Source: Prolixibacteraceae bacterium
Lineage (GTDB): Bacteria; Bacteroidota; Bacteroidia; Bacteroidales; Prolixibacteraceae
NCBI GenBank assembly: GCA_028683385.1
Contig: JAQUIJ010000015.1
Span: 69,781-132,729 of the forward strand
Reading direction: 5' to 3'
DNA length: 62,949 bases
A model generated the notes under the pieces. It was not told the origin of the DNA and did no database searches. It saw nothing but the letters and a program-made list of their open reading frames with translations. Shown here piece by piece: positions 1 to 62,949 of this stretch; position 1 is the stretch's first letter; each line of letters starts with the position of its first letter. The translations under genes and the position numbers were made by a program.

Positions 1-425
1 ATGAAAACTTTAATGAAGCAACAGACTACGGTAAAGAAGCTCTTTTAATTACAAAAGCTATTGCTGACAAGGAAGAAGCAAAAGCTATTCAGAGGGTAAT
101 TGAAAGAGGCTTTATTGCACCGGTTGAAACAATCAGTTTCTTTGAATATGAAGTTGAAAATGATAACTTTAATAAAACAACCGACGATGGTAAAGAAGCT
201 CTTTTAATAACAAAAGCTATTGCTGACAAGGAAGAAGCCAAAGCTATTCAAAGGATAATGGAAAGAGGATATGTTGCACAGAACGAAACAAACAATTCTT
301 TCGATAATGAAACAATCGACTTCGCCAAAGAAGCTCTATTAATCAACAAGTTAATTGCCGATAAGGCAGAGGCTGACACTCTTCAGCAATTGTATACCGA
401 AGGTAAATTATTAGGAAATAAATAA
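1..425 (+). CDS. Repeat protein, C-terminal part (5' end outside window)
   Basis: The reading frame is open from base 3 to the TAA at 423-425, about 140 residues. It consists of three degenerate tandem repeats of about 46-50 residues, starting near bases 3, 156 and 300. Each has a core like KEALLITKAIADKEEAKAIQ followed by a short R/E-rich helix and GY/GF. The repeats are charged, helical and rich in Ala, Lys and Glu, with no Cys and no membrane segment in the visible part. I do not recognise the family. The first two repeats are also close at DNA level, which suggests recent internal duplication. A terminator follows at 494-535. Function unknown. Confidence 0.7.
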   Translation, partial: ENFNEATDYGKEALLITKAIADKEEAKAIQRVIERGFIAPVETISFFEYEVENDNFNKTTDDGKEALLITKAIADKEEAKAIQRIMERGYVAQNETNNSFDNETIDFAKEALLINKLIADKAEADTLQQLYTEGKLLGNK

Positions 426-493
426 GATTAAAACTCAAAGATGAACACACAAATTTAACTCGGTATCTTATGAAACACTTTAATTTTCACAAG

Positions 494-537
494 AGCCCTT
501 CGTTAATGCCAGGCATAAACGAGGGGCTTTTTATTTT
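494..537 (+). terminator. Rho-independent terminator of the repeat-protein gene
   Basis: An 11-bp stem (AGCCCTTCGTT with AACGAGGGGCT, one G-T pair) is followed by a T-rich tract (TTTTTATTTT). It lies 69 bases after the upstream stop and 27 bases before the end of convergent clpB. The T tract exists only on the plus strand, so it mainly serves the repeat-protein gene. Confidence 0.8.
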
Positions 538-563
538 ATCTCTGTGACGCGTTTTTGATTCGC

Positions 564-3155
564 TTAAAAATCGTACCTAAATACAATTTCATCGTTCTCA
601 ACCGCAACCATCACTTTAGTGCGGCCTTCCATTCTTCCTGAAAGTATTTCCTTCGACAAATCGTTAATCAGGTATTTCTGCAGCATCCGCTTTACCGGAC
701 GAGCTCCATGAGTTGGATCATATCCAACAGCAGCCAGCCAATCAACAGCTTCATCCGACACTTCAATTGTAAATTGATTATTCGGGATACGCTTCAAAAT
801 CAGGTTAATTTGCAATTTCACAATTTCATGAATATCTTTCCTTGTCAATGGAGTAAACATGATTACGTCGTCGATCCTATTCAGAAATTCAGGAGAAATG
901 GTTTTCCTAAGTAGCTCAAACAAATCGGTGCGAGTTTGCTCTTCAATTTCTGCCAAATTCCGTTCATTCATTTGCTCAAAACGATCCTGAATCAAATGCG
1001 ATCCGATGTTAGAGGTCATGATAATTATTGTATTCTTGAAATTGGCTACACGCCCTTTATTATCAGTTAAACGACCATCGTCCAAAACCTGAAGTAACAC
1101 ATTGAAAACATCCGGATGTGCCTTTTCAATTTCATCGAAAAGAATTACAGAATAAGGTTTCCGGCGAACAGCTTCGGTTAACTGACCACCTTCGTCATAT
1201 CCAACGTATCCGGGAGGCGAACCAATCAATCTGGTCACCGAGAATTTCTCCTGATATTCCGACATATCGATTCGGGTCAGCATATTTTCATCGTCGAACA
1301 GGTATTCGGCCAAAGCTTTTGCCAGCTCAGTTTTTCCAACACCGGTAGTTCCAAGGAAAATGAAAGAGCCGATAGGACGTTTCTCATCCTGAAGCCCTGC
1401 CCTACTTCTTCTCACAGCATCAGAAACAGCACGAATCGCTTCATGCTGTCCAATCACACGCTGGTGAAGTTCATCTTCCAAATGCAAAAGCTTTTCGCGT
1501 TCACTCTGCAACATTCGGGCAACCGGAATACCAGTCCACCGTGATACAATTTGTGAAATATCTTCAGCATCAACCTCTTCCTTAATCAGATGCTGATCCT
1601 TATTGTTGCTTAATTCAGCTTTCAATTTCTCAATTTCAGCTTCGGATTCCCCGATTTTACCATACCTGATTTCAGCCACCCGACCAAAATCACCGGCACG
1701 TTCAGCCTGATCGGCTTCCAGTTTCAGAGATTCGATTTCCTGTTTCTTTTGCTGAATTCCATCAATCAGCGATTTTTCGAGCTGCCACTGCGCCCTAAAT
1801 TTCGATTGCTCTTGTTTTAGATTGGCAATGTCTTCATTCAAAACAGAAAGTTTTTTCTCATCTTTTTCGCGTTTGATGGCTTCCCGCTCAATTTCGAGCT
1901 GCATAATCTTGCGGTCAATTTCATCCAATTCCTGCGGAACCGAATCCATTTCCAGACGCAAACGCGCTGCGGCTTCATCCATCAGATCAATTGCTTTATC
2001 AGGCAAAAACCGTTCGGTAATGTACCTTTGCGACAGTTCAACCGAAGCAATAATCGCTTCATCTTTGATTCGCACCTTGTGGTGATTTTCGTACCGCTCT
2101 TTCAATCCACGCAAAATCGCAATGGCGCTTAATGTATCTGGTTCGTCAACAGTCACAATCTGGAAACGACGCTCCAGCGCTTTATCCTTTTCAAAATATT
2201 TTTGATATTCATTTAGTGTAGTTGCACCAATGGCCCGAAGTTCTCCACGGGCCAGAGCAGGTTTCAGGATGTTTGCAGCATCCATCGCTCCCTCACTTTT
2301 ACCAGCACCTACTAACGTGTGAATTTCATCGATAAACAGAATGATTTCGCCGTCGGCAGCGATAACCTCGTTGACAACCGCTTTCAAACGTTCCTCGAAT
2401 TCGCCTTTATATTTGGCTCCGGCAATTAAAGCACCCATATCGAGCGAAAAAAGCTGTTTTGTCTTTAGGTTTTCAGGCACATCACCACGAACAATTCGTT
2501 GCGCCAAACCTTCTGCAATGGCAGTTTTCCCGGTTCCCGGTTCGCCAATCAAAATCGGGTTATTTTTTGTTCTTCTGGATAAGATTTGAAGAATACGACG
2601 AATTTCGTCGTCGCGCCCAATAACCGGATCAAGTTTTCCGTCACGAGCTCGTTGATTCAGGTTGACGGCAAATCGGTTAAGTGAATCGAATTTATCTTCA
2701 GCACTCTGGCTATCCACTTTGGCTCCTTTTCGTAGTTCTTTTACTGCAATTTCAAGTTCTTTTTTTGAAACTCCAGAATCCTTCAGAAGATGGCTAATGG
2801 TATCGCCAGTTTCCAGCAGCCCCATTAAAATATGCTCAACCGAAACAAACTGGTCGTTCATTTCCTGCATGATTGCGATTGACTTCTGCAAAGCCTTATT
2901 GGCATCAGTCGATAAATAAGGTTCGCCTCCGGTAACTTTCGGATACGAATCTACGATACGGTCGAGCGCCTGCTGAATCGCAACCGGGTTTGAACCCAGT
3001 TTTTTCAGCAAAAATCCAACTACGTTTTCTGCTTCATGAAAAAGGCCTTTCAAAACATGTCCCGTTTCAATGGCCTGCTGTTGCTTGCCCTGAGCCACAT
3101 CAAAAGCATGTTGAATAGCTTCCTGCGACTTAATGGTGAAATTATTAAAGTTCAT
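564..3155 (-). CDS. clpB: ATP-dependent disaggregase ClpB
   Basis: This is the Hsp100 AAA+ chaperone that threads aggregated proteins through a hexameric pore together with DnaK. The sequence shows the double N-terminal Clp repeat (about 1-145), NBD1 with Walker A GEPGTGKT (about 205) and Walker [10 protein letters not shown], the long charged middle coiled coil (about 400-520), and NBD2 with Walker A GTTGVGKT (about 600) and Walker [11 protein letters not shown]. The length of 863 residues is normal. The frame can be extended 8 codons upstream to 3179, but [13 protein letters not shown] is the standard ClpB start, so I place it at 3155. It is cytoplasmic. Three minus-strand small-RNA candidates lie upstream, and the nearest ends about 230 bases before the start codon. 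Confidence 0.97.
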
Positions 3156-3387
3156 ATATCTGGTTTTAACTGTTTCCAAAATATTGATAACGAATGGGAG
3201 CGATCAAATGGTTTGCCAATATCGTTTTCGCACTAACACGAGACAAATTGACTGGGAATGAATCCTTCTACGGAAAATATTTCAGAAATAATCAAAATCG
3301 CACGACTTTTTGACATAAAAATTCATTTTTCGGACATTTAAAGGCGAGATTTGATTCAAATAATATGATAAATATTAATAAATGCGC

Positions 3388-3472
3388 AAAAAAAAGGATG
3401 AATCTCTTCATCCTTTCCTCACAAAACCAAACTTATCTATGAAAAAAAACTAAACTTCTACTTCTATTGCCT
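3388..3472 (-). ncRNA. Candidate small RNA, copy 1 of 3
   Basis: Reading on the minus strand there is a TATATTTG box (3484-3477), then about 85 transcribed bases, ending in a perfect 10-bp hairpin (AAAGGATGAA/TTCATCCTTT, loop 3403-3406) and a run of eight T. The body carries a T-rich stretch (TTTAGTTTTTTTTCATAG) and a G/T-rich segment (AAGTTTGGTTTTGTGAG) shared with the copies at 3593 and 3812. The start position is inferred from the promoter box. No open reading frame of meaningful length is present. Function unknown; the repeated promoter-body-terminator unit is the evidence that it is a gene. Confidence 0.65.
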
Positions 3473-3476
3473 GATA

Positions 3477-3521
3477 CAAATATACCACATGCTTAAGTTA
3501 ATGCGCCTAAATGAAAGTTAA
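3477..3521 (-). promoter_or_regulatory. sRNA copy 1 promoter with two TTAAC boxes
   Basis: On the minus strand the -7 box TATATTTG spans 3484-3477. TTAAC boxes lie at 3501-3497 and 3521-3517, 12 bases upstream of the -7 box and 15 bases apart. The same distances recur at copies 2 and 3. Confidence 0.65.
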
Positions 3522-3592
3522 AGAACTTTAAATCATGACCATCACTTTTCAGGGTAACTTCGAGACCGTTTAAGAATAAAAATCGGCTAATG

Positions 3593-3677
3593 AAAAAAGG
3601 ATGACCCCTGCCATCCTTTTCTAACTAACCAAACCTATTTCTATGAAAAAAAACTAAACTTTTATCTTTCCATTGCT
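3593..3677 (-). ncRNA. Candidate small RNA, copy 2 of 3
   Basis: Same design as copy 1, with TATATTTG at 3689-3682, an inferred start near 3677, and a body with the conserved T-rich stretch and ATAGGTTTGGTTAGTTAG. It ends in a 9-bp hairpin (AAAAGGATG/CATCCTTTT, loop 3604-3611) and six T. The body is clearly similar to copy 3 over about 50 bases just before and within the hairpin; the loop and the 5' end vary more. Paired changes near the loop keep the stem intact, as expected of a functional RNA. Confidence 0.68.
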
Positions 3678-3681
3678 TGTA

Positions 3682-3726
3682 CAAATATACACACCAACTC
3701 TGTTAACACATCTGAATCAACGTTAA
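3682..3726 (-). promoter_or_regulatory. sRNA copy 2 promoter with two TTAAC boxes
   Basis: The -7 box TATATTTG is at 3689-3682 and TTAAC boxes are at 3706-3702 and 3726-3722 (minus strand), with 12-base and 15-base spacers identical to the other two copies. Between the boxes is a weaker TTCAGA match that keeps a period of about 10-11 bases. Confidence 0.65.
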
Positions 3727-3811
3727 AGAAGATTAAAACTATCGAAAACACACAATCGGCAGTTTTTCTTCTGATTTACATTCGCATCGCTAGAATCAAA
3801 ATTAAAAGAAC

Positions 3812-3905
3812 AAAAAAAAGGATGGCCCCAACCATCCTTTTCTACCTAACCTAACCTATTTCTATGAAAAAAACCTAATCTGTGTTATTACTTGCTTCTA
3901 GCTAC
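3812..3905 (-). ncRNA. Candidate small RNA, copy 3 of 3
   Basis: Minus-strand unit with TATCTTTG at 3917-3910, an inferred start near 3905, a body of about 94 bases, a perfect 10-bp terminator hairpin (AAAAGGATGG/CCATCCTTTT, loop 3826-3831) and eight T. It shares with copy 2 the segment TTTTTTTCATAGAAATAGG and a following GGTTAGGTTAG-type stretch. The 5' third differs most among the copies. Confidence 0.65.
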
Positions 3906-3909
3906 ACAA

Positions 3910-3964
3910 CAAAGATAAATCACCGTTCAGTTAAGATGTTTAAACGATAGTTAAGTAATGTTAA
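3910..3964 (-). promoter_or_regulatory. sRNA copy 3 promoter with three TTAAC boxes
   Basis: The -7 box TATCTTTG is at 3917-3910. TTAAC boxes are at 3934-3930, 3954-3950 and 3964-3960 (minus strand). The first two keep the 12- and 15-base spacers of the other copies; the third adds a 5-base-spaced direct repeat typical of OmpR/PhoB-type sites. Confidence 0.62.
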
Positions 3965-4165
3965 GATTTCCGAAAACGCGATTTGTGAGCATTTCTGAAA
4001 TAAAATTTCAAGCAAAAATATATTTTGAAAAGGGACAAGCAAAAACAATTAATTCAACATACTATTGATTTACCTGAATTACAGAATTTCTGACCGATAG
4101 CAATAAAAACCCATCAACATTAAATTAAAGTTAAGAAAGTGCTTTTAGCTTGATAAACGAATATA

Positions 4166-4173
4166 TATATTTG
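4166..4173 (+). promoter_or_regulatory. Candidate -7 box for ppdK
   Basis: TATATTTG matches the Bacteroidota TAnnTTTG box. No good -33 TTG is seen at the usual distance. If used, it leaves a leader of about 160 bases before the ppdK ATG. Confidence 0.45.
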
Positions 4174-4339
4174 CATCACTCTATAGTCAAAAACAAAATT
4201 GACATTTGTACGTTTGATTTTGGGATTCAAATTTAATAGGTAGTACTAACGATGGATTTAAATACGAGAGATTAACCAATACATTACACACCGCATAAAA
4301 TAACTGATAACATATCAATAATTTATAAACTAACACTCT

Positions 4340-7063
4340 ATGACAAAGTACGTTTACACGTTTGGGAATGGTGCAGCTGAAGGAAAAGCTGATATGAAAA
4401 ATTTACTTGGAGGTAAAGGTGCAAACCTTGCAGAAATGAACCTGATTGGTGTTCCTGTTCCTCCCGGATTCACTATCACTACTGATGTTTGTACCCTTTA
4501 CAATAAACTGGGTCGTGACTACGTGGTCGAACTTATTAAAGCTGATGTTGAGGCTGCAATTGCCCAAGTTGAAGCACAAACCGGTGGCAAGTTTGGTGAT
4601 TCTACCAATCCGCTTTTAGTTTCAGTTCGTTCAGGTGCACGTGCCTCGATGCCCGGGATGATGGATACCATTCTAAACCTCGGATTAAACGACACTGTGG
4701 TGGAAGGCATGGCAAAAAAGACCGGCAATCCACGTTTTGTTTGGGATAGCTACCGCCGTTTTGTTCAAATGTATGGCGATGTCGTTCTCGACATGAAACC
4801 AACATCAAAAACTGATATCGATCCTTTCGAAGAAATTCTGGAAGAAGTTAAGCATCATGAAAATGTGATCAACGACAATGAGCTTTCAGTTGAAGCACTC
4901 AAAGAGTTGGTTACTAAATTTAAAGCCGCTGTAAAAGCAAAAACAGGTCACGATTTTCCTGAAAGTTCATACGAACAACTTTGGGGTGCTGTTTGTGCAG
5001 TATTCAATAGCTGGATGAACGACCGTGCCATTTATTACCGTCAGTTAAACCAGATTCCAGAAGAATGGGGGACTGCAGTTAACGTTCAGGCGATGGTATT
5101 CGGAAACATGGGTTTGACTTCTGGAACAGGCGTTTGCTTTAGCCGCGATGCCGGAACCGGTGAAAACCTGTTCAATGGAGAATACCTGATTAATGCACAG
5201 GGCGAAGATGTTGTGGCCGGAATCCGCACTCCACAGCAAATTACCAAAGAAGGTTCTATGCGCTGGGCTGTATTGGCCGGCATTTCAGAAGCTGATCGTG
5301 CAGCTAAATATCCATCACTCGAAGAAGCTATGCCTGCTATGTACAAAGATTTATTCGATATTCAGAATAAACTTGAAATGTACTTCAAAGACATGCAGGA
5401 TATGGAATTCACCATTCAGGAAGGCAAAATGTGGATGTTGCAAACACGCAGCGGGAAACGTACCGGAGCTGCCATGGTGCAAATCGCCATTGACATGCTG
5501 AAAGAGGGCCTTATTGATGAAAAGACCGCTTTACTCCGTGTTGAGCCTAATAAATTAGACGAATTACTTCACCCGGTTTTCGATAAAAATGCCATCAAAG
5601 CCGCTCGGGTTCTGGCTAAAGGTTTACCTGCTTCTCCGGGAGCTGCAACTGGCCAAATTGTATTCTTTGCCGACGAGGCCGAAGAATGGGTAGCTCAGGG
5701 TAAAAACGTAGTTTTGGTTCGTATCGAAACTTCTCCTGAAGACCTTCGTGGAATGAACGTGGCAAAAGGTATTTTAACTGCCCGTGGTGGTATGACTTCA
5801 CACGCTGCTGTTGTTGCACGTGGAATGGGTAAATGCTGCGTTTCAGGCGCAGGTGCTTTGCAAATCGACTACAAACTGCGCACAATGACCGTTGATGGTA
5901 AAACATTTAACGAAGGTGATTTCATCTCACTGAACGGAACCAGCGGCGAAGTTTATGAAGGTAAAATTGCGACCATCGATCCTGAATTGAGCGGTTACTT
6001 TGGCGAATTAATGACCATTGCCGATAAATATAAACGCATGGCTGTGCGCACCAATGCCGACACTCCAAAAGATGCACAGATTGCCCGCAATTTCGGCGCA
6101 CAAGGTATCGGACTGACTCGTACTGAGCACATGTTCTTCGAAGGCGAACGCATCAAAGCCATGCGTGAAATGATCCTGGCTGAGGATGTTGCAGGACGCG
6201 AACTGGCTTTGGCCAAATTGTTACCGATGCAGCGTAGCGACTTCGAAGGCATTTTCGAAGCGATGGCAGGTTACGGCGTAACCATTCGTTTACTCGATCC
6301 GCCATTGCACGAATTTGTTCCTCACGAAGAAGCCAACCAGCTTGAAATGGCCAAAGAAATGGGTATTTCGGTTGAACAAATCAAACAAAAAGTTGAAGGA
6401 TTGCACGAATTTAACCCAATGTTGGGACACCGTGGTTGTCGTTTGGGAATTACTTATCCCGAAATTACGGCCATGCAGGCTCGTGCCATTATCGAAGCTG
6501 CTATGAATTTAAAAGCTAAAGGTATTGATGCTCGTCCTGAAATTATGGTTCCACTTGTCGGAACTGTTGCCGAGTTGAAAAACCAGACCGAAATCATTCG
6601 CAGCGTTGCTGAAAAAGTGTTTGCCGAAAAAGGCGATCGTATCGATTACCAGGTGGGTACAATGATTGAAATTCCACGCGCAGCCTTAACTGCCGACCAC
6701 ATTGCTGCTGAAGCAGAATTCTTCTCTTTCGGAACCAACGATTTAACCCAGATGACTTTGGGTTACTCACGCGACGATGCAGGTAAATTCTTACCTGACT
6801 ACCTGAACCGTGGTATCCTGAAACAGGATCCGTTCCAGGTGATCGACCAGAATGGTGTTGGCCTTCTGATGGAAATTGGAGTGAACCGTGGCCGCGCAAC
6901 AAAACCAAACCTTAAAATAGGTATTTGCGGAGAACATGGCGGCGAACCAAGTTCAGTAGAATTCTGTGACAAACTGGGCATGAACTATGTAAGCTGTTCA
7001 CCATACCGTGTGCCAATTGCACGTTTGGCGGCTGCTCAGGCAAATATTAAACACAGTAAATAA
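4340..7063 (+). CDS. ppdK: Pyruvate, phosphate dikinase
   Basis: The enzyme interconverts pyruvate + ATP + Pi and PEP + AMP + PPi in the cytoplasm, usually serving PPi-linked glycolysis or gluconeogenesis in anaerobic Bacteroidota. The 907-residue length fits a full enzyme. The N-terminal ATP-grasp domain opens with GGKGANLAEM and has SVRSGARASMPGMMDTILNL. The swivelling phosphohistidine motif GGMTSHAAVVARGMGK lies near residue 486. The PEP-binding TIM barrel ends with SFGTNDLTQM and GICGEHGG, containing the catalytic Cys. The start MTKYVYTFGNGAAEGK is the usual one. The gene stands alone, with a strong terminator downstream. Confidence 0.98.
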   Translation: MTKYVYTFGNGAAEGKADMKNLLGGKGANLAEMNLIGVPVPPGFTITTDVCTLYNKLGRDYVVELIKADVEAAIAQVEAQTGGKFGDSTNPLLVSVRSGARASMPGMMDTILNLGLNDTVVEGMAKKTGNPRFVWDSYRRFVQMYGDVVLDMKPTSKTDIDPFEEILEEVKHHENVINDNELSVEALKELVTKFKAAVKAKTGHDFPESSYEQLWGAVCAVFNSWMNDRAIYYRQLNQIPEEWGTAVNVQAMVFGNMGLTSGTGVCFSRDAGTGENLFNGEYLINAQGEDVVAGIRTPQQITKEGSMRWAVLAGISEADRAAKYPSLEEAMPAMYKDLFDIQNKLEMYFKDMQDMEFTIQEGKMWMLQTRSGKRTGAAMVQIAIDMLKEGLIDEKTALLRVEPNKLDELLHPVFDKNAIKAARVLAKGLPASPGAATGQIVFFADEAEEWVAQGKNVVLVRIETSPEDLRGMNVAKGILTARGGMTSHAAVVARGMGKCCVSGAGALQIDYKLRTMTVDGKTFNEGDFISLNGTSGEVYEGKIATIDPELSGYFGELMTIADKYKRMAVRTNADTPKDAQIARNFGAQGIGLTRTEHMFFEGERIKAMREMILAEDVAGRELALAKLLPMQRSDFEGIFEAMAGYGVTIRLLDPPLHEFVPHEEANQLEMAKEMGISVEQIKQKVEGLHEFNPMLGHRGCRLGITYPEITAMQARAIIEAAMNLKAKGIDARPEIMVPLVGTVAELKNQTEIIRSVAEKVFAEKGDRIDYQVGTMIEIPRAALTADHIAAEAEFFSFGTNDLTQMTLGYSRDDAGKFLPDYLNRGILKQDPFQVIDQNGVGLLMEIGVNRGRATKPNLKIGICGEHGGEPSSVEFCDKLGMNYVSCSPYRVPIARLAAAQANIKHSK

Positions 7064-7114
7064 GACAGAAGTCCGGTGAAGGGAGACCGTAGACCGGGAA
7101 GCTGTAAAATGAAT

Positions 7115-7156
7115 AAAAAGGGAATAATCCGAAAGGGTTGTTCCCTTTTATTTTTA
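7115..7156 (+). terminator. ppdK terminator
   Basis: The stem AAAAGGGAA/TTCCCTTTT encloses a second small stem (ATCC..GGGT), followed by TATTTTTAG. It lies about 50 bases after the ppdK stop. Confidence 0.85.
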
Positions 7157-7312
7157 GAATTTGTTAGCTAAACTCAGAACTGCACAACACAGTTTAAGAA
7201 TTGACAAACCAAACTATTCACGCCTTTAACTGTTCTAAATCTCCAAACATTTCAACAGACAATAAATAATTTCAAATCGTACAGATGAAATTTTCAATTA
7301 AAAACATTAACA

Positions 7313-8302
7313 ATGCATAAAATACCCTTATCAGTTCTGGAATTGGCAACAGTTGTTGAAGGAGGAAATCTGCGAAGCGCCATTGAACGTACTACTGAAG
7401 TGGCTAAACACACAGAATCATTAGGATACAAGCGTATCTGGATGGCAGAGCATCACAACATGGAATTTGTTGCAAGTTCAGCAACGGCGGTATTGATTGG
7501 CCTGGTTGCCTCCAAAACAAGCACCATTCGCGTAGGTTCAGGAGGAATTATGCTACCAAACCACAGTCCATTGGTGATCGCCGAACAATTCGGAACTTTG
7601 GAAACCATATATCCGGGGAGAATTGATCTCGGCTTAGGCAGGGCGCCGGGGACAGACCAACTAACTGCAATGGCGTTGAGACGTAATAACATGAACTCAA
7701 CCTATGATTTTCCCAACGACATAAAGCAATTACAGACCTATTTCAGTAAAGAGAATAGTTCAGCGAATGTGCGTGCATTCCCGGGCGAAGGATTAGATAT
7801 ACCTCTTTGGATTTTAGGGTCAAGTACCGACAGTGCATATCTGGCTGCCCAAATGGGATTACCATATGCATTCGCAGCTCATTTTGCTCCGGCACAATTC
7901 CGGATGGCAATAGATATTTACCGTAAAAATTTCAAATCATCCAAACAGTTAAATCAACCCTATGTAATGGCATGTGTCAATGTGATTGCCGCTGAGACTG
8001 ATGAAGAAGCTGAATTTCTGTTAACAAGTCTTATCCGGTTATTCCTCGGACTGGTTACTAATTCACGCAAAGCCATACAGCCACCTGGAGAATTACCAGA
8101 AAGTTATCGATTGCCGGCAGTACGTTCAGCAGTAAATAGTATGATGGCATGCACTTTCACTGGCAGTCGGGATACGTTGCGAAAAAAATTATCCCAATTT
8201 ATCGCCGAAACTGGAATTGATGAACTGATGGTCTCCAGTAACATCTTCGATAAGGAAGCAAAGTTGAAATCGTTTTCCCTGCTTCATGAAGCAATGGAAT
8301 AA
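7313..8302 (+). CDS. Luciferase-like flavin-dependent monooxygenase (LLM class)
   Basis: This is a predicted FMNH2-dependent oxidoreductase of the bacterial luciferase superfamily, 329 residues, likely cytoplasmic. It matches the family pattern at [14 protein letters not shown] (start of the barrel), [13 protein letters not shown], the [22 protein letters not shown] segment that contacts flavin, and [14 protein letters not shown]. This arrangement is that of the short YhbW/MsnO8-type LLM oxidoreductases rather than true luciferase. The substrate cannot be read from the sequence. A weak hairpin without a T tract follows at 8326-8355. No operon partner is evident, since the next gene is convergent. 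Confidence 0.9.
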
Positions 8303-8325
8303 AAGAAAGTACTTCTCCGAAATCA

Positions 8326-8355
8326 AAAGCCATGAACCACTAATCGGTTGGCTTT
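8326..8355. terminator. Weak hairpin between convergent genes
   Basis: AAAGCC...GGCTTT with an inner AACC/GGTT lies between the monooxygenase and the convergent TPR gene. There is no clear T tract on either strand. Confidence 0.3.
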
Positions 8356-8409
8356 CCATGGGTATCTATTTTCTAGTATTTTGCTGAAAATGAAATCACT
8401 AAAGCAGTT

Positions 8410-10206
8410 TTATTGACTAAGCTCCTTTAATTTCCGTTGGAGATTATTCAAATATTCTTTTGGAGTATTGCTGTTTTGTGCCAAATCAATGACCATATTC
8501 AAATAACTAATGGCAGTTTTTTTATCATTTTTAGTTGTGTAAGCTTCAGCTAAGCTATTCCCGGCGGAAATTGCGGTCTCGGTTGAGCATGACTTATGAT
8601 CCACCGCCCTTTGAGCATACTCTATACCTTCATCAACTTTTCGGAACGACACAACCGGACAAGTAATTAACAAGGTTCCAAACCGCTCCAATAAAAATGG
8701 TTCGTTGGGATGGTAGGTAAGTGATTTTCTGAAATGTTCAATGGCCCGATTCCACAATTCCTTTTTCACAAGTATATTTCCAAGCATTTCGATGGTGTTC
8801 AAATCCGTCGGATCACCACCAAACGATTTTTCATATTGACTCAGGGCAACATCCAATTTGCCTTCACGCTCAGCAATCATTCCCGCGCACTGTTGCACTT
8901 TCGGATTCGTGAGCGCAGTACCTTTAAGTTCAGCCAAATAAGCTTTTGCCTTTTTAGTTTCGCCCAAAGTCATCAGAACATAGATGCCCCGTGAAATTAC
9001 CGCGACATCGTTTTTATCCTTGTTAATTAATTCATCTAAGAAAATCAGAGATTTGTCCCTCATCCCAGCATTGTATGAAGCAAATACCAGACTTAACTTT
9101 TGATCGGTTGCTTCGGGATTGAGCTTCAAGGTCTGATTAAAATAAGGCAACGATTGAGAATACGCACCATCCTTCACCAACAAATCGGCCACCTCGTTGA
9201 TTTCGTTAACATCATCCTTGTAATAATCCAAATGCCTGGAAAGAAGCGGGAACGCCAGTTTAGCTGCACCAATTTCAACATAAAACTTAACTGCTTTCGA
9301 AATCACATATTTATTTTCAGGCATTACCTGCAATGCATTACTGATCAGTTTATAAACCCATTCAGGATAAATGGTTCTTTTAGCCTCATCAATTTGTTTC
9401 AACAAATAAAGATCAGATTTTGAAAGCAGGGTAAGCTTATCCATCAGGTTATCAACAGGGATATTGTAGGTAATCTTATCATTCGCCCGTAAAATAAACT
9501 GGTCACTTAAAGCCTTGTTTCCCTTTTTGCTGTATATATCTCCGAGAAGTCGGTACGCCGCTCCAAACGAGCGATTTTCGTAGAGGATTTGCCGAAGAAC
9601 ATTTTCAGCATAACCCAATTTTTCGGCCTTCATGTATATACGAGCCATCTGATATCTGGCATAAATATTCAACGTAAAATGGTCAGTCCGCTGTGGTGAA
9701 TTCCCCCTACTATCGTCTCCCTTTAATGATTCAATATTTAAAAAAGCCAATTCTGCCTTATCGTTTTCCCCGATGTTTTCATAAGCAACACCTAGATAAT
9801 ACCAGGCCAGGTGATTGTCAGGATTAAGTTTTATAACCGTCTTAAAATTAGCAATCGCTTTATCAGATTCACCCATTTCCATATTTAGAGAACCCAGATA
9901 ATAATTCCAGATCCATTGAGTCTTGTCTCTTTTTATGGCCAGTTCGTAGCACACTTGTGCCTCTTTGTAATATGTGCTTGAATGATAAACCATCCCAAGC
10001 ATTCCCAGATTATCACAAGAAGGATTGCGATAGGCTTTGGAGGATGACTCTTTAATCTGGATCCTGAGAGAATCAGAAACGTTTGTCAGATCAGGAAGAG
10101 AAGGAATATTGCTTCGATAAGGAATTTCCGGAACTATCTTAAACAAAACAATTAAAACAATAACAAGTCCGGCAATAAAAAAAATATTTTTCTTTTTCTT
10201 GAACAT
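8410..10206 (-). CDS. Membrane-anchored TPR protein
   Basis: 598 residues. The N terminus KKKKNIFFIAGLVIVLIVLF is a positively charged signal anchor, so the rest is predicted to face the periplasm. From about residue 55 on, tetratricopeptide repeats are recognisable throughout. Examples are AKANFKTVIKLNPDNHLAWY-like units near 115-135, a second set around 330-350, and PFLLERFGTLL near 510. No catalytic motif is seen, so a scaffold or assembly role is likely. It follows the CuA-like polyferredoxin gene on the same strand, with 117 bases between them. The two probably form an operon, and the TPR protein may assemble or hold that electron-transfer protein. The partner is not known from sequence. 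Confidence 0.85.
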   Translation of the reverse strand: MFKKKKNIFFIAGLVIVLIVLFKIVPEIPYRSNIPSLPDLTNVSDSLRIQIKESSSKAYRNPSCDNLGMLGMVYHSSTYYKEAQVCYELAIKRDKTQWIWNYYLGSLNMEMGESDKAIANFKTVIKLNPDNHLAWYYLGVAYENIGENDKAELAFLNIESLKGDDSRGNSPQRTDHFTLNIYARYQMARIYMKAEKLGYAENVLRQILYENRSFGAAYRLLGDIYSKKGNKALSDQFILRANDKITYNIPVDNLMDKLTLLSKSDLYLLKQIDEAKRTIYPEWVYKLISNALQVMPENKYVISKAVKFYVEIGAAKLAFPLLSRHLDYYKDDVNEINEVADLLVKDGAYSQSLPYFNQTLKLNPEATDQKLSLVFASYNAGMRDKSLIFLDELINKDKNDVAVISRGIYVLMTLGETKKAKAYLAELKGTALTNPKVQQCAGMIAEREGKLDVALSQYEKSFGGDPTDLNTIEMLGNILVKKELWNRAIEHFRKSLTYHPNEPFLLERFGTLLITCPVVSFRKVDEGIEYAQRAVDHKSCSTETAISAGNSLAEAYTTKNDKKTAISYLNMVIDLAQNSNTPKEYLNNLQRKLKELSQ

Positions 10207-10323
10207 TCTACTTAAGTTTAGTTGGCTAAATATATCAAAATTTAAATTCAGATCAGTTTTTAAGATTCTATTGTTTGGTCAAAAAGGCATTTGAATCGAA
10301 CTTGATAAATTCCTGGTTCTTTT

Positions 10324-12270
10324 CTAGTTCGTATGGAAAAATATCATAACAACTGCCACTGTAATAATAAGAACAGCCATTGGCAACATAATCAAAAAAA
10401 GCTTTTTTGCTGAAAGGTTTTCATTCGACCATGTCTTTTTTAGATTCCGCAAACTGTAACCAAGTCCGATTAAAATAAGCAATGACTGAAGCCAGGGAAC
10501 AAGACTTGGCACAAACTGATGCCAGGGAATATTTGCCGTACCGAAAAAATCCCAACCCCAGCCGAATGGATCGGACATGGATTGAAGAATAAAAGTGACA
10601 TTGACAAAGAGCATCGGGATGACAAAAGCGATCCAAAGCATAAGACCCAATGGAAGCAAGGCCCCTGTTGAAGCCAGAAATACATCGTTGATGCTGTGTT
10701 TGATCCCTGAAAATTTCGTTGCTGCCCAAGACAAAAGATAAACCAAGCCGGGAACCAAAACTAATGCAAGTGTCCAGACAAACAGGGTGTATAAACCGAA
10801 AAGTCCCCAGTTTTGTTTGTCCAGAATATTGACATAATCGCGAACTTCGGACCAGGCCCCTTCATACAAAACGCTGTAAACAATTGAAAGTGAGAACACA
10901 GCCATCGTTAGCCAGGCTTCACTCCTACTCCGCGTTCCAAGCTCGGAGAAAAACAGTCTTTTATATATGGTTACGTTGTTATACAAACAACTTCTGGTAC
11001 ATTCCAGACAAAGTCCACAGTCCTGATTTTCTTTGATTTCACCCACATTCAGGCCATATGGACACGCCCATCCTTTGGGGCTACCTTTTTGGCAATAATG
11101 AGGTTTACAGTTATCGCAAGTTTGCTGAGATTTGCTTCGAAGAGCCATCGGGCTCATCCTGGAAAAAGGGCCAACGAATGCACTTACAGGGCAAATGTAG
11201 CGGCAGAAAGTACGGTTTTCCCAAAATACAGACATTAATGTAGGTGCCAGAACAAGTAAAATTACTGCTATTGCTGAAGCCATAGGATTGGCTACAAGTG
11301 TGGTAGAAAAAGTAGTCAGGATCAAAAAAACAATCAGTTTCAACCAGTCGTTTTTTATGTATGCAGGCCATTTCAGGAATAAACCTGAATACCAATTATT
11401 GTATTCATTTGTCTTACCTTTTTGCGGAGTGAAAAACGATCTGCGTTGCAACCAATCTCCAAAAAATGGTAAGGGGCAAATCGTGCACCAGATTCTTCCT
11501 AAAAAGGGAGTAACCAAAGCTACAAGCAAAAACAACCAGATTGCCCACATCAAAAGAACTCCCAGATTTCGACCAGAAACTTTAGTTCCAAACAAAGTAG
11601 TCAGGAGTACCACGTAAATCATCATCATGGAGAGAATGACTAAAATGATTTGCGGCCATCTGGAAGAAATTATCTTTCGAAGAACCGGAGAGTTTTTCAA
11701 AACATCAGAATAAGCTGATTTTTCAGAATCATCGGTTGTGCCAACAGTTTTTTTCCTAAAAACACAAATTAATCCTAAAACCAGTATTCCGAGCACGCAC
11801 CCAAGGCTAAAAATGAGCAACGTATTAGGCAAGATCACCATTTTTCCCATTTCAAAAGCATGCATCGGACCGCACCAAACATGACAGCGATAATTGCTTC
11901 GCGCAACCAGGTAATTCAAAATTCCAGGATGAATTGCCGTAAACGTCACTTCTTCTGTTGTAACTGATTCCTTCGTTGGATCGCTCGCCCTGAAAACTTC
12001 AACTTTATCACGAGCCGGACTAATCTTGGCATCGATATCAAATTCTTCGAGAAAAAATGAATGTCCGGTATCTTCTGTTGAGAAAGTCAGATGCAGTCTG
12101 TCTCCGCGATTGCAGCGGATTACGGAAGGATCTTTCCCATACCGGAAGCTTCGTACATGGATGTTCCGATCAACAGGTTTTTCCGTAAAATTTTGGCAGA
12201 TCAAAGCAGGTATCAATCCAAACGCAAAAATAACTAGAATGTATACAATGTTTCTTCTGAAATTTTTCAA
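10324..12270 (-). CDS. CuA-like cupredoxin fused to membrane polyferredoxin
   Basis: 648 residues. Domain order: N-terminal membrane segment (about 8-25); a periplasmic cupredoxin-like domain (about 30-147) with GHSFFLEEF (His70) and CHVWCGPMHAFEM (Cys129, Cys133, His137, Met141), close to the CuA site of cytochrome oxidase subunit II but with one extra residue before Met; a second membrane segment (about 150-170); then a NapH/NosR/CcoG-type polyferredoxin. The last part has several helices and cysteine motifs CTICP, CRYICP, a CDNC/CQKG/CPYG run, and CGLCLECTRSC for [4Fe-4S] clusters. It most likely passes electrons between the membrane and a periplasmic partner. Divergent from the FG-GAP gene. 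The fusion is seen directly; the role is inferred. Confidence 0.85.
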   Translation of the reverse strand: MKNFRRNIVYILVIFAFGLIPALICQNFTEKPVDRNIHVRSFRYGKDPSVIRCNRGDRLHLTFSTEDTGHSFFLEEFDIDAKISPARDKVEVFRASDPTKESVTTEEVTFTAIHPGILNYLVARSNYRCHVWCGPMHAFEMGKMVILPNTLLIFSLGCVLGILVLGLICVFRKKTVGTTDDSEKSAYSDVLKNSPVLRKIISSRWPQIILVILSMMMIYVVLLTTLFGTKVSGRNLGVLLMWAIWLFLLVALVTPFLGRIWCTICPLPFFGDWLQRRSFFTPQKGKTNEYNNWYSGLFLKWPAYIKNDWLKLIVFLILTTFSTTLVANPMASAIAVILLVLAPTLMSVFWENRTFCRYICPVSAFVGPFSRMSPMALRSKSQQTCDNCKPHYCQKGSPKGWACPYGLNVGEIKENQDCGLCLECTRSCLYNNVTIYKRLFFSELGTRSRSEAWLTMAVFSLSIVYSVLYEGAWSEVRDYVNILDKQNWGLFGLYTLFVWTLALVLVPGLVYLLSWAATKFSGIKHSINDVFLASTGALLPLGLMLWIAFVIPMLFVNVTFILQSMSDPFGWGWDFFGTANIPWHQFVPSLVPWLQSLLILIGLGYSLRNLKKTWSNENLSAKKLFLIMLPMAVLIITVAVVMIFFHTN

Positions 12271-12467
12271 GGTGCAAGTTAAGGTCAGGTTTAGTTTTGG
12301 TAAATGTTGGTTTTATACTCTCAAGTTTTCTTTAGAATCAAGGATTCAGGGATCAATAGTAACTATTTTATAAAAAAAACTCAAGAGAATTTAGTTTTTT
12401 AATTAGTTTTATGTCGAATGCAACAAAGCACGAACTAAACTCAACTACATTCTCCAGAATTTAAACC

Positions 12468-13862
12468 ATGACAAAAGAAAAAACCTCACAAAAGAAGAAT
12501 AAAGGTCTAAAAAATCTCATCCCGATCCTCATCATTTTAATTGTAATTGTTGGAATCCCTCTATTATTCCTGAATTATCAGGCCAAACGCAGTGGAATGA
12601 GTATGGGAGATGCCATCAAAAGAATCACAACCAAAACAGGGTCGAAAGAAGCGGGTTCTGAAAACGCGGCAACAAATAATTCCGGTGAAAAAATCGATTT
12701 CCTTACTTCATTACCTATCGGAATGAAATTTACAGAACCTCCTCTTATTTCGCATCTGCAGGCGGTCGATTTGGATGGCGATGGATTGCTCGATGTGATT
12801 GATTGTGATGCAAAAAACAATACCATCAACTGGATCAGGCAGTATCCGGCCGGAGTCTACACCGAATCAATTCTTGCTGGAGATTTGATAGCTCCGGCAC
12901 ACGTTCAGGCCATCGATTTTGATAAAGATGGTGATTTGGATCTTATTGTTGCTGTTTTGGGAATGCTTTTCCCGAACAACGATAAAATAGGCTCAGTTGT
13001 TATCCTTGAAAATGATGGTCATAGTCATTTCAGCAAACATTTAGTTATTGATAAGATTGCGCGAGTTTCGGATGTTCGGGCAGGCGATCTGGACGGCGAC
13101 GGTGATATGGATCTTGCAGTTGCGCAATTCGGTTATGACGATGGGGAAACTCGCTGGATTGAGAATATGGGTGACTGGAAATTTAAACAACATATCCTTC
13201 AAAATCTTTCCGGACCAATCAATGTAGAAATCGTAGATGTTGATAACGATGGCGATCTCGACATTGTTTCATTGGTAAGTCAGGAATGGGAAGAGATCTA
13301 TTGCTTTATCAATGAAGGGAAAGGAAATTTTCAGCCCAAGCTTATTTGGGGATCAAGTAACCAGGATTACGGTTCAAGCGGTATTTCGATGTGCGATCTG
13401 GACAAAGATGGCGATATGGATATTTTATATAGCAACGGAGATGCTTTTGATTATATCCCGCCACAAGGACGCCCTTGGCATGGTGCCCAATGGCTTGAAA
13501 ATAAGGGAGACCTGAAATTTGAGCTTCACAGGCTTTGCAGTTTTACCGGTGCAACCAATGTGCGTGCTGCTGATATTGACAACGACGGGGATCTCGATCT
13601 TTTCGTGGTAAGTGAATTCAATTTATGGGATAAACCCGACTCGTATAGTTTAATTTGGCTTGAGAACACCGGGAATATGCAATACACTAAACATGAAATC
13701 ACCAAGAATCCGACTCACATACTTTGTTGCGAGCCCGGAGATTTCAACAATGACGGAAAAATCGATCTGGTAACGGGAAACATGCACACTTACCCGCCGT
13801 TTGACCGGATGGGAAGAATAATTTTGTGGACGAATAACGGAAAGCTTAGTCAAACGAAATAG
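12468..13862 (+). CDS. Membrane-anchored FG-GAP/VCBS beta-propeller protein
   Basis: 464 residues. A Lys-rich start is followed by one membrane segment (about 19-38) and a Thr/Ser/Ala linker, then a secreted domain with at least seven Ca-binding blade motifs of the DxDxDGxxD type: DLDGDGLLD, DFDKDGDLD, DLDGDGDMD, DVDNDGDLD, DLDKDGDMD, DIDNDGDLD and DFNNDGKID. These mark an integrin-like beta propeller in the periplasm or on the outer face. The gene is divergent from the polyferredoxin, with a 197-base spacer, and is followed by a cytochrome c lipoprotein. No enzyme motif is visible; binding or scaffolding within a redox complex is plausible. Confidence 0.9.
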   Translation: MTKEKTSQKKNKGLKNLIPILIILIVIVGIPLLFLNYQAKRSGMSMGDAIKRITTKTGSKEAGSENAATNNSGEKIDFLTSLPIGMKFTEPPLISHLQAVDLDGDGLLDVIDCDAKNNTINWIRQYPAGVYTESILAGDLIAPAHVQAIDFDKDGDLDLIVAVLGMLFPNNDKIGSVVILENDGHSHFSKHLVIDKIARVSDVRAGDLDGDGDMDLAVAQFGYDDGETRWIENMGDWKFKQHILQNLSGPINVEIVDVDNDGDLDIVSLVSQEWEEIYCFINEGKGNFQPKLIWGSSNQDYGSSGISMCDLDKDGDMDILYSNGDAFDYIPPQGRPWHGAQWLENKGDLKFELHRLCSFTGATNVRAADIDNDGDLDLFVVSEFNLWDKPDSYSLIWLENTGNMQYTKHEITKNPTHILCCEPGDFNNDGKIDLVTGNMHTYPPFDRMGRIILWTNNGKLSQTK

Positions 13863-13906
13863 TCAGACTGCGATCGATTTAATAGTGGACGGTTCAACTT
13901 TCGAAA

Positions 13907-13962
13907 CAACAAAAAGATCAGCCTTTTCCCTGAATTCAGGGAAAAGGCTGATCTTTTTGTTG
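13907..13962. terminator. Perfect 28-bp palindromic terminator
   Basis: A perfect inverted repeat with 28-base arms and no spacer, centred on GAATTC at 13932-13937. The outer part is AAAAAGATC/GATCTTTTT, giving a U-rich end on both strands. It ends the FG-GAP gene and would block readthrough from either side. Confidence 0.85.
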
Positions 13963-14123
13963 TAAGGAATCTGTGAAACCGAATGGCCTAAAAAGAAGTG
14001 GGAAAATTATTCAGAAATCCTAACATTCAAAGAAAACCAGTGAACGTTTCTAGAAAGACGGGTGTTAATAGCTGACAACATTCATTTGAAATCGAATTTT
14101 TGTTTGACATACAAATCAGTTCT

Positions 14124-14510
14124 ATGGCGAAAAACAATCTAATTTTCCTGATTGTGTTCTTAATTTCAGGATGTGATTCTCATAATAGCAATAAAATAAC
14201 GTCAAAAGAAAGCGCACAAAAAGGTAAGGCTTTATTTTTATCCGTTGGCTGTACCACCTGTCATTCGCTATCAGGTGAAGCCCGGTATGGCCCTTCGTTA
14301 AATAAAATTTTAAATACTGATGTAATTGTAATTCAAGGCGGTAAAGAACATTCGCTTAAGGTCGATCGCGAATATATCAAAAGATCGATTCAAGACCCAG
14401 ATTTCGAGAAGCTTATTGATTTTAAAAACAAGAAAATGCCCAAACCAACACTCACCGCAGATGAAATCGACCAAATAGCCGATTATCTAATTTCCATCAA
14501 TTCGAAATAA
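14124..14510 (+). CDS. Lipoprotein c-type cytochrome
   Basis: 128 residues from ATG 14124. An upstream in-frame codon at 14100 exists, but MAKNNLIFLIVFLISGC is a textbook lipoprotein signal with Cys at the lipobox, so the later start is chosen. There is one heme-binding motif, CTTCHS, about 40 residues in. A Met in KKMPKPTLTADEIDQ is the likely second axial ligand, as in class I cytochromes c. The protein is predicted to be membrane-tethered in the periplasm. It follows the FG-GAP gene and the palindromic terminator, so it has its own promoter or only weak coupling. It is a natural electron partner for the CuA-like polyferredoxin, which is an inference from neighbourhood. Confidence 0.9.
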   Translation: MAKNNLIFLIVFLISGCDSHNSNKITSKESAQKGKALFLSVGCTTCHSLSGEARYGPSLNKILNTDVIVIQGGKEHSLKVDREYIKRSIQDPDFEKLIDFKNKKMPKPTLTADEIDQIADYLISINSK

Positions 14511-14570
14511 TTTGATTGAGCCAAAACCACTTTGCCCCAATGATATGCATTCACACACCAATAGCAAATA

Positions 14571-15641
14571 TTAAAACGATTCACCAAAACTTACATAAAA
14601 GCCAGATTGATCGTTACTTCCAACAGCATAATCAAATCTTAAACTTGTATTTTCTTTCTTGTCAACCAGAAACCTTAATCCGCAGCCTAGATTGGGTTTG
14701 GTGTTTATTTTGCCCATAGAAGATAAGCCTGGATAAATTGCTGAAACTCCTCCAAAAGTTGCCAGCCCAATTTTCCAGAAAAGATTCACCCGATATTCCA
14801 ACTGTAATGTTGAGAGGTTCTTGTCCCGATATCTTCCGAAGTAATAACCCCTGACCAGTTTGTCTCCTCCTATAAGCGAATAGTCATAAAATGGAGGCGT
14901 ATTTAAAACTGAAGACTGATAAAAACGACCTGCAATCGTCTGGTTTTGTTTCTTCCCAAAACTATAATACTGCCTCACATCCAGAGTTATTTGATCATAA
15001 AACGCATCGATAAATTTAAATGAATTAACAAACTTGAGATAAGCGCCTTTTGTAGGTGTGAGAATGTTATTTCTTGAATCTTTTAACAGAATCATTTTAA
15101 ACCCCAAGCTTGATGCATCTTTCAATTCAGGATAGACCATTTTAGCACTGCTGTAACTTACGTTTGCGAAGTTGAAATAGTTAAATCCAATACCGGCAAA
15201 CCACTTATTTTTAATATTCTTCAGAAGGTCAATATCTGCTTTTATTCGGGCACTTTCAAAATTGACTTCTGCGAAATTTGGAGTATTATCACCAATTCCG
15301 TAATACAAGTCTGGGTATTTAGAATAATGCAACAATCCTTGGGTAAACCAGGCTTCGTCTTTAAAAAAATAGTTCCATTCTGTTTCCAGAATAATCTGCT
15401 TATTCCAGGTATAATTGAATTCGACTTTTGAATTGGACGATCTCGTAACGCTGTCTTGATAAAGATCTATCGTAAAAAGTGAAACTACGCCAACGTAGGT
15501 CTTTGTTTCAGGAGAATATCCAAAAGTTGGAACGGGCAATACCCTTACCTTTTTAACATTGATACTGTCTTGCGAAAATAAATTAAGAACAATAAAAACA
15601 CACAAAAAGATGGATAAAACAGCTGGTTTAATTGGATTCAT
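14571..15641 (-). CDS. BamA/Omp85-like outer membrane protein
   Basis: 356 residues. It starts with a signal peptide (hydrophobic AVLSIFLCVFIVLNLFSQ). The rest alternates polar and aromatic residues as in an outer-membrane beta barrel and ends ...YVSFGESF with the C-terminal aromatic needed for barrel insertion. The segment VRGYYFGRYRDKNLSTLQLE matches the conserved (V/L)RGY-F-G-R-R loop of the surface antigen D15/BamA domain. It is too short to carry POTRA domains, so it is not the main BamA; such short barrels are often lipid- or phosphatase-linked exporters. Convergent with the cytochrome gene. Confidence 0.85.
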   Translation of the reverse strand: MNPIKPAVLSIFLCVFIVLNLFSQDSINVKKVRVLPVPTFGYSPETKTYVGVVSLFTIDLYQDSVTRSSNSKVEFNYTWNKQIILETEWNYFFKDEAWFTQGLLHYSKYPDLYYGIGDNTPNFAEVNFESARIKADIDLLKNIKNKWFAGIGFNYFNFANVSYSSAKMVYPELKDASSLGFKMILLKDSRNNILTPTKGAYLKFVNSFKFIDAFYDQITLDVRQYYSFGKKQNQTIAGRFYQSSVLNTPPFYDYSLIGGDKLVRGYYFGRYRDKNLSTLQLEYRVNLFWKIGLATFGGVSAIYPGLSSMGKINTKPNLGCGLRFLVDKKENTSLRFDYAVGSNDQSGFYVSFGESF

Positions 15642-15778
15642 GAGTTTCTGAAATAGGTTTTCATCCTGATTAGAATGGCGGCAAAGTTATTAAAATCAGA
15701 ATACTGTTTGGTCAAATCGGAGTATAGCATTCATCAGAATCACTGAAACAATAAGTTTCTGATTTATTTTGATAAATG

Positions 15779-15866
15779 AAAAAAAGAAAAACGAACACCA
15801 TAATAGTATTCGTTTTCAATTACTTAAAATATCTCTTCGTGGAGCTGGCGGGAACGGAACTCAATA
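15779..15866 (-). other. ssrA (tmRNA) 3'-end-like remnant with terminator, possible attachment site
   Basis: Read on the minus strand, 15862-15839 gives GAGTTCCGTTCCCGCCAGCT then CCACG. This closely resembles the T-arm and acceptor end of bacterial tmRNA (GGTTCGATTCCCGCCAGCTCCACC). It is followed by a terminator: arms 15809-15817 and 15786-15795 with a T tract at 15785-15779. No tag-encoding or mRNA-like domain is upstream, so this is only a 3' fragment. tmRNA 3' ends are common integrase targets. No integrase is in the window. Confidence 0.5.
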
Positions 15867-16017
15867 GTTACACCGCTAAACATCAGCTATTTAAATTTTC
15901 AAAATTCGACAAACTCCCGAATTACCACCTCAAAAACGTACTGTTTTGAGTATCAGGTTGCTTCCATTTGCACTACAAAACTAACAAAAATTCCAGAAAA
16001 AAAATTCCAACCAGAAT

Positions 16018-16087
16018 CTATTTTTCACAAAATCCACAATTAATTACCTATTTTTCATACACTCTACCTACTTTTCACTTATATTTA
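16018..16087 (+). promoter_or_regulatory. Three phased CTATTTTTCA repeats and -7 box upstream of fic
   Basis: CTATTTTTCA at 16018-16027 and 16048-16057 and CTACTTTTCA at 16068-16077 are spaced 30 and 20 bases start to start. They are followed by TATATTTA (16080-16087), one base off TAnnTTTG. The ATG at 16112 is 24 bases further on. The arrangement suggests an operator bound on one DNA face. Confidence 0.5.
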
Positions 16088-16111
16088 CAAACCCATCATT
16101 CACATTATAAC

Positions 16112-17647
16112 ATGAATAATACCTCTTTTACTCGAAAAATATCTGTTTTTCATGGAAATATTCCCCCAGAGGAAGGTTATATCGTTGGTTACGGTGCTAT
16201 TATTGACTTTTATGAGCTGGCAATTCCATTACCAAATTCGCTACCACTAATAAGTACTAAAAACAGAAAGTATAAAAAAAACGGGTGGATGGTCTATACA
16301 CCAAAACATCAACCAGAAGATACACTTTATAAACAACTGGTTTTTGCCCTAAAATATGAAGGTATAAACTTGCTCTTTTTTAAATTTCTTTTTTCTAAAC
16401 TGAAAAAGGAGGAAATAATTGAACTATTAAAGGTAGAGCCGACCGGGCAATACACCAGAAAAATATGGTTCCTCTACGAATGGCTGACAGGAGATATATT
16501 GCCTATCCCAGATCTGCCGATTAAAAATTTCGTACCCCTTATTGACGAAACGATCCAGTTTTGTGTTGACGGGGAAAAATCTTCTCGTCACCGGATCATT
16601 AATAATTTGCCTGGCACGTCGGGTTTTTGTCCTATGATCTATAAAACCCTAAAACTAGAAGAATACGTTGCATCCAACATTCAAAACACAAAGGACACCT
16701 ATATTAATAGTATTCACAAAGAAGTCATGCAACGTGCTGCCGCTTTTCTTCTTTTAAAGGATTCCAAAGCTTCTTTTACAATTGAAGGAGAAAACCCGGG
16801 AACTAACCGGGCTTTACGCTGGGGGAAAGCAATTGGTGAGGCAGGCAAAAATCCATTAACTAAGATAGAATTGTTAAGACTCCAGGAAATAATCATTGAG
16901 AGCAAACGATTTACAAAAATGGGATTTAGGACTGAAGGTGGCTTTGTCGGAGATCGTGAAAGAACAACCGGTGAACCTATTCCTGATCATATATCTGCAA
17001 AATGGCAAGATGTGGATCAACTTATTGAAGGAGTAATTAATACAAATCATCTTCTTGACAAAGAAAAGTTTGATCCGGTATTAACAGCAACAGTAATTGC
17101 TTTTGGTTTTGTTTTTATCCATCCATTCTCTGATGGAAATGGCAGGATTCATCGATATCTGATTCTCCATATTTTAGCAAAACTGAATCTCACTTATCAA
17201 GGGATAATCTTTCCGATTTCCGCATCTATTTTAGACAAGATTGATGATTATAGAATTGTATTGGAATCATACTCCCACTCCATTCTTGAATTGATTGAAT
17301 GGAAAACAACACCGGATCATAATGTTGTAGTTCTAAACGATACCATTGATTACTATCGGTATTTCGATGCAACCAAACAAGCTGAGTTTCTATTTGATTG
17401 TGTTCTGGATACCATCGACAGGATTATTCCTGAAATGGTCAGTTACATTTATAAGTATGACGAGTTCAAACGGTTTATTGACGACCAATTTGAAATGCCG
17501 GATAAGTTAGTTTCAATGCTGGTTAGATTTCTGGAGCAAAATGGAGGAACCCTTTCTAAAAGAGCCAAGTTCAAAGAATTTCCTGAATTAAAGGAAGAGG
17601 AAGTTGAAAAAATCGAAAGTACTTTTAAAGAAATTTTTGAAATTTGA
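16112..17647 (+). CDS. Fic family protein (probable AMPylase)
   Basis: 511 residues from ATG 16112, chosen because a promoter-like box and repeats occupy the upstream open frame. The Fic core carries HPFSDGNGRIHR, the complete catalytic motif HPFx[D/E]GNGRxxR. An inhibitory helix motif SFTIEG ([S/T]xxxE[G/N]) precedes it by about 110 residues, so this is a class II, self-inhibited Fic. The N-terminal about 180 residues form a separate domain I do not recognise. The C-terminal 100 residues resemble a winged-helix-like tail ending in an acidic helix. Such enzymes transfer AMP from ATP to a protein Tyr, Thr or Ser. No adjacent antitoxin is seen. Its AT-rich context and the nearby ssrA remnant hint at transfer. 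Confidence 0.9.
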   Translation: MNNTSFTRKISVFHGNIPPEEGYIVGYGAIIDFYELAIPLPNSLPLISTKNRKYKKNGWMVYTPKHQPEDTLYKQLVFALKYEGINLLFFKFLFSKLKKEEIIELLKVEPTGQYTRKIWFLYEWLTGDILPIPDLPIKNFVPLIDETIQFCVDGEKSSRHRIINNLPGTSGFCPMIYKTLKLEEYVASNIQNTKDTYINSIHKEVMQRAAAFLLLKDSKASFTIEGENPGTNRALRWGKAIGEAGKNPLTKIELLRLQEIIIESKRFTKMGFRTEGGFVGDRERTTGEPIPDHISAKWQDVDQLIEGVINTNHLLDKEKFDPVLTATVIAFGFVFIHPFSDGNGRIHRYLILHILAKLNLTYQGIIFPISASILDKIDDYRIVLESYSHSILELIEWKTTPDHNVVVLNDTIDYYRYFDATKQAEFLFDCVLDTIDRIIPEMVSYIYKYDEFKRFIDDQFEMPDKLVSMLVRFLEQNGGTLSKRAKFKEFPELKEEEVEKIESTFKEIFEI

Positions 17648-18031
17648 TGGAACAAAGATTTCGCAAAGAGGTTATCTCAAAAGTCAAATTATCCTCTGGA
17701 GAATAGAATATTTGAATCCAATCTCGAATAGGTATATAAATAAAAAGATGTTGTCTCGACCTTTTGAGAAAGCCTCTCGCTGAACAACTGTTAAACTTTT
17801 TCAAGAGAATTTGATGTTTTTAAGCTATCTCTCATCCGCCCGATTAAAGTCAATCCCTACCATTATTTTATAAAAATACAAATAAGCAAATATAAATATT
17901 CCACTAAAGGATAAAAGGATCTTTTAATAGTTTTAACTTTGTGGGAAGCGAATGAAAACAACAATGTTTAATCAAGTAACTTGATTACGCACCACGAGTT
18001 TTAGTTTGTACTCTATAACAGTAATATAAAA
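17648..18031 (+). other. Gap upstream of the ClC gene, with one candidate promoter
   Basis: TAACTTTG at 17934-17941 fits the Bacteroidota -7 box and lies 91 bases before the ClC ATG. No convincing -33 element is seen. Nothing else in this stretch looks like a gene or RNA. Confidence 0.4.
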
Positions 18032-19924
18032 ATGAAGCATTCCAATATTTTTATGCATGGCATACCAATATCCATTTCACTGAATCCCACATTGGAGGAA
18101 GAAAATATTCGACCAGTTATAACAAAAAACAAAAAAAGATTATTCATTATTTCTTCACTGGCATTCACAATTGCAATTATCGTCAGTTTAATAGCCAAAT
18201 TATTGGTCCTTCTAATAAATTTGATCACAAACTTTTTTTTTCATGGAACATTTTCTGTGGCTTCTTTAAGTCCTGTGCATCATTCCTTAGGTTGGTTTGT
18301 AATTTTTATTCCGGTAATTGGAGGATTTATTGTTGGATTAATGGCATTTTACGGTTCAAAAGCAATACGGGGACATGGCATTCCGGAGGCGATGGAACAG
18401 ATACTAATGAATCAAAGTAAAATAAACCCTTCTATCACTTTTCTAAAACCAATTTCGGCCGCTATTTCCATAGGAACGGGCGGACCATTTGGAGCAGAGG
18501 GTCCAATTATTGCTACCGGAGGAGAAATGGGCTCAACCATTGGACAGTTATTGAGAATTTCACCGAACGAACGAAAAATCTTACTGGCAGCAGGCGCTAC
18601 AGCAGGTATGGCTGCAATTTTTGGAAGCCCTATCGCGGCTATTTTTCTTGCGATTGAACTATTGTTGTTTGAATTTTCACCCAGATCCTTTATTCCTGTG
18701 GCTTTGGCTTGCGCAACTGGAGCTGGAGCTCATTTGGTTTTATTCGGATTACAACCTGTTTTCCCGATGACAGGTATAATTTTGCCTTCAACCATTAGCG
18801 CACTTGCCACCTATGGTATAATGGGATTTGTTTTTGGATTACTTTCCGCCGTTGTAACAAAAGTGGTATATTTTATCGAAGACAGTTTTGAAAAAATTCC
18901 CGTCCATTGGATGTGGTGGCCTGCTATCGGTGGTCTTTTTGTTGGAATAATCGGATATTATGCTCCACGAACGTTCGGAGTTGGTTATGAAAATATTACT
19001 GATATTCTTTCCGGAAATTTGTCCATACAAATCTTACTCTCTTTGGCCTTTCTGAAGTTCATTTCATGGGCAATTGCACTGGGGAGTGGAACTTCAGGAG
19101 GTACTTTAGCCCCCTTACTCACCATTGGTGGGGCCGCTGGCGCTTTGCTGGGAAGTATGATCATTTATTTTTTCCCAAATTCAGGCATTACTCTACCACT
19201 TTCAGCATTACTTGGGATGTCGGCCATGTTCGCAGGTGCTTCAAGAGCATTACTAACGTCAATCCTATTTGCGGTAGAAGCTACCGGCCAGTCCAATGTA
19301 CTACTTCCCTTGTTGACCGCATGTACAACCTCTTATATAGTTTCCTTTTTTCTGATGGATACCACAATCATGACTGAAAAAATTGCTCGCCGAGGTATAA
19401 AAACTCCACACGAATATGAACCTGATATTTTAGAAAAGATCACAATTGAACAGGTGATAGATGCAAATAACATTGCACTGAGCACAGAAAACACCATCAG
19501 CGAAATTAGGGATTGGCTAAAAAATAATGTACAAACATCAAAGTATTTTATTGTAGTAACGAACGAGGGTAAATTCATCGGAATTATTAGTCAGGTTGAT
19601 TTATACAGCAACATGCACGACCAAAACAAACGGATTGATACAATCATTAAAAAGGGTTATGCTACCATTGCAATCAATAAAAGCCTGAGAAATGCCATTG
19701 AGATTATGGCTAATGAAGATCTGGATGTATTACCGGTAATCTCTGACCTTATTAAAGATGAAGTCGTAGGTCTTTTATCCTATAAAGATGTTTTATCAGC
19801 ATACTCCTCTAAATTTAATGAGCATGAAAGAGCAGATGCCAGTATTTCACTTAAAAATCATGGTCTTAAAATTTTATTGCATGGACAAAAATTGCTGACA
19901 ATGAGAAGTCGCAAGAAATCCTAA
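18032..19924 (+). CDS. ClC-type chloride channel/antiporter with CBS pair
   Basis: 630 residues. The membrane domain has the conserved ClC signatures GHGIPEAMEQI, GTGGPFGAEGPIIATGG (with the gating Glu of the G-x-E-G-P motif) and GSGTSGGTLAPLL, with about 10-12 hydrophobic helices up to residue 450. The C-terminal about 160 residues hold two CBS domains (start ITIEQVIDANNIALSTENTI), which in relatives bind adenine nucleotides and set activity. The protein moves Cl- across the inner membrane, as channel or 2Cl-/H+ exchanger. The 'proton' Glu in the middle of the protein cannot be assigned with certainty by eye. It is a single gene, followed after 103 bases by the E1 gene. Confidence 0.93.
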   Translation: MKHSNIFMHGIPISISLNPTLEEENIRPVITKNKKRLFIISSLAFTIAIIVSLIAKLLVLLINLITNFFFHGTFSVASLSPVHHSLGWFVIFIPVIGGFIVGLMAFYGSKAIRGHGIPEAMEQILMNQSKINPSITFLKPISAAISIGTGGPFGAEGPIIATGGEMGSTIGQLLRISPNERKILLAAGATAGMAAIFGSPIAAIFLAIELLLFEFSPRSFIPVALACATGAGAHLVLFGLQPVFPMTGIILPSTISALATYGIMGFVFGLLSAVVTKVVYFIEDSFEKIPVHWMWWPAIGGLFVGIIGYYAPRTFGVGYENITDILSGNLSIQILLSLAFLKFISWAIALGSGTSGGTLAPLLTIGGAAGALLGSMIIYFFPNSGITLPLSALLGMSAMFAGASRALLTSILFAVEATGQSNVLLPLLTACTTSYIVSFFLMDTTIMTEKIARRGIKTPHEYEPDILEKITIEQVIDANNIALSTENTISEIRDWLKNNVQTSKYFIVVTNEGKFIGIISQVDLYSNMHDQNKRIDTIIKKGYATIAINKSLRNAIEIMANEDLDVLPVISDLIKDEVVGLLSYKDVLSAYSSKFNEHERADASISLKNHGLKILLHGQKLLTMRSRKKS

Positions 19925-20027
19925 AGCGGTTTTTGTTTTCTCAATGAGTTCTTTAATATAAAATCAACTTTTTCCTGTGGGAGAATTCTTAATTGTAACA
20001 ATGGAAACTTAATATCTGTTGAAACTT

Positions 20028-22445
20028 ATGTATCTGGAAAAGACATCTCTGTTAGAAATTAAAGAAGAAGCGATAGCGACTGCATTAAATAATTATTATC
20101 TGGTTTCCTTGAGCCGACAGTTAAGCCTTTTGGGAAGAAAGGAGGTTCACAATGGGCGGGCACATTTTGGAATCTTTGGTGATGGCAAGGAACTGGCTCA
20201 GATCGCATTTGCCAAAACATTTCGGAAAGGCGACTGGCGATCAGGCTACTATCGTGACCAAACATTTATGCTGGCGCTGGATTTACTGAAGCCGGAAGAG
20301 TTCTTTGCCATGATATATGGTGATACCGACACGGAATTTAATCCTTCAACCGGAGGACGAAATTTCAATAATCATTTCAGCACTGCGAACATAAATTCCG
20401 AAGGTCATATTCAAAACCTGATGGATCAGTTCAATTCTGCTTCAGATATTTCCCCAACTGCAGGACAAATGCCCCGGTTGCTTGGGCTTGCCCAGGCCTC
20501 GAAATTGGTACGACAAAATCCGGAATTGAAAAAACACCTTAAGAATAATGTCGATGGAAATGAAGTAGCTTTTGGTTCCATTGGCGATGCCAGTACTTCG
20601 GAAGGAATGTTTTTTGAAACGATAAATGCCGCGGCAGTTATGCAGGTCCCATTGGCTGTAGCCGTTTACGATGACGGTTTTGGAATCAGTGTTCCGATTG
20701 ACCTTCAAACAACAAAATCAAGCATCTCAAAAGCATTAAAAGGTTTTGAAAACGATAATGGAAACAATGGAATTTCAATATTTACCTGCAAAGGATGGGA
20801 TTATCCGAAGTTAGTACAGACCTTTTCAGAAGGGATCGAATACTGCCGTCAAACTCAAAATCCGGTAATGTTTCACATTCTGGAAGTAACCCAACCCCTA
20901 GGCCATTCCACCTCCGGATCCCACGAGCATTACAAATCAAAAAAACGGCTTGAATGGGAAAACGAGTTTGATTGTCTGAACCAGTTTAGAAAATGGTTGC
21001 TCGAAAACGGCAAAGCTGACCAGAATACACTTTTTGAAATTGAAAACAAAGCTGCCAAAGCCGCTCTGAATGCGCGGAATAAAGCCTGGAAACATTATAC
21101 AAATAGTTTTTCGGCAGAAATAAAATCCCTCACCCGTATCGTTGAGCAAATAACTCTGAAATCATCCGGAAAATCAAATTATACGGATGAACTTAAGTCC
21201 ATTACAGCAAAAATATTCCCAACCAGGCGCGCATTTTGCAGTTTTGCCAAACGGATAGCTTTCGAAATTCATGGTGTGAATAACCTTGCCCATGAACGGA
21301 ATGAACTACTCGATTGGTCGGGAAAGTTCGGGGAACAAAACAGGAAGTTTTATAATACCAACCTTTACCGTGAAGGCAACGATTCGGCGCTTCAGGTAAA
21401 AGGTGTCTCTGTTAACTATCCGGAAGACCCGACAATGGTAAACGGATCACAAATTCTCAATCAGAACTTTGACATCCTGTTTAAAAAGCACCCGAACTTA
21501 GTTACTTTTGGTGAGGACACCGGGAAACTGGGCGATGTAAATCAGGGAATGAAAGGCATGCAGGCAAAATATGGCATGTCCAGGATTTTTGATACCGGGA
21601 TACGCGAAACAACCATTATAGGACAAGGAATCGGTTTGGCCCTGAGAGGATTCCGCCCGATTGCAGAGATTCAATACCTCGATTATTTAATTTATGCACA
21701 ATCGACCCTGAGTGATGATTTGGCCAGCATGCAGTACCGCTCTTTAGGCAAACAAGCCGCCCCGGTTATCATTCGAACAAGAGGACATCAATTGCAGGGA
21801 ATTTGGCATGCGGGTTCGCCGATACAGCTTATATTGGGTTCTCTGAGGGGAATTTACCTGTGCGTTCCACGAAACATGACCCAGGCAGCCGGTTTCTACA
21901 ATACCCTGCTCGAAGCAAATGATCCAGCTCTGGTGATTGAACCGTTGAAAGGTTACAATCTGAAAGAACCGCTGCCGCTTAATATGGGAGAGTATAGAGT
22001 ACCGTTGGGTGTTCCTGAAATTGTTCAGGAAGGAACCGACATAACCGCAGTAACTTATGGCTGGAATGTTCATCACGTCCTAAAGGCGGCTCATCTCCTG
22101 AAGGAAATCAAAAATATTTCGGTTGAAGTTATTGATGTCCAAACATTAATGCCTTTCGACGTGGATCATCTGATTCTCGAATCGGTAAAAAAGACCAACA
22201 AAGTAATTTTTATTGACGAGGATGTTCCGGGGGGAGGCACCGCATACATGATGCAAAAAGTAGTGCAGGAACAGCAGGTTTTCAATTATCTGGATACCGC
22301 CCCACGAACTTTGTCAGCCATGGAACATCGTCCGGCTTACGGAATCGACGGAGAATATTTCACAAAACCAAATGTGGAATTGATTTTTGAAGAAATCTAC
22401 CAAATGATGCACGAGGTGGATGTAAAACGTTATCCTTTGCTATAA
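20028..22445 (+). CDS. 2-oxo acid dehydrogenase E1, fused alpha and beta subunits
   Basis: About 805 residues from ATG 20028 (an in-frame TTG lies 9 bases upstream). The N-terminal half is E1 alpha: FGDGKELAQIAFAKTF, YYRDQTFML, and the ThDP-binding segment GDASTSEGMFFETINAAAVM followed by YDDGFGIS. The C-terminal half is E1 beta: FGEDTGKLGDVNQG, FDTGIRETTIIGQGIGLA and GEYRVPLGVPEIVQEG. The fused form is common in Bacteroidota. It decarboxylates a branched-chain or related 2-oxo acid and passes the acyl group to a lipoyl E2, which is not in the window. Cytoplasmic. The exact substrate is not decided by sequence alone. Confidence 0.93.
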   Translation: MYLEKTSLLEIKEEAIATALNNYYLVSLSRQLSLLGRKEVHNGRAHFGIFGDGKELAQIAFAKTFRKGDWRSGYYRDQTFMLALDLLKPEEFFAMIYGDTDTEFNPSTGGRNFNNHFSTANINSEGHIQNLMDQFNSASDISPTAGQMPRLLGLAQASKLVRQNPELKKHLKNNVDGNEVAFGSIGDASTSEGMFFETINAAAVMQVPLAVAVYDDGFGISVPIDLQTTKSSISKALKGFENDNGNNGISIFTCKGWDYPKLVQTFSEGIEYCRQTQNPVMFHILEVTQPLGHSTSGSHEHYKSKKRLEWENEFDCLNQFRKWLLENGKADQNTLFEIENKAAKAALNARNKAWKHYTNSFSAEIKSLTRIVEQITLKSSGKSNYTDELKSITAKIFPTRRAFCSFAKRIAFEIHGVNNLAHERNELLDWSGKFGEQNRKFYNTNLYREGNDSALQVKGVSVNYPEDPTMVNGSQILNQNFDILFKKHPNLVTFGEDTGKLGDVNQGMKGMQAKYGMSRIFDTGIRETTIIGQGIGLALRGFRPIAEIQYLDYLIYAQSTLSDDLASMQYRSLGKQAAPVIIRTRGHQLQGIWHAGSPIQLILGSLRGIYLCVPRNMTQAAGFYNTLLEANDPALVIEPLKGYNLKEPLPLNMGEYRVPLGVPEIVQEGTDITAVTYGWNVHHVLKAAHLLKEIKNISVEVIDVQTLMPFDVDHLILESVKKTNKVIFIDEDVPGGGTAYMMQKVVQEQQVFNYLDTAPRTLSAMEHRPAYGIDGEYFTKPNVELIFEEIYQMMHEVDVKRYPLL

Positions 22446-22910
22446 CCATCAATACCCGCCAACAACTGCTTGGAAGTTTAACTTCATGAAACCGAAATTA
22501 CTGCCAGAAGTAAAGCATGGGAAAAGTCACCATGTAAAGCAACTTTCGGAGTTTTAAAAAAACACATCAATTAGGTACCTACTGCCTCTTCAGGTTGCAC
22601 TACCGGTTAAGAAAGTCTTCATCTTCTTACATCTAGGGAAGAAGCAAGTAAAAAAATTATAATGGATGATTCCCGTTGGATTCCAAAACATCTTACTATT
22701 TAACCCTGTTCAGTAATCAAGTCTAATGGGTGTTTTAACAGCGTGCCTTTTGTATTAAAATATAAAAAGATTTATTAACTTTGAATCGGATACGATATAT
22801 TTAATATCGTATCCGATTTTATATAGGTGATAAAAGGATCTCTAATGGAATTTTTCAATTATAGTTAATGAGTTAAGAAGGTTAAAAGGTCAATACTAAA
22901 ATCAATCATC
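22446..22910. other. 465-base gap with operator-promoter module at its end
   Basis: Only the promoter/operator at 22748-22818 is recognisable. A 23-codon open frame (22485-22556) has no supporting features and is not called. Confidence 0.5.
22748..22818 (+). promoter_or_regulatory. Promoter and palindromic operator of the first Rnk-like gene
   Basis: TTTTG at 22748-22752, then 23 bases, then TAACTTTG at 22776-22783, directly followed by an inverted repeat with 15-base arms AATCGGATACGATAT (22784-22798) and ATATCGTATCCGATT (22804-22818). The operator covers the expected transcription start. The same module recurs at 31789-31859 beside a winged-helix regulator gene. Confidence 0.8.
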
Positions 22911-23324
22911 ATGGGAAATGAAATTATTTTAACAGAGGTAGATTATGTGAGATTGAATTCATTAATCTATAGGTTGCTTGATGAAAATAATCAAGACATA
23001 CGGGCCATGAATTTTCTAAATATCGAAATCAAAAGAGCAAAAAAAGTTACTCCAAAAAGAATTAAGCCTGACATTGTAACCATGGATTCGAGTGTAGAAG
23101 TTACATTCCTTGAAACAGGTAAAACAAAAGAGTTAAAATTAGTTTACCCGCAGAATTCAAATTACGAAGATGGACTAATTTCAGTTTTATCTACTTTTGG
23201 TTGTGCCTTGTTGGGCGCTAAAGTGGGAGATTCGGTTTCGTATAGAATATCAGGAGTAACTCAAACTGTAAGGATAGAAAAGATCCTGTTCCAGCCTGAA
23301 GCTAATGGAGAAGATTTATTATAA
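22911..23324 (+). CDS. Rnk/GreA-C-like RNA polymerase-binding protein (paralog 1)
   Basis: 137 residues. The C-terminal about 85 residues match the FKBP-like domain of GreA/GreB/Rnk: PDIVTMDSSVEVTF, ELKLVYPQNS, LISVLSTFGCALLGAKVGD, and a final basic strand ...IEKILFQPEANG. The N terminus is a short helical segment, not the long acidic coiled coil of GreA, so this fits the Rnk type. Rnk binds the polymerase secondary channel without cleavage-factor activity. It has its own operator-controlled promoter. Three relatives lie at 31914, 32392 and 33091, and paralog 32392 is the closest by eye. Confidence 0.85.
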   Translation: MGNEIILTEVDYVRLNSLIYRLLDENNQDIRAMNFLNIEIKRAKKVTPKRIKPDIVTMDSSVEVTFLETGKTKELKLVYPQNSNYEDGLISVLSTFGCALLGAKVGDSVSYRISGVTQTVRIEKILFQPEANGEDLL

Positions 23325-23335
23325 CTTTTTGATAC

Positions 23336-23376
23336 AAAAGGCTGAACCTTGAAGGAACAGCCTTTTGTATTTTTAG
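23336..23376. terminator. Bidirectional terminator between Rnk-like gene and gdhA
   Basis: AAAAGGCTG (23336-23344) pairs with CAGCCTTTT (23358-23366), with T-rich sequence on both strands. It serves both convergent genes. A decayed copy lies at 34997-35038. Confidence 0.85.
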
Positions 23377-23389
23377 TGTTGTCGAAAAA

Positions 23390-24766
<1,377 letters not shown>

Positions 24767-24871
24767 TTAGAGTCTGTTACTGAATTTCCAAAGACAATTT
24801 GAGTAACCCCAACTGTCTTCAATGCCTAAAAATAATATCCATTCACTATACTACAGTGGGATGTGATTGAA

Positions 24872-24890
24872 TTTACGTGTTTTACGTAAA
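24872..24890. promoter_or_regulatory. Inverted repeat upstream of gdhA
   Basis: TTTACGT-5-ACGTAAA, a 7-5-7 inverted repeat, lies 130 bases before the gdhA start. It resembles a dimeric-regulator site. The regulator is unknown. Confidence 0.35.
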
Positions 24891-24974
24891 GGAAAGAATG
24901 TACGAAGTGTCTCTATAATCAGCGGGGTAATAAATTCCGCCAAATTCCTGACACGATAAGTATTTTATGCACTT

Positions 24975-25628
24975 CTATATTTCAATGATATTGTTCTTGA
25001 TAGCGAACTTCACCATATCAACGGTACTTTTCAGGTTGAGTTTTTGCATGATGTGGTTTTTGTGCGATTCAACCGTGCGAACGCTGATGAAAAAGCGGTC
25101 GGCAATTTCCTGGTTGGTGTGACTTTCTCCCCAAAGTTTGAGAATTTCGATCTGGCGCGAACTTAAATTGGCAATGTCAGCATTCTGACTTAGTTCATCG
25201 GCTTTAATACTCGAAATATAGCGATTTAGCAATAAATGTGTGATTGATTTACTGTAATAATCGTGTCCGTTACGCAGGGTGTATATAGCTTCCATCAGAC
25301 TATCCCGGTCAGAGTCTTTTCCAAGGAAACCCTTGGCTCCGGCTTTGATGGTCTTCAAGACAATTTCCTCACTATCAATGACCGAAACAATCAGGATTTT
25401 CAATTTTGGGCTGCTGATATTCAATTGCACAATGAGGTTTAAGTTTCGAACCGAAATGTCGTGCATATTGAGGATCAATACATGAATCTGTATTGATTTC
25501 AATTTTTCAGTCAGCACATGACGATTATCGCAAGCAAGTACAACCCGAAAGTCAGCAATTCCAGATAGAAGTCCGGAAACACCTTCCAGTACCAGTTTGT
25601 GTTCATCAAAAATAGCGATGTCAATCAT
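24975..25628 (-). CDS. NarL/LuxR-type response regulator with degenerate receiver
   Basis: 217 residues. An N-terminal receiver-like domain (1-120) is followed by a LuxR helix-turn-helix (about 150-215: LSSRQIEILKLWGESHTNQEIADRFFISVRTVESH). The acidic pair is DE (FDEHKLVLEG) and the Lys of GFLGKDSD is kept, but the phosphoacceptor position in VLILNMHDIS is Asn instead of Asp. The protein therefore probably does not accept phosphate by the usual route. Its start overlaps the end of the upstream 1408-residue sensor-like gene by 8 bases, so the two are translationally coupled and very likely work together. Confidence 0.9.
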   Translation of the reverse strand: MIDIAIFDEHKLVLEGVSGLLSGIADFRVVLACDNRHVLTEKLKSIQIHVLILNMHDISVRNLNLIVQLNISSPKLKILIVSVIDSEEIVLKTIKAGAKGFLGKDSDRDSLMEAIYTLRNGHDYYSKSITHLLLNRYISSIKADELSQNADIANLSSRQIEILKLWGESHTNQEIADRFFISVRTVESHKNHIMQKLNLKSTVDMVKFAIKNNIIEI

Positions 25629-28600
25629 GATTAATAATTATTGCTGAAGTCTTTAACTTTCCGTCCATTAAAATGGTTAGTGGCTTTTTAAAGCGAACGT
25701 GCTTGAAATATTTGGTTTGATTTACTACTCTCTGATTTTTCAACATTTCCCAGTGCACGAAATCGGTAAGAGACGAATGCAGGACAGAAAAATACCCAAT
25801 GTTCATTGAGGTTACATTGTGGAAAAAGTGCGACCCCAATGATGAATCCAGCGGATAATTGTCGAGACTCACTTCTACTATGACTTTGGCATTCGAAATT
25901 TGTGACCAGTTTACCGGGATTCCTACAAACCGATCCTGACTTCCCCAGCGGCCCGGTCCGATCAAAACATAGTGTCGGTTGCTTTTGATCATTTGGTTAT
26001 TCAATTGCTCAATTTCGGCGGCCATTTCAATCGTTTTCAGTTTACTGAATGCCGTGGTGTCCACAAAAATCACATCCCGGATATCCTTGATTTCACCATT
26101 ACCCAAACTCGATCGGGTGAATAAAACCATTTGCGACTGATCCAACTGGTCGATCACAATATTTTGCAGAATCTGATTGCCAATCAATGGTTTAATCTGA
26201 AGCAAATAGAATGTGGGCAAACCGTTTTTCGAGCGATCCAGATCGACAGCATATTCGATCTCGACCGGCGAACCAAAAGCCTCTTTAATCGTATTCAGCA
26301 AAATACTGATCGTTTCAGCAAGTGGAATATAGTTATATTGCAGAATGTTGGCAAAATTAACGATTCGTGGACCATAGGTACTCAAGCCAGGTTCAATGCG
26401 GTCGTTATTGGGGTTGTAAACCGAAACACAATGATTGAGTGTTCCATGTTTTTCAGCCTCAGAAATATCCAGAAGTTTGAGCGCTGCAAGTTCACCATGT
26501 TCCAAAAAATCAAAATCCTTATCCCGGCAGTCGAGCGCATAAAACTGTACCTGTGAGTTATTAAGTAAATCTTTGATACTGTAAATACTAACTTTGGGAT
26601 ATTTGGGCGAAAAGCGGAACGATTTCCACCCATCTACAACATAAGTTCCCAATCCAACTGCTGCTACGGCAAAACCTTCCTCTGGTTTCATATTGGCTAC
26701 CGGATAATAATTGTACGACTGAGCAATTCCGCTAATATGCGGATAATAATAGTCGCCGTATTGGTTTCCAACCAGTTCCTGCAAAACAACAGCCATCTTT
26801 TCTTCTTCGATTTTGTGGTGGATAATCGAAAAATAATTTCGGGCTTTTTCAGAAAAAGTCGAGGCAAAAACCAGTTTAATCGCTGTAGAAATTCGTTCGA
26901 GAATTAGCTTTTTATTGGTAGGGTGATTGGGAATTATGTAAGTATCGAAAACCCCAGCGAATGGCTGCGTAATAGAGTCTTCGGATAAACTAGATGATCG
27001 CACGGCAATAGGTTTTTCAACCTGAGAAACAAAAACCCGCAGTTTTTTCAGAAGAGAGATCGACAAATGAGCATCGACAAAGTGACGCCTCAATTCGGCA
27101 TACGAAATATCCTGATCAATGACTTTATCGAATAGTTTATTCTTCGCAATGAAATGCTGAAATTCATTCGTACCGATCACTACGGTAATGGGAGCAAGAA
27201 TATTTATCCGATTTGCGAGGGTAGGAAAATTGATATTGTAAATCAGTGTGTTGATAAAAGCCAGGCCGCGTCCTTTACCCCCAAGCGAACCTCCGGAAAA
27301 AGATACGATGTTTTTCTCGTCGAGGCTTGATGTTTCATCAAAACTTAAGATTTTTCCTTTTTTTTTCTCTTCCCTGTAGTGTTTAATGGTATCCAGAAAG
27401 AATTTTCGCATCTCGTCCATGTCTTTGAATGTATTGGCTGCTACCGGATTTAGTGTACGGGCCAATTCAATTTCGCCGCGTGACATTAGCCATATCGACA
27501 ATTGGTTCTCGGAAGCATGGAGATACAGTGACTCGTCGGGAACTTCCTGAAGCATGGTTTCGAACTCGCGCAACGATCTTGCCACTCCGATTTTATTTCC
27601 TTCTTTATCCCTAAAAACAAAATCTCCAAATCCTAGATAGCGGGTCAGATACTGTTTGAGATCGTTCAATAAGGTTTCTGAATTTTTATTGATGAAGGTT
27701 ACTTCAAGATCATTGGCAACCTGTTCATTACGAATTTCCGACGATTGTAAAATAATCGGAAGCTTAGAAATATGTGATTTGACGTATTTAATAAAGCTCA
27801 CCCCGGCATTTTTATCCATTTTTCCTCCCCGATCAAACTCCATATCCGAAATCACGCACAGCAAAAAATCTTTGTATTTGTTGAAGATAGCAATGGCTTC
27901 TTCATAATTTCGAGCCAGTAGTATTTTGGGCCTTGATCGCATTTTGGAAATTTTGTCGAGCTCATTTTTTTCAAATTCTGGCAACAATTGTTGTACTTGT
28001 CCAAAAACAATATCGTACAGAAATTGGAGATATTTAGAATAATAAAGCGGCGAATCTTCGATTAATAAAATAACTCGTACCAACCCGATTTTTGTATCAT
28101 TTTCAACGTTCACCTTGTCTTCGGTCGACTTCACGATGGCAAACAGAATCAGCGAATCGCCGTTCCAGACAAACAGTTTATCAACTGATCTGATGGTGGG
28201 AACCAGCTCTTCGAAGTATTTGAGGTCGCTTTTTTTATTCAGGAGTAAATAGATAGGGAGAGACTCATTTTTCGTTTTAATTTGTTCACTTAATAAGATG
28301 GGGGCTTCACGATCCATCCCAGCCATAAGTATAATCAGATCAAAATGAGTGGTTTCTAGCAAACTAAGTGCTTCTTCGGCTGTTGATACTCCTGTAATTC
28401 TGGGGACCGAAAACAGGCTATATTGATAGGCTTCCCCCATAAATTTTTCGAAAAATGAGTCTTCACTTTCAAGGGTAAAGGCATCGTACAAAGTGGCCAC
28501 AAAAAGAATATGCTTTATTTTGTACTTCATCATATCGAAATAAATGTACTTGTCGATAGCTTGCTGGTTAAAATATAGCTGTAGCGGTTTTTTGTCTTTG

Positions 28601-29847
28601 ATCAGCGAGTTCCTGAATTCGTCGGAAGGTTGAATGATTTGAGCCGAAATCCCTTTACGGTGAATGATTTCACGGCCTTTAAAATTATTCAGGTATCCAC
28701 TAATTAACCGGGCGATATTCAACAGTAAATTACGCTCCTCATACAAAAAGGGACCTTCGTCCTCTTTCGGGGATTGTTTCAGATAAAAAATTTCAACCGA
28801 TCCTTTTTTATTGTCAATGGTCACAAAACTCTCTGTTTGAAACCAGACCGTTTCAATAAAATTGGGACTGAGGTAAGATCTTCCCTCAAAACGGATGCGG
28901 GCCACCGCATATTTTGGGTATTGCCACGATTTGGGTAGGATAAAACAGATTTCTGTCAAGGTTTCATCCACCGATTTTCCTTCGTCAATAATCAACGTGG
29001 TTTGATTGATGGCCTTTAGCTCTTTTAAGCGTTCAGTGTTTTCGTGATGCAGCTTGTTGAATACATCGCGGGTGGCCGAGCCTGCAATCAGATTCGAAAG
29101 ATTGACAAGTAAATTTCGTTCTTCTTTCAGGAATGGGCCTTCGTCGGCATCCGAAAACTGCTTCAGGTAAAAAATTTCGATTGTTCCTTTCTTCTTCCCG
29201 GGCGCTTCGAAACTTTGAGTCATTTTCCACGACGTCTCCTTGAAATCTCGACTCTGAAAGACATTTCTATCATAACTTATACGGGCGGCAGTTTCTTCTG
29301 GAAATTGCCAGCACTCTGGTAAAATCGAACAGATTTTTCGTAATGATTCTTCGAGGTCTTGTTCGGTTTGAAGGATCTCCGAAGTTCGGTTGATGCCTTT
29401 CAACTCTTTTTTGCGCTCACTCATCTCGAAACTCAGTCGTTCAATCTGAATTTTGGAGATCAGGCCAACCAGCAACGATGCTATTAATTTCATTGTCGAT
29501 TCAGCTTCATTAATCAGGATTCCGTAGGAATTAGAGATGATCATATCAGAAAGAAAAAACTCGATCAATCCATCAATTCCCCCAGGCAGGTGGAAGGTTT
29601 GGGTTACTACTGCCGGAGTTTCCTCGAACACTCGGCTTTGAAAAATTTGTCCATTGAATGAAATTCGCACTGCAACTGAATCTTCAGTCACCAAATTTCC
29701 GGTAATCACATCACAAACCTGCTGTAATGATCGGTTCAGATCCTTTCCCTGAGCAAGAATTTCAATTAGTCTTGAAGTAAGATCTTCTTTATGGAAGATT
29801 TGGTTTCCGGCTGCTGAAGTATCTGTATTCTTAAACATATTATCCAC
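25621..29847 (-). CDS. Large GAF-receiver-PPDK_N regulatory protein
   Basis: 1408 residues with no membrane segment. Three GAF-like repeats (about 15-125, 150-265, 285-390) share a pattern of F-Q-S-R, a central strand, and E-G-P-F-L-x-E-E-R-N-L-L. A receiver-like region follows (about 430-560), then a true-looking receiver (about 590-730: VILLIEDSPLYY and CVISDMEFDRGG with its Asp). Next is an ATP-grasp domain of PEP synthase/PPDK type (about 850-1225: SGGSLGGKGRGLAFI, PIAVRSSSLSEDS, PFAGVFDTY). The swivelling His domain and the PEP-binding barrel are absent, so it is not a PEP synthase. It probably senses a small molecule and hands a signal to the coupled regulator at 24975. Confidence 0.85.
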   Translation of the reverse strand: MDNMFKNTDTSAAGNQIFHKEDLTSRLIEILAQGKDLNRSLQQVCDVITGNLVTEDSVAVRISFNGQIFQSRVFEETPAVVTQTFHLPGGIDGLIEFFLSDMIISNSYGILINEAESTMKLIASLLVGLISKIQIERLSFEMSERKKELKGINRTSEILQTEQDLEESLRKICSILPECWQFPEETAARISYDRNVFQSRDFKETSWKMTQSFEAPGKKKGTIEIFYLKQFSDADEGPFLKEERNLLVNLSNLIAGSATRDVFNKLHHENTERLKELKAINQTTLIIDEGKSVDETLTEICFILPKSWQYPKYAVARIRFEGRSYLSPNFIETVWFQTESFVTIDNKKGSVEIFYLKQSPKEDEGPFLYEERNLLLNIARLISGYLNNFKGREIIHRKGISAQIIQPSDEFRNSLIKDKKPLQLYFNQQAIDKYIYFDMMKYKIKHILFVATLYDAFTLESEDSFFEKFMGEAYQYSLFSVPRITGVSTAEEALSLLETTHFDLIILMAGMDREAPILLSEQIKTKNESLPIYLLLNKKSDLKYFEELVPTIRSVDKLFVWNGDSLILFAIVKSTEDKVNVENDTKIGLVRVILLIEDSPLYYSKYLQFLYDIVFGQVQQLLPEFEKNELDKISKMRSRPKILLARNYEEAIAIFNKYKDFLLCVISDMEFDRGGKMDKNAGVSFIKYVKSHISKLPIILQSSEIRNEQVANDLEVTFINKNSETLLNDLKQYLTRYLGFGDFVFRDKEGNKIGVARSLREFETMLQEVPDESLYLHASENQLSIWLMSRGEIELARTLNPVAANTFKDMDEMRKFFLDTIKHYREEKKKGKILSFDETSSLDEKNIVSFSGGSLGGKGRGLAFINTLIYNINFPTLANRINILAPITVVIGTNEFQHFIAKNKLFDKVIDQDISYAELRRHFVDAHLSISLLKKLRVFVSQVEKPIAVRSSSLSEDSITQPFAGVFDTYIIPNHPTNKKLILERISTAIKLVFASTFSEKARNYFSIIHHKIEEEKMAVVLQELVGNQYGDYYYPHISGIAQSYNYYPVANMKPEEGFAVAAVGLGTYVVDGWKSFRFSPKYPKVSIYSIKDLLNNSQVQFYALDCRDKDFDFLEHGELAALKLLDISEAEKHGTLNHCVSVYNPNNDRIEPGLSTYGPRIVNFANILQYNYIPLAETISILLNTIKEAFGSPVEIEYAVDLDRSKNGLPTFYLLQIKPLIGNQILQNIVIDQLDQSQMVLFTRSSLGNGEIKDIRDVIFVDTTAFSKLKTIEMAAEIEQLNNQMIKSNRHYVLIGPGRWGSQDRFVGIPVNWSQISNAKVIVEVSLDNYPLDSSLGSHFFHNVTSMNIGYFSVLHSSLTDFVHWEMLKNQRVVNQTKYFKHVRFKKPLTILMDGKLKTSAIIINHD

Positions 29848-29996
29848 TTTAATCAGGTTTTGTTGAATCCGGAGGTCAGGATTCAGAAGCTTTCGAAATT
29901 AGCACATTATTGGTTCCGTTTATAGCAAATGGCGCAAAACATCCAAAATTTCAATCGGATTGCCTCACGCCAAATGGATGAAATTCACTATGCTGT

Positions 29997-30839
29997 TTAA
30001 AGGGGAATGTTTACGTCTTTAGTACTAATTGTATTGCATTGAATATCATCTTCACGTCCAAACCTTTTAATCATTTCTTCCAGATTTGGATACCATGCAT
30101 TAAAGTCAAACCCTTCCACACAAACCGCTCTGGAAGTGCCGGGGACACTAACCTTATAAATACCATGCCCTGATTTCTGTGCAGTTTTATCATAATATAG
30201 AATTGACTGGATGGGAATGTTGTATTTGCTTACATGTACACAGGTGTCCTTGATTATGGTTGCCGAACCGATTACAAATACCTGATCAATTCTGGTGGTT
30301 CTTAAGGTTTGTGTGATTGCCTCACAAACTGAGCCTTTTTCCCCACGGTTTTCGTTATGAGAGATAAAAATTACTTCGTCCGAAATAGCTCTAATCTCGT
30401 TTTCGAGTTGGATGCCATCATGAGTTCGAGCCGAAAGAATGGTTACGATCCGGTTACCAGCAGAATGAAGTGAAGCTAATGCAGGTAAAAGCATAACTGC
30501 CCCTGGTCCGCGGATTACGCATAAAACCGTACCGAAATTTTCGATTAATAGCGGATAACCAAAAGGGCCATTGATTCCATAAATTTCGCTTCCTGAATTC
30601 AATTCAGCCAATTGTTGAGAGTATCTATCAGCAACAAAAACTAAAACAGTAATTATTCCTTTTTCCGCATCAAATTTTACAACTGCTGCGGGAATTCCAT
30701 GCTTGTCTTTTTCGACAATAAGCAGAATATATCGACCAGGCCTGATGTCATTTACAGCCATTGAAGTTCTGATTTCAAATCTCACAACATCGGACGAAAT
30801 GCTTTTCTTTGCTATGATTTTGTTCATTTTGTTTCGCAT
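29997..30839 (-). CDS. NfnA/PyrK-like FAD/NAD(P) flavoprotein lacking cluster cysteines
   Basis: 280 residues (an internal Met 4 codons on, 30827, is an equally good start). It resembles the gamma subunit of sulfide dehydrogenase, NfnA or dihydroorotate dehydrogenase electron-transfer subunit. An FAD domain (about 1-95) is followed by an NAD domain with INGPFGYPLL and VLCVIRGPGAVMLLPAL. The C-terminal [2Fe-2S] motif, normally with Cys in MCGACRV plus a later CVDG, reads SGHGIYKV...AVCVEGFDF, so only the last Cys remains. There is no large NfnB-type partner gene beside it. It lies 149 bases upstream of the GAF/PPDK_N gene on the same strand and may signal redox state to it. Confidence 0.8.
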   Translation of the reverse strand: MRNKMNKIIAKKSISSDVVRFEIRTSMAVNDIRPGRYILLIVEKDKHGIPAAVVKFDAEKGIITVLVFVADRYSQQLAELNSGSEIYGINGPFGYPLLIENFGTVLCVIRGPGAVMLLPALASLHSAGNRIVTILSARTHDGIQLENEIRAISDEVIFISHNENRGEKGSVCEAITQTLRTTRIDQVFVIGSATIIKDTCVHVSKYNIPIQSILYYDKTAQKSGHGIYKVSVPGTSRAVCVEGFDFNAWYPNLEEMIKRFGREDDIQCNTISTKDVNIPL

Positions 30840-31078
30840 TTTAAAAAGTTTTGAAGATAGATTGAATCTACCTCTGAAAAAAAATCGCAGTCAGAATTAA
30901 GTGAATCATGTACGTAAAAGACGGAATAATGAGTATCTAATTTCGGATTGCTCCAGAATAATGTATCATACGTTTGGAACCGCTTGGAAACTAGTAAGAC
31001 GGTGAGAACAAATCGAATAATATACTGACAAACAATGTCCGATATTAATATCAAGAAATTTAAACAGTCCTTAAAGGT

Positions 31079-31786
31079 TTATTTATAATAATGTTTAAGC
31101 GAATCCATCAAATTAGATAATTCGGCAAAAGGTTTAGTGTTGTGCTTTTGGAAGACTTCGTTATGGAAATCGTCAATTTCTTCCAAAACAGGTAAAACTT
31201 TTTTCCATTTATTATCACTTATCGCTGTAAAGAACATAGTGCTTTCATCGTTCATTCTCTTTTTAGCTTGCTCATAAACAACTTTCCCCAAATCAGACAT
31301 AATAAGCAGCTTAATTCGTTTGTCAGTTTCATCCTGTATCTCGAATAGTAAGCCGTTATTAATCAATCTCCTTATTGTATCCATGCCGGTGGTATATTCT
31401 AGATGATGGATATTGATCAGATCGGTCTTCTTTGCTCTATCGAGCATATCAACAGACTGAAGAAATAGAAATTCCAAACGGGTATTGATTACCATATCTT
31501 TCAGCGCTTTCCGAGTATAAAATTCATGATACCGGGCAATTCCCGCAACAGCTTCTAAAAATCGGATTTTATCATCAAAGTGATTCTTAAAAGGAACCGA
31601 AGATCCCGGATAACGAGAAGTTGCTGCTTTATTTACTATTTTCTCCTGAAGTTCTGGTTCTTCGTTCTGTTTGCTTACAATCCACTGTGCAAAATTCAGA
31701 ACATCTAGTTGTTCATTTTCATGTTCAAAATTCTCAAAAAGGTCAATTAACTGTTTTAGAACATCATACTTATTTTTCATCAGCAT
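31079..31786 (-). CDS. MarR-like winged-helix regulator
   Basis: 235 residues from ATG 31786 (the second Met codon at 31780 is also possible). The middle holds a winged helix: LINIHHLEYTTGMDTIRRLINNGLLFEI, then DETDKRIKLLIMSDLGKVVYEQ, the MarR wing pattern. The N-terminal about 95 residues are helical, and an FKNHFDDKIRFLEAVAGIARY segment leads into the DNA-binding domain. The palindrome at 31826-31859 lies 40 bases upstream of this start, and its twin controls a distant relative of the genes it faces. I infer that it is the regulator binding both operators. The ligand is unknown. Confidence 0.85.
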   Translation of the reverse strand: MLMKNKYDVLKQLIDLFENFEHENEQLDVLNFAQWIVSKQNEEPELQEKIVNKAATSRYPGSSVPFKNHFDDKIRFLEAVAGIARYHEFYTRKALKDMVINTRLEFLFLQSVDMLDRAKKTDLINIHHLEYTTGMDTIRRLINNGLLFEIQDETDKRIKLLIMSDLGKVVYEQAKKRMNDESTMFFTAISDNKWKKVLPVLEEIDDFHNEVFQKHNTKPFAELSNLMDSLKHYYK

Positions 31787-31788
31787 AT

Positions 31789-31859
31789 TTTTGTGTAAAA
31801 ATATAAAAATATTTGCTATGTTTGCATCGGATACGATATATATTAATATCGCATCCGAT
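31789..31859 (+). promoter_or_regulatory. Second copy of the operator-promoter module
   Basis: TTTTG ending at 31793, 23 bases, TATGTTTG at 31817-31824, then ATCGGATACGATAT (31826-31839) and ATATCGCATCCGAT (31846-31859). Spacings and most bases match 22748-22818, including the A-rich spacer. It drives the plus-strand Rnk-like operon, and the palindrome also lies just upstream of the divergent regulator. Confidence 0.8.
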
Positions 31860-31913
31860 TTTAGTTTTGCAAATATATTAATCAGACTTAAGATTCTTTA
31901 AAAAATTGAAGAT

Positions 31914-32342
31914 ATGTTAAAACTACCAATATTTGAGAAATTCAGGGTTAATGAAACTCATAAAAAGTCGATCATATTTGCCGATTACTTTAGGCTCATG
32001 AATCTGATAGAAACGGATTTGGGAAAAGAAGAGGTTTCTTCTGAGCGATTACATTATCTTTTTCTGGCTTTGACCTTTGCCATCAAATATGCAACACATC
32101 AAATTCCAGAAAATTTTGTCAGAATGAATTCGAGGTTTTTGATTACTAATTCAGAGCATGTAAAACAACGAATTAGGATAGTATATCCGGGCGAAGTGGA
32201 ATCAAACGATGATTATTCGATATACAGCAAACTAGGACTTACTTGTTTGGGACTTAATGAAGGAGAAGCTGCAACATATAGGGATGGAGAAAAACTTAAG
32301 CAAGTCAGAATAGAAAAGATATTTTCACATGAAGTAAGTTAA
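31914..32342 (+). CDS. Rnk/GreA-C-like protein (paralog 2, divergent)
   Basis: 142 residues. Weaker match than paralogs 1 and 3: the family pattern remains in FVRMNSRFLITNSE, QRIRIVYPGEVES, YSIYSKLGLTCLGLNEGEAATY and VRIEKIFSHE. The first 75 residues are helical and differ from the others. It is the first gene after the operator-promoter module, with a leader of about 85 bases. Likely an RNA polymerase-associated regulator or a derived protein of that fold. Confidence 0.75.
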   Translation: MLKLPIFEKFRVNETHKKSIIFADYFRLMNLIETDLGKEEVSSERLHYLFLALTFAIKYATHQIPENFVRMNSRFLITNSEHVKQRIRIVYPGEVESNDDYSIYSKLGLTCLGLNEGEAATYRDGEKLKQVRIEKIFSHEVS

Positions 32343-32391
32343 TAAGCAAACATTTAATCAATTCAAAAAGAAATAATTTAAACAAATAGAT

Positions 32392-32805
32392 ATGAAAAGG
32401 AACATTATTATTACTGATTATGACTACGTTAGGCTGGGTAACCTGATTGGTTCGATAAAAAAAACCAAAAATGAAGAACTCAGTAACCTAACCATTTTAT
32501 GCGAGGAAATTGCGCGTGCCGAAAGGGTAAATCCTAAAGAAATAGAACCTGACTTTGTGACCATGAACTCGTTAATCGAGGTTGTTGATTTAGATAATGG
32601 AAAGGTGATGACAATAAAGCTTGTATATCCAAAAGATGCCGATTTCAGAAAGGGAAATATTTCCATTCTGTCACTTTTAGGTAGTGCCCTATTGGGATAT
32701 AGAGTTGGAAGCATCATAAAGTTTGATGCTCCTCTGGGTGAAAAAAAAATTAGAATTAAAAGCATCATTTATCAACCAGAAGCAAATGGTGTTTTTGATG
32801 TTTAG
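32392..32805 (+). CDS. Rnk/GreA-C-like protein (paralog 3)
   Basis: 137 residues, the closest relative of the 22911 gene: the same length and an N-terminal helix ending NPKEIEPDFVTMNSLIEV, TIKLVYPKDADF, ISILSLLGSALLGYRVGSI and the shared end IIYQPEANG. It lies 49 bases after paralog 2 and is probably in the same transcript under the 31789 promoter. Confidence 0.85.
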   Translation: MKRNIIITDYDYVRLGNLIGSIKKTKNEELSNLTILCEEIARAERVNPKEIEPDFVTMNSLIEVVDLDNGKVMTIKLVYPKDADFRKGNISILSLLGSALLGYRVGSIIKFDAPLGEKKIRIKSIIYQPEANGVFDV

Positions 32806-32858
32806 TTTTCGAATTGATTGTTTACGTCATATTCATGTCTAACATTAAAACGGAAATC

Positions 32859-32981
32859 ATGGCAAAAAAAGGAAATGGCTTAAAAGAACCCAGTAAGAAT
32901 CTCAAGGAGAAGCGACTTGAGAAAAGAACAAAGAAAGAAGAGCTAAAATTGGCGAAGCGTAAAAAATTACAAATGAACTGA
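32859..32981 (+). CDS. Very basic 40-residue protein
   Basis: ATG 32859 to TGA 32979-32981. It reads MAKKGNGLKEPSKNLKEKRL followed by another Lys/Glu/Arg-rich half ending KLAKRKKLQMN. About 40% of residues are Lys or Arg. It lies 53 bases after paralog 3 and before a hairpin at 33011-33055. The length and composition suit a nucleic-acid or ribosome-associated peptide. The call rests on the open frame, the position in the operon and the strong amino-acid bias. Confidence 0.55.
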   Translation: MAKKGNGLKEPSKNLKEKRLEKRTKKEELKLAKRKKLQMN

Positions 32982-33010
32982 GCCTAAGCGCATAGCTTGT
33001 TTCATAGTTG

Positions 33011-33055
33011 ACCATCCGCTGCTGACTGGAATCTCCAGTTATGCCGGCGGATGGT
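33011..33055 (+). terminator. Hairpin after the 40-residue gene
   Basis: Outer stem ACCATCCGC/GCGGATGGT (33011-33019, 33047-33055) with an inner stem ACTGGA/TCCAGT and a short TTTAAT tail. It may be a weak terminator or mRNA processing/stability hairpin before paralog 4. Confidence 0.45.
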
Positions 33056-33090
33056 TTAATACAAATAATTAATAACAAAAATCAGATGAG

Positions 33091-33516
33091 ATGATTATTT
33101 CAACTTTAGATTCCGAGTTGCTGATGAAATGCATTCGTGCGGTTGAAGGTCGGCACACAACAAAATTTGATGAAATACAGGTGTTAAAAAGGAAAATCTC
33201 ACTGGCATGGAAAGTTAAGCCCCAGGATGTGCCACGCAATATTGTCACAATGAATTCTTTTGTTGAGCTAAAGCGAAACAATACCAACACCACATTTAGT
33301 ATAAAACTTGTATTTCCTGAATTTGAGAACATAAAGGAAAATAGGATTTCTATTCTTTCTGCATTAGGAGCAGCTATCATTTCCGAAAAAGTCGGAACTG
33401 AAGTCGTTTATCGGACTTGGAAAAATGAGAACCACATCATCATCACTGATGTGATATTTCAACCGGAAGCAAATGGCAATTACTATGTTGACAAGCAAGA
33501 TTATGGCTATCTCTGA
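33091..33516 (+). CDS. Rnk/GreA-C-like protein (paralog 4)
   Basis: 141 residues: VPRNIVTMNSFVELKR, FSIKLVFPEFENI, ISILSALGAAIISEKVGTEVVY and the shared signature IFQPEANGNYYVD. The N-terminal helix is distinct. No copy of the palindromic operator lies in front of it; it may be read through the hairpin at 33011 or from a promoter not recognised. Confidence 0.8.
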   Translation: MIISTLDSELLMKCIRAVEGRHTTKFDEIQVLKRKISLAWKVKPQDVPRNIVTMNSFVELKRNNTNTTFSIKLVFPEFENIKENRISILSALGAAIISEKVGTEVVYRTWKNENHIIITDVIFQPEANGNYYVDKQDYGYL

Positions 33517-33565
33517 TTAATCTATACACAAGGTTTCTCTTGTGAAGGGCCTTTCACCATATTAC

Positions 33566-33590
33566 ATTGTTAGCTCATTCGGCTAACAAT
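33566..33590. terminator. Inverted repeat after paralog 4
   Basis: ATTGTTAGC-7-GCTAACAAT (9-bp perfect stem). There is no strong T tract on the plus strand. Possible weak terminator. Confidence 0.4.
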
Positions 33591-33643
33591 ATCCTCGTGA
33601 TTATAATGATCAAATAATGGGCTAAACAAAACTAAATTGCTCC

Positions 33644-33955
33644 ATGATGAAATGCCAGATAGAAAATATAAAAGATACAATAGCCAGAGAATACGGTTTT
33701 AGTAGCTGGGATCAGTATTTCGAATATTTTATTACAACAAAGCCAGGTAGAAAGGTTTTACGAAGCGGTATCCGAAAAGTACTTTGGGAAGTTCTTCTTT
33801 TGTCGAATGATTTATTGTCTTGCCCAAAATGCATTTTGAAGAATTATGAATCAAAAGAATTGAACATTATGATAGGGGAAAGTTGTTACAATCTTCGACT
33901 TGAATTGCACAAGATGAAAAAGAACGCCAAGCAACTCAAGAGTTGTTCTTTTTAA
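33644..33955 (+). CDS. Hypothetical small protein with paired cysteines
   Basis: 103 residues (a start at the second codon is equally likely). The sequence begins MMKCQIENIKDTIAREYGFSS, has a SCPKC pair near residue 60, and more Cys at the C terminus (KSCSF). It is basic with no membrane segment. The CPKC pair could bind a metal with the other Cys. I do not recognise the family. It lies between Rnk paralog 4 and mscS. Confidence 0.5.
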   Translation: MMKCQIENIKDTIAREYGFSSWDQYFEYFITTKPGRKVLRSGIRKVLWEVLLLSNDLLSCPKCILKNYESKELNIMIGESCYNLRLELHKMKKNAKQLKSCSF

Positions 33956-34114
33956 AATTTTGTTTTTAGCGATGAATTACACTATAAAACGAGCTATGGG
34001 AAGATCACATACACAGGAAATTAATTATCCAAGAAAGTTCCATTCCCGCTAAAAGACAAGTCATTCAGACATCTGACAGTTATATAAAGCAATATATCTC
34101 AAAATAAAAAAACG

Positions 34115-34975
34115 ATGAAGAATAATTGGACAACACTTATTAGCGGAATTCTATTATTTGGAATAATATATTTGAAATTTTTTAATTCAGTTACTTCAAA
34201 ACTAATTTTCGAACATTACAAATTACAATCTATATTAGCGTTTATAATTTTCTATATCACTATTCAATATTCATCGAAAATTGCTAAGTATTTCTATTCA
34301 AAAAGAAATAAGATTCTAAAAAACAAAAAAAACAATGTCCATTTTGGAATTGAAAACATTGCAAATTTCACAATTGGCATTGGGCTAATAGTCATGGTAT
34401 TAAGTGTTTTTGGAGTAAATCCTTTAGAGTTAATAACTTCATTAACGATTGTTGCTGCTGCCTTTGCAATACTGACTAAAGAATATATAGTCGATTTTAT
34501 TAGTGGAATATATTTGAGCTTTTCAAACACATTTGAAATAAATGATTATGTTAGGATAGATAATCAAAAGGGGAAAATAGTTGAGATAAGTATGCTAAAA
34601 GTGAAGATTCTTAATGATGATGATGATATTGTGATTATTCCAAACTCTAAAGTCCACTTCAATGAAATTATCAACTATACGAAAAGAGATATGAGGTTCA
34701 TGACTGTTGACTTTCAAATAGCCCTTAAATATTTAGCTAATATTGAACAACTTGAAAAGGAATTAATTTTATCATTAAAAAGCTTTAGCGAATATATTGA
34801 ACCAAAATCTTATAATCTAAAAGTAGTCGAACTGAAAATGGATTATCTGGAACTAAAATTTCAGTACCAGTTAAAACTGGTCGATATGGACTTACAACGA
34901 AAAATTAGAAAAAAAACTATACGTGAAGTTTTTAATTTTATTTCGAGTAAGAAGGAATATCCAGCGGCCAATTAA
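34115..34975 (+). CDS. Small-conductance mechanosensitive channel (MscS family)
   Basis: 286 residues. Two membrane segments near the N terminus precede the pore helix region VNPLELITSLTIVAAAFAIL (about 100-120). The beta domain follows: YVRIDNQKGKIVEISMLKVKIL and IIPNSKVHFNEIINYT, the MscS signature near the membrane-cytoplasm border. It opens under membrane tension to release solutes. A terminator (34997-35038) follows. Its AT-rich composition resembles the accessory block. Confidence 0.9.
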   Translation: MKNNWTTLISGILLFGIIYLKFFNSVTSKLIFEHYKLQSILAFIIFYITIQYSSKIAKYFYSKRNKILKNKKNNVHFGIENIANFTIGIGLIVMVLSVFGVNPLELITSLTIVAAAFAILTKEYIVDFISGIYLSFSNTFEINDYVRIDNQKGKIVEISMLKVKILNDDDDIVIIPNSKVHFNEIINYTKRDMRFMTVDFQIALKYLANIEQLEKELILSLKSFSEYIEPKSYNLKVVELKMDYLELKFQYQLKLVDMDLQRKIRKKTIREVFNFISSKKEYPAAN

Positions 34976-34996
34976 GACAATAATAGGTGTCATCCT

Positions 34997-35038
34997 AAAA
35001 AAAGCTGAACCTTGAGGGAACAGCTTTTTAATTTTTAA
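34997..35038 (+). terminator. Terminator after mscS, duplicate of the gdhA-side terminator
   Basis: AAAAAGCTG (34999-35007) pairs with CAGCTTTTT (35021-35029), followed by AATTTTTAA. The loop CTGAACCTTGAGGGAACAG is nearly identical to that at 23336-23366. Confidence 0.8.
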
Positions 35039-35040
35039 TG

Positions 35041-35112
35041 AAGTATACACCACCCTTGCCATCATTTAATAAAACCACCAATATTGGCGCCTTCACATAA
35101 TTGATAAACCGG
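35041..35112 (-). pseudogene. gdhA: Decayed copy of the gdhA 3' end
   Basis: Compared with 23391-23475, this stretch keeps CCATCAT, ACCACCAATATTGGCGCC and the perfectly matching TTCACATAATTGATAAA. It has a deletion of about 12 bases (residues ADAMMA region), a one-base loss and several substitutions. It codes on the minus strand for the end of GdhA, with frame broken. Only about 25 codons survive; the rest of the gene is absent. With the preceding terminator it forms a duplicated block. Confidence 0.8.
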
Positions 35113-35347
35113 GAAAAAGTTTTTAACTGCAATAAAGACACAGGTGAGATGACTGTCGTTGAGTTTCTTGTTGCCATTTTAGAGGTAAGTTAATATTTCG
35201 ATGTCGAGGCAATACCAAACCAAAAGAAGTAAGATTTTGATGTTACAATCTTCGTCGGGATTGGCACGAGATAATTAGAAATACCATACAACTTAAAAAC
35301 TATTCCATTTGAAATTTCCCTCTGATAGATAAGATCAGACTCAACTG
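35113..35347. other. Gap beyond the gdhA remnant
   Basis: No gene is seen. A short inverted repeat (TCTGAT-7-ATCAGA, 35321-35339) lies at its end, just after the small cyd-linked gene on the minus strand, without a clear T tract. Confidence 0.4.
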
Positions 35348-35545
35348 TTAGAAGTTAAACGTATCTTCAGTATTTTCCATTTCAGACAGCAGACAAGGCG
35401 ATGAGAAATAAGGTCGTGTCGGTTCCAGATAGGATTTGACTACTATTTTCTTTTTCATATTCTGTTCTATCGTTAACTCAGCCTCTGACTTTGACGGAGT
35501 AGTTGTCTCTACGATTTTAGACTTACTTTTTTCTTTGTTTTTCAT
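35348..35545 (-). CDS. Small hypothetical protein following cydB
   Basis: 65 residues from ATG 35545: MKNKEKSKSKIVETTTPSKS then an acidic/basic mix ending FNF. The longer open frame upstream (to 35668) overlaps cydB and starts with an unlikely sequence. It is hydrophilic, with no membrane helix, so it is not a CydX-like subunit. It lies 34 bases after the cydB stop on the same strand. Function unknown. Confidence 0.5.
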   Translation of the reverse strand: MKNKEKSKSKIVETTTPSKSEAELTIEQNMKKKIVVKSYLEPTRPYFSSPCLLSEMENTEDTFNF

Positions 35546-35579
35546 GATGTGACTTTTCTGAATTTTGAAAATTATTCCG

Positions 35580-36584
35580 TTAGCCCTGTTTATTTTGGCT
35601 GAACTTAAACACTTTGAACAAATAGGCGAACGCGGGAAATATGAGTAAAATACCTGCAACCAAGGCATACACCAGCAAAGAAATGGTTCTTTCCGGAGCC
35701 TGGCTATTCTGTATCGTCAGCGCTGAACCATCAGCCAGATAAATCATGACCGGAAATTGAATGGCAAACCATCCGGTTAAGATGCAAGCTGTCTGCACGC
35801 CGGCCAGAAACCTTGTCTGCAAATTATTCCGTTGTCTTATTCCCGCCCATAAAAAAGGGATAATGGCGGTGGCTACGAGTACACATCCTATCGCTACTGA
35901 TGAATGAAGAAATCTGCTGAAGAAATTCAATTCGTGCATTTCTGACACCAGAAAAACGCTCAACCCCGAAACTACCAACAGTACAAAAAAGATGCGCGAT
36001 GTTTTGGCAAATGTCTGAAACGATTCCTCATCCTGGGCCTCACCCAGCAGATAAATAGCTGCCAGCCAGCCAAACAAAAGAGTCAGAAAAATACCGGTTG
36101 TAAACGAAAACAGATTTAACCAGGGTGCTACAAAAATTGCATAAAAAGTTCCGTCAACCTGCGCCGGAATTTTCCCCAACATAATCGCTCCCAGCGTCAC
36201 GCCCAGAAAGAAAGGAGTCAACAAACTCGATATCCGGAATAATTGGGTGTAATATTTGTGCGAGTTATCCTTCACGGTGTCGTAATACCGAAAAGTAAAA
36301 GCCGTTCCCCTGAAGATAATTCCAAGCAGAATAATAAACAGAGGTATATGTAAATAAGTCGTAAGGGTGGTATATACAAGCGGAAATCCATTAAACAAAA
36401 TCACAACCGCCAATATGAGCCAGATATGATTTGCTTCCCAAACCGGAGCAATCGCTTTCGAAATCGTATCAATGCCTCTCTTGCCCGTAACCAATTCTAC
36501 AATTCCGGCACCAAAATCGGCTCCGCCAAGCAGTACGTAAAACAAAACTGCAATGCCTAAAACCAGGATAACAAGCTCAGTCAT
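35580..36584 (-). CDS. cydB: Cytochrome bd quinol oxidase subunit II
   Basis: 334 residues with about eight hydrophobic helices, starting MTELVILVLGIAVLFYVLLG and carrying GADFGAGIVELVTGKRG and PVWEANHIWLILAVVILFNG, the conserved WE/NHxW segment of CydB. It pairs with CydA in the inner membrane to reduce O2 with quinol. It overlaps the cydA stop by 8 bases, so translation is coupled. Confidence 0.96.
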   Translation of the reverse strand: MTELVILVLGIAVLFYVLLGGADFGAGIVELVTGKRGIDTISKAIAPVWEANHIWLILAVVILFNGFPLVYTTLTTYLHIPLFIILLGIIFRGTAFTFRYYDTVKDNSHKYYTQLFRISSLLTPFFLGVTLGAIMLGKIPAQVDGTFYAIFVAPWLNLFSFTTGIFLTLLFGWLAAIYLLGEAQDEESFQTFAKTSRIFFVLLVVSGLSVFLVSEMHELNFFSRFLHSSVAIGCVLVATAIIPFLWAGIRQRNNLQTRFLAGVQTACILTGWFAIQFPVMIYLADGSALTIQNSQAPERTISLLVYALVAGILLIFPAFAYLFKVFKFSQNKQG

Positions 36585-37899
36585 GACTATTTATATTTTG
36601 AGGATTCTTATGAACGGCGGTAATTTGACGGCGCATCAGTATAAAAACCAGGAACGTAAGCGCAAGGTAAATCAGTGTGATCAGGAAAAACGGATACTGG
36701 ACTCCCGGCATCGGCGTCACTGCATCTTTGGTCTTCATAATCCCATAAATAATCCACGGTTGACGGCCTACTTCTGTTACAATCCAACCCGCTTCAACTG
36801 CTATAAACCCAACAGGAGTGAGCCAAACCAACAATTTAAGCCACCACCGTTTATCCAGATTCTCCTTCCATTTGAAATTGAAAATCAGGAACAAAATACC
36901 CGCCCCCATCATCAGCATTCCCATAAAAACCATGATTTGAAAAGCAAAATGCACAATGGCAACCGGAGGCCAGTTTTCTTTGCTGGTTTTGTCCAGTCCT
37001 TCCACTTCGGCGTTTGGATCTCCGTGAGCCAGAAAGCTCAACAAATGCGGAATGTGAATACCATATTTAACTTCCTCTTTCTCTTCATCTGGAATACCGC
37101 CAATAACCAACGATGCAGGTTCTGAAGTTTTGAACAGGGATTCCATGGCAGCTAACTTCGCCGGCTGAAGTTTTGCCACATTTTTTGCTGAAATATCCCC
37201 ACTCAGTGGCTGCAGAATGGCGGCAACTGCTCCAAACAAAAGGGCAATATGTATAGCACCCCGATGAAACTCATTTCCTTTGTGACGAAGCAGCATAAAG
37301 GCATGAACTCCTGCCACTGCAAAACTGGTGGATGCAAAAGCTGCGATCGTCATGTGCAGCGCCTGCTGAAACCAGGCTTTGTTAAACATCGCTTTCACCG
37401 GATCGATGTTGATTGCCTGGCCATTGACCCAATCAAAGCCGGAAGGGCTGTTCATCCAGGCATTGGCCGCTACCACAAATATACCCGACACCACGCCTGC
37501 AATTCCAACCAAAAGGCCTGAAAAAAGATGCACACGTTTGTTTACCCTATCCCGACCGTAAAGGAACACGCCTAAAGCAATTGCTTCGAGAAAGAAAGCT
37601 GTTCCCTCCCACGAGAAGGGCATCCCAATAATGGCGCCGGCATGTTCCATGAATTTTGGCCAAAGCAGTCCAAGCTCAAACGACAAAACAGTGCCCGAAA
37701 CTGCACCGACGGCAAAGAAAATAGCGACTCCCCGAGCCCATGCCTTCGACAGGTCAAGATATACTTTACGTCCTGTTTTTATCCATTTTAATTCGGCTGC
37801 AAACATGAGCCAGGGCATCGTCATCCCGATACAGGCAAACACAATGTGAAACACAAAAGATACGGTCATTTGTAGCCTCGCGGCAAGAAAATCATCCAT
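36577..37899 (-). CDS. cydA: Cytochrome bd quinol oxidase subunit I
   Basis: 440 residues with the short Q loop, as usual in Bacteroidota. Landmarks: GTVLSFELGLLWPKFMEHAG, the quinol-site region GDISAKNVAKLQPAKLAAME, and WIVTEVGRQPWIIYGIM. The heme b558 and b595/d ligands fall in the conserved helices. Cytochrome bd has high O2 affinity and is known in other bacteria to resist nitric oxide, which fits the neighbouring NO-stress genes. It lies 132 bases after metE on the same strand and may share its transcript. Confidence 0.97.
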   Translation of the reverse strand: MDDFLAARLQMTVSFVFHIVFACIGMTMPWLMFAAELKWIKTGRKVYLDLSKAWARGVAIFFAVGAVSGTVLSFELGLLWPKFMEHAGAIIGMPFSWEGTAFFLEAIALGVFLYGRDRVNKRVHLFSGLLVGIAGVVSGIFVVAANAWMNSPSGFDWVNGQAINIDPVKAMFNKAWFQQALHMTIAAFASTSFAVAGVHAFMLLRHKGNEFHRGAIHIALLFGAVAAILQPLSGDISAKNVAKLQPAKLAAMESLFKTSEPASLVIGGIPDEEKEEVKYGIHIPHLLSFLAHGDPNAEVEGLDKTSKENWPPVAIVHFAFQIMVFMGMLMMGAGILFLIFNFKWKENLDKRWWLKLLVWLTPVGFIAVEAGWIVTEVGRQPWIIYGIMKTKDAVTPMPGVQYPFFLITLIYLALTFLVFILMRRQITAVHKNPQNINSHD

Positions 37900-38031
37900 T
37901 ACAGTTCAATTTTTATCTGTTTTTTACTCCACACATCAGGGCAATCAGTATTTATCCTGAAGTCTTTCCATAAAACAACCAGAAGCACAAATAGTTATCC
38001 ATGTTCTACCGGAGGGCAACCCAAAGAGCCT

Positions 38032-40353
38032 TTATGTATGTATGTTTTCCCGCATATTTTTGGCTGCCCAAACCATTTTAACCAATGCTTCTTTTGTTTC
38101 TTCCCACTTTCGGGTTTTCAACCCGCAATCCGGATTAACCCAAATATTTTCGGTTGGGATAACGGCTGTCGCCTTTTTAAGTAAATCAGTCATTTCTGTT
38201 TCGGTAGGAACACGCGGTGAATGGATATCATACACGCCAGGACCAATGTCATTTGGATATTTATATTCACCAAAAACATCCAGGAGTTCCATTTGTGACC
38301 GCGAGCATTCAATGGTAATCACATCGGCATCCAGGGATGTAATACTGTCAATGATGTCATTAAACTCAGAATAACACATGTGCGTATGGATTTGGGTCTC
38401 GTCCTTTACTCCGGCATAAGAAAGCCGAAAGGCATTTACAGCCCAATCGAGATAAGTTTTCCATTCACTTTTATGAAGCGGCAATCCTTCTCTGAGTGCC
38501 GGTTCGTCAATCTGAATAATACTAATATTAGCCTTTTCCAAATCAAGAACCTCGTCCCTGATTGCCAGGGCTATTTGATTGCATGTCACGGAAAGAGGCT
38601 GATCATCCCTTACAAACGACCATTTCAAAATTGTAACCGGTCCGGTCAACATTCCTTTAACGGGCTTCGAAGTGAGCGATTGTGCATATTTGACCCAATC
38701 CACAGTCATAGGAACTGATCGCTGAATATCACCAAAAATGATAGGAGGTTTTACACAACGTGACCCATAACTCTGAACCCAACCATTTCTGGTGAAGAGA
38801 AAACCATCGAGCATTTCGCCGAAATATTCAACCATATCATTGCGCTCAAATTCACCGTGCACCAATACATCCAGGCCGATCTCCTCCTGCCAACGGACGG
38901 CTTTTGCAATTTCATGCTGAATGAGCCGATTGTATTCATCGCTTGAAAGTTCTTTCTTTTTCAACTTTGCCCGCCAACTTCTAACATCCGCAGTCTGCGG
39001 AAATGAACCAATTGTTGTGGTCGGAAAGGCTGGCAGCTCCAGTCGCTTTTGCTGTACTTTTTTCCGAAGTGAAAAGAGCGGCCTCCTCATTTCTTCAAAT
39101 TGTTCGATGAAGTCAATGCGCTCTTTAACCACGTCATTGTGAATCAAACCGGATATTCTTCTGCGTTGAATCGCTTCCCGGTTTTCTCTAAAAAGTTGTA
39201 TTGAATCCATATTTCCTTCCGGTATCGACAATTGTTTTAAAACAACGACCTCTTCAATTTTTTGCTTCGCAAAAGCAAGCCATTGTTTAATTTCAGAAGA
39301 CAAGACTTCCTCATTGGTCTCCAATTCCAAATCGCAGGGAACGTGTATTAATGAGCATGAAGGTGCAAGTATCACCCTTTCTTGTCCAATTTTTTCGATG
39401 GTCCTGCTGATTAGTTTCAACGAATTTTCGTAATTATTTTTCCAGATGTTTCGGCCGTCCACCAACCCAAGCGATAATTTCTTTTCGTCGGAAACCAGAT
39501 TCATCATGATTTCAAGTTGTGCCGGATCTCTCACCAGATCAAGATGGATGGCATCCACTGGCAAGCCGGCAACCAACTCCACATTATCAGACAATCCTCC
39601 AAAATAGACAGAGAGTAAAAGTTTGACGGTAGGAAAATTTTTCCTGATTCGTGAATACGCAATCTTGAAGGCACCCTTTTGTTCCGTTGTTAAATCCAAC
39701 GCCAAAAAAGGCTCATCAAATTGTATCCATTCCACACCATTATCCACCAGCAGTGAAATCATTTCGAAATAGGCCTCAAGGAGGTACCCCAATAGATCTA
39801 TCCGGTTGAACCCTGCCTCCTTTTCCTTTCCAAGCAGTAAAAATGAAACAGGCCCCAGAATAACAGGTTTTGTAATTATACCCAATTTCTTCGCTTCCTG
39901 AAATTCATCAATCAATTTGAAATTCGACAACCAGAACTTTTGATTTTTATAGAATTCGGGCACAATGTAATGGTAGTTGGTATCGAACCATTTGGTCATT
40001 TCCATAGCCGTAATATCTGATACTCCATCCTGGTAACCTCTCGCCATTGCAAAGTAAAGATCCAGTTTTGATTTTTCAGAATTACGGGGAAGTTGTTTAT
40101 AACGATTAGGAATCGCGCTAAGCGCAAACGCTAAATCCAATACATGGTCATAAAGCGAGAAATCGTTGGACGGGATCAAATCAATGCCCAATTCCTTTTG
40201 CATCAGCCAGTTTTTCTGCTTTATTGCCGAACTAATCTCTATGAGCTGTTCATAACTGATTCTCTCCGACCAATATCCTTCAACCGCTTTTTTAAGTTCC
40301 CTTTTATCACCAATACGCGGATAGCCTAAATTGTGTGTTATCATTTTTTTCAA
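38032..40353 (-). CDS. metE: Cobalamin-independent methionine synthase
   Basis: 773 residues (a start 3 codons later, 40344, is equally good: MITHNLGYPRIG). The enzyme moves the methyl group of 5-methyl-tetrahydropteroyl-triglutamate to homocysteine. Zn ligands are visible: HTHMCYSEF near residue 658 (His and Cys) and NPDCGLKTR near 742, plus the Glu of TTIGSFPQTADVR-type substrate loops around 440. Cytoplasmic. The divergent operator at 40397-40424 covers its -33 region. MetE needs no cobalamin, so unlike MetH it is not disabled by NO. This suggests use under nitrosative stress. Confidence 0.96.
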   Translation of the reverse strand: MKKMITHNLGYPRIGDKRELKKAVEGYWSERISYEQLIEISSAIKQKNWLMQKELGIDLIPSNDFSLYDHVLDLAFALSAIPNRYKQLPRNSEKSKLDLYFAMARGYQDGVSDITAMEMTKWFDTNYHYIVPEFYKNQKFWLSNFKLIDEFQEAKKLGIITKPVILGPVSFLLLGKEKEAGFNRIDLLGYLLEAYFEMISLLVDNGVEWIQFDEPFLALDLTTEQKGAFKIAYSRIRKNFPTVKLLLSVYFGGLSDNVELVAGLPVDAIHLDLVRDPAQLEIMMNLVSDEKKLSLGLVDGRNIWKNNYENSLKLISRTIEKIGQERVILAPSCSLIHVPCDLELETNEEVLSSEIKQWLAFAKQKIEEVVVLKQLSIPEGNMDSIQLFRENREAIQRRRISGLIHNDVVKERIDFIEQFEEMRRPLFSLRKKVQQKRLELPAFPTTTIGSFPQTADVRSWRAKLKKKELSSDEYNRLIQHEIAKAVRWQEEIGLDVLVHGEFERNDMVEYFGEMLDGFLFTRNGWVQSYGSRCVKPPIIFGDIQRSVPMTVDWVKYAQSLTSKPVKGMLTGPVTILKWSFVRDDQPLSVTCNQIALAIRDEVLDLEKANISIIQIDEPALREGLPLHKSEWKTYLDWAVNAFRLSYAGVKDETQIHTHMCYSEFNDIIDSITSLDADVITIECSRSQMELLDVFGEYKYPNDIGPGVYDIHSPRVPTETEMTDLLKKATAVIPTENIWVNPDCGLKTRKWEETKEALVKMVWAAKNMRENIHT

Positions 40354-40380
40354 ATATTAATTAACACTAAAATCACATTA

Positions 40381-40441
40381 CAAATCTAATTAAAAATATA
40401 AAAAGACCTATATGTCTTTTTATAAAATATTTATATCTTTA
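40381..40441. promoter_or_regulatory. Symmetric divergent operator-promoter between metE and ric
   Basis: The palindrome TATAAAAAGAC (40397-40407), CTATAT, GTCTTTTTATA (40414-40424) sits midway between two -7 boxes: TAGATTTG for metE on the minus strand (40388-40381) and TATCTTTA for ric on the plus strand (40434-40441). Its ends are 8 and 9 bases from them. It therefore covers both -33 regions. Candidate binders are the Rrf2 protein at 41517 or a Crp/Fnr-type NO or redox regulator. Confidence 0.7.
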
Positions 40442-40466
40442 CAAAAGAATTTTAAAGACTGTCATC

Positions 40467-41192
40467 ATGAAAATATCATCGCATGCATCAGTTGGAGAAG
40501 TAGTAAAAATGAATTTCAATACTGCTTCTGTCTTTCAGGAAAATAACATTGACTTCTGTTGTGGCGGAGACAAAACCATTTCAGAAGCATGTACTAATGC
40601 AGGGTTGGATACTGATCAACTAATCGGTCAACTGGAAACAATCGCAGAACAAATCGACGTTGTTTCTCAATACATCAATGATCTGAGTCTGGAAGAACTC
40701 AGCGCCTACATCGTTAAAAGGCATCACAACTATGTCCGCGAAAGTATCCCTGCAATTAAGAAGAATCTTGAAAAAATCTGTCAGGTTCATGGAGAACATC
40801 ATCCTGAGCTCTTTGAGATAAACAGATTATTTACAGACTCGTCAGGTAATTTAACGATGCACATGCAAAAGGAAGAACTTATGCTGTTCCCGTTCATCCG
40901 TAGGCTTGAAATATCATCCGGAAATGGTTCAACCCTACCCCAAAGTCCGTTCGGCCCGGTTTCCAATCCTATCTCGACCATGCTTGCAGAACATCTGCAG
41001 GAAGGTGATCGTTTTGATGAGATTTCGAAACTCTCTGATAATTACCGGATTCCTGAAGATGCTTGTTCTACTTATGATGTAACTCTTAAACAACTCATGG
41101 ATTTTGAAAATGATTTACATCGCCATATCCACCTGGAAAACAATATTCTATTTCCAAAAGCCATTGAACTCGAAAAACAAATTACAAAATGA
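40467..41192 (+). CDS. ric: Iron-sulfur cluster repair di-iron protein (RIC/YtfE/ScdA)
   Basis: 241 residues. The N-terminal ScdA domain (MKISSHASVGEVV... with the FCCGGDKTI cysteine pair) is followed by a hemerythrin-like four-helix domain. That domain contains HHNYVRE, HGEHHPEL, HMQKEELMLFPFI and HIHLENNILFPKA, the His/Glu ligands of the di-iron site. The protein repairs Fe-S clusters damaged by NO or peroxide. It is the first gene after the divergent operator and overlaps the next gene by 4 bases. Confidence 0.96.
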   Translation: MKISSHASVGEVVKMNFNTASVFQENNIDFCCGGDKTISEACTNAGLDTDQLIGQLETIAEQIDVVSQYINDLSLEELSAYIVKRHHNYVRESIPAIKKNLEKICQVHGEHHPELFEINRLFTDSSGNLTMHMQKEELMLFPFIRRLEISSGNGSTLPQSPFGPVSNPISTMLAEHLQEGDRFDEISKLSDNYRIPEDACSTYDVTLKQLMDFENDLHRHIHLENNILFPKAIELEKQITK

Positions 41193-41485
41193 ATACACAA
41201 AATATACCCAAATTGGTTACGCTGAAAACTGGAGAATCATTCAAAGTTTATCAGGTAACCGGACAGGCGGGCATGAAAATGCCATTGCATTACAGCACCA
41301 AAGAAGCGGTAGTTATCGTTCAGGAAGGCTTTGCACAACTCAAAATTGACGAAATAAAACATATGCTTCAGGAAGGAAGTACGTTTATCATTCCAGCTCA
41401 TCAAAACCATACTCTTTCTGTAAAAGCAAAATTCAAAGCGTTGGTAATAATGTCAAAGGATTCGGATATCGAATTTGTAGAATAA
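41189..41485 (+). CDS. Small cupin protein
   Basis: 98 residues, single cupin barrel: MKMPLHYSTKEAVVIVQEG (motif 1, only one His) and GSTFIIPAHQNHTLSV (motif 2 His). It starts within the ric stop codon (4-base overlap), so it is co-translated. Metal-binding residues are partly present. Function in RIC or NO defence is inferred from position only; related small cupins recur at 46195 and 52642. Confidence 0.85.
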   Translation: MNTQNIPKLVTLKTGESFKVYQVTGQAGMKMPLHYSTKEAVVIVQEGFAQLKIDEIKHMLQEGSTFIIPAHQNHTLSVKAKFKALVIMSKDSDIEFVE

Positions 41486-41516
41486 ACTTCATCTTAAAAT
41501 CGAGAATATAAACGCT

Positions 41517-41951
41517 ATGCTTGGGAAAACAACTGAATATGCAATAAGGGCTTTGGTCTATATCTATATTCAAAATATGGAAGGGGAAAGGCCTGGCTTT
41601 AAGGAAATTGCTAAGATGATCGATTCACCGGAACAATTTACAGGAAAAGTTCTGCAAAACTTAGCCCGTGCCGAATTAGTGTCGTCCATGAAAGGTCGGG
41701 GGGGTGGCTTTTTCTTTAATGAACCGACAAACCCGATAACATTATTTAAAGTGATAGAAGCAATAGAAGGCAAAGAGTATTTTTCAAAATGTGGTTTTGG
41801 GTTAAAACGCTGCGATGCCAATAATCCTTGTCCATTACATGATGATTATGCCTATGTACGAGATTCATTCTTTAAAATGGTTAATGAAAAGACTATACAG
41901 TCGCTTGCAAATAAAATTAACAAACGCGAGGCTACACTAAACAGATTATAA
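41517..41951 (+). CDS. Rrf2 family Fe-S transcription regulator (NsrR/IscR type)
   Basis: 144 residues. Rrf2 winged helix: TTEYAIRALVYIY, GFKEIAKMIDSPEQFTGKVLQNL, and wing GRGGGFFF. Three Cys at about 92, 99 and 105 (KCGFGLKRCDANNPCPLH) fit the cluster-binding spacing of NsrR and IscR. NsrR senses NO through its cluster and represses repair and detox genes. Located two genes after ric, so it probably controls its own operon and the 40397 operator. Confidence 0.92.
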   Translation: MLGKTTEYAIRALVYIYIQNMEGERPGFKEIAKMIDSPEQFTGKVLQNLARAELVSSMKGRGGGFFFNEPTNPITLFKVIEAIEGKEYFSKCGFGLKRCDANNPCPLHDDYAYVRDSFFKMVNEKTIQSLANKINKREATLNRL

Positions 41952-41964
41952 ATAAGATTGACAG

Positions 41965-42666
41965 ATGAAACGAATCGGAATTATTGGAGGATTAGGACCC
42001 GAGGCAACCGTTGATTATTACAAAGAAATTATCAATGCCTTTAAAATCGGGAATGGAGATTTAAATTATCCTGAAATTATCATTTACAGTGTGAACATGG
42101 CACATTTCATCGGGCTGATGAGAGAAAAGAAGTATGAACAGGCTACAGCATATATTTCCGAAAAAATTGAAGGGTTGAAACAAGCCGGTGCTGATTTTGC
42201 TGTCCTCAGTGCAAATACGCCACACCAGTTATTTGACCAATTGAAAGAAAGATCCGGAATCCCGTTGATCAGTATTGTTGAAGCCACCTGCAACGAAGCG
42301 AAAAGCAAAGGACTGAAAAAGGCAGGTTTGTTCGGAACAGACCTGACCATGAAGGCCTCCTTTTTTCCTGATGTCTTCCGGAAACAAAACATTGAAGTTG
42401 TTGCTCCTGATGAAGAAGACCGGAAACGAATCAATTACAAGTTATTCAGCGAGATTGAACTGGGAATTTTTAAAGATGAAACACGGGAAATGCTGATCGG
42501 AATCATTGAAAAAATGGTACGTGAACAAGAGATCGACTCACTGATTCTGGGTTGCACAGAGTTCCCATTAATCCTGACTGCGGAAACTTATGCCGGGATC
42601 CCTGTTTTAAACACAACAAAAATCCATGTCGAATCAATTGCAAAATATTGTCGCGAAAATTCATAA
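41965..42666 (+). CDS. Aspartate/glutamate racemase family protein
   Basis: 233 residues: start MKRIGIIGGLGPEATVDYY, then FAVLSANTPHQLFDQL and a late LGCTEFPLIL. Canonical racemases carry Cys in both halves (PCNT... and GCTE). Here the first is SANT, so only the second Cys remains. Relatives with this pattern include L-Asp/Glu-specific racemases and unverified enzymes. 13 bases after the rrf2 stop. Confidence 0.85.
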   Translation: MKRIGIIGGLGPEATVDYYKEIINAFKIGNGDLNYPEIIIYSVNMAHFIGLMREKKYEQATAYISEKIEGLKQAGADFAVLSANTPHQLFDQLKERSGIPLISIVEATCNEAKSKGLKKAGLFGTDLTMKASFFPDVFRKQNIEVVAPDEEDRKRINYKLFSEIELGIFKDETREMLIGIIEKMVREQEIDSLILGCTEFPLILTAETYAGIPVLNTTKIHVESIAKYCRENS

Positions 42667-42670
42667 CACC

Positions 42671-44065
42671 ATGAAAAATAAAGAAATATACAAAGCGGAG
42701 ATGGTCGGCGGGACACATGGGCTGACCTGCATCTTTCCACGTCTGCGCGACATTGTTAATTACGAAGAGCAAAGAAGGGTTCCTGAACAGGGCTATCCAC
42801 GATTTATCCCTCACCCTTTTGTCGTTGCAGTTCAGGAAAAACACCGGAAGGAAGGCTATGAAGTTATTGCCATTCAATCACCTGAGGCTGCCAGTTTTGT
42901 CCATTCGAACTATTTCGATACCCAGACCCGCGAACATTCTGAAATAAAATTAGGTAATAACGGGAAAGAAAGATATGGGCTGATTTATGTAAATAATGAA
43001 TACGCTAAATCAGCACGCGATAGTGTAACGAATGCAGGAGTTATTCTTAATTCCAGAAAAGCTCAGCGGATACTTGAGAACAGGTTTCCTGAAGAAAAGA
43101 CTGACGAACTTGCTACTCAGCTAAGTCAATTGGAAAAAGGTTCAGATCCTGAATTGACTTTCCTTTATACCAGCGGTATGGCAGCAATTTTCAGCGCCAT
43201 TGATGGTTGCATGAAAAAAGGAACAGGCGCTTTGGTCATTGGGAACACCTATGTTGATACACGCAAAATATTTCAAAAATTACCAGAACGGTTTTCCTTT
43301 AAACCAACCATTTTCCTGACCAATGAAAGTGAGTTTGATATTCCGGATATGGTTAGTGTGGTATTTCTGGAAATCCCGACCAATCCGCTACTAGAAGTTG
43401 TAGATTTAAAGACCTTGGTAAATCAGGCGCACAAAAAAGGCGCTGTGGTTATTGTCGATAGTACCATTGCTACTCCATGTCATTTTTCACCGTTTGATTT
43501 TGATGTTGATATAATTATACACAGCACATCGAAAGCTCTAAGCGGCAAAAACGATCATATTGGTGGAGTTTTATTTGTCAATCCTCAAAATCCTGAACTT
43601 GCAAAAAAGATTCTGCACTTTCCATTCGAAATGGATGATGATGAAAGAATTGTACTTTCAGAAAATCTTCGAAGTTTTCCTGAGAGAATAAAGAAGATGG
43701 CTGAAAATGCAGAAAAAATTGTAGAATATCTCATGTCTAATTCCAGTGTCGCAAAGGTGTATTACCCCACCGGATTAAAACATGGGAATGGGCATGTAGT
43801 TAGTTTCGAACTTATAAACGACAGCTTTGAGACCGCTGAAGTATTCTATGATAATTGTACCATACCAATTAAGGGACCCAGCATGGGATTTGAAAAAACA
43901 ATGTTGATGCCCTATTCTCTGATTACGCACTACCATGACAATAACGTTACACTGGCTGAAATGGGATTAAAACGATACCTCATGAGGCTATCTGTAGGCA
44001 CTGAAGATCAGGATGCCATCATTCGTGATTTAGCATCCGGATTCAGTGCCATCTCGGCACAGTAA
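42671..44065 (+). CDS. PLP-dependent Cys/Met metabolism enzyme (fungal-type cystathionine gamma-synthase-like)
   Basis: 464 residues from ATG 42671; the frame is open back to 42626, but that part overlaps the racemase end. Fold type I PLP enzyme: HSTSKALSGKNDHIGG holds the Schiff-base Lys; TSGMAAIFSAIDGCM and VFLEIPTNPLLEVVDL match cystathionine gamma-synthase/lyase. The N-terminal CIFPRLRDIVNYEE region resembles the fungal STR2-type synthase. Likely works in transsulfuration or methionine synthesis, which links it to metE. Exact reaction not decided. Confidence 0.88.
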   Translation: MKNKEIYKAEMVGGTHGLTCIFPRLRDIVNYEEQRRVPEQGYPRFIPHPFVVAVQEKHRKEGYEVIAIQSPEAASFVHSNYFDTQTREHSEIKLGNNGKERYGLIYVNNEYAKSARDSVTNAGVILNSRKAQRILENRFPEEKTDELATQLSQLEKGSDPELTFLYTSGMAAIFSAIDGCMKKGTGALVIGNTYVDTRKIFQKLPERFSFKPTIFLTNESEFDIPDMVSVVFLEIPTNPLLEVVDLKTLVNQAHKKGAVVIVDSTIATPCHFSPFDFDVDIIIHSTSKALSGKNDHIGGVLFVNPQNPELAKKILHFPFEMDDDERIVLSENLRSFPERIKKMAENAEKIVEYLMSNSSVAKVYYPTGLKHGNGHVVSFELINDSFETAEVFYDNCTIPIKGPSMGFEKTMLMPYSLITHYHDNNVTLAEMGLKRYLMRLSVGTEDQDAIIRDLASGFSAISAQ

Positions 44066-44119
44066 CGTTGTATTCAAAATGGTTTGTAATTATATGGATA
44101 ACTAAAAATAAGATGTGAA

Positions 44120-44785
44120 ATGCAACACATTGTTAAAATAATTGAAAAGAGCTGGTTAACTCACGACGTACTTTGCCTGCGGCTAAAGAGGCCATTGGAT
44201 TATTCATTCTATGCCGGGCAAGCCATTGAAGTTTCGCTTGAGAGTCCGCGTTTTCAGGGAGAGAATGCTCCTTTTACCTTAACCGGATTAAGCAGCGAAA
44301 AATACCTCGAACTGATATTTAAAGTTTATGCTGAACATGAAGGTATGACTCTAGGAATATCAAAATTAATGGAAGGCGACCAGGTTATGATCGGAGATGC
44401 CTGGGATTCGTATAAAAACCTCGGCCCCGGAATGTTTATTGCTGGTGGCACTGGGGTTACACCATGCGTTGCTTTGCTACGCCAATTAAATATCGAAAAC
44501 AGGCTGGCAGACAGCAAATTGCTTTTTGCCAATAAAACCGAAAAGGATATTTTCCTTTATGAAGAACTCAGCCTGATGCTTGGCAAAAATTTCATCAATA
44601 TTTTATCGCGCGAGAAAAAGAATAACTTTTTATATGGACATATTAATCCCGAAGTCCTGAAAGATCAGATTTCGAGGCCCAATCAACCATTTTACATCTG
44701 TGGCCCAGGTAATTTTGCTGAACAGATTCGTGATCAATTACTGGATCTGGGCATCGATAAAGACATGATAAATATAAGTTATTAG
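44120..44785 (+). CDS. Ferredoxin/flavohemoglobin-type NAD(P)H reductase
   Basis: 221 residues. FAD domain with YAGQAIEVSLE and FTLTGLSS, a GDAWDSYKNLGPGMFIAGGTG junction, and NAD domain YICGPGNFAEQIRDQLLDLG. This is the FNR superfamily without an added [2Fe-2S] or heme domain. It could reduce a ferredoxin, rubredoxin or hemoprotein; in this cluster it is a candidate electron donor for NO or cluster-repair enzymes (inference). Confidence 0.9.
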   Translation: MQHIVKIIEKSWLTHDVLCLRLKRPLDYSFYAGQAIEVSLESPRFQGENAPFTLTGLSSEKYLELIFKVYAEHEGMTLGISKLMEGDQVMIGDAWDSYKNLGPGMFIAGGTGVTPCVALLRQLNIENRLADSKLLFANKTEKDIFLYEELSLMLGKNFINILSREKKNNFLYGHINPEVLKDQISRPNQPFYICGPGNFAEQIRDQLLDLGIDKDMINISY

Positions 44786-44843
44786 CTGGAGCAGAAATTC
44801 GTCACCAACTTTGATCTGAGATAACAAAATAGATAACGAAAAA

Positions 44844-45140
44844 ATGAAAACAGATTTTAGTCCTGTCTATCCTGTTTATTACGAAGTGTTTTCAGAAGAA
44901 CAGGAAAAGGAATTTAGCAGAGTCTTTTATTTCGGAAATGGAACCGAAGTGGAAGAAGCAAAAGGTAAAATCATTGGTTTGATTAAGAAAGGTAGTATTG
45001 AGGAATATTTGGTTTTCGATTCGGGAGAAGAAGTCCGCATCGATCGTATTATCTCAATAAATGGGAAACCTGGACCGGCCTATGATGAATATGATGCGTT
45101 CGCTCTTGCCTGTCTCAATTGTAATGTGAGTGCGGATTAA
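44844..45140 (+). CDS. Hypothetical protein with weak resemblance to Rho-binding Rof
   Basis: 98 residues. GKIIGLIKKGSIEEYLVFDS and EEVRIDRIISINGK look like the small LSm-type barrel of E. coli Rof, and the C terminus YDEYDAFALACLNC resembles a segment that Rof has at its N terminus. The order would thus be permuted. The match is by eye and weak. No other motif. 58 bases after the reductase. Confidence 0.6.
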   Translation: MKTDFSPVYPVYYEVFSEEQEKEFSRVFYFGNGTEVEEAKGKIIGLIKKGSIEEYLVFDSGEEVRIDRIISINGKPGPAYDEYDAFALACLNCNVSAD

Positions 45141-45200
45141 AACGAATTGAATATTTAGATTATTCAACATTGAGTACGATCACGAATACAAAGTGAAAAA

Positions 45201-46148
45201 ATGGAAACAGTTATGGGAAATAATGAAATACTGATAAAGAAGATTGGGAAGCTACGGAAAGAGAAAAACGCAGTTATCCTGGCCCATTATTACCAGATTC
45301 CTGAAATACAGGAGATTGCTGATTTTATTGGAGATAGCCTTGATCTGTCAAGAAAATCGGCTGAAACAAAGGCTGATATTATCGTATTTGCAGGGGTTAA
45401 CTTTATGGCCGAAACGGCCAAAATTTTATCGCCCGATAAGAGAGTGTTCATTCCGGATGTAAATGCCGGGTGTTCGCTGGCGGAGTCATGCCCTGCGGAC
45501 AAATTTAAGGAATTCAGGGAAAGAAACCCCGATCATATCGTTGTTTCTTATGTGAATACCACAGCGGAAATTAAGGCAATGACCGATATTACCTGCACCT
45601 CCACCAACGCTGTTCGGATAATCGAAAGCATTCCAAAAGATCAAAAAATAATTTTTGCGCCCGACCGGAATTTAGGAAATTACCTGAACAGTATTACAGG
45701 AAGAGAAATGGTTCTATGGGATGGAGCTTGTCATGTACACGAGGAATTTTCATTGGAGAAGATGTTGACGCTACTTAAAATGTATCCAAAAGCCAAATTA
45801 ATAGCTCATCCAGAATGTCAAAGACCAGTTCTGATAGCCGCCGATTTCGTTGGCTCAACATCAGCCCTTCTAAAGTTTACCGAAACAGATAGTGGAAGTG
45901 AATATATTGTAGCCACCGAATCTGGCATCCTTCATCAAATGCGGAAACGGAATCCGAATAAAACATTCATTCCGGCGCCACCCATTGATTCAACATGTGG
46001 GTGTAATGATTGCCGGTTTATGAAGCTCCATGATTTGCAAAAAATATACGACAGCCTGAATGAAGAGAAATTTGAAGTGAATTTGGATCCTGAAATCATG
46101 GAAAAAGCAAGAAGGCCGATCCTGAGAATGTTTGAATTATCGAATTAG
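45201..46148 (+). CDS. nadA: Quinolinate synthase NadA
   Basis: 315 residues (a second Met 5 codons in, 45216, is possible). It joins iminoaspartate and dihydroxyacetone phosphate to quinolinate for NAD synthesis. AVILAHYYQIPEIQEIADFIGDS, MAETAKIL, the cluster Cys regions VNAGCSLAESC, WDGACHVHEEF and STCGCNDC, and IAHPECQ are all family hallmarks. The [4Fe-4S] cluster is NO-sensitive. No nadB or nadC is adjacent, so this may be an extra copy or a backup expressed with the repair gene. Confidence 0.96.
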   Translation: METVMGNNEILIKKIGKLRKEKNAVILAHYYQIPEIQEIADFIGDSLDLSRKSAETKADIIVFAGVNFMAETAKILSPDKRVFIPDVNAGCSLAESCPADKFKEFRERNPDHIVVSYVNTTAEIKAMTDITCTSTNAVRIIESIPKDQKIIFAPDRNLGNYLNSITGREMVLWDGACHVHEEFSLEKMLTLLKMYPKAKLIAHPECQRPVLIAADFVGSTSALLKFTETDSGSEYIVATESGILHQMRKRNPNKTFIPAPPIDSTCGCNDCRFMKLHDLQKIYDSLNEEKFEVNLDPEIMEKARRPILRMFELSN

Positions 46149-46194
46149 ATATACAACTAGAAAATCAATTCAAAATACTATAAAACAAACGATT

Positions 46195-46521
46195 ATGCAA
46201 GAACTATTTGGCAAGGGAAAAGTACTGAATCTGGAAGAAATGGTAGAATATTCATCCGGAGGAGTAATAAGCAAACAAGTATTGAAAAATCAGTCCGGAA
46301 ATATCACCCTCTTCTCTTTTGATAAAGGGCAGGGCCTGACTGAACACACCGCACCGTTTGATGCCGTTGTACAGGTATTGGATGGTGAAGCACAAATCAC
46401 TATTGGAGGAAATCCCAACTTCGTGCGAAAGGGCGAATCCATCATTATGCCGGCAAATGTATCACATGCCTTGCAGGCTGTTGAACAGTTCAAAATGCTG
46501 TTGACCATGATCAAGGGTTAA
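46195..46521 (+). CDS. Cupin protein
   Basis: 108 residues from ATG 46195 (MQELFGKGKVLNLEEM). The frame is open from 46132 but that overlaps nadA. Single cupin: QGLTEHTAPFDAVVQVLDGE (one of the usual His plus a Glu) and GESIIMPANVSHALQA. Relative of the AraC-independent stress cupins often found with reductive-stress or NO genes in anaerobes. Confidence 0.88.
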   Translation: MQELFGKGKVLNLEEMVEYSSGGVISKQVLKNQSGNITLFSFDKGQGLTEHTAPFDAVVQVLDGEAQITIGGNPNFVRKGESIIMPANVSHALQAVEQFKMLLTMIKG

Positions 46522-46542
46522 CGAGCCAAAAATCAATCTAAA

Positions 46543-46884
46543 ATGATTAAAATCAAAAGAGTATATGAAAAGCCGGAAGACGAAGATGGCATACGAATTC
46601 TGGTAGATCGACTTTGGCCACGTGGATTGACAAAAGAAAAAGCGAGCATCGATTTCTGGCTGAAGGATATAGCTCCAAGTACAGAACTTCGAAAATGGTT
46701 TAATCATGACCCTGAGAAATGGAATGAGTTCCAAAAACGCTATCTGGCTGAACTCAACGAAAATAAAAAGCCAGTTGCAGTGCTGAAAGAACAGCTAACA
46801 AAAGGAGATGTGACCTTGATTTTTGGTGCAAAAGATGAAGGGCACAACGAGGCGCTTGTTCTTAAAGAACTCTTTAGCCGCTAG
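46543..46884 (+). CDS. DUF488 family protein
   Basis: 113 residues, YeaO-type DUF488: [20 protein letters not shown], followed by [16 protein letters not shown]. Conserved but uncharacterised; 21 bases after the cupin, in the same transcript. Confidence 0.9.
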
Positions 46885-46950
46885 CATTTCCATGATCTGG
46901 TTGCGGCAATTCTTATGCACAATTATTTAAACACAAAAAAATTAAGTAGC

Positions 46951-47289
46951 ATGAAAAGTAATCAGCTCTATCCTGAAACGACCAAAGAGATATACGAGAA
47001 AAGAGTGGCTTTGGCGCCTGAAATGTCAGAAGCGTTCCACAATTTCGGAAAAGCGGTTTTTAAAGAAGGTGCACTGTCTGAAAAAACAAAACAGCTTATT
47101 GCAGTAGCAGTGGCACATGTAACCCAATGCCCGTATTGCATACGCAGCCACACGAAATTGGCTTTGAGAAAAGGAGCCAGCAAAGAAGAAGTTATGGAAG
47201 CCATTTGGGTAGCTTCGGAAATGCGGGCAGGGGCCGCCTATGCTCATGCAGCTTTGGCAATAGATGAGATGGAATTAATTAAACCATAG
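46951..47289 (+). CDS. AhpD/carboxymuconolactone decarboxylase-like protein
   Basis: 112 residues from ATG 46951; the longer frame from 46915 starts in an AT-rich leader. CPYCIRSHTKLALRKG is the CxxC-x-x-H core of the AhpD/CMD alkylhydroperoxidase fold, giving thiol-disulfide peroxidase-like activity. Fits a redox-stress cluster. Confidence 0.9.
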   Translation: MKSNQLYPETTKEIYEKRVALAPEMSEAFHNFGKAVFKEGALSEKTKQLIAVAVAHVTQCPYCIRSHTKLALRKGASKEEVMEAIWVASEMRAGAAYAHAALAIDEMELIKP

Positions 47290-47356
47290 GAGACAGAAAA
47301 AAACAAATATTCAATTGATACATAATAATTAAAAAAAAAAAAGAAAGGGAAATGAA

Positions 47357-48211
47357 ATGTATTATTTGTATTCAATAATTGCTGTTTTAGTCCTATCACT
47401 TTTAGGGATAAGGATTGTACGGCCAACCCATCGTGGTTTGATCGAACGGCTTGGAAAGTATCATAATTTTGCATATCCGGGATTTCACTGGATTATTCCA
47501 ATTATAGATAGATTGTATATGGTGAATGTGACTGAACAAATGGTTGATGCTGAACCACAGGAAATAATCACCAACGATAACCTGAATGCACGCGTTGATG
47601 CACAAGTTTATTTTAGGGTGAAATCTGATGAAGAAAGTGTTAAAGGATCGATCTACAACGTTAATAATTACAAATCGCAGATCGTTAATCTAGCACGTAC
47701 TACGCTACGAAATATCATTGGTACTCTTACGCTTAAGTCGGCAAATAGCGAGCGCGGAAAAATTAATGCAGAACTCTATAAAACACTTCATAATGAAACT
47801 CAAGGCTGGGGCATAGAGATAGTGCGCACAGAGTTAAAAGAAATTGATCCGCCAAAAGATGTGCAGGAAACCATGAATAAAGTGGTAAAAGCTGAAAATG
47901 AAAAAATAGCGGCCATTGATTCGGCTACAGCTGCAGAAACCGTAGCCGATGGTATAAAACGAGCTAAGATTAAAGAAGCAGAAGGCTTTAAGCAATCGAA
48001 GATATTGCATGCGGAAGGAGAAGCCGAAGCCATTAAACTGGTTAACGAAGCAGCAGATAAATATTTTATCGGAAACGCTCAATTATTGCGAAAGTTAGAG
48101 GCTCTTGAAGTATCACTTGGTGTAAATGCAAAAATAGTAATTCCAACAGGAACCGAACTGGTCAATATTATCGGAGAAATGGCAGGAATAGTACCGTTAA
48201 GTAAAAAATAA
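47357..48211 (+). CDS. SPFH/Band 7 (stomatin/HflK-like) protein
   Basis: 284 residues. One N-terminal membrane helix (3-18), then the SPFH domain: RIVRPTHRGLIERLGKYHNF, GFHWIIPIIDRLYMVNVTEQ and ARTTLRNIIGTLTL. The C-terminal coiled coil is rich in Ala/Glu/Lys. It ends with an IPTGTEL and MAGIVPL-type tail. Stomatin-type membrane scaffold; it often helps membrane respiratory complexes or proteases. 67 bases after the previous gene. Confidence 0.95.
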   Translation: MYYLYSIIAVLVLSLLGIRIVRPTHRGLIERLGKYHNFAYPGFHWIIPIIDRLYMVNVTEQMVDAEPQEIITNDNLNARVDAQVYFRVKSDEESVKGSIYNVNNYKSQIVNLARTTLRNIIGTLTLKSANSERGKINAELYKTLHNETQGWGIEIVRTELKEIDPPKDVQETMNKVVKAENEKIAAIDSATAAETVADGIKRAKIKEAEGFKQSKILHAEGEAEAIKLVNEAADKYFIGNAQLLRKLEALEVSLGVNAKIVIPTGTELVNIIGEMAGIVPLSKK

Positions 48212-48217
48212 AATAAG

Positions 48218-48412
48218 GTGAAAAAAGTACTGATTGCACTGGATTATGATTCAACAGCACAGAAAGTAGCAAAAGCAGGTTTTTCAATAGCTAAATCCAT
48301 AAATGCTAAAGTTATATTGCTGAATGTAATCACAGACCCAGTGTATTATCCTTCAGTAAGATATTCTCCGATAATGGGATTTACAGGTACGGCTAAATGT
48401 GTGATGTCTTGA
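48218..48412 (+). pseudogene. Truncated universal stress protein gene
   Basis: From GTG 48218, 64 residues match the N terminus of a UspA protein: KKVLIALDYDSTAQKVAKAG, VILLNVITDPVYYP and the IMGFTG stretch. The frame then ends at TGA 48410-48412 instead of running about 140-150 residues; the usual GxHG...ATP-binding C-terminal part is absent. It is likely a broken copy joined to another remnant at 48419. Confidence 0.65.
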
Positions 48413-48418
48413 ATTGTC

Positions 48419-48624
48419 GGAGGTCGGGATCAACATAAAAAAAAATTAGTAGAAAATTTGAAGAGGATGGGATCAGGAAATTTATTGAATCTTTTGATAA
48501 GCTGTTGGAAGTTGTTGCAAAAAAGTCATTAGAGAATACTCCTGAAAAAGAACATGATGACCGTTTTCCTCTCGGTGACGAAGAAAAGAGAAATAAAATA
48601 AAAAAATTAAAATCCGTATCATGA
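48419..48624 (+). pseudogene. Possible C-terminal remnant of another gene (transaldolase-like)
   Basis: The frame that follows the broken stress-protein gene reads from about 48419 to the TGA at 48622-48624 and gives EEDGIRKFIESFDKLLEVVA, resembling the last helix of transaldolase, then a hydrophilic tail. It has no start codon of its own and no 5' half. The stop overlaps the cytochrome ATG (ATGA). The assignment to transaldolase is weak. Confidence 0.35.
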
Positions 48625-49049
48625 AAAAAGAAACGTTTATCGCAGTTAGTTTGGTTTTAGCAATGGCCGCGTCGTGTAGCGCTCCGAAAAAGGATAATCA
48701 AAAAAGTACCGAAACACTACAAACAAGCAATCCGAAACAAGCAATACCTGAAGAAAAAAATACTCAGGTAGCTTCTGAAACTGTCGGATCCGGAGAAAAA
48801 CTGTATAAAGACAAAGGTTGCCTGGTTTGCCATCAATTGAATACAAAACTGGTTGGTCCGTCTGTAAAAGATATTGCAGCAGCTTATTCAGGAAACAAAG
48901 CGGGCTTGACTGCGTTTCTGAAAGGCGAAGGAAAAGCCATTGTTGATCCGTCTCAGGCCAGCGTGATGCAACCACAAATAGCTATTACAAAAGCATTGCC
49001 AGCAGGAGAATTAAACGAAATAGTTGACTATATCCTTTCAATTAAGTAA
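48621..49049 (+). CDS. Lipoprotein c-type cytochrome
   Basis: 142 residues. Signal MKKETFIAVSLVLAMAASC with lipobox Cys, then a 45-residue linker, heme motif CLVCHQ and Met in SVMQPQIAI as second ligand, a cytochrome c-551/552 type. Predicted to be bound to the inner-membrane outer face. It comes just before the SCO, CuA and heme-copper genes, so it is the obvious electron donor to the CuA subunit (inference). Confidence 0.93.
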   Translation: MKKETFIAVSLVLAMAASCSAPKKDNQKSTETLQTSNPKQAIPEEKNTQVASETVGSGEKLYKDKGCLVCHQLNTKLVGPSVKDIAAAYSGNKAGLTAFLKGEGKAIVDPSQASVMQPQIAITKALPAGELNEIVDYILSIK

Positions 49050-49051
49050 TC

Positions 49052-49669
49052 GTGAAAAACATTCTGAATATTTTAGTAATTGCCTTGTTTTTGGCTGGCT
49101 GTACGAACACCGGAAAGAAATTGCCGGTCATAGGGCACCCAACGATAACAGGCAATGATACTGTGTATTCTACGATTAAACCATTTATATTTTTAAGTCA
49201 GGATAGTGCAGTGGTTACCGGAAAAACCTTCGACAATAAAATATATGTGGCCGATTTCATATTTCTTTCCTGCACCTCCATATGTCCGATTATGACCAGT
49301 GAAATGAAAAAAGTATATGAAGCATTTAAAACAAATCCACATATCTTCTTTCTGTCCCATACCATTGATCCTGATAATGATACAATACCCAGGCTAAAAG
49401 CATTTGCTGAAGCTCTGAGGGTCGATGGCCATAAATGGTTTTTTGTAACCGGAGAAAAAGATAGTATTTATTCGATGGCAGAAAACAGCTATTTTGCAAC
49501 AGCCTACCCTGACAAATCGTCGCCCGGTAATTACATTCACAGTGGTGGCCTTTTGCTGGTTGACACGCACAAGCACATTCGTGGCGTGTATGACGGAACA
49601 AACCAAAAAGAGACAGAACGTTTGATTGCCGACCTAAGAATCCTTTTAAATGAACAGTTTCCGAAGTAA
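49052..49669 (+). CDS. SCO1/SenC copper chaperone (lipoprotein)
   Basis: 205 residues from GTG 49052. Signal ILVIALFLAGCTN with lipobox Cys. Thioredoxin-like domain with Cu motif CTSICP (CxxxC) and the conserved His in GNYIHSGGLLLVD. SCO proteins load the CuA centre of oxidase subunit II; the CuA gene follows 65 bases downstream. Confidence 0.93.
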   Translation: MKNILNILVIALFLAGCTNTGKKLPVIGHPTITGNDTVYSTIKPFIFLSQDSAVVTGKTFDNKIYVADFIFLSCTSICPIMTSEMKKVYEAFKTNPHIFFLSHTIDPDNDTIPRLKAFAEALRVDGHKWFFVTGEKDSIYSMAENSYFATAYPDKSSPGNYIHSGGLLLVDTHKHIRGVYDGTNQKETERLIADLRILLNEQFPK

Positions 49670-49734
49670 ATCATGTAATTGAAGTGGATCAGATAGTTGT
49701 TCTCTACAACAAAAAAACTAAAATATATAATGCC

Positions 49735-50286
49735 ATGCAGAATTCAATTCTAATACTATTCTTGGTCTTAGCAGGTATGAGCGCGTTGGTTTTCACCTTC
49801 GTATATCTTTCTTCTAAAAAAGCCGGGAAAGATGAACAAGGGATACCCAACCCATTAAAAACAAGATTTTGGTTTTTACTAATCCTGTTTGTGATTCTGG
49901 GTATTTTTGCGTCGGTAACAATTCCCCGTTCTCCCTATTTCCTTTTTGCAGATGAGACCCCTGTCCGGGTAATACATGTATCGGCTATGCAATTTGCTTT
50001 TTTAATGTCGGATAAAGCAATAGATCCTAAAAATCCTGTCGGAGAAGCTTCCATCGAATTGCCTGCAAATAAGCTGGTCGAATTCAGAGTAACCAGCCTG
50101 GATGTAAACCATGGCTTTGCAATATACGATCAATCTAACAGGTTAATTGCCCAAACGCAAGCAATGCCAGGATATGTTAACCGCCTTCGCTGGAAGTTTA
50201 AAGAGCCCGGAAATTATACCATTTTATGTCTTGAATATTGTGGAATGGCGCATCAGGTTATGAGAGCCTCCTTAACCATTAAATAG
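49735..50286 (+). CDS. CuA-containing subunit II of a heme-copper enzyme
   Basis: 183 residues from ATG 49735; a GTG at 49684 would add 17 unsupported residues. Two N-terminal membrane segments (about 3-27 and 45-65), then a cupredoxin domain with complete CuA ligands: His126 in VNHGFAIYD, and CLEYCGMAHQVM with Cys165, Cys169, His173, Met176. This accepts electrons from the lipoprotein cytochrome c. It is shorter than usual subunit II. It lies 7 bases before the catalytic subunit. Confidence 0.93.
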   Translation: MQNSILILFLVLAGMSALVFTFVYLSSKKAGKDEQGIPNPLKTRFWFLLILFVILGIFASVTIPRSPYFLFADETPVRVIHVSAMQFAFLMSDKAIDPKNPVGEASIELPANKLVEFRVTSLDVNHGFAIYDQSNRLIAQTQAMPGYVNRLRWKFKEPGNYTILCLEYCGMAHQVMRASLTIK

Positions 50287-50292
50287 AGAATT

Positions 50293-51738
50293 ATGGAAAC
50301 CATAAAATTGAGAAAAATAACTTCTCTTTGGATTATAACAGTTCTTTTCTTATTCATTGTAAACATTGTGCTGGGCATAATCATGCGACTGAATCAGGGG
50401 GAAATTCTTCATGAGCAACCCGCTACATTCTATGCCCACATGACTACACATGGACTTACCCAAATAGGTATTTGGTTTGTTGCAGGGATGACTGGCATCA
50501 ATTATTTGATGGAACGATATTTAAAAACCAGTTATCTGGCCAACGTCGTGGCCATGGTACTTACAGTAACTGGAATTCTAATGCTGTGGACTTCAACTTA
50601 TATTGGAAATTTTCATGCGGGTTGGACATTCCTTTATCCATTGCCGCTTAAAATTATGTGGGCCAAATGGGCAACTCCCCTATTTTTGGGTTCTATTTTA
50701 GTTATGGGCGTTGGTTGGTTAACCTGGTCAGTGAGTATGATGACCCAAATACTCAAGAAATACCCACTTACCAAAGCTTTGGCCTGGCAGCATTTCAGGA
50801 AAAATCCAACCATTCAAACACCTCCTTTTATCCTGATCTCGATGATTACGCTGATTGGAATTATAACCTGCCTGCTGGGGGCTGTGCTGCTGCTTGCGAT
50901 GTATGCCGCTGAATATTTTTCGAATGGCGCGTTTGTTAATGACGCTTTGCTGATGAAAAACCTCACTTACTTTTTTGGTCACACCATTGCCAATGAAATG
51001 CTTTATTTAGGATTGGCGGTTATTTATGAATTATTTCCTGAAGTGGGAGGAAGACCAAAATGGAAAGCCACCTGGTACGTGGCCCTGGCCTGGAACTGTA
51101 CCCTGGTATTTATACTAACTGCTTTCTTCCATCACTTATACATGGATTTTGTGCAGCCGGTAGGATTTCAGATTGTTGGACAAATTGCCTCGTATATGGC
51201 TAGTTTGCCCGCTGCCGGTGTTACTGTTTTCAGCGTGTTGGTAGCTGTTTATCGAACATCCATAAAATGGTCGCTTACGAATCTCCTATTTTTTATCGGT
51301 GTGGCCGGATGGGTTATTGGCGGACTGGGGGCTGTAATAGATGTAACTATCACAAATAATTTTGTTCTTCACAATACCCTTTGGGTTCCCGCACATTTTC
51401 ACACCTATAATGCCTTGGGCAATGTGCTGTTCAGCCTGGCATTCTTCCATTGGTTTTCAATACAATTCTCCGAAAAAACCGACTTCGAGAAATTAACGAA
51501 ATTAAAATTAACCCTGCTCCTGATTGGCGGAATAGGTTTCCTTCTGGCCTTTTACATTGGCGGAGCTGAATCAATGCCCCGCAGGTACAGTAATTATCCT
51601 GCTGAATTTCCGATGGCAGCGCCGTTGGCAATTGGGGCAGCCGTGTTTGCTACGATATATTTAGCGGCAATTCTTATCTTTTTCTTTCAAATATCTAAAC
51701 GATGTTTAAACATTTTATTTTCATCATCATCGCATTAA
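50293..51738 (+). CDS. Heme-copper oxidase-superfamily subunit I, probable CuA-type nitric oxide reductase
   Basis: 481 residues with about twelve membrane helices. Metal ligands are present: low-spin heme His53 (MTTHG) with His370, CuB His230, His280 and His281 (FFHHLYMDF), high-spin heme His368 (VPAHFHTYNALG). The loop after His230 reads GHTIANEML, compared with GHPIVYFWL in B-family oxidases: the cross-linked Tyr position is Asn234 and the next is Glu235. Loss of this Tyr and gain of a nearby acid is typical of NO reductases rather than O2-reducing oxidases. With ric, an NsrR-like regulator and NO-linked neighbours, NO reduction is inferred, not shown. Alternative: an unusual oxidase. Confidence 0.88.
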   Translation: METIKLRKITSLWIITVLFLFIVNIVLGIIMRLNQGEILHEQPATFYAHMTTHGLTQIGIWFVAGMTGINYLMERYLKTSYLANVVAMVLTVTGILMLWTSTYIGNFHAGWTFLYPLPLKIMWAKWATPLFLGSILVMGVGWLTWSVSMMTQILKKYPLTKALAWQHFRKNPTIQTPPFILISMITLIGIITCLLGAVLLLAMYAAEYFSNGAFVNDALLMKNLTYFFGHTIANEMLYLGLAVIYELFPEVGGRPKWKATWYVALAWNCTLVFILTAFFHHLYMDFVQPVGFQIVGQIASYMASLPAAGVTVFSVLVAVYRTSIKWSLTNLLFFIGVAGWVIGGLGAVIDVTITNNFVLHNTLWVPAHFHTYNALGNVLFSLAFFHWFSIQFSEKTDFEKLTKLKLTLLLIGGIGFLLAFYIGGAESMPRRYSNYPAEFPMAAPLAIGAAVFATIYLAAILIFFFQISKRCLNILFSSSSH

Positions 51739-52463
51739 GTTTTTTCTTTACTCAGTTAGCCGGGGCGCAAATTGCCTCGACTGGTTTTGAGGAAGAAAAC
51801 AATATCTATGAAAAAGTTTATGATGCAAAATTAAACTTAAACAATGGAGATAATCGAACGTTGACTCAGCTATGCGCCAGCAAACCAGTTATCTTAGCTT
51901 TAATTTTCACAAGATGTTCAGGCATTTGCAACCCATTTCTCGTACAATTAAAAGAAAATCTGCAATTTAAAACCGATACTGACAACTTTAGCGTTTTAGT
52001 ACTAAGTTTCGATCCCAGAGACACCCGCGAGGATATGGTAAACCTTTCGAAAAGTCTTAACCTTGAAAATAATAAACAATGGCTTTTTGCGACCACCGGA
52101 GACATTGAAAAACTGAACCTGTCGGTTGGGTTCAACCCTGTATGGGACAGTATCCGGAGCCAGTATGATCATGACGCGCTTCTGGTTGGCATTAATAAAG
52201 AAGGGTATATCACAAAAAAATTGATAGGCATAAGAAATAAATCAGATCTTGAATTACTAATCAGGAGTGTCAACGATGTTTTTTCTCCATCCTATCGGTT
52301 GCCAAATAAGAATCGACTATTTTCCTGTTTTAATTACAATCCTGAAACGGGTAAAAATACTCCCGGATTAGGCTTGCTTTTCTTAACACTTCCAGCAGTT
52401 ATCACTCTATTATTGTTGCTGGGGATAAGCTATACCGTTCGGCATAAGCGGATTTTAATTTGA
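51702..52463 (+). CDS. SCO-like copper chaperone with C-terminal membrane helix
   Basis: 253 residues. Signal peptide HFIFIIIALSFFFTQLAGAQ, thioredoxin-like domain with CSGIC (CxxxC) and His in YDHDALLVGIN, then a C-terminal helix LLFLTLPAVITLLLLLGISY and a CFNYNPETGKNTPG segment before it. Start overlaps the end of the heme-copper gene by 37 bases. The second SCO of the cluster; one may be a thiol reductant, the other the Cu carrier. Confidence 0.92.
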   Translation: MFKHFIFIIIALSFFFTQLAGAQIASTGFEEENNIYEKVYDAKLNLNNGDNRTLTQLCASKPVILALIFTRCSGICNPFLVQLKENLQFKTDTDNFSVLVLSFDPRDTREDMVNLSKSLNLENNKQWLFATTGDIEKLNLSVGFNPVWDSIRSQYDHDALLVGINKEGYITKKLIGIRNKSDLELLIRSVNDVFSPSYRLPNKNRLFSCFNYNPETGKNTPGLGLLFLTLPAVITLLLLLGISYTVRHKRILI

Positions 52464-52581
52464 TTGAAAAAATTTAACCTGTAATATTATCAATATAATT
52501 AACGTCCACTAATGAAACCTCTGACTGTGATCGACTCTCAAAAATAATTTAACTATTTCTTGGAGTTAAAAAAATTTGCTT

Positions 52582-52604
52582 TATCTTTGTGTGTGAATAT
52601 TCAC
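52582..52604 (+). promoter_or_regulatory. Promoter and operator of the efflux operon
   Basis: -33 TTG at 52560-52562, 19 bases, TATCTTTG at 52582-52589, then the palindrome GTGAATATTCAC (52593-52604) over the likely start. CTAAC follows. A close copy lies at 54033 before the second TetR gene. Confidence 0.75.
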
Positions 52605-52641
52605 TAACTATGTTTTTATAAATAATATAAAATTTAAAGCC

Positions 52642-52974
52642 ATGAAAATTATTAAATACCAGGAACAGTCAATAAAAGAAACTCCTCACAAGCTTGATGT
52701 GCGAGAAATGTACAATAAAGAATCAGCACAGGCGATGTTAATGGCCTTGAACCCTGGCGAAAGTTTAAAGCCTCATAAAACTCCGGTCGACGTATTTTTC
52801 TTTATTGTTGAAGGAAAGCCGACTATTCATATTGGTGACGAAAGTGAAGTATGCGAAGCAGATACATTAATTGAAAGTCCTGCGAATATTGTACATTATA
52901 TTAGTAATGAATCGGAAAGTCTAGCCCGGATTCTTGTTGTAAAAGCTCCGCGACCAGTTAGTTTAAGCAAATAG
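52642..52974 (+). CDS. Cupin protein of the efflux operon
   Basis: 110 residues. Cupin: ESLKPHKTPVDVFFFIVEGKP (motif 1, one His) and a weak second motif around ADTLIESPANIVHYISN with His. It stands first behind the GTGAATATTCAC operator, before the TetR genes. May bind a small ligand or metal; function unknown. Confidence 0.85.
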   Translation: MKIIKYQEQSIKETPHKLDVREMYNKESAQAMLMALNPGESLKPHKTPVDVFFFIVEGKPTIHIGDESEVCEADTLIESPANIVHYISNESESLARILVVKAPRPVSLSK

Positions 52975-53025
52975 ACACGGTATCAAATACATTTTTAGAA
53001 ATCTTAATCTTAGAAATAAATCAAC

Positions 53026-53610
53026 ATGGATATTACTTCCCGTCAACTGGAAATTATTGAAGCAGCCGGCAAAATACTCACTTCATCCGGAGTTAGTGGG
53101 TTAACCATCAAGAATCTGGCAAAAGAAATGAAGTTTTCAGAAAGTGCCATCTATCGCCACTTTACCAGTAAAGAGGAAATTATCATAGCTATGCTGGAAT
53201 ATCTGGCTATAACAATTGAGGAGAGACTACAGAATGCTATTCGTGCTACTGATGAGCCGGAAGCAAAATTTACTACCATGTTCCAAAGTCAGTTTGCTTT
53301 TTTCGAAAGTCACCGATATTTCGTGGTTGCTGTTTTTTCTGATGGCTTATTGAAAGAAAGTCAAAGTATTAATGAAGCAATACTCAAACTGCTTGGGATA
53401 ATTGTAAAAAATTTATTCCCGATATTGCTTGAAGGACAGCAGAAGGGAGTATTTTCAAATTCTGTTCCTTTAGAAGACTTGATGTACATTTTGATGGGGG
53501 CTTTCAGGTTACAAATGTTCAGATGGAGATTAGAGGATTTCCAGTTCGATATAAATGAAGCTGGAAATAAAATGATACAATCCGTGCTAACATTAATTAA
53601 AAACAAATAA
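53026..53610 (+). CDS. TetR/AcrR family regulator 1
   Basis: 194 residues. N-terminal helix-turn-helix: EAAGKILTSSGVSGLTIKNL and MKFSESAIYRHFTSKEEII. The C-terminal ligand-binding domain is helical. It lies 51 bases after the cupin. Probable repressor of the palindrome at 52593 and of the efflux genes, released by a drug or metabolite (inference). Confidence 0.92.
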   Translation: MDITSRQLEIIEAAGKILTSSGVSGLTIKNLAKEMKFSESAIYRHFTSKEEIIIAMLEYLAITIEERLQNAIRATDEPEAKFTTMFQSQFAFFESHRYFVVAVFSDGLLKESQSINEAILKLLGIIVKNLFPILLEGQQKGVFSNSVPLEDLMYILMGAFRLQMFRWRLEDFQFDINEAGNKMIQSVLTLIKNK

Positions 53611-53612
53611 AT

Positions 53613-54005
53613 ATGAAAAAGGCTCTTCCTTATTTATTGGCATCAATATTAGCCGCTTTTGGTTTGCTTACTTTGTTTTTGAGTAGCTCCGTGATATTCG
53701 ATTTGTTTGGAGTCAGGGCCAACGAGGGCAACTATGTGATGTTTATTGTTTGGGCGAATTTTCTAAGTAGCTTATTCTACCTATCAGCAGCTTATGGATT
53801 TATTGAAAGCAAAAAATGGGCAGCTTCTTTATTAGGCATTTCAGGAATAGGGCTTCTTCTCGCATTTGTTGGGTTGTTTATTCATATCAACGCTGGTAAT
53901 ACATACGAAACAAAAACAATTGGCGCGATGGCATTCAGAATAACTGTAACGTTTGTCTTTTCAGGGCTTGCTTATTTCACGATAAACAAGAACAAAAAAA
54001 CCTAA
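53613..54005 (+). CDS. Four-helix membrane protein
   Basis: 130 residues, almost entirely hydrophobic: helices about 4-24, 43-63, 72-92 and 105-123. It begins 2 bases after the TetR stop, so it is co-translated. No catalytic motif. Family unknown, probably an inner-membrane accessory of the efflux or stress operon. Confidence 0.75.
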   Translation: MKKALPYLLASILAAFGLLTLFLSSSVIFDLFGVRANEGNYVMFIVWANFLSSLFYLSAAYGFIESKKWAASLLGISGIGLLLAFVGLFIHINAGNTYETKTIGAMAFRITVTFVFSGLAYFTINKNKKT

Positions 54006-54032
54006 GCAAAAAAAAATTTCCAATGTAAGTTG

Positions 54033-54044
54033 GTGAACATTTAC
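54033..54044. promoter_or_regulatory. Second TetR-type operator
   Basis: GTGAACATTTAC, followed by TAAC, matches the 52593 operator (GTGAATATTCAC then TAAC) at 10 of 12 bases. It lies 15 bases before the second TetR start. Confidence 0.6.
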
Positions 54045-54059
54045 TAACATTTATAAAAT

Positions 54060-54611
54060 ATGGAATCAAAAAAAGCAGAGATGGTTGAAGCTGCCGGAAG
54101 GATCATCCTTGAATCAGGCGTAAATGCTTTAACAATTGAAGAATTAGCTTTTAGAATGGAGATACCACATTCTGAACTTTTAATTTATTTTGAAAAGGAC
54201 AAAGATATTCTAAAGATGATGTTATTCAGTTTGGATAATGAAATACAACAATTAATTCATGATGTTGTATCCAGTACCCAATTGCCGGAAGAAGAACTCA
54301 ATAGCCTTTTTAAAAATCTCTATAAATTTTTCGATCAAAAGCCTTATTACCTGTCTATTATATTCGCTGCCGAATTGATGGAAAATGATTCGGACATACA
54401 GGCCATTCTGTTGAGAATTAAAACAGCTGCTGAAATTTATCTGTTCGAGGTTATAAATCAGGGAAAGCAGGAAAAGCTATTTAATAATGCAACAAGAACT
54501 AAGTCAATAGTCAATAAAATTTTGGTGAGTTTTCGAGTGCTTATGAACGAACAACAGATAAGTATTAAGTTGGTCAGAGATTTAGAGATACAAAGAGGAA
54601 TAAATGAATAA
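54060..54611 (+). CDS. TetR-like regulator 2
   Basis: 183 residues. N-terminal HTH-like part: VEAAGRIILESGVNALTIEE and AFRMEIPHSELLIYFEKDKD, the same fold as regulator 1 but less conserved recognition helix. Overlaps the TolC start by 8 bases. Two TetR genes in one operon suggest a heterodimer or stepwise control. Confidence 0.88.
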   Translation: MESKKAEMVEAAGRIILESGVNALTIEELAFRMEIPHSELLIYFEKDKDILKMMLFSLDNEIQQLIHDVVSSTQLPEEELNSLFKNLYKFFDQKPYYLSIIFAAELMENDSDIQAILLRIKTAAEIYLFEVINQGKQEKLFNNATRTKSIVNKILVSFRVLMNEQQISIKLVRDLEIQRGINE

Positions 54612-55992
54612 GATTATGAAGAAAACAAAGCTAAAAGCAATCGGACAAATGTTAACACGTAGTTTGCAGCAAACTAATACAAGTTTGCTAAAAGTCGTTT
54701 TAATTGGGATTATTCTGATAACAAATGTTGTCGTACAAGCTCAAACACTCTCGCTGGAGCAATGCATCGACACTGCATTGCAATATAACCGAACCATCAA
54801 ACTATCACAGCAGGATGTTTTTCAGGCCAATGAGAAAAACAAGGAAACCAAAGGCAATCTGTTTCCAAAACTGAATGGGATGACTGATTATCGCTATTAT
54901 ACTGACTTACCTTATCAACTGATGCCTGCTGATGCTTTTGGAGGTCCTGCCGGAACTTATAAGGAAGTGCAATTTGGTGTGCCTCAAAGCCTGAATGCCA
55001 ATCTTCAACTCGCAGTTCCAATTTACAATCCAACAGCTTTAGGTGCGGTAAAGACTACCCGGATTGCCAGTGAACTTTCTGAAATTCAGAAAACTAAAAG
55101 CGAGGAAGATGTTGTGCTGGAAGTTTCGAATGCTTACTACAATGCCCAAATTCTGCTGAATCAACTAGCTTTTTTGGATAGTAACCTAATCAATACCAAT
55201 AAGCTGCTCCAAACTACTACATTACTGCACCAACAACAGATTGCCAAAGGAACAGATGTGGACAGACTCCAATTACAGTTGGATCAGATAGCCAATCAAA
55301 GAAAAACCGTTTTTTCGCAGCAGCTGCAAGTGTTAAATGCACTCAAATTTCTGATGGGAAAACCAATTTTTGATTCCATCCAGGTTGCAATAACTGAAAA
55401 CACTTTGGTTCAATTGGATCCTCAGATTCAGGTGACTACAGACATGAAGTTGATTGATAAAAAATTACAATTTAATTACGCTGAGCTTAAAGGGCTCCGT
55501 AATTCAAAATTGCCTTCGCTGGGTGCTTACGGAGTTTATGGTACAACAGGTTATGGCAATACTGGCGCCAATAGCTTTTTCAATTTTCATCCAATCGGTT
55601 ATGTTGGCGCTCAACTGTCGATCCCACTGTTTAATGGCACGATTACAAAACACAAGATTGTACAAAAAAAGATAGATATACAGAAAACAAATATTCAGAA
55701 AGAAATGGTATCTGAAAAATCAAAACTTGACCTGATTAATGCCGAAATGCAATATACGCTTGCAAACCAAAACATTGCAACAGTTAATGATCAAATAAAA
55801 CTGGCAAAAAAGATTTACAACAATACCGTGCTGCAAAACAAACAAGGAATGGCAACCATTACTGATTTGCTACTGGCCGATAATTCCTTACGGGAAGCAC
55901 AGCAAAACTATATTGTTGCAATGGTAAATCTTCGAAAAGCAGAACTGGAATACAAACGGGTAACAGGAAACCTGATTTCAATTAAAAATTAA
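54604..55992 (+). CDS. TolC-type outer membrane efflux protein
   Basis: 462 residues. A signal peptide (IGIILITNVVVQAQ) follows a longer basic N terminus; the start may be 5 codons later (54619). Outer membrane factor repeats: LSLEQCIDTALQYNRTIKLS and a second half with PSLGAYGVYG and ANQNIATVNDQIKLAKKIYN. Forms a trimeric channel-tunnel for the RND pump. Co-transcribed with the MFP and RND genes. Confidence 0.93.
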   Translation: MNKIMKKTKLKAIGQMLTRSLQQTNTSLLKVVLIGIILITNVVVQAQTLSLEQCIDTALQYNRTIKLSQQDVFQANEKNKETKGNLFPKLNGMTDYRYYTDLPYQLMPADAFGGPAGTYKEVQFGVPQSLNANLQLAVPIYNPTALGAVKTTRIASELSEIQKTKSEEDVVLEVSNAYYNAQILLNQLAFLDSNLINTNKLLQTTTLLHQQQIAKGTDVDRLQLQLDQIANQRKTVFSQQLQVLNALKFLMGKPIFDSIQVAITENTLVQLDPQIQVTTDMKLIDKKLQFNYAELKGLRNSKLPSLGAYGVYGTTGYGNTGANSFFNFHPIGYVGAQLSIPLFNGTITKHKIVQKKIDIQKTNIQKEMVSEKSKLDLINAEMQYTLANQNIATVNDQIKLAKKIYNNTVLQNKQGMATITDLLLADNSLREAQQNYIVAMVNLRKAELEYKRVTGNLISIKN

Positions 55993-56017
55993 AAATTACG
56001 AATAAAAAATCAAGGAA

Positions 56018-57073
56018 ATGAAAAAAGCGATCATTTATATAATTGTAGCATTGGCGTTAATAGCCATCGTGTTAATTCGCCTGAAAACCAACAAAGAAAC
56101 CACTGTAAACAGGGTTTATCAATACGATAAAGAGCAGGCAATTAATGTGCAGTCCATCACTCTGAAGCTTGAAAGTGCTGAAAACGATATTTCTTACACG
56201 GGAACTTTTGAACCCAACAAAGAAACAAGAATCAGCGCGGATATTCAGGGAAAGATAAACTCCGTTTTAGTGGATGTTGGAAGCACGGTCCGAAAAGGTC
56301 AGGCTTTGATTCAACTAGACAACTCCTTACTGAAACTTCAATTGCAAACCATTGAGGTTCAAATTGAAGGATTGGAAGCGGATGTGAAACGATATACTGT
56401 GCTTGCTCATGCCGATGCCATTCAAGGCGTTCAGTTGGAAAAGACTGAGTTGGCTTTAAAGTCTGCCAAAGTACAGAAAGCTACTTTAACGGAACAAATC
56501 AATAAAACGACGATTACTGCACCTTTCAGTGGAATTGTTACTGCAAAACTTACAGAGGAAGGAGCCTTCGCGGCACCAGGTATTCCTTTACTTCAAATCA
56601 CGGATATCTCAAGCCTGAAGTTTACGGTAAATGTTCCGGAAAAGGAGTTAAGTCAGTTCGAAACCAATCAACAATATGCTCTTTTGGCAGATGCTTATCC
56701 AGAAACGGTTTTGTCGGGAAAAGTGATCATGACAGGCAGCAAAGCCAATATGGGTAATAGTTTTCCAGTACAATTTTTAGTAACCAACACTGCCGATTTA
56801 AAAATAAAATCAGGAATGTTTGGAAATGTACAGTTGAAAAGCGATAGTGAAGGCGAACATATCATCATCCCGGCATCTGCTATCGTTGGAACAAATATTC
56901 AACCACAGGTTTTTCTGGTCAAAAATGGGAAAGCTATTCTTCAGAATATCTCCATTTCATCCAGATTCCAAAATAAGATATTGGTATCAAGTGGTTTAAC
57001 CGAAGGTGATGTAATTATAATCAACGGGTTTATTAACCTTTTTGATGGCGCAAATGTGAAAATTAGCAACTAA
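56018..57073 (+). CDS. RND efflux periplasmic adaptor (membrane fusion protein)
   Basis: 351 residues. N-terminal membrane anchor (4-22), lipoyl/biotinyl halves ADIQGKINSVLVDVGSTVRKG and TAPFSGIVTAKLTEEGAF, a coiled coil between them (about 100-150), and the beta-barrel domain. Bridges TolC and the RND pump in the periplasm. 25 bases after TolC. Confidence 0.94.
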   Translation: MKKAIIYIIVALALIAIVLIRLKTNKETTVNRVYQYDKEQAINVQSITLKLESAENDISYTGTFEPNKETRISADIQGKINSVLVDVGSTVRKGQALIQLDNSLLKLQLQTIEVQIEGLEADVKRYTVLAHADAIQGVQLEKTELALKSAKVQKATLTEQINKTTITAPFSGIVTAKLTEEGAFAAPGIPLLQITDISSLKFTVNVPEKELSQFETNQQYALLADAYPETVLSGKVIMTGSKANMGNSFPVQFLVTNTADLKIKSGMFGNVQLKSDSEGEHIIIPASAIVGTNIQPQVFLVKNGKAILQNISISSRFQNKILVSSGLTEGDVIIINGFINLFDGANVKISN

Positions 57074-57078
57074 GTATC

Positions 57079-60000
57079 ATGAACATTACAAAATTATCAA
57101 TCAATCGCCCTTCGCTGATCATCGTTCTTTTCAGCGTATTCGCCTTGCTGGGGATAATAGGCTACAAAAACCTGGGGTATGAACTGTTGCCTGACTTTAA
57201 TCAGCCGGTAGTTGTAATAAAAACAATGTATCCGGGTGCCGAACCCAATGAAGTAGAAACCTCTGTTTCCAGAAAAATAGAGGACGCCTTATCGAATCTC
57301 GAAGGTGTCGATTATTTGGAGACCAAGTCGATGCCCAATGCTTCCGTTATTATTGCCAACCTGAAATACGGAACGAACCTGAGCATTGCCATGCAGGATG
57401 CCCAGCGGTATATAGACAATATTAAAAAAGATCTACCGGCAGACATTTTGAGTCCGGTGATGAGCAAGGTTTCGCCCAACGATTTACCCATTATATCGAT
57501 CAGCGCAACAAGTCGCTTGCCTGCTACAGAGTTTTATCAAAAAATGAAAGATGAGTATCTTCCACAAATTCAGCAATTGAAAGGGGTGGCAGAAATTACT
57601 CTGCTTGGCGGAGAAGAACGGGAAATTCAAGTGAAGGCTGATCAGGATAAACTGAAACTGTACAAAATATCACTATATCAGGTTGTAGAGGCCATTAACC
57701 GCTCAGGAATTGATTTGCCTGCCGGTAAAGCGCAAACTGATAAAGAAAGTAATTCAGTTCGTCTGACAGGAAAGTTTTCGAACGTAAATGATATCATGAA
57801 TGTTCAGGTAGCTATGCCTGGGCCGGGAATGCCGGTTTATGTAAAAGATTTAGCCACCGTTATCGATGGTGTTAAAGAAGTAAGTTCCGTAAGCCGCTAC
57901 AATGGCGTGAACGGGATAGGACTCTTGTTGAAAAAACAAGGTGATGCCAATGCTGTGGAAGTTTCAAAATTAGTTCATGCGAAACTCAAACAAATTGAAA
58001 GTGCTAACTCAAAATACAGTGTAAAATTTGATGTTGCCGATGATTCAACCGATATGACTATTGCGGCAGTAAATTCAGTGGTCGATGATCTGATTTTAGC
58101 GGTAATCCTGGTTTCACTGGTCATGTTCCTGTTTTTAAGAAGCTACCGGAACTCTTTGATTGTATTAATTGCAATTCCTACCTCATTAATTACCGCGTTT
58201 GCTGTGATGTGGCTGATGGGTTTCACCCTAAACCTGATGACCTTGCTGGCCATGTCGTTAATTATCGGAATCTTGGTGGATGATGCCATTGTAATTCTGG
58301 AAAACATTCAGCGACACCTCGATATGGGCAAGGATAAAGGGACTGCGGCACTGGAAGGGCGTATGGAAATTGGTTTTTCTGCAATCTCAATTACCTTAGT
58401 TGATGTGGTTGTATTTTTACCTATTTTGTTTTTGCAGGTATTTGTTGCCGATATGCTGAAGCAGTTCTCTATAGTGGTGATAACTTCCACACTTACCAGC
58501 TTATTGGTAGGTTTTACCCTGGTACCCTGGTTGGCTTCCCGGATTGGGAAAAAGGAAGATTTACAACCCACTAACATCATAAACCGTTTTCTGCTTTGGT
58601 TTGAAAAGCAATTAACAACATTTATCGATTGGTATGGCCGCCAATTAGAATGGGTACTTAACCATAAACTCATCTTTACCGGAATTGTTGTTTTCCTTTT
58701 GGTAATGACGGGTGTGATGATGAAACAGGGTATTATCGGAAAAGAAATGATGTCGACCGGAGATCAGGGAAAGTTTCGTTTGAATCTGGAATATGATAAA
58801 ACAACGACAGTTCAGGAGAACAATATCAGAACTCAGAAAGTAGAAAACTTTATCCTGCAGCAACCCGAGGTATCAACACTTTTCAGCAATATTGCCGGAC
58901 CAAGCACAGGGATTGGCAGTTTGGGGGTTGGCTCTGCCAATTTATCAGAATTTACCATTCAGTTAAAGCCGGAAAAAGAAAGAAGCATCAAAACAGAGCC
59001 GTTTATGAAATCGCTTCGCGAAGAGCTGAAAAAGCAATTTTCGGGCGTTAACTTTTCAATGGCAGTTCTGGGCTTACTTCCGAAACAGGCGCCTATAAAA
59101 ATAACCCTGAGTGGAAGCGATCTGAATTTGGTAATGAAAACTGGTAATAAATTGAAAGCGGCAATTGAGAAAATACCGGGTGCCGATAATGTTCAGTTAT
59201 CAGTAAAAGAAGGAAGCCCTGAATACAAGATTATCCCCGATAAAGATAAGATGCAGCGGTTGGGATTAACAACTGCCTATGTCGGGTTAAATTTAAGAAC
59301 TGCCTTCACCGGAAACGATGATGCCACATTAACCGAAAATGGAACGGAATACCCGGTAAGGATATGGCTGGATGATTTTGACCGTAGAAATTACGAAGAC
59401 GTGCAACGCCTTTCCATCGTAAACCCAATGAATATCCCCATTGAAGTATCCCAATTTGCTGAAGTAAGGCAGGATAATTCACCATCGTTACTCGAAAGAT
59501 TGGACAGACAACCTTCAGTAACTATTACTTCTGAATCGTTTGGCAGGCCATCGGGAACACTTGCTGATGAAGCAATTAGCTTTCTGGAAACGCAACCATT
59601 GCCCGAAGGGGTAAAATTAACCTGGGGGGCAGATATCAAGACACAGAATGAAAGTTTCGGGGCTTTGGGTTCTGTTCTTCTAATCTCATTTATCCTGATT
59701 TACCTGATTATGATAGCCCTTTATGATAGTTATATTTATCCGTTCGTGGCTTTATTTGCCATACCGATGGCTGCCATTGGGGCCTTCCTTGCGTTAAACT
59801 TATCATTAAACCATTTAACCTTGTTTGCACAGTTGGGATTAATCATGCTTATGGGATTGGTTACGAAAAATGCCATCTTGATTGTGGATTTTACCAACCA
59901 GTTGAAAGCACAGGGCAAACATTATAAAGAGGCATTGATCATTGCAGGAAAAGAGCGTATGCGACCTATTTTAATGACAACGCTTGCTATGGCAATCGGA

Positions 60001-60174
60001 ATGTTGCCCATTGCATTGGCCAAAGGTACAGCCAGCGAGTGGAAAAATGGTTTGGCATGGGTGATCATTGGTGGTTTGCTGTCGTCCATGATTCTGACTG
60101 TTTATTTAGTCCCGATGGTTTACTATGTGGTAGATCGTATTAAAGAGAAATTCGCAAATAAAAAACATAAATAA
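57079..60174 (+). CDS. RND efflux pump permease
   Basis: 1031 residues, full RND length with 12 membrane helices in two halves. First half after the N-terminal helix: PGAEPNEVETSVSRKIEDAL. The proton-relay region of helix 4 carries IGILVDDAIVILENIQRHLD, with the conserved DD pair; the second half has LMGLVTKNAILIVDF. Two large periplasmic loops bind substrates. Drug, bile or solvent export, driven by H+. Substrate range not evident. Last gene of the operon; terminator at 60175. Confidence 0.95.
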   Translation: MNITKLSINRPSLIIVLFSVFALLGIIGYKNLGYELLPDFNQPVVVIKTMYPGAEPNEVETSVSRKIEDALSNLEGVDYLETKSMPNASVIIANLKYGTNLSIAMQDAQRYIDNIKKDLPADILSPVMSKVSPNDLPIISISATSRLPATEFYQKMKDEYLPQIQQLKGVAEITLLGGEEREIQVKADQDKLKLYKISLYQVVEAINRSGIDLPAGKAQTDKESNSVRLTGKFSNVNDIMNVQVAMPGPGMPVYVKDLATVIDGVKEVSSVSRYNGVNGIGLLLKKQGDANAVEVSKLVHAKLKQIESANSKYSVKFDVADDSTDMTIAAVNSVVDDLILAVILVSLVMFLFLRSYRNSLIVLIAIPTSLITAFAVMWLMGFTLNLMTLLAMSLIIGILVDDAIVILENIQRHLDMGKDKGTAALEGRMEIGFSAISITLVDVVVFLPILFLQVFVADMLKQFSIVVITSTLTSLLVGFTLVPWLASRIGKKEDLQPTNIINRFLLWFEKQLTTFIDWYGRQLEWVLNHKLIFTGIVVFLLVMTGVMMKQGIIGKEMMSTGDQGKFRLNLEYDKTTTVQENNIRTQKVENFILQQPEVSTLFSNIAGPSTGIGSLGVGSANLSEFTIQLKPEKERSIKTEPFMKSLREELKKQFSGVNFSMAVLGLLPKQAPIKITLSGSDLNLVMKTGNKLKAAIEKIPGADNVQLSVKEGSPEYKIIPDKDKMQRLGLTTAYVGLNLRTAFTGNDDATLTENGTEYPVRIWLDDFDRRNYEDVQRLSIVNPMNIPIEVSQFAEVRQDNSPSLLERLDRQPSVTITSESFGRPSGTLADEAISFLETQPLPEGVKLTWGADIKTQNESFGALGSVLLISFILIYLIMIALYDSYIYPFVALFAIPMAAIGAFLALNLSLNHLTLFAQLGLIMLMGLVTKNAILIVDFTNQLKAQGKHYKEALIIAGKERMRPILMTTLAMAIGMLPIALAKGTASEWKNGLAWVIIGGLLSSMILTVYLVPMVYYVVDRIKEKFANKKHK

Positions 60175-60232
60175 AAAACCAGATAGACACATAGTTCACA
60201 TAAAAGATAAACTATGTGTTTATCTGGTTTAA
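60175..60232 (+). terminator. Efflux operon terminator
   Basis: A long stem beginning AAACCAGATA and ending TATCTGGTTT (20-bp, one mismatch), loop 60197-60209, then TTTAATA. Both strands have A/T-rich flanks. Confidence 0.8.
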
Positions 60233-60244
60233 TACTATAAATAG

Positions 60245-60694
60245 ATGAATAAAATAATCAAAATTCTTAAGTCGTTCTTAGTAATCGTACTACTGTCATC
60301 ATTTAGCATTCAAAAGCAGGAAACCTGCTCATTAACAATTGATGTGAGTGGATTAAGAAATTCAGAAGGTACAGTGCTTTTTGCTTTGTACAACAGGGAA
60401 GATGCATTCCCCGATGAACATTATAAAAAGTATTTCAAGAAACTTACCGGAAAAATAGTAAACGGGTCATCGTCGGTAACATTCGAAAACCTGCCAGAAG
60501 GGAAATATGCGGTAAATATACTGCACGATGAAGACAATGATGGTAAAATAAAAAAAGGAATCATCTTGCCCAAAGAAGGAATTGGTTTTTCAAATTATAA
60601 ATCCATTGGTTTTTCAAATAAGCCTTCATTTTCAAAAGCATCTTTTAGTGTGCTCAGTAACAAAAGGATAAAAGTTAATATTATATATATGTAA
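60245..60694 (+). CDS. DUF2141 family secreted protein
   Basis: 149 residues with signal peptide (SFLVIVLLSSFSIQ). DUF2141 signature: SGLRNSEGTVLFALYN, FENLPEGKYAVNILHDEDND, and a C-terminal beta strand. Periplasmic or outer-membrane linked, function unknown. 4 bases from the next gene. Confidence 0.92.
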   Translation: MNKIIKILKSFLVIVLLSSFSIQKQETCSLTIDVSGLRNSEGTVLFALYNREDAFPDEHYKKYFKKLTGKIVNGSSSVTFENLPEGKYAVNILHDEDNDGKIKKGIILPKEGIGFSNYKSIGFSNKPSFSKASFSVLSNKRIKVNIIYM

Positions 60695-60697
60695 GAG

Positions 60698-61597
60698 ATG
60701 AAACAATGCACTCTTTTGATCTTGATTTCTATATTTCTTGTCTTTTCAAGTACAGGCCAGGAAATAGATTCGACACCTCAGATTGGGCTTCCAATAATAT
60801 CTCAGGTAAATCAAGGCAATAGCTACATCACTTTCCCAACTGATGTTGGGAACATCGAACCATTATGGTTTGAAGGGAACATTATTCCGAATTTTTACCT
60901 CAGAGAAAGTAAGGATTCTCGTTGTATGGGAGTTCTGACACCTCAGATTATCATCCGGATGTACCAGGAAAGATCATATCCTGTTCGAACTCCGAGCTAT
61001 ATGCCGCAAATAACATTGTACTATCGATTAAAGAATAAATCGAACCTTCGGACTCAGAATTTATTTATACGGTTTGCGCACCATTCCAACGGTCAGGATG
61101 GAGATTTTTATTTGGAAAACGGAGAACTAAATGTGAAGTCAGGAGATTTCGCTACCAATTATATAGAACCGGGGTTTATCATAACTAATGTAAATAAACG
61201 ACTAAATGCTTACCAGTTTTTCAAAACTTCCCTTGAAATCCATCCCCCAGGTTATAGTAGCGATGAACTCGATGGAATTTACAGTAAAATTCGCTGGCAT
61301 ACTGCAGCCTCTATCTTTAAACTTCCGAACGAGAATAAATTAATTACAAATAAAGGGAATGCGTCAATATCGTTGAAAGGCGAGGCTACATGGATGTTTG
61401 GAAATGTGAACAATTGGAATCAGGTTTCATCAGACAGGCTGAACCTGAGCTTTACCTTTTATTATCATCCAAAATTTTTGGAAGACATCGGTTTGTTTGC
61501 GCAGTTGTACCATGGGATGGACTATTATAACATGTTTTTCAACCATCAATTAGATATTATTCGTTTTGGAATAATGACCGAAAAACTAAGATTCTAA
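60698..61597 (+). CDS. Outer membrane phospholipase A1-like protein
   Basis: 299 residues with signal peptide ending FSSTGQ. The catalytic motif of OMPLA, HxSNG, is present (FAHHSNGQDGDF, His and Ser). The rest is a beta barrel of alternating residues with a C-terminal Phe (KLRF). OMPLA hydrolyses phospholipids that move to the outer leaflet. The catalytic Asn position is not assigned. The DUF2141 neighbour may be an assembly or substrate partner. Confidence 0.8.
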   Translation: MKQCTLLILISIFLVFSSTGQEIDSTPQIGLPIISQVNQGNSYITFPTDVGNIEPLWFEGNIIPNFYLRESKDSRCMGVLTPQIIIRMYQERSYPVRTPSYMPQITLYYRLKNKSNLRTQNLFIRFAHHSNGQDGDFYLENGELNVKSGDFATNYIEPGFIITNVNKRLNAYQFFKTSLEIHPPGYSSDELDGIYSKIRWHTAASIFKLPNENKLITNKGNASISLKGEATWMFGNVNNWNQVSSDRLNLSFTFYYHPKFLEDIGLFAQLYHGMDYYNMFFNHQLDIIRFGIMTEKLRF

Positions 61598-61727
61598 ACC
61601 ACTCTGACTCACTTTATAAACATCCGTCTTTATTAGCTCCACTTTATAGAATAGGACGACCGACCACATTTCATACTATAAATTTGTTCCGGATTTTAAT
61701 GGTAGTAATGAAATAAGGGAATTTATC

Positions 61728-62837
61728 ATGAAAAAAGTTGAATTAAAAAAAAATGTGCTTTCTTATATCCAAGATAAACATTCAAAAATGTTTGATAAAG
61801 AGAAACTACGTGTTACTCTTAGTGCAAAACTGGCAATATACTTACTTTTTATTCTTATCACATTCTCTATAGTTATTGACATTACATACCAAAGCCATAA
61901 ACAAATACACCTTAAAATTTTTGCCGCTGAGAAAGCGGCAAAAAAACTAGAATATTCATCTCAGATTAGATCCGGAGCTGATTCGCTTATAAAGTCAATA
62001 ACCAAATATATCGCTACAGATAATGATTTCTACCAACATAATTATAAGAATCAATATCTGAAAGTCAAGGAAATTCATAAAAAACTCAAAAACCTCGACC
62101 TCTCGAAAGAAGAAACTTCAATTATTGATTCAATTGAGATAAACTTAGAATATATTGCTAAGTATGCTAATTTCATTTTTCAAAATACAAAGGTGAAATC
62201 GAATAATGATAAAGAAAGATACCTTAAGATAATCGATTACAATATTGAAAACAAATTGTTTACAAGGGCAAATGATATCTCCGATATAGCAATCAGAAAT
62301 ATTGGAGTAAAAAGAAATGAGCTGGAGATTAAATTATCTCAGGCAAGTGAACGAATCTTTTTGACATTTCTTCTCAGCATACTTTTTAGTTTAATATTTG
62401 CATATCACTTATGGTCTAGGTTTGTCAAACCAATTAAAGCACTTAGCGATGCAACTGAAGCACTTGGAAGAGGCAATAAAATAGAGCTATTAAAACCATC
62501 CGGTCATGACGAAATTGCAGCACTAACACGATCATTCAAACGAATGAATAAATCAATTAGAAAATCTCAATTGAATCTGATTAAAGAGAGAAAACGCTTT
62601 ATTGAAAATATTCTTGACACTATTCCCTCGGGAATAATCGTCATTAGTAAAAATTTAGATACCATATATACTAATCGATGTTTTTTTGAGCTTTTCGACC
62701 TTAGACAGCACCAGGATAAAAACATTAATATCGATGAGCTGATTCAGAAAGAAACATTACCGATAGAACTAAAGGATGCAATAATTGAAAACTACCCTGT
62801 CAAAGATATTGAGTTTCCATACTGGAAAAAACGGTGA
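61728..62837 (+). pseudogene. Sensor histidine kinase, truncated by insertion element
   Basis: 369 residues before a stop created at the insertion junction (TGA at 62835-62837). Two membrane helices (about 34-52 and 208-228) flank a helical periplasmic domain, then HAMP (FVKPIKALSDATEALGRG...HDEIAALTRSFKRMNKS) and a PAS domain start (FIENILDTIPSGIIVI). Histidine-box and ATPase domains are missing, so it was cut during the PAS region. The stop is at the first base of the IS-like repeat. Confidence 0.85.
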
Positions 62838-62949
62838 AATTGACCACCTGATTCCAGTTTAAATTGACCACCAGTTTCGGAGCAAAGTGACCACCGGTTG
62901 CCGACGCAAATTGACCACCCTTTGCCGGCGCAAACTGACCACCTAAAAC
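62835..62949. mobile_element. Left end of an IS21-family-like element with five terminal repeats
   Basis: From TG at 62835 on, AAANTGACCACC occurs at 62837, 62861, 62884, 62908 and 62932, each 23-24 bases apart. IS21-family ends carry such multiple terminal repeats and begin with TG. No transposase is in the window, which ends inside the element. Confidence 0.7.

Follow-up and report, generated by a model that had tools for sequence, protein, structure and literature searches.

FopS (RF04319) comprises multicopy sRNAs of Bacteroides (Bacteroides thetaiotaomicron) that block translation of susC at the start codon, a repression that is antagonised by RbpB, according to the sections of PMC11697453 drawn on here. 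RbpB binding with relief of repression, and induction by bile salts, are among the criteria for FopS. Rfp18 of Flavobacterium psychrophilum is reported in PMC9723704 to be structured and to act on proteases, and on that published description it was judged to be a different RNA. GibS of B. thetaiotaomicron (RF04182) has an R1-type seed region (R1 is the covariance model used below) and start-codon targeting in common with the RNAs analyzed here, and is reported with a different promoter type and a second seed, as far as the consulted portion of PMC7366714 goes. The consensus of BTnc231 (RF04180) opens with ACGUUUUUUUCAUAGAGAUUUAG, the same core as in the present RNAs, but BTnc231 is longer and has additional hairpins. 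In Escherichia coli, OmrA and OmrB are adjacent paralogous sRNAs that are driven by a response regulator and repress TonB-dependent outer-membrane receptors; the analogy drawn here is to their way of working, with no sequence relation claimed, and in the present case a candidate activator is proposed.

The locus to be compared with these systems comes from a Prolixibacteraceae bacterium, described as a member of the soil or water Bacteroidota. All coordinates refer to the window, meaning the whole stretch of DNA analyzed, 62,949 nt in length. The locus probably encodes three paralogous trans-acting sRNAs, divergent relatives of FopS, that pair with susC start regions and would lower the expression of SusC operons. 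Among the papers that searches of the open-licence PMC literature listed, none describes such RNAs in Prolixibacteraceae or Draconibacterium in its title or abstract opening.

Organization of the array

The interval between clpB (564..3152, minus strand; TIGR03346 above cut-off, start codon chosen at 3152) and ppdK, for pyruvate, phosphate dikinase (4340..7063, plus strand; TIGR01828 above cut-off), carries three related minus-strand units, each with a TAnnTTTG box, a body of 86-95 nt, and an intrinsic terminator made up of a hairpin and a U-run. This bears out the preliminary description of the DNA, whose spacings of 205 and 228 bases apply to the upstream promoter parts; the repeat bodies themselves are 203 and 221 bases apart. 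The position of +1 was set 5 nt past the -7 box, with the box placed at -12 to -5 following the relevant part of PMC9723704. With 5' ends assigned in this way, copy 1 occupies 3387..3472 (86 nt), copy 2 occupies 3592..3677 (86 nt) and copy 3 occupies 3811..3905 (95 nt), all on the minus strand. On the same strand, the seeds are located at 3437..3449 in copy 1 (UUUUUUUUCAUAG, antisense to CUAUGAAAAAAAA), 3641..3653 in copy 2 (again UUUUUUUUCAUAG) and 3862..3873 in copy 3 (UUUUUUUCAUAG), and the terminator hairpins at 3392..3416, 3595..3620 and 3816..3841, respectively. The copies are not a product of chance, because copy 2, used as a query against its own genome, matches copy 3 (E 1.0e-19) and copy 1 (E 1.3e-15), and because relatives carry them as well. 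A second type, with GGUUUUGUGAG instead of GGUUAGGU ahead of the terminator, is represented by copy 1 and by many relatives. Each type is found repeatedly within the genus, and this suggests that they have kept sub-functions.

In the predicted folds of the three copies, the terminator is strong and the pairing toward the 5' end is weaker. Copies 1 and 3 leave most of the seed unpaired, and in copy 2 the seed is paired with that RNA's own 5' leader. The segment of the copy 2 leader involved in this predicted pairing, AUGGAAAGA, resembles a target start and is absent in copies 1 and 3; a built-in decoy is one possible role for it.

Copies in the genome and in relatives

Two dispersed copies are present in the same genome, at C12:6511-6614 (R1 E 0.005) and C37:219164-219267 (R1 E 0.012), where the seed sits nearly at the inferred 5' end without the leader of the tandem copies. 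The genome therefore holds three tandem and two dispersed paralogs, and is multicopy in the manner of FopS. A BLAST search with copy 2 found matches at E<=0.01 in 34 of 61 genomes, its own genome counted. Searching the window together with the BLAST loci for a motif yielded 49 copies, and copy 1, which the motif missed, brought the collection to 50. The search motif was the core itself, and the conservation of the core in the alignment of these copies (A2) is therefore partly built in; independently of the motif, 44 of the 74 BLAST matches listed begin at query positions 40-52, which is the start of the core rather than the 5' leader.

The covariance model R1 was then applied more widely, as the preliminary description had suggested for related genomes, and homologues were indeed found: 98 of 140 genomes of the family have matches at E<=1e-5. 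The corresponding value at E<=0.01, 133 of 140, includes bare terminators and is inflated, because three weak R1 matches inspected in the bacterium's own genome (L156, L157 and L160) are terminators without a seed. Good matches are lacking in G001 and G016. The highest count in a single genome was 16 matches (G133); part of these belong to a long tandem sRNA array at G133:C1:2455428-2457301. Across the order, 47 of 393 genomes had R1 matches at E<=0.001, many of them weak. In named genomes the core pattern was found at 19 loci, including Draconibacterium orientale, D. mangrovi, D. sediminis and Prolixibacteraceae MAGs, along with two MAGs labelled Chlamydia and Chitinophaga, which were taken as mislabelled bins. 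The neighbourhood was inspected at 80 loci, a number that includes same-place repeats and the two dispersed own-genome loci; ppdK was present at 64, clpB at 34 and both at 33. In Draconibacterium orientale, two R1 matches share one locus (L171) with clpB and ppdK.

The terminator stem was examined in A2, which contains 40 of the 50 copies, 10 having been excluded, most of them for incomplete or atypical ends. Pairing is kept in 98.8% of the 480 cells of the 12-pair stem, and 6 pairs are changed on both sides, values that were each reached in 0 of 500 shuffles; further pair types give a weaker signal, their number being reached in 39 of 500. The paired changes at homologous loci on which the small-RNA proposal had been staked in advance are present among the 40 aligned copies. 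The observation that the stem varies while pairing is kept holds up well, but taken alone it does not establish a regulatory RNA, because any conserved intrinsic terminator would be expected to show covariation. The tandem small-RNA genes of the preliminary description draw their support from several sequence features together, namely the promoter box, the conserved core, the covarying terminator and the conservation in relatives.

Promoters and phased TTAAC repeats

The -7 boxes, at 3477-3484, 3682-3689 and 3910-3917, have the TAnnTTTG form of sigma-A-type promoters in all three copies. The box alone proves nothing, because TAnnTTTG is no commoner in the window (74 occurrences) than in shuffles (mean 74.16). 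Repeats lie upstream of it in the promoter regions of copy 1 (3477..3531), copy 2 (3682..3736) and copy 3 (3910..3964), all on the minus strand. Each has TTAAC at 17 and 37 bp upstream of the box, and at 47 bp there is TTAAA in copy 1, TTAAT in copy 2 and TTAAC in copy 3. Among the 50 collected copies, 44 could be placed on a -7 box with enough upstream sequence, and TTAAC starts at 17 bp in 42 of them, at 37 bp in 41 and at 47 bp in 26, counts that are not independent, one genus having supplied many of the copies. In the promoter consensus, a TT at 27 bp fills the series of four 10-bp steps. The two dispersed own-genome copies retain TTAA[CG] at 47 and 37. Other families of the order contributed 25 R1 matches, 10 of which have TAnnTTTG within reach; all three repeats are present in two of those 10 (L195, L200).

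In a 400 kb sample searched on both strands, pairs of TTAAC were found at 10-bp spacing once and at 20-bp spacing twice. The pattern TTAAC-N15-TTAAC-N12-TAnnTTTG, with at most one mismatch allowed, occurs at 4 sites genome-wide (one for the reversed control); one of the 4 is a mismatched site elsewhere and the other three are exact, and these exact occurrences in the genome are confined to the promoters of the three tandem sRNA genes. Direct repeats phased at 10 bp are usual at sites bound in tandem by response regulators of the OmpR/PhoB family. The TTAAC repeats are a new feature here, and we propose that they form an operator at which a dedicated activator would bind.

The ten typical FopS loci that were compared have no TTAAC at 17, 37 or 47. 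In these loci (L253-L262) the -7 box is closely preceded by a palindrome-like element, ATGTTNNNN[AG]ACAT, exact in 6 of the 10 and with one change in 2 more. It may be a candidate site for the FopS regulator.

SusC start regions as predicted targets

The conserved core of the sRNAs, UUUUUUUCAUAG, is antisense to CUAUGAAAAAAA. The preliminary description noted that multicopy sRNAs in other bacteria respond to stress; the findings here point to the SusC outer-membrane transporters as what is controlled. Predicted pairing was analyzed for the start regions (-40 to +30) of 38 SusC genes above the TIGR04056 cut-off, with starts taken as the first in-frame ATG, a few of which are possibly wrong. For comparison, 295 control ORFs, each at least 150 codons long, were taken from 20 stretches and from the window. 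The median best duplex energy was predicted as -22.55 kcal/mol for SusC vs -18.0 kcal/mol for controls. When each sRNA was compared with 60 dinucleotide shuffles of itself, the median z values for copies 1, 2, 3 and the dispersed type were -1.64, -1.99, -1.88 and -2.31 with SusC, and 0.04, 0.01, -0.09 and -0.03 with controls. The 86 controls that start with MK gave intermediate medians of -0.47, -0.44, -0.60 and -0.24 in the same order. The position of the duplex is uninformative, because the start codon lies inside it in 254-272 of the 295 controls as well as in 36-38 of the 38 SusC genes.

The sharpest result came from the A-run that follows the start codon, the U7-8CAU seed being complementary to AUG plus this run. 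ATG with 8 or more A's behind it opens 14 of 38 SusC genes; with at least 7 A's the counts are 20 of 38 for SusC and 4 of 295 for controls, and with at least 6 A's they are 22 of 38 and 11 of 295. When only MKK starts are considered, at least 7 A's occur in 20 of 23 SusC genes vs 4 of 18 controls. The SusC counts are not independent because the genes are paralogs, and the A-run may have an additional use in translation itself. Complementarity to susC translation starts, which is one of the FopS criteria, is predicted both from the duplexes and from the AUG-A8 count.

The sRNAs could be real and yet target mainly signal-peptide or lipoprotein genes with CUAACUAAACC-like leaders before the AUG, SusC being one part of the regulon, but we regard this as unlikely. 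Among the control ORFs, those that pair best are mostly signal-peptide-like and have CUAACUAAACC-like leaders, GGUUUGGUUAG is the second conserved block of the sRNAs, and CTAAACCAA-N2-20-ATGAAA occurs at 5 genome sites vs 1 for the reversed pattern. A broad signal-peptide regulon does not readily account, however, for the stronger predicted pairing of SusC over MK-starting controls with all the sRNA types compared (p 6.3e-5 to 8.6e-8), or for the finding of AUG-A8 in 0 of 295 controls.

In one SusC subgroup (L067, L068, L071), the predicted pairing extends over about 50 nt, partly with the leader of copy 3, at -39.3, -36.0 and -33.5 kcal/mol. The ortholog set of one SusC subgroup in the genus comprised 30 loci, 25 of which were used; five were left out because they ran into a contig end, had no available sRNA, or gave a match that did not run from the start. 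Among these orthologs, 23 of 25 had z<=-2 vs mononucleotide shuffles. Own-genome sRNA-SusC pairs were better than the foreign median in 14 of 25, giving no co-evolution signal in this set.

Two other observations concern possible partners. The signal-peptide-like genes L110, L119, L120, L121 and L123 have a CTAAACCAA-like leader before the ATG that is complementary to the second conserved block. A single target with long antisense pairing was also considered and dropped: the antisense 20-mer ACCTATTTCTATGAAAAAAA, with at most 3 mismatches, occurs at six places, two of them inside the array, and the two others inspected (L063 and L065) correspond to a ten-codon ORF and to no clear gene start.

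Relationship to FopS

According to the preliminary description, its author knew of no named sRNA family of this form in the Bacteroidota. FopS is one, and two of the three copies are matched by the FopS model at scores below the curated cut-off. At Rfam gathering scores there was no match in the window. An E-value scan of 801 bases matched FopS to copies 3 and 2 over their full length, at 36.6 bits (E 0.0012) and 33.5 bits (E 0.0047), with no match to copy 1 up to E 10; all three copies fall short of the FopS gathering score of 56 bits. The other models scored below their thresholds as well, at 19.0 bits for GibS (gathering score 115) and 27.3, 21.7 and 13.3 bits for BTnc231 with copies 2, 3 and 1 (gathering score 80.4). 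When 14 related loci were scanned at the Rfam cut-off, one passed as FopS (L215, 56.1 bits). Across the order, with Bacteroides ihuae as positive control, the FopS model found matches at E<=0.01 in 67 of 247 genomes, 44 of them above the cut-off; the genome studied here gave two sub-threshold matches, and two genomes of the same family in this sample (G023, G032) gave none.

Like FopS, the array has several copies with a UUUUUCAU(A/G)G core, predicted as largely single-stranded in copies 1 and 3, then GGUUA and an intrinsic terminator; the core is antisense to susC start regions, the promoters are of sigma-A type and belong to the individual copies, and the genome encodes an RRM-1 protein. Unlike FopS, the tandem copies carry a 5' leader of about 20-30 nt ahead of the seed, and TTAAC direct repeats take the upstream place where most of the ten typical FopS loci have the palindrome-like element. 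Judged by its sequence, the array is FopS-like in form and partial score and is not a member by the Rfam criterion. The earlier interpretation is right in kind, but it overlooked a known family.

An independent origin, with convergence on the FopS form since both must match SusC starts, seems improbable to us. The score below the Rfam cut-off, the different upstream elements, and the concentration of similarity in the part fixed by the target would all fit convergence, but the FopS alignment also covers the linker and terminator, spanning 71 of 71 positions, L215 fits both the R1 and the FopS models, and tandem matches occur among FopS loci too (e.g. G356, G271, G304). It is very improbable that there is no RNA regulator at all and that the units are a repeated plus-strand leader-like hairpin with a four-codon ORF (MKKN/MKKT) or a susC-start leftover: the plus strand of each copy does read ATG-AAA-AAA-AAC-TAA or a near form, but 3200-4165 has no plus-strand TAnnTTTG, the U-run and the covarying stem fit transcription from the minus strand, and the conserved promoter is oriented to that strand.

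The single RRM-1 protein of the genome has 161 aa and scores above the NF058537 cut-off. The sole RRM_1 match, at L218:1231-1716 on the minus strand (G000:C23:671211-671420), shows an RRM domain followed by a long, glycine-rich, arginine-containing tail. On these sequence features it is a candidate for the RbpB role.

Proposed mechanism and implications

From the observed sequence and its conservation, the promoter and terminator signals and the predicted complementarity, we infer transcription of divergent FopS relatives, their pairing in the cell with susC messages and the resulting repression, together with an activator and a role for the RRM-1 protein. Each copy would be transcribed from its own sigma-A-type promoter and end at its intrinsic terminator, and most likely a candidate activator, acting via the proposed TTAAC operator, turns on these promoters. 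The U7-8CAUAG seed would pair with the susC start codon and the following A-run (AUGAAAAAAAA), and the regions adjoining the seed would extend the pairing to the 5' leader and, in one SusC subgroup, to the signal-peptide codons. Binding of the sRNA would block ribosome access to the start codon, so that SusC transporters and their operons fall and import capacity goes down. The RRM-1 protein has a candidate role in this circuit.

A more general version is offered tentatively: beyond Bacteroidaceae, an activator on 10-bp-phased TTAAC repeats may drive private sRNA promoters whose products silence the SusC repertoire as a class via AUGAAAAAAAA, kept at SusC starts as an address code that marks outer-membrane importers. 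The present Rfam cut-off for FopS misses this branch in this genome. The AUG-A8 at SusC starts is a nucleotide signature that may define the regulon, and the TTAAC repeats are a candidate operator at which an activator of the FopS type may act; the sections of PMC11697453 drawn on here leave that activator unnamed. If the proposed scheme is true, post-transcriptional control of glycan importers would extend past Bacteroidaceae, to the family that includes Draconibacterium.
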